A DNA stretch of 12,237 nucleotides from Desulfatitalea sp. (GTDB lineage Bacteria; Desulfobacterota; Desulfobacteria; Desulfobacterales; Desulfosarcinaceae), in contig JABDRH010000061.1 in assembly GCA_013041835.1 (NCBI GenBank), positions 1 through 12,237 on the forward strand, written 5' to 3'. The notes beneath the pieces were generated by a model. That model worked only from the letters and a program-made list of their open reading frames with translations. It did no database searches and had not been told where the DNA came from. A program made the translations under genes and the position numbers. Of this stretch, positions 1 to 12,237 are shown piece after piece. Each line of letters opens with the position of its first letter. Position 1 is the stretch's first letter.

Positions 1-2
1 TT

Positions 3-134
3 GCAAAAAACGTAAAAATGTCCAAATATCTCAAACATTCTCGGGGTCCCAAGAAACCGAAAGTAAAACCTAAAAGTGATCCAAAAATGCCACATGTGTC
101 AACTGCCAAAATTATCGCAGAAAGAAAGAAATAG
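3..134 (+). CDS. 3' end of a lysine-rich basic protein, possible transposase tail
   Basis: An open frame enters from the left edge and stops at a TAG at 132-134, giving about 43 residues. The tail is strongly basic, with many Lys and Pro residues (for example RGPKKPKVKPKSDPK) and ends in AKIIAERKK. Such basic tails occur at the C-terminus of some DDE transposases, and an IS66 remnant follows 85 nt downstream, so a transposase end is plausible. That is inference from context; no catalytic residue is visible. It could also be a chance reading frame. Confidence 0.35.
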   Translation, partial: AKNVKMSKYLKHSRGPKKPKVKPKSDPKMPHVSTAKIIAERKK

Positions 135-218
135 TACTACCTTCAAAGGGATGCCCCATCCTCACAACGTCAGCGGGTGGTGGCATGATGCGCGAAAATT
201 ATCGCTTGGAGGTGCATC

Positions 219-674
219 ATGACAGACGGCGGCGTTTCGGTTTCATCAAAAAAGCTCAGACCCAGTGATTGCCAAAAGTATTGGCGACATCACATTGACA
301 CCTGGCCGGATAGTGGCGTAAGCCAGCGCGCCTATTGCCGGAACAACCATCTCAAACAAGACCGCTTCTCCCACTGGAAGCGCCGGTTGGCCAAGGACCA
401 CCTCGCCGCTGGATTCGTTGCCGTACCGTTGCCGGCCCATTTGCCGGTTCCCATCAAAAGCAACGTGCTGCACCTCTGTTGCCCCAATGGATTCAGGTCA
501 AGACGTCATTATGGGAATCGTCATTCATCGGTTGCCCTCCTTTTTTTGGGGCAACCAATGATACCTTACCTTGCCGTAAGCTCACACACGCTCTCTATGG
601 CTCTGACTGCCTATGCCATCACTATTCTCTGGTACCTGCTGCAGCATGGCGATTATCAAAAAGTCGTTCAATGA
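219..674 (+). CDS. tnpA: IS66-family accessory protein TnpA, C-terminus disrupted
   Basis: The first ~95 residues match the accessory protein TnpA of IS66-type insertion sequences: a W-x2-H-x3-W start, the SGVSQRAYCR helix-turn-helix signature near residues 32-41, then FSHWKRRL at about 50-57. TnpA is a small DNA-binding protein encoded ahead of TnpB and the TnpC transposase. A good ribosome binding site (GGAGG, 6 nt before ATG) supports the start at 219. In intact members the CPNG-type segment near residue 88 is followed by a short end and then tnpB. Here the homology stops at about position 490; the remaining residues are unrelated and hydrophobic, and no tnpB or tnpC follows. The element is therefore a dead IS66 left portion. 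I did not find its terminal inverted repeats. Confidence 0.75.
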   Translation: MTDGGVSVSSKKLRPSDCQKYWRHHIDTWPDSGVSQRAYCRNNHLKQDRFSHWKRRLAKDHLAAGFVAVPLPAHLPVPIKSNVLHLCCPNGFRSRRHYGNRHSSVALLFLGQPMIPYLAVSSHTLSMALTAYAITILWYLLQHGDYQKVVQ

Positions 675-753
675 GTCCTCGCCGATGTGCCCTGATATCA
701 CTACAAAATATTTCTTCCTTCATGGATAAGATCGCATCGTTCTGATTTTGTCT

Positions 754-1621
754 TTATTTCCCTTTGGTGAATAAATACTCAAGACTAATTGTTTCTCGTC
801 CGATCCATGAGGTGGGCATGATAAAATTGTGTGCGAGCGTGCTATGCAAGTCTATATGATCCATGAGCAAAGTGTCACTTATGGTAGTCACCCCCCATTT
901 CGGGAATAAAGGCGGGAACCGATTCGGCTGTTCGATACAAACGCCCTTTTTGATCGTAGTTTTCCACAAACCGGATGAGAAAAGTTTCTTTGTCTAAGTA
1001 AATGATGCGATTGGAGTAGACAAAGTTCTTGTCAAGTATATTCATCTTGATAACATACACAGGCCTTCGTTCCCATTCTAAATTATGATATTCCACCCCA
1101 TTCGATGGTGAGGTTATATACGCTGCCCCTGTGTCGTTGCTTGGAAAAAGAAATTCACGATCTTCAATCAGTTCCAATTTCATCGGAAAAACAGTCAACG
1201 ATGGTTTTTGCACACAGCCGTCGGTGTCAAGATATATTGCATCCCCCCCACCTACTGCGTCTTGAACATCGGTGGATGACAAAAGGCGAACGCGTCTGAG
1301 CGCACTTACATACATTGTTAACCGATCTCTCTTTTCCGGGTCTGAGTAAATAATGTAGTTTACGACATTTCCATACATATCCCGTGGAGCGAAATATTTG
1401 GCACTGTAGCTTTCAAATTCGCCCTGCATTTGAGCTCTTTGGTCAAACCAACCCATTGGTTCTGTAACTCTGCCTTGAAGCCTGAATTTAAAAAGGTTGT
1501 AAACCGCAAGAAAATCTTCTTTTAGATTGCGTTTCCAACCATGCGCTTCTGTAATCTGGTATTTACTTTTAATCAGCCAAATTAGGACCAAGCCGGGAAC
1601 CCGTATTGGGATTAAAAGTGA
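754..1621 (-). pseudogene. DUF1329-family protein remnant, 5' truncated and frameshifted
   Basis: DUF1329 proteins are roughly 400-460-residue exported proteins with a LolA-like fold, often linked to envelope transport of hydrophobic compounds. The remnant carries their C-terminal half: the segment MYVSALRRVRLLSSTDVQDA, then EDREFLFP, RRPVYVIKMN, IIYLDKETFLIRF and ENYDQKGRLYRT. The first frame stops at 875 after ...GGDYHK. Skipping one base in the G6 run (plus 891-896) enters the frame ending at 754, which reads ISDTLLMDHIDLHSTL and ends SLEYLFTKGK, as expected for the family's C-terminus. There is no signal peptide or N-terminal half. The open frame begins straight after the TGA of the upstream AhpD-like gene, and the nominal start is a TTG at 1591 without a Shine-Dalgarno site. 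It is a 5'-deleted relic with one indel, or a deleted gene plus a sequencing error. Confidence 0.75.
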
Positions 1622-2350
1622 TCAAGCAAAAGCAGCATACTCCGCTAAAGAAACGTACAGTGCCTGCAAGCTTTCCTTGACAATTGCGCGCTGTTCGTTG
1701 GCGTGTTGTACCATGTTTGGGTCGCTCCACTCGATTGGCTCCTCAACCCAGCGCAACTTACAGGCGTTTTGAAACATGGCGCACTGGAAAGCAAACCCGA
1801 CAAAGAGGATGTGACGGAGGGTCTTCTTTTCTCCCCATGTTTTCAGCGCCTGATCGAACAATTCATCGGACATCGTATTTTCGAGACAAGCCCGAGTGAA
1901 CTTTAGAGTCAAACGCTACTCGTCAGTCCAGCAGGCCGAGTCCGGGAAAAACACCATGCCGAGCCGCTGGTGGCTGGCATCCTCCTTTTCAAACATATCG
2001 ATTAGCCTAGCCGTCGTTTCGGCCCCAGTGGCGGCCACCCATTCGGAACCGGTATATTGTCCGACAGCGTTGCAAATCAGGTTCAGAGGGCCAAATGGTA
2101 TAAACTGGCTGTCCGGTGCAAGGAGAACTTCGCATCCCAATTCATAGACATCGAAGAGCGCCTGAAGCTCCGGGTCACTTGCCAGAAGCCAAAGGCCGTC
2201 ACTGGGCATGACCCATTTCAGGTTGTCCTTGGCCATCGCCTTTTCTTCCTGGCTCAGATTAGTCAATGCGTCGATGTCGGCCTCGGTGCGAACAACCGGA
2301 AGCTGGCATCCCTTCGGTGTAATCGTTTGTTTTGCTTGATCTCTTCCCAT
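1622..2350 (-). pseudogene. AhpD-like (carboxymuconolactone decarboxylase-type) protein interrupted by an in-frame TAG
   Basis: The sequence from ATG 2350 (ribosome binding site AAAGGAG, 7 nt upstream) to TGA 1622 is collinear with the four other AhpD-like proteins of this window: an N-terminal TEADIDALTNLSQEEKAMA block, SDGLWLLASDPELQALF, GPLNLICNAVGQYTGSEW, then WTDE-stop-RLTLKFTRAC, MSDELFDQALKTWGEKK and FQNACKLRW. The only interruption is TAG at 1916-1918 (codon 145), where the paralogues have Glu or Gln; one base change explains it. Both halves keep full similarity and frame, so the decay is recent, or the codon is read through (see findings). The AhpD fold is known for peroxidase-linked and decarboxylase enzymes, but no CxxC is visible and the reaction is unknown. 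It is the most promoter-proximal gene of a minus-strand unit with the DUF1329 relic. Confidence 0.8.
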
Positions 2351-2575
2351 TTTTGCATCTCCTTTACCTTCCTATATGTTTTGTTTTTCTTAGAAATCAT
2401 TGAGAACCCCAAAACAATTGACAGCTAACAACTCGTTTTTCTTCACATTTTTACCAAACCGCCTCCTTTCCTTTTTTATGTGGCGCATCCGACATCCAGC
2501 ACCGCTTCGCCACAAGCAACTGAATTTTCTTTTTCCGCAAATCGGTAGTTTGAAACGATGTTTCAGTAGATACCA

Positions 2576-2591
2576 CGCAATCGGCAAGCCA
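2576..2591 (-). promoter_or_regulatory. candidate sigma-54 (-24/-12) promoter
   Basis: On the minus strand the sequence reads TGGCTTGCCGATTGCG. It has TGGC at -24, TTGC at -12 and the exact GG-N10-GC spacing of RpoN promoters (consensus TGGCAC-N5-TTGCW). Transcription would start near 2565 and give a leader of about 215 nt to the AhpD-like start at 2350. A sigma-54 activator gene lies immediately divergent, and a palindrome sits at a typical enhancer distance upstream (2654-2667). This is a motif match only. Confidence 0.45.
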
Positions 2592-2653
2592 CTTTTTTCC
2601 TTATTATATCATTGCGTTGCCGAATTTCCCGGATAGATCTGGTTTTAAATAAT

Positions 2654-2667
2654 CACGAAATTTCGTG
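2654..2667. promoter_or_regulatory. perfect 14-bp palindrome CACGAAATTTCGTG, candidate activator-binding site
   Basis: CACGAAATTTCGTG is a perfect dyad in the otherwise gene-free 2351-2751 interval. It lies about 65 nt upstream of the minus-strand sigma-54-like promoter and about 85 nt upstream of the plus-strand regulator start. That position suits an enhancer site for the divergently encoded sigma-54 activator, or an autoregulatory site. The rest of the interval is AT-rich and shows no credible ORF or RNA gene. Confidence 0.4.
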
Positions 2668-2751
2668 TTATCACTAAATATTGTTGATATGACGGGCGTT
2701 GCCATCTATATTCTTCATACGCATGGTAAATAGCAACAGGAGGACCTTGTT

Positions 2752-2963
2752 ATGAAAAAAAAATTTCCCTCGATTCCACTGTCAGCCTTGCAGACGATGT
2801 GATGGCTTTATCATCCCTATTCAAAGGGCTTTTCTCATTAGACTGGGTCCAGGAGATGACTGGGTTACGGCCCACTCGGATTCTATCACAATTACAAGAA
2901 GGCCTGGAAAATGGGCTATTGATCCAAGAAGGGCTCGGATTATTTCGCTTCAAGCGATCTTAA
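2752..2963 (+). pseudogene. winged-helix segment at the start of a split sigma-54 regulator, out of frame after an A9 run
   Basis: An AGGAGG ribosome binding site lies 8 nt before ATG 2752, followed directly by nine A residues (2755-2763). In the ATG frame translation stops after 16 codons. In the -1 frame entered at the A run (ATT at 2763) it reads ISLDSTVSLADDVMALSS, then LFSLDWVQEMTGLRP and LENGLLIQEGLGLFRF, ending at TAA 2961. This looks like the winged-helix module (helix-turn-helix, then a 'GLL..EG...FRF' wing) that precedes TPR-like repeats in large ATP-dependent regulators. It abuts the next ORF, whose GTG starts 2 nt after the TAA. Either the A9 tract causes programmed slippage or frameshifting, or the gene is broken, or an A is missing from the assembly. 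Confidence 0.55.
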
Positions 2964-2964
2964 T

Positions 2965-3720
2965 GTGAAAGCCAGAATACAAAATCGGTTGGATGACGAA
3001 GTAAAGACACGGTTACGCAAGCGCATCGCGGAGATTCTTTTGCGGGAATCTGAAGCCGGTAATGGGGATGTTCACCCGGTGTTCCACAATCTTCTTCAGC
3101 TTTTAGACGACAAAGAAAACTGCCGGCTGCTTTTGAAGGCCGCTGATCTGTATCAAAAAAACCATCAATACATTAAAGCGCGGCAAGGTTATAAAAATGT
3201 GCTGGACGATATTAAAAGAATCAATGACGACGGGGTGAGAGAACTCTTTACGAAAGCGGCGATCGGCTATTCAACTGCTATAATGGTCTCGGGGGCATTT
3301 GAAACGCAAGAAGTCCACGGTGATGCGAATGTGGCTGTTTTAGCCCTGAACGAAGCGAGGACCAAAGCTGAACAATCAGGCGATCAAAACGCACAGGCCA
3401 TCATCGAACTGCAACTGGCAACCATGAAATTGCTCCTCGGCAAGCATGAGTGCGCCCAATCTCATTTCAATCGCGGGCTGTCGATGGCCGATGGAATCCA
3501 AGACCCTGAGATAAGACAGGAGGTAAACACCTTAAGCACGTTCTTTCTCTTTTGGCAGCATCGCTTTCTGGAAATAATTGCAAATTACGAGAAATTTGTA
3601 TCCGATGAAGGAAAATCAGAGGTCGAAAAATATCCGGAAAACAGATCCCCCCTCTTTATGGGCGCTGTGTTGGGCCGTGAAAGAGGGCCGATTGCCACAT
3701 CACCCTGGGCTGTCCATTGA
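2965..3720 (+). CDS. TPR-like helical protein, probably the middle part of a split regulator
   Basis: This 251-codon ORF starts at GTG 2965, just after the winged-helix segment's stop; no separate ribosome binding site is evident, so translational coupling or an original fusion is likely. The opening KTRLRKRIAEILLRE resembles the linker after winged-helix domains in large LuxR/AAA-type regulators. The rest is helical and TPR-like: LLLKAADLYQKNHQYIKARQ (about 55-75), repeats with ALNEARTKAEQSGD and FNRGLSMADGIQDPEIR, and FFLFWQHRFLEIIANYE (about 192-208). Convincing content ends near VEKYPENRSPLFMGAVLG. The last ~15 residues look out of frame, and the next frame continues from about 3655 with WAVKEGRLPHHPGLSIEKLI and [16 protein letters not shown] up to about 3810. 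Sensor or protein-interaction role is inferred. Confidence 0.55.
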   Translation: MKARIQNRLDDEVKTRLRKRIAEILLRESEAGNGDVHPVFHNLLQLLDDKENCRLLLKAADLYQKNHQYIKARQGYKNVLDDIKRINDDGVRELFTKAAIGYSTAIMVSGAFETQEVHGDANVAVLALNEARTKAEQSGDQNAQAIIELQLATMKLLLGKHECAQSHFNRGLSMADGIQDPEIRQEVNTLSTFFLFWQHRFLEIIANYEKFVSDEGKSEVEKYPENRSPLFMGAVLGRERGPIATSPWAVH

Positions 3721-3770
3721 AAAGCTGATCCGCCGTACCATCACGGGTAAGAATATTGTGAGTCAAGGCA

Positions 3771-4871
3771 TTGCTTACCGTTACAAGGCCGCTATTCAGA
3801 AGCGTACTAACGAACGCCATGGCGATGATTCGGGAAACGGCTGATTCGGGACGAGGCCGAATCAAGGTGTCGGAAGTGGGACGGCCGTTAAATGCCCTCA
3901 GCATGGATACCATTCGCAGTTGCATCTGCGTACCCATGAAATTCAGAGATAAGGTGGCGCGGATGGATGCAAGCGTTCTGATATTGGGTGAGACAGGCGT
4001 GGGAAAGGAACTGGTCGCCAGGGCCATCCATGGTCACAGTCCTCGAAAGAATAGCCCCTTTATCCAGGTCAACTGCAGTGCCCTGCCGGAAACCCTCATC
4101 ACAAGCGAACTCTTCGGTCATGAAAAGGGGGCGTTTACCGGGGCCGAAAAACGACGTATCGGCAGGTTCGAGCTGGCCGACCAAGGGACCCTTTTTCTTG
4201 ACGAAATCGGAGATATTTCCCTTGAAGTGCAGGTTCGCATGCTTCGGGTGCTTCAGAGCAAAGAATTTGAAAGAGTGGGTGGAAAAGAAGTCCTGAAGTC
4301 CAATTTTCGGCTGATCACCGCTACAAATCGCGACCTGAAAGCTGCGATTCATGCAGGAAAGTTCCGCGAAGACCTTTTTTACAGACTAAACGTCTTTCCC
4401 ATTCATGTCCCCCCTCTCAGGCACAGGAGGGAAGATATTCCTTTGCTGGCCGGGTATTTTCTTGAAATCTATTCAAAAAAAGCCGGAAAGGAAATCAAGA
4501 TGTCTGAATCTGACATGAAAAAATTTATCGGTTACGACTGGCCCGGAAATGTGCGCGAATTGGAAAATGTGATTGAAAGGGGCGCCATTTTGAGTTCAGG
4601 GAAAAGATTTAAAATGCCGGAATTGCACCCAGGCAAACCTAAAGTCGCTGAAGAATATGATCCTGACGGTTTGACACTCAGGGAATATGAATGTCAGCAT
4701 ATCCTTCAGGCGCTTGAAAAGACCGGGGGTAAAATTTATGGAAAAGCAGGGGCCGCCGAACTTTTGGATATCCACCCGAATACACTGATTAGTCGTGTTA
4801 AAAAGCTGGGGATCGTCAGGAATCCGAAATCATGGAGCCTAAGGGCTCGCGCAAAGATATCCGGAGAATAA
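3771..4871 (+). CDS. sigma-54-dependent transcriptional activator, AAA+ and Fis-type HTH domains
   Basis: This is the catalytic part of an enhancer-binding protein that uses ATP hydrolysis to remodel sigma-54 RNA polymerase. In the 366-codon frame: Walker A GETGVGKE (73-80), the sigma-54 contact loop GAFTGA (120-125), Walker [11 protein letters not shown] (139-148), FREDLFYRL with arginine-finger residues (198-206), [13 protein letters not shown] (254-266), and a C-terminal Fis-type [23 protein letters not shown] (327-346) of the FhlA kind. All motifs are intact. The nominal start is TTG 3771; ATG 3819 is an alternative, but neither has a clear ribosome binding site, and the helical segment just upstream lies in another frame. 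No GAF or receiver domain is visible, so the gene may be the surviving 3' end of a larger regulator. It is convergent with the HXXEE gene at 4922 and probably controls minus-strand operons here. Confidence 0.85.
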
Positions 4872-4911
4872 TATTGAAATAGGTTTACCCCCAATGTTGC
4901 ATGAATCTGAA

Positions 4912-4939
4912 AAGCTGAAGCTTACTTTTGATTCAGCTT
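4912..4939. terminator. possible weak bidirectional hairpin between convergent genes
   Basis: AAGCTGAA (4912-4919) and TTCAGCTT (4932-4939) form an 8-bp stem between the regulator stop at 4871 and the end of the HXXEE gene at 4922. The right arm lies inside the HXXEE coding end. There is no strong U-tract, so terminator function is uncertain. Confidence 0.25.
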
Positions 4940-5539
4940 GGCAAGTACGGAAGCTCTGCCATTTTTTATGAATTCGAAATAGCTCATGCCATTTATTCTC
5001 ACGACAGTTACCTGTCCGATCAAGAAGACCGTGACGATGTAAAGGATGGAAAACAGCCATGCCACCGGCTGCATCAGGTTGTTTTGTATAACATAAATGA
5101 TGCAGTAGATTGAAACGGGCGCCATAAGAACAGAGGTCACCATCCCAGGCGAGTAAAAACGCTCCAATTTGAACAGTCTGACCATACCGAAATGCGCAAA
5201 TAGCTCGCCAATGCCGAGCAACATTGGGGCTATGGCTAGCCAGGCTACCTGATGGAAGAAGAAAGGAACAAAAGCGACGGTGAAAATGCCTAAAGTCACA
5301 ACGAGTTTGGAAGCCTCCGGTTTGGGAAGGGAAAAATCCAGACTACTCATCGCCATCTCCGCAAAACCACCCGGGAACTTAAATTCCTCCAATTCGTGAA
5401 GAACATACAAAGGAAATATTAAGCCCACCATCCGCTGCAAGACCGGCATCGTGGACCAGTTCACCGCAGTATAAATTGCAGCCGTTACACCCGTGGCAGC
5501 CAAAAAATATAGGTTATACTTAAAAATAAAGTTCTTCAT
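4922..5539 (-). CDS. HXXEE-domain membrane protein (copy 1)
   Basis: This 205-residue polytopic membrane protein has about six hydrophobic segments (roughly 8-26, 33-48, 78-95, 97-116, 133-151, 159-180). It carries the family motif HELEEFKFPGGF (48-59), with H48, E51 and E52 near the end of the second segment, and a conserved GELFAHF (E112, H116) plus KLERFYSPG (124-132). HXXEE proteins are a family of unknown function; the paired His/Glu residues suggest a metal site. The start is ATG 5539 rather than the longer open frame to 5698, because GGAG sits 5 nt upstream and the paralogue at 10340-10954 begins at the same residue (MKNFIFK versus MKSFIFK). It is the last gene of the minus-strand array, following an AhpD-like gene across a 213-nt gap occupied by a long hairpin repeat. 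The substrate is unknown. Confidence 0.8.
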   Translation of the reverse strand: MKNFIFKYNLYFLAATGVTAAIYTAVNWSTMPVLQRMVGLIFPLYVLHELEEFKFPGGFAEMAMSSLDFSLPKPEASKLVVTLGIFTVAFVPFFFHQVAWLAIAPMLLGIGELFAHFGMVRLFKLERFYSPGMVTSVLMAPVSIYCIIYVIQNNLMQPVAWLFSILYIVTVFLIGQVTVVRINGMSYFEFIKNGRASVLAKLNQK

Positions 5540-5589
5540 CACAACTCCATTCTTCAAATCACAATCAGTGGCATCGAGAAGATCGAAGG

Positions 5590-5757
5590 GCTTAGAGTGC
5601 AGGAAAGAAATAGTTCCTGCAGGTTGCGCCGGATTTGGGTTCGTCTGCAAGGCACATCCGCCGGTGCATATCAGGATATGTGCCGGTGGATGTAACACCG
5701 CAGACTTAGCACAAAGACAAGCAAGATGGGGGAATTATTCTTTCCTGCACCCTTAGC
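5590..5757. repeat. long hairpin repeat, MITE-like, copy A
   Basis: This 168-nt imperfect inverted repeat has outer arms GTGCAGGAAAGAAATAGTTCC (5597-5617) and GGAATTATTCTTTCCTGCAC (5731-5750), extended weakly to 5590 and 5757. An intermediate stem pairs GTCTGC (5643-5648) with GCAGAC (5700-5705). A central 18-bp stem (5654-5671 with 5676-5693) has a 4-nt CAGG loop. Its three non-Watson-Crick positions are all G-U pairs when read as plus-strand RNA. The outer right arm contains the stop codon of the AhpD-like gene at 5753. It shares blocks with the repeat at 8162-8295, so it is a family rather than a one-off terminator. No ORF lies within it. Confidence 0.7.
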
Positions 5758-6499
5758 TACCAGGTATAGAGATATGAGGTACAGTATCCCACAGGGCCCG
5801 CATATCCGCCCTCGTCTTTTGGTAAGGCGCGATGATAGCTTCCACGAGCTCAGCGGGCATACCCATTTTCAATGGCGCCAGCATTTCGGGGGAAAGCTTA
5901 ATGTTCATCATGTTGTTGAGCATCCCCCAAGTGTTCACAAAGGACAACCAGAAAAAAAGCCGGAGGAGCTTCTGCTCTCCCCATGCCACGCGGGCCTGTT
6001 TGAATAATTCATCGGTCATCGCATTATCAAGGCAGGCCGCGGCAAACTTGAGGCACAGGCGCTCTTCTTCAGTCCAGAGAATCGAGTCCGGGTTATCCAA
6101 CACGCCGAGCTTCATGTAGTAGTCTATTCCCATCTTGTGCGACTTTATCCCCACAGCCAAAAGAGCGGAGAAAAGACCATGCATGTAATCGTTACCGGAG
6201 CGCCTTACGGCTTCCAAGGTAACCAGGTTCATAGGACTGAAGGGCGTCCCCTGGAAATCTCCTTCTAGGAACGCAGTGCCCATCTGCTCAATTAGGTGCA
6301 TGAACGCCTGCAGCTCCGGGTCACTCCCAAGCAGAGCCCAACCGTCACTGAGTGGGACTTTTTTCAGGTTTTCCAACGCCAACGCCTTCTCCTCATCGCT
6401 CAGGTTGGATAATGCTTCCACCTCGGCAGGTGTTTTAACAATCGGTAATCGCGTTTTCAACGGGTTCTTTATTGTTGCTTTACTTTCAGAATTACTCAT
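5753..6499 (-). CDS. AhpD-like (carboxymuconolactone decarboxylase-type) protein, copy near HXXEE 1
   Basis: This 248-residue all-helical AhpD-fold protein has a strong ribosome binding site (AAGGAGGT, 5 nt before ATG 6499). Conserved blocks: VKTPAEVEALSNLSDEEKAL (21-40), SDGWALLGSDPELQAF (51-66), SPMNLVTLEAVRRSGNDYMH (88-107), WTEEERLCLKF (142-152), MTDELFKQARVAWGEQKLL (161-179) and a hydrophobic end with NTWGMLNN. The order WTEEER...DELF...WGE...LL is that of carboxymuconolactone decarboxylase-type proteins, but the AhpD CxxC redox motif is absent. A redox or decarboxylase activity therefore cannot be claimed. It has no signal peptide and is likely cytoplasmic. The decayed small ORF upstream overlaps its start by ATGA. 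The stop codon falls in hairpin repeat A, and the HXXEE gene follows. Confidence 0.8.
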   Translation of the reverse strand: MSNSESKATIKNPLKTRLPIVKTPAEVEALSNLSDEEKALALENLKKVPLSDGWALLGSDPELQAFMHLIEQMGTAFLEGDFQGTPFSPMNLVTLEAVRRSGNDYMHGLFSALLAVGIKSHKMGIDYYMKLGVLDNPDSILWTEEERLCLKFAAACLDNAMTDELFKQARVAWGEQKLLRLFFWLSFVNTWGMLNNMMNIKLSPEMLAPLKMGMPAELVEAIIAPYQKTRADMRALWDTVPHISIPGS

Positions 6500-6640
6500 A
6501 ACAAACCTCCTTGTTCGGATGGACCCAGCAAGTGCATGCGCCCATCATTCGTTCCCATTTTTCTGTACATTTCCTTCAGCTCCACGCGCATGTCAGGGAT
6601 ATCGGCATCCGGCTCATCCTTCTTTCTGTCGCAAGTGTCT
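6496..6640 (-). pseudogene. decayed duplicate of the 86-residue small gene at 7095-7355
   Basis: On the minus strand this stretch reads DEPDADIPDMRVELKEMYRK, close to DEPNADIPAIRAELKEIYQK of the small protein at 7095-7355. DNA similarity continues through ATGCAC...GGGTCCAT. One base is missing relative to the intact copy near the ACGAATGATGGG segment, so the last ~18 codons are out of frame. The frame ends with TGA overlapping the ATG of the AhpD-like gene (ATGA). The N-terminal half is missing. It is best read as a 3' remnant of a tandem duplication. Confidence 0.6.
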
Positions 6641-6644
6641 ATGA

Positions 6645-7061
6645 CTATAAAAATGGAAAACTTGCGTCTAAATCTTCTCTAAGCGCTTTCGCAACTTCAG
6701 GAAATTTTTCCCACCGCGCTTTATACAGTTCGATAATCTTCTTTTTTGTATCTATGGGTTCGTCAGTGGTGATAATATCGAATGCCTTGACGCGGGCGAC
6801 CATCTTGCGCAGAATCGTTGCTTCATCGCCCCGTCCGTGCGGATCGAGCATGTGAGTCCGAAATGCTTCGATGTCCTTGAATTTCAGATACCGGCATCGT
6901 GGTAGCCGTCTTGTGGATTCCCGAAATAGCAACCGGCGATCCACTTTTCAATAAAGGGCTTGGTGGCGAATTCCGCCCGCCAACGCTGCTATCCGGGCTG
7001 CCATTTCCTGGCTGGAAGGCGTGCGCTTGAGTCCGTGACACGCGACGTGGTAGATTGCCAT
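6645..7061 (-). pseudogene. unrecognised gene broken by two frameshifts
   Basis: A convincing start exists at ATG 7061 (GGAGG, 10 nt upstream), 33 nt after the previous gene's stop. The first frame reads MAIYHVACHGLKRTPSSQEM and then AARIAALAGGIRHQ, but hits TGA near 6948. A second frame gives FIEKWIAGCYFGNPQDGYHD until about 6892. A third frame gives FKDIEAFRTHMLDPHGRGDE through FPEVAKALREDLDASFPFL, ending in TAG at 6645. Together they would make a protein of about 138 residues. I do not recognise the family; the layout loosely resembles small dimeric alpha-beta barrel (Dabb/EthD-like) proteins, a weak guess. It lies in the AhpD/HXXEE array between the small gene and its decayed copy. Confidence 0.5.
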
Positions 7062-7094
7062 GGTGATGTTCCTCCTTTCATGTGCTCTTAGTCG

Positions 7095-7355
7095 TTATCC
7101 CCCCAGCATCATTTTGACAATGGACCCGGCGGGTGCATGTACCCAATCCGACGTTTCTATCTTTTGGTATATCTCCTTGAGCTCCGCGCGGATGGCCGGG
7201 ATATCGGCATTCGGCTCATCCGTCGCATGGAAATGATAACCGGGCTGCCCGGGTCCGGGTCCGGGGGGAAGACCGGCTTTGGCGGCATTTTTCATGGCAA
7301 ACAGGAGTCTTTCGTGCGCGGCCAGGTGCTCCGGAGCGCCAAGCGCCCACTCCAT
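7095..7355 (-). CDS. small unrecognised protein, 86 residues
   Basis: This ORF starts at ATG 7355, 28 nt after the stop of the upstream AhpD-like gene, so it is probably co-transcribed; the ribosome binding site is weak (GGTTGAG). Its N-terminal half is helical (HLAAHERLLFAMKNAAKAG). A Gly/Pro-rich linker (LPPGPGPGQPG, about 29-39) follows, then HATDEPNADIPAIRAELKEI (43-62), a hydrophilic helix. There is no signal peptide or membrane segment. I do not recognise the family. That the second half recurs as a decayed copy at 6496-6640 supports it being a real gene. The motif TDEP plus a charged helix also occurs in the neighbouring broken gene (TDEPIDTKKKIIELY), which may hint at a shared ancestry. 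Confidence 0.55.
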   Translation of the reverse strand: MEWALGAPEHLAAHERLLFAMKNAAKAGLPPGPGPGQPGYHFHATDEPNADIPAIRAELKEIYQKIETSDWVHAPAGSIVKMMLGG

Positions 7356-7383
7356 GACTCAACCATTTAAAATCACGCAGCAA

Positions 7384-8097
7384 TCAATCGGCAAACTTTT
7401 TCTTGGAATTCCACAATGAACGCAAGCCTTTTTGCACGTCATCGATTCCCAGTTTTTCCGTCTCGTCGGGTGCAATCTTGGCATCGGATACCACAGGCGT
7501 GTAGGTCAGGTTGCAGGCATTTTCAACCATCGCCCACGTGTGAGCGTAGCCAATGAAAAAGATGTGGCGAAGAAGGCGTTTTTCTCCCCATACCTCGCGC
7601 GCCTGAGCGAACAATTCATCGGTCATCGAATTGGTGACACAAGCGTCAATAAACTTCAGGGCCAGACGTTGCTCTTCATTCCAGAGCGCCGAGTCCGGGT
7701 AAGGCAACATGGCGAGTTGCGCGGGGTCCCAATATTCCTTGGACAGGGGAGACGTGATAGCGCCTTTGGCCAAAAGCGCCGCCATCCACTCACACCCCGT
7801 AAGCCTGGCGACTTCATGGCAAATCAGGTTCATGGGGCTCCCCGAAGTGCCCTGGAAGTCCGGCGCAAGGAGTCCGATGAGCGCATTCTCGTAAATGTTT
7901 GCGACAGCCTGCATCTCCGGGTCGTTTTCCAGCATGAGCCAGCCGTCGCTTGGCGGAACTCTTTTCAGATTGTCCTTCGCCGCCGCCTTCTCTGCCTCGC
8001 TGAGGTGGGACATCGCCTCGATATCCGCGTCATTGCGAAGAATCGGCAATCGAATCCCTTTCGGCTGTTTGGATCGTTCATTTGCATTTTTTGTCAT
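7384..8097 (-). CDS. AhpD-like (carboxymuconolactone decarboxylase-type) protein, middle copy
   Basis: This 237-residue paralogue has its start at ATG 8097, not the upstream ATG at 8127. AAAGGAGACCC lies 5-8 nt before 8097, and the same leader precedes the paralogue at 9037. Conserved blocks: RLPILRNDADIEAMSHLSEA, SDGWLMLENDPEMQAV, GSPMNLICHEVARLTGCEWM, WNEEQRLALKF (Gln where most copies have Glu), MTDELFAQAREVWGEKRLLR and HTWAMVENACNLTY. The single Cys in GCEWM is not part of a CxxC. It is probably cytoplasmic. It is followed closely by the small gene at 7355, and preceded by hairpin repeat B, which separates it from the next copy upstream. The biochemical role is unknown; the family assignment rests on the conserved helical pattern. 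Confidence 0.8.
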   Translation of the reverse strand: MTKNANERSKQPKGIRLPILRNDADIEAMSHLSEAEKAAAKDNLKRVPPSDGWLMLENDPEMQAVANIYENALIGLLAPDFQGTSGSPMNLICHEVARLTGCEWMAALLAKGAITSPLSKEYWDPAQLAMLPYPDSALWNEEQRLALKFIDACVTNSMTDELFAQAREVWGEKRLLRHIFFIGYAHTWAMVENACNLTYTPVVSDAKIAPDETEKLGIDDVQKGLRSLWNSKKKFAD

Positions 8098-8161
8098 TTT
8101 TGGGTCTCCTTTATTTAAAAATTCCAATGATACACCATTGAATCATTAAGGCGCTTAACGG

Positions 8162-8295
8162 AAAAGAATATACCAACTTTGCGGCGAATTTTTTTTGTCT
8201 TCAAGGCGCGTGTCAAAGGATGCATACGGTCTGTATTCGGCCTTTGACACAACGCATAAGACGGGAAAAAAGACAAGCCAGCGGGTATATTCTTT
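8162..8295. repeat. long hairpin repeat, MITE-like, copy B
   Basis: This is an imperfect inverted repeat with outer arms AAAAGAATATACC (8162-8174) and GGTATATTCTTT (8284-8295), and a perfect 10-bp inner stem GTGTCAAAGG (8210-8219) with CCTTTGACAC (8241-8250). It shares order and sequence with copy A: TTGCGGCGAATTT (8179-8191) versus TTGCGCCGGATTT, GTCTTCAAGGC (8197-8207) versus GTCTGCAAGGC, and AAGACAAGCCAG followed by TATTCTTT versus AAGACAAGCAAG and TATTCTTT. It starts about 13 nt beyond the stop of the AhpD-like gene at 8309. Apart from the following gene's ribosome binding site, the 8098-8308 gap holds nothing else. Confidence 0.65.
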
Positions 8296-8308
8296 GACAG
8301 AAATCGTT

Positions 8309-9037
8309 TTACCCTCCCATCTTGGGCATAGAGGCCCATAAAGAACGCAAGCCTTCCATCACCTTTGGGTCCAAATCCAAGCGCACTTCGGGGTCGGGAG
8401 GTATATCCGCCTGCTCCTGGAACCGTTCGGTGGGCTCCCACTTCAAGTTACAGGCGTTTTGAACCATGGCCCAAAAGTGGACATAGGAAATCCAGCGAAT
8501 GATCCGAAGAAGGCGTTTTTCTCCCCATGTCTCGCGCGCCTGAGCGAACACTTCATCGGTCATCGTATTGGTGAGGCAAGCACGTGTAAACTTTAGGGTT
8601 AAGCGTTCCTCGTCCGTCCAGATATTCGAGTCCGGGTTTTCGATCACGGCGAGTTTCGCGGGATTTAAATCCCTTTTCATGACCTTTGCCATGTTAATGG
8701 CGATAGTAGACATACCGATGGCCATCCAATCGGCTCCCATATGCCTTCCGACTTCGATGCAAATCAGGTTCATCGGACCGAACGGAACCATTTGGGTGTC
8801 CGGTTTAAGCAGACCGATGCTTGCTATTTCATCGATGCGTGATATGGCTTGCAGCTCCGGGTCGTGCCCCAGCAAATACCAACCGTCGCTTGGCGGAACC
8901 CTTCTTTGGTTTTCCTTGGCCGCCGCTTTCTCCTCACTGTTCAGATGCGACAATGCGTCGATGTCCGCGTCCGTGCGAACCATCGGTAATCGTATGCCTT
9001 TTGTCTGCTGGGATAGTTCATTGTTGTGTTGTGCCAT
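8309..9037 (-). CDS. AhpD-like (carboxymuconolactone decarboxylase-type) protein
   Basis: This 242-residue protein starts at ATG 9037 with AAAGGAGACCC upstream, nearly the same leader as the copy at 8097. Blocks: RLPMVRTDADIDALSHLNSE (17-36), SDGWYLLGHDPELQAI, GPMNLICIEVGRHMGADWM, WTDEERLTLKFTRAC, MTDEVFAQARETWGEKRLLR and FWAMVQNACNLKW. It is the closest relative in the window to the amber-interrupted gene at 1622-2350: both share LTLKFTRACL and the QNAC...W ending. It has no CxxC and no signal peptide. A candidate sigma-54 promoter lies about 60 nt upstream (9097-9112), so this gene may head an operon running to 7095 or beyond. The function is not known; any enzymatic label would be a guess from the fold. 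Confidence 0.82.
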   Translation of the reverse strand: MAQHNNELSQQTKGIRLPMVRTDADIDALSHLNSEEKAAAKENQRRVPPSDGWYLLGHDPELQAISRIDEIASIGLLKPDTQMVPFGPMNLICIEVGRHMGADWMAIGMSTIAINMAKVMKRDLNPAKLAVIENPDSNIWTDEERLTLKFTRACLTNTMTDEVFAQARETWGEKRLLRIIRWISYVHFWAMVQNACNLKWEPTERFQEQADIPPDPEVRLDLDPKVMEGLRSLWASMPKMGG

Positions 9038-9096
9038 TTTGTTGGGTCTCCTTTCGACTTAAACCTCTCATTAGAACATCAATAGTGGACAGTTTA

Positions 9097-9112
9097 TCCA
9101 AAGTACGTGCCA
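9097..9112 (-). promoter_or_regulatory. candidate sigma-54 (-24/-12) promoter for the AhpD-like gene at 9037
   Basis: The minus strand reads TGGCACGTACTTTGGA. It has a perfect -24 block TGGCACG and correct spacing to TTGG at -12, where the consensus is TTGC. The start would fall near 9085, giving a leader of about 48 nt. A perfect direct repeat GTAATCATT lies just upstream (9131-9139 and 9148-9156) and could bind an activator. The mismatch in the -12 GC lowers confidence. Confidence 0.4.
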
Positions 9113-9219
9113 GTGATAGAATGAATCCTCGTAATCATTAACAAGTTGTAATCATTTGGAAAGGCACGGTAATTCTTGACAATAAAGATTTTTAGGGGCA
9201 ACTCCATTTTTTAAGATAT

Positions 9220-9252
9220 CTCTATAGCCCATTTTAGAACCAAGCTCCAAAC
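9220..9252 (+). repeat. left copy of an inverted repeat flanking the exported AhpD-like gene
   Basis: CTCTATAGCCCATTTTAGAA continues to CCAAGCTCCAAAC. It matches the reverse complement of 10273-10304 at 24 of the first 26 positions, including an unbroken CCATTTTAGAACCAAGC. The two copies bracket about 1.08 kb containing the signal-peptide AhpD-like gene. No obvious target-site duplication is seen. The remaining 9253-9430 stretch downstream of that gene shows no convincing ORF. Confidence 0.65.
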
Positions 9253-9430
9253 CAATAGTCCATTTGCTTTACCCACATATCAACGCATGGCACCAAGCGA
9301 GGCGCCGGAGGAGCTTACGCCATCTCGATGAGGATTACGAAGCTCCTTCACAGGCTTTGCGCGAAAGATAGGCCTTGCCGACCATATTTCCGGCTGCCGT
9401 TTGGCGACACACGATTCCAGCATGACTGCA

Positions 9431-10237
9431 TCAATTTCCCAAAGAATAGAAGTAATTTAGTAGTTGTTGTCTTTTGGCTTCGTTTGCACCACCCATATTT
9501 TCTATAACCTCGGGTGGTATAGACGGCGCCGGCTCCGCCACGGGGTCGTACGTTAAGTCCGTGACTTTCGATACCAACGCCCACAAATTAATGTATCCAA
9601 TCCAGGTGACGTTCCGGAGGAGTTGTTTCTCTCCCCATGCCTCGAGCGCCTCTTGGTACAATTCATCAGACAACATATTTTCAATTAACGCCTTGGTAAA
9701 CCTGAGGGTCAAGCGCTCTTCGTCTGTCCAGCCACGCCAATTCGGGCACATAATGAAGTGGAGCTTCCTCTTGTAGTATTCAGGCAGTTCGAACGCAGCT
9801 ATCTGGGCAATGGTGACGGCTTCGAAAAAGGGCCACATGTAATCGCTGCCGGAACGCTTTGAAATATAAAGGGAAATCAGGTTCAACGGGCTATAAGGGA
9901 TCCCTTGCATATCCGGGTAGCAGAGCGCGCCCAATTCATTGCCGAAGATTATCCAGAGCATCTGTAATTCCGGGTCATTTCCCAGCACAGCCCATCCCTG
10001 ACTGGCTACAAGATTCCTTTGAATGATTGTCTCTCCCAATGCCTTCTCAGAATCCGCCAGGTGAGATAATGCCGCAAGGTCGTCGACAGTTTCAATAAGC
10101 GGCATTCTCGGCTCTGTCGCCGCCTGCCCACTTCCGCCATGGTTATTGGCGCCAACGACGACAGGCGCGGCTGCAATCACCATGAGACATAAAACAAAAA
10201 TGTGACCACCCATCATCATCTTCTTGACTCTTTTCAT
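9431..10237 (-). CDS. exported AhpD-like (carboxymuconolactone decarboxylase-type) protein
   Basis: This 268-residue paralogue differs from the others by a clear Sec-type signal peptide: basic MKRVKK, then a hydrophobic stretch from about residue 12 to 28 (FVLCLMVIAAAPVVVG), with probable cleavage near residue 30 before NNHGGSG. The mature part keeps the family blocks: VDDLAALSHLADSEKAL, SQGWAVLGNDPELQML, SPLNLISLYISKRSGSDYM, WTDEERLTLRFTKAL, LSDELYQEALEAWGEKQLLR. The start ATG 10237 has GGGAG 8 nt upstream. A periplasmic or membrane-facing role follows from the signal peptide; the activity is unknown and no CxxC is present. It lies 102 nt downstream of the HXXEE copy 2 stop, is bracketed by a 26-bp inverted repeat (9220-9252 and 10273-10304), and is the most divergent copy. 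Confidence 0.82.
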   Translation of the reverse strand: MKRVKKMMMGGHIFVLCLMVIAAAPVVVGANNHGGSGQAATEPRMPLIETVDDLAALSHLADSEKALGETIIQRNLVASQGWAVLGNDPELQMLWIIFGNELGALCYPDMQGIPYSPLNLISLYISKRSGSDYMWPFFEAVTIAQIAAFELPEYYKRKLHFIMCPNWRGWTDEERLTLRFTKALIENMLSDELYQEALEAWGEKQLLRNVTWIGYINLWALVSKVTDLTYDPVAEPAPSIPPEVIENMGGANEAKRQQLLNYFYSLGN

Positions 10238-10272
10238 GCAGTACTCCCTTCATCTGTTAATGAATTCAAATA

Positions 10273-10304
10273 GTTTAGGCTTGGTTCTAAAATGGACCAT
10301 AGAG
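10273..10304 (-). repeat. right copy of the inverted repeat flanking the exported AhpD-like gene
   Basis: Read on the minus strand this is CTCTATGGTCCATTTTAGAA followed by CCAAGCCTAAAC, the partner of 9220-9252. It sits 35-67 nt upstream of the ATG at 10237, so it could also contain promoter or operator sequence for that gene. Confidence 0.65.
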
Positions 10305-10339
10305 CAATTTTATTTTCACCTGAGCATGCGATCCAACGC

Positions 10340-10954
10340 TTAACCCTTGGGTGCGGGATGCTTGGCGGCTCTCGCATTTTTAATGAATTCAAAAACCTTC
10401 CGACCATTCATTCTTATGATAATGATCGAGCCGATCGCCATGACTATGCCCGCATAAACAATAGAGAACAGCCATTCCACCGGATGCATCAGTTTGTTTT
10501 GCACGACATAGATAATGCTGTAGATGGGTATGGGTTGCATCAGGACCGCGGTCACCAGTCCGGGCGAGTAAAAACGCTCCAATTTGAACCTCTTGACCGC
10601 ACCGATATGACCAGGAAACTGACCAATAAAGAGCAGCATGGGGGCCATGGTCAACCATACCACATGCGGAAAGAATAGAGGCACTAAACCCAGGCAGAGT
10701 ATACCGACAACCAAAACGAGTTCGTTGATCTCCGGTCTTGGGAAAGTAATATTCAAATGACGCGTCTCCATCTCCATGAAGCCACCCGGGAACCGATACT
10801 CCTCCCAAGCGTGGACAACGAGCGCGATAAAGATCAGGCCCGCCATTCGCTGTAGAACCGGCATTGCAGACCAGCTCATCGCTGTATAAATTGCAACCAT
10901 CCCCCCTGTAACGGCTAGTATATTAAGGCTATTCTTAAAAATAAAGCTTTTCAT
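10340..10954 (-). CDS. HXXEE-domain membrane protein (copy 2)
   Basis: This 204-residue paralogue of the protein at 4922-5539 is collinear through the whole length. The start MKSFIFKN has AGGA upstream (8 nt). The motif HAWEEYRFPGGF (48-59) holds H48, E51 and E52; KLERFYSPG (124-132) is identical. The GELFAHF of copy 1 is GQFPGHIG here, keeping H116 but replacing E112 by Gln. About six hydrophobic segments predict an inner-membrane protein, and the short C-terminal tail is basic. Function is unknown in the family; the His/Glu set suggests metal binding. It is the first gene of the minus-strand array, preceded by a long-hairpin leader (10968-11084) and a sigma-54-like promoter (11249-11264), and is divergent from the GAF/sigma-54 regulator at 11400. 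Confidence 0.82.
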   Translation of the reverse strand: MKSFIFKNSLNILAVTGGMVAIYTAMSWSAMPVLQRMAGLIFIALVVHAWEEYRFPGGFMEMETRHLNITFPRPEINELVLVVGILCLGLVPLFFPHVVWLTMAPMLLFIGQFPGHIGAVKRFKLERFYSPGLVTAVLMQPIPIYSIIYVVQNKLMHPVEWLFSIVYAGIVMAIGSIIIIRMNGRKVFEFIKNARAAKHPAPKG

Positions 10955-10967
10955 GAGTAGTTCCTAT

Positions 10968-11084
10968 TTGCCCATAATTTAAAGCTGCTAACAAGGTAAA
11001 CGTTTCCTGGCCCATGAGTCTGCATATGAGCCCGTCCAGTGCAACTTGGGAAACTATCTTGCTGCACCCCAAATTAATGGGCAA
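10968..11084. repeat. long imperfect hairpin in the leader of HXXEE copy 2
   Basis: Arms TTGCCCATAATTT (10968-10980) and AAATTAATGGGCAA (11071-11084) pair with one bulge. Further in, GCTGCTAACAAGGTAAACG plus TTTCC pairs imperfectly with GGGAAACTATCTTGCTGCA. The 117-nt unit has a different sequence from repeats A and B. It could be another MITE or an RNA structure in the 5' leader, since it ends 14 nt before the start codon. The rest of 10955-11399 is AT-rich, with regulatory motifs only. Confidence 0.55.
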
Positions 11085-11248
11085 TAACGACGATGCGCCA
11101 TGAGCCGATATTATGTGTCGCAAAAACGAGCTTGCTTTTAGCTGCCATATTGTTTTCAATTTGTGTGCCTACGTCGAAATAAATCTCAAAGAATGTTAAT
11201 TATCCGTTATTTTTTATATTTATTGTAACAGAGCGTTGGTTTTTGCAT

Positions 11249-11264
11249 CGCCATACAATTGCCA
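11249..11264 (-). promoter_or_regulatory. candidate sigma-54 (-24/-12) promoter upstream of HXXEE copy 2
   Basis: The minus strand reads TGGCAATTGTATGGCG: TGGCA at -24 and GGC at -12 with correct GG-N10-GC spacing. The -12 block is TGGC rather than TTGC. The start would be near 11237, giving a leader of about 280 nt that includes the long hairpin. It lies next to nested palindromes and a divergent sigma-54 activator gene, which raises the prior. Confidence 0.4.
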
Positions 11265-11305
11265 GCTCATGGTATACCATGATAAGCATGTAAGACCATG
11301 AGCTG
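11263..11305. promoter_or_regulatory. nested palindromes, candidate activator-binding sites in the divergent intergenic region
   Basis: CATGGTATACCATG (11268-11281) is a perfect 14-bp palindrome. It is nested in a second dyad formed by CAGCTCATGGT (11263-11273) and ACCATGAGCTG (11295-11305), with another CATG-N5-CATG between them. Such clustered dyads are typical of enhancer-binding-protein sites. They are about 95 nt from the start of the divergent regulator, so autoregulation is also possible. Confidence 0.45.
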
Positions 11306-11399
11306 TTGTGCGGCGGCAAATGAGATCATCCGATAATTTGCGTACGCGTTTCCATGGGACGGAATTATCATTTTCCCAATGTTGCATTTACATTCGGAT

Positions 11400-12237
11400 A
11401 TGGGTACGATGAATTTGAATAGGATACAGGAAGCAAGGAAGGATGCAGGCAAAATGAGAGCGTTTGAACGGCTTCTTTCCGAGGTCTCGGCTAAATACAT
11501 TAACTTGCCTATCGAAGAGATCGAGCACACGACACGGGATGACTTCGGCCGGCTCGCCAGGCTTCTTGGCGTGGATCGCTGTTTTCTCAATTTGATCAAA
11601 GAGGGGACAGCGGACCTGGACATTCCAAACCCGGATTGGTTCAAACAGTTTGCGTGGTGGCCGGAGCAGGACTCTGGCGCGATTCAGAAGCTGCAGGATC
11701 AGGGGTATGCCTATATCGTGCCTCAGCATTGGCAGTTCCAAAACAAGACGATAAAAGGGGATCCTTGGCAATTTACGGATATCAGTGAGATTCCCGAGGG
11801 GGCGAAAGAAGTTTATTCGTCCCTGCTCGGTATTAAATCCTTACTTTCGGTGCCCATTCCGGCCGGCGGCTCGATCGCCGGCGCCCTTACCGTCGCCACG
11901 ACCCGAAACCAGCGAACCTGGACGGATGAGGATATTGCCACGGTTCAACTCTTTGGAGAAATTTTCGTCAATGCCCTCATCAGAAAGCGAACCGAGGCGT
12001 CTCTGCGCATGGCCCTTGAGGAAGTGAAACTGCTCAAGGACCGGTTTGAAGCGGACTATATCTACTTAAAGGAAGAGATCGATTTAACCCATGATCTCGG
12101 TGATATTGTCGGCGCCACCAGAGCCTTCAAGGATGTCCTGTCGAAAGTCAGGCTTGTCGCCCCCACAAATTCCACGGTTCTAGTCCTCGGCGAAACCGGC
12201 ACCGGAAAAGGGGTGATTGCCAGGGCCATCCACAATC
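11400..12237 (+). CDS. GAF-domain sigma-54 transcriptional activator, FhlA-like, 3' end outside the window
   Basis: The frame is open to the right edge (279 codons visible from ATG 11400). An N-terminal GAF-type sensor domain spans about residues 20-195: AFERLLSEVSAKYINLP, LARLLGVDRCFLNLI, LLGIKSLLSVPI and WTDEDIATVQLFGEIFVNAL. A helical linker (ASLRMALEEVKLLKDRF) follows, then the start of the sigma-54 AAA+ domain (DIVGATRAFKDVL) with Walker A GETGTGKG (264-271); the usual final Glu of GETGTGKE is Gly here. The order matches FhlA-type activators that sense a small molecule through GAF. The start is uncertain: in-frame ATGs at 11379, 11400, 11409 and 11454 are possible, and 11454 has an AGG-type site just upstream. 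It is divergent from the HXXEE/AhpD array, which it is the natural candidate to control. Confidence 0.85.
   Translation, partial: MGTMNLNRIQEARKDAGKMRAFERLLSEVSAKYINLPIEEIEHTTRDDFGRLARLLGVDRCFLNLIKEGTADLDIPNPDWFKQFAWWPEQDSGAIQKLQDQGYAYIVPQHWQFQNKTIKGDPWQFTDISEIPEGAKEVYSSLLGIKSLLSVPIPAGGSIAGALTVATTRNQRTWTDEDIATVQLFGEIFVNALIRKRTEASLRMALEEVKLLKDRFEADYIYLKEEIDLTHDLGDIVGATRAFKDVLSKVRLVAPTNSTVLVLGETGTGKGVIARAIHN

Follow-up and report, generated by a model that had tools for sequence, protein, structure and literature searches.

Here, we describe a family of AhpD-like proteins, labeled FAM, with a predicted AhpD fold, which is found in one genome only among those searched, that of Desulfatitalea sp. 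G000 (4.32 Mb in 693 contigs, 86.9% complete), and which, judging from its alignment, has lost the AhpD redox center. Many FAM genes, together with genes for HXXEE membrane proteins, are added to cassettes of the kind described as AmeABCD in Castellaniella defragrans, and this private expansion perhaps serves the handling of hydrophobic compounds.

Gene content of the window

The window, i.e., the whole stretch of 12,237 nucleotides that was analyzed, is contig C415 of this genome (Table 1). All five AhpD-like paralogues listed in a first-pass annotation are where it had placed them, but copy 1 is split into two pieces by an in-frame TAG at 1916-1918; the intact FAM genes of the window are copies 2-5, all on the minus strand, and copy 5 carries a signal-peptide-like stretch at its N-terminus by hydropathy. 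The two HXXEE genes reported there are borne out, each adjoining a FAM gene and both lying above the PF13787 cut-off of 25 bits, as is the DUF1329 relic, which lacks its N-terminus and has its frame broken near 893-990. For the broken Dabb-like protein, the Dabb match of the C175 homologue falls under the Pfam cut-off.

Table 1. Features of the window, with coordinates, strand and supporting evidence
Feature	Position	Strand	Evidence and relatives
DUF1329 relic (AmeB-like)	757-1591	-	Pfam DUF1329, 3.4e-20; tblastn pieces against homologue on C693
FAM copy 1	1622-2350	-	Nearest kin on C693; genome search and tree
Broken regulator whose TPR and AAA+ sigma-54 activator parts lie in different frames	2923-4871	+	
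HXXEE membrane protein 1	4922-5539	-	Pfam PF13787, 43.4 bits
Dispersed 165-bp palindromic MITE-like repeat	5591-5755		Abuts stop of FAM copy 2
FAM copy 2	5753-6499	-	Nearest kin on C321 and C78; genome search and tree
Broken Dabb-like protein	6645-7061	-	Homologue open on C175
C-terminal half of second small protein	7101-7358	-	179-aa homologue on C175
FAM copy 3	7384-8097	-	Nearest kin on C175 and C78; genome search and tree
FAM copy 4	8309-9037	-	Nearest kin on C175 and C78; tree; predicted AhpD fold; AlphaFold2 model, pLDDT 90
FAM copy 5	9431-10237	-	Nearest kin on C497; tree
HXXEE membrane protein 2	10340-10954	-	Pfam PF13787, 40.7 bits; model pLDDT 84.6
GAF and sigma-54 activator, cut by contig end	11379-12236	+	

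Size and distribution of the family

With a single FAM copy as query, G000 gave matches at 46 places, whereas the 39 other relatives searched in the same way, 10 of them from the same genus, gave none, a difference that exceeds chance. An iterated profile run over the contigs examined recovered 45 open reading frames (ORFs) on 26 contigs, aligned as 47 rows; copy 1 counts as two of these, and several are partial, lying at contig ends. Most members are about 240-300 aa long, and two genes on C361, encoding 488 aa, each comprise two fused domains. A tree built from 44 rows splits the family with full support into two subfamilies, A with 29 rows and B with 15. Outside G000, a 23-member profile (A1) found matches in only 2 genomes among 388 others of the class and 3 among 394 others of the phylum, two overlapping sets in which up to seven candidates were scored per genome. 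All five outside matches were weak, with E values from 1e-6 to 8e-4 across 67-82 positions; the sole Pfam match of these proteins was PF02627 (CMD), over the cut-off in four and just under it in one. No FAM was found in the genome-contig, viral and plasmid collections searched. Given its absence from the relatives searched, FAM looks like a private gene-family expansion.

Predicted fold and loss of the redox center

The name AhpD-like had been given without Pfam support, and PF02627 indeed matched none of 23 subfamily A and 8 subfamily B members, nor anything else in the genome, yet the naming is backed by predicted structure and profile comparison. FAM is predicted to adopt the all-helical AhpD/CMD fold, and in hhalign comparisons with a CMD-like profile subfamily A scored a probability of 97.1 (P 5.2e-11), with a weaker result for subfamily B (75.8, P 2.3e-5). 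The PF02627 matches of the five proteins found outside G000 by profile A1 likewise support a kinship with CMD proteins. On the evidence of the alignment, FAM has lost the AhpD redox center. The CxxC motif, already reported missing from the five window copies, is present in 0 of 47 aligned rows, those copies included, and the catalytic His is absent at the aligned position in all 43 rows that cover it, three subfamily A rows having a His two residues before. Of the rows that cover the first redox position, 12 of 29 in subfamily A and 0 of 14 in subfamily B have a Cys there; at the second position, 1 of 43 rows has one. Invariant or near-invariant positions are R16, D59, W140, D161, W171 and R178. 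FAM thus differs from the AhpD/CMD superfamily in the missing PF02627 match, the loss of CxxC and catalytic His, the length of most members, and the double-domain fusions. Most copies have no signal-peptide-like stretch by hydropathy and are therefore probably cytosolic.

FAM genes and AmeABCD-type cassettes

In C. defragrans (PMC6394551), AmeA is a DUF1302 protein, AmeB a LolA-like DUF1329 protein, AmeC a COG4447 protein and AmeD an RND protein of the HAE3 family, and deletion of AmeABCD lowered monoterpene tolerance and raised Nile Red accumulation in de-energized cells. The first-pass annotation had assigned the array to no known pathway, which can now be improved upon, as the module of DUF1302, DUF1329, YCF48 and MMPL/RND genes in G000 matches AmeABCD in composition. 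Neighborhoods were mapped over 41 loci, comprising 40 contig stretches (one all N) and the window, picked by FAM, DUF1329 or HXXEE matches except for two arbitrary contigs. At L042 the neighbors were identified by Pfam as DUF1302, DUF1329, PSII_BNR (YCF48) and MMPL; the other loci were labeled by profiles grown from the L042 genes, and five further genes were checked against Pfam. All four genes stand together in 7 of the 41 loci (L039, L042, L066, L071, L072, L073 and, with its DUF1302 assigned by Pfam, L041), the window not among them. Set beside AmeABCD, G000 is alike in the cassette of DUF1302, DUF1329, YCF48/COG4447-type protein and RND pump, in the A-B-C-D order at L039 and L073, and in the catabolic genes close by on some contigs. 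It differs in having 28 DUF1329 ORFs, FAM genes that often follow DUF1329, and added HXXEE genes. The Pfam matches of its RND genes are to MMPL.

Both DUF1329 and HXXEE, whose co-occurrence with FAM the first-pass annotation had suggested examining, are linked to the family within this genome. DUF1329 gave 29 matches in G000 versus 0-2 in each of 24 relatives, and 12 of its 28 ORFs have a FAM next to them, in each case on the same strand; for a genome of about 4,300 genes, the number assumed here, chance adjacency would be about 2% for each DUF1329 gene. FAM directly follows DUF1329 in 11 of these 12 pairs, with open frames -95 to 128 bases apart; unlike the other 11, the pair formed by the window relic has the reverse order. 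Of the 44 FAM ORFs on the map, 30, spread over 17 of 26 contigs, have at least one Ame-type gene on their contig stretch. HXXEE is represented by ten copies in G000 and occurs in 1 of 24 relatives. The G000 copies resemble PF13787 proteins in exceeding the Pfam cut-off and keeping the H-x-x-E-E motif (10/10), and differ in their number within one genome and their location, eight on FAM contigs and five next to a FAM. C321 carries the order DUF1329-FAM-FAM-YCF48-RND-HXXEE-HXXEE-HXXEE, on C613 DUF1329 and YCF48 are separated by an HXXEE gene, and two of the seven complete quartets (L041, L066) include HXXEE. The four plasmid records examined out of eight that matched (Caballeronia, Aromatoleum, Azoarcus and Pseudomonas) all hold the quartet beside CoA or other catabolic enzymes, with no FAM-like or HXXEE gene annotated between its members in gene tables that are incomplete. 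The new feature here is the addition of AhpD-fold and HXXEE genes to Ame-type cassettes.

Sigma-54 activators accompany FAM inconstantly. Both flanking activators are present, but the left one lies in broken frames and the right one is truncated by the contig end; sigma-54 promoter-like sites in the window did not exceed chance (3 found versus 2.1 expected); and of the six regulators scanned on other FAM contigs, four belong to TetR and one to IclR, while the sixth, a sigma-54 response regulator, lies on C158 close to a run of DUF1329-FAM-FAM. A sigma-54 link is thus possible for some cassettes.

Origin and selection

The paralogue expansion is real, as first supposed, but it is not local: FAM is spread over 26 contigs and each window copy has its nearest relative on another contig, which makes the window a mosaic of duplicated blocks. 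Copy 2 pairs with C321 alone at a support of 91/79, and copies 3 and 4 with their kin form one larger clade. Window blocks and kin contigs share about 70-80% DNA identity, which, together with this pairing of copies across contigs, points to an old duplication of blocks. Intact FAM is under purifying selection, with dN/dS (Nei-Gojobori) of about 0.15-0.22 in intact pairs at a dS of 0.8-1.2, near saturation; the broken copy 1 gives about 0.39 against its kin.

Proposed role and alternative explanations

We tentatively propose, with a confidence just short of even, that FAM is a redox-dead AhpD-fold extra component of a multicopy AmeABCD-type system for hydrophobic compounds, composed of a DUF1302 outer-membrane protein, a periplasmic LolA-like DUF1329 protein, a YCF48 propeller and an MMPL/RND pump. 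Each FAM would bind, and perhaps process, one hydrophobic substrate or its CoA derivative, acting on the inner, cytosolic side of the pump with its own preference, with HXXEE as its putative membrane partner, and the cassettes would have been duplicated as blocks and then diverged. Substrate binding, substrate specificity, contact with the transporter and the direction of transport are what we infer for FAM; the substrate-specific system envisaged in the first-pass annotation is plausible given an expansion linked to HXXEE and DUF1329 and devoid of CxxC. Expanded substrate-binding families such as SusC/D pairs and the Bordetella Bug proteins similarly comprise numerous divergent paralogues encoded next to transport genes within a single genome, but those proteins are unrelated to FAM, which is mostly cytosolic. 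In a bolder version, which we consider unlikely, FAM would be a fifth, cytosolic class of AmeABCD-type subunit, an interchangeable selector of substrates that was copied about forty times along with its cassettes. Several observations count against a pump component: AmeA-C are outer-membrane or periplasmic, whereas FAM is mostly cytosolic by hydropathy; only three of the seven complete quartets carry FAM (L039, L041, L042); 16 of 28 DUF1329 ORFs adjoin no FAM, and the four plasmid quartets likewise show none next to them; 32 of 44 FAM ORFs lack DUF1329 as an immediate neighbor; 14 of 44 FAM ORFs, on 9 of 26 contigs, have no Ame-type gene on their contig stretch; no Ame-type gene is intact in the window, where the relic is the only one; and a Rhizobium plasmid has HXXEE beside TetR and SDR genes, away from Ame/FAM genes.

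Those 14 FAM ORFs also favor a different account, to which we give an appreciable probability, in which FAM proteins are cytosolic non-redox lyases, isomerases or hydrolases of the carboxymuconolactone-decarboxylase fold, serving many parallel degradation pathways, and the transporter cassettes are co-located since they serve the same substrates. This would suit the near-invariant residues and the lack of a signal-peptide-like stretch in most copies. Thiolases, enoyl-CoA hydratase, acyl-CoA dehydrogenase, SDRs, FAD oxidoreductase and DAPG hydrolase are neighbors on some FAM contigs, with thiolases, SDRs or acyl-CoA dehydrogenases beside some FAM genes, and because many FAM genes lie beside acyl-CoA/SDR enzymes without a pump gene, an enzymatic role fits nearly as well; the most regular neighbor, however, is DUF1329 (12 of 44 FAM ORFs) and not one particular enzyme. 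That FAM proteins are ordinary AhpD-type peroxidases, protecting cells during growth on toxic compounds, would agree with the predicted fold and the first Cys kept in part of subfamily A, but is very improbable given that no row has CxxC or a His at the catalytic position, no subfamily B row has the first Cys and a single row has the second. The copy number itself could be an artifact of bin contamination, assembly duplicates or decaying repeats, as the fragmented and incomplete bin, the broken window genes and the dispersed repeat abutting one FAM copy might suggest. We regard this as improbable: the kin compared with intact copies of the window share 64-76% protein identity with them (50% for the broken copy 1), so they are not duplicate contigs, and dN/dS is low. 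Furthermore, HldE on the FAM contig C348 is 64-67% identical to that of 7 of 10 same-genus genomes, with no match in the other 3, and at most 58% identical elsewhere, save for a fragment of 53 residues that reaches 68% in G013, a genome of the same family, a pattern that marks C348, the one FAM contig anchored in this way, as native.

Implications

FAM accounts for roughly one gene in a hundred of the genome (about 4,300 genes assumed), and an enzyme fold without its catalytic center, multiplied to this extent and not found in ten same-genus genomes, is an unusual lineage-specific expansion. If the AmeABCD-type link is functional, the paralogues would form a ready-made set for studying the sorting and movement of hydrophobic compounds by bacteria and would help toward roles for DUF1302, DUF1329 and HXXEE, three families named as being of unknown function. 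Should the selector version be true, one bacterium would be equipped with an array of dedicated systems that handle different hydrophobic molecules.

Remnants and repeats around the AhpD-fold paralogues

Two small broken genes in the window have open homologues on contig C175 of the same Desulfatitalea genome, where they are placed between two genes of the AhpD-fold paralogue family lacking CxxC, which shows that a block common to the two loci has decayed in the window. At its left end, where the sequence is decayed, the window also contains a fragment of a mobile-element gene (Table). The palindrome of the window is a MITE-like element, with 58 blastn matches across the genome, a number in which some copies are counted again on the opposite strand; another copy lies on contig C559, immediately 5' of a family gene. 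As pieces of one type stand at both ends of contig C78, these may be a single family gene counted twice, or a repeat that bounds the contig.

Features mapped in the window and at related loci of the genome
Locus	Feature	Position	Support
Window	IS66 TnpA accessory gene, fragment	219-674	NCBIfam, 7e-19
Window	Palindromic repeat, 165 bp, terminal inverted repeats	5591-5755	Fold z -7.1
Window	Remnants of two small genes, one Dabb-like	6645-7358	
L032 (C78)	Family pieces of the same type at both contig ends	1-249 (C-terminal), 6005-6349 (N-terminal)	
L033 (C361)	Two neighbouring family genes, each of two fused domains	5481-6944, 6966-8429	
L049 (C158)	Histidine kinase and sigma-54 response regulator	219-3075	

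Regulators, fold relatives and domain fusion

On C158, the kinase and response regulator directly precede a run of one DUF1329 gene and two family genes, a second instance of a sigma-54 regulator close to the family. PF02627, the carboxymuconolactone decarboxylase family related in fold, has no match in the Desulfatitalea genome; some of its matches in the relatives G001, G010, G015, G026 and G032 contain a single in-frame TGA, as would be expected of selenoprotein AhpD-like genes. In the family tree, the first domains of the two fused genes on L033 pair with each other, as do the second domains, which indicates that the fusion is older than the gene duplication.
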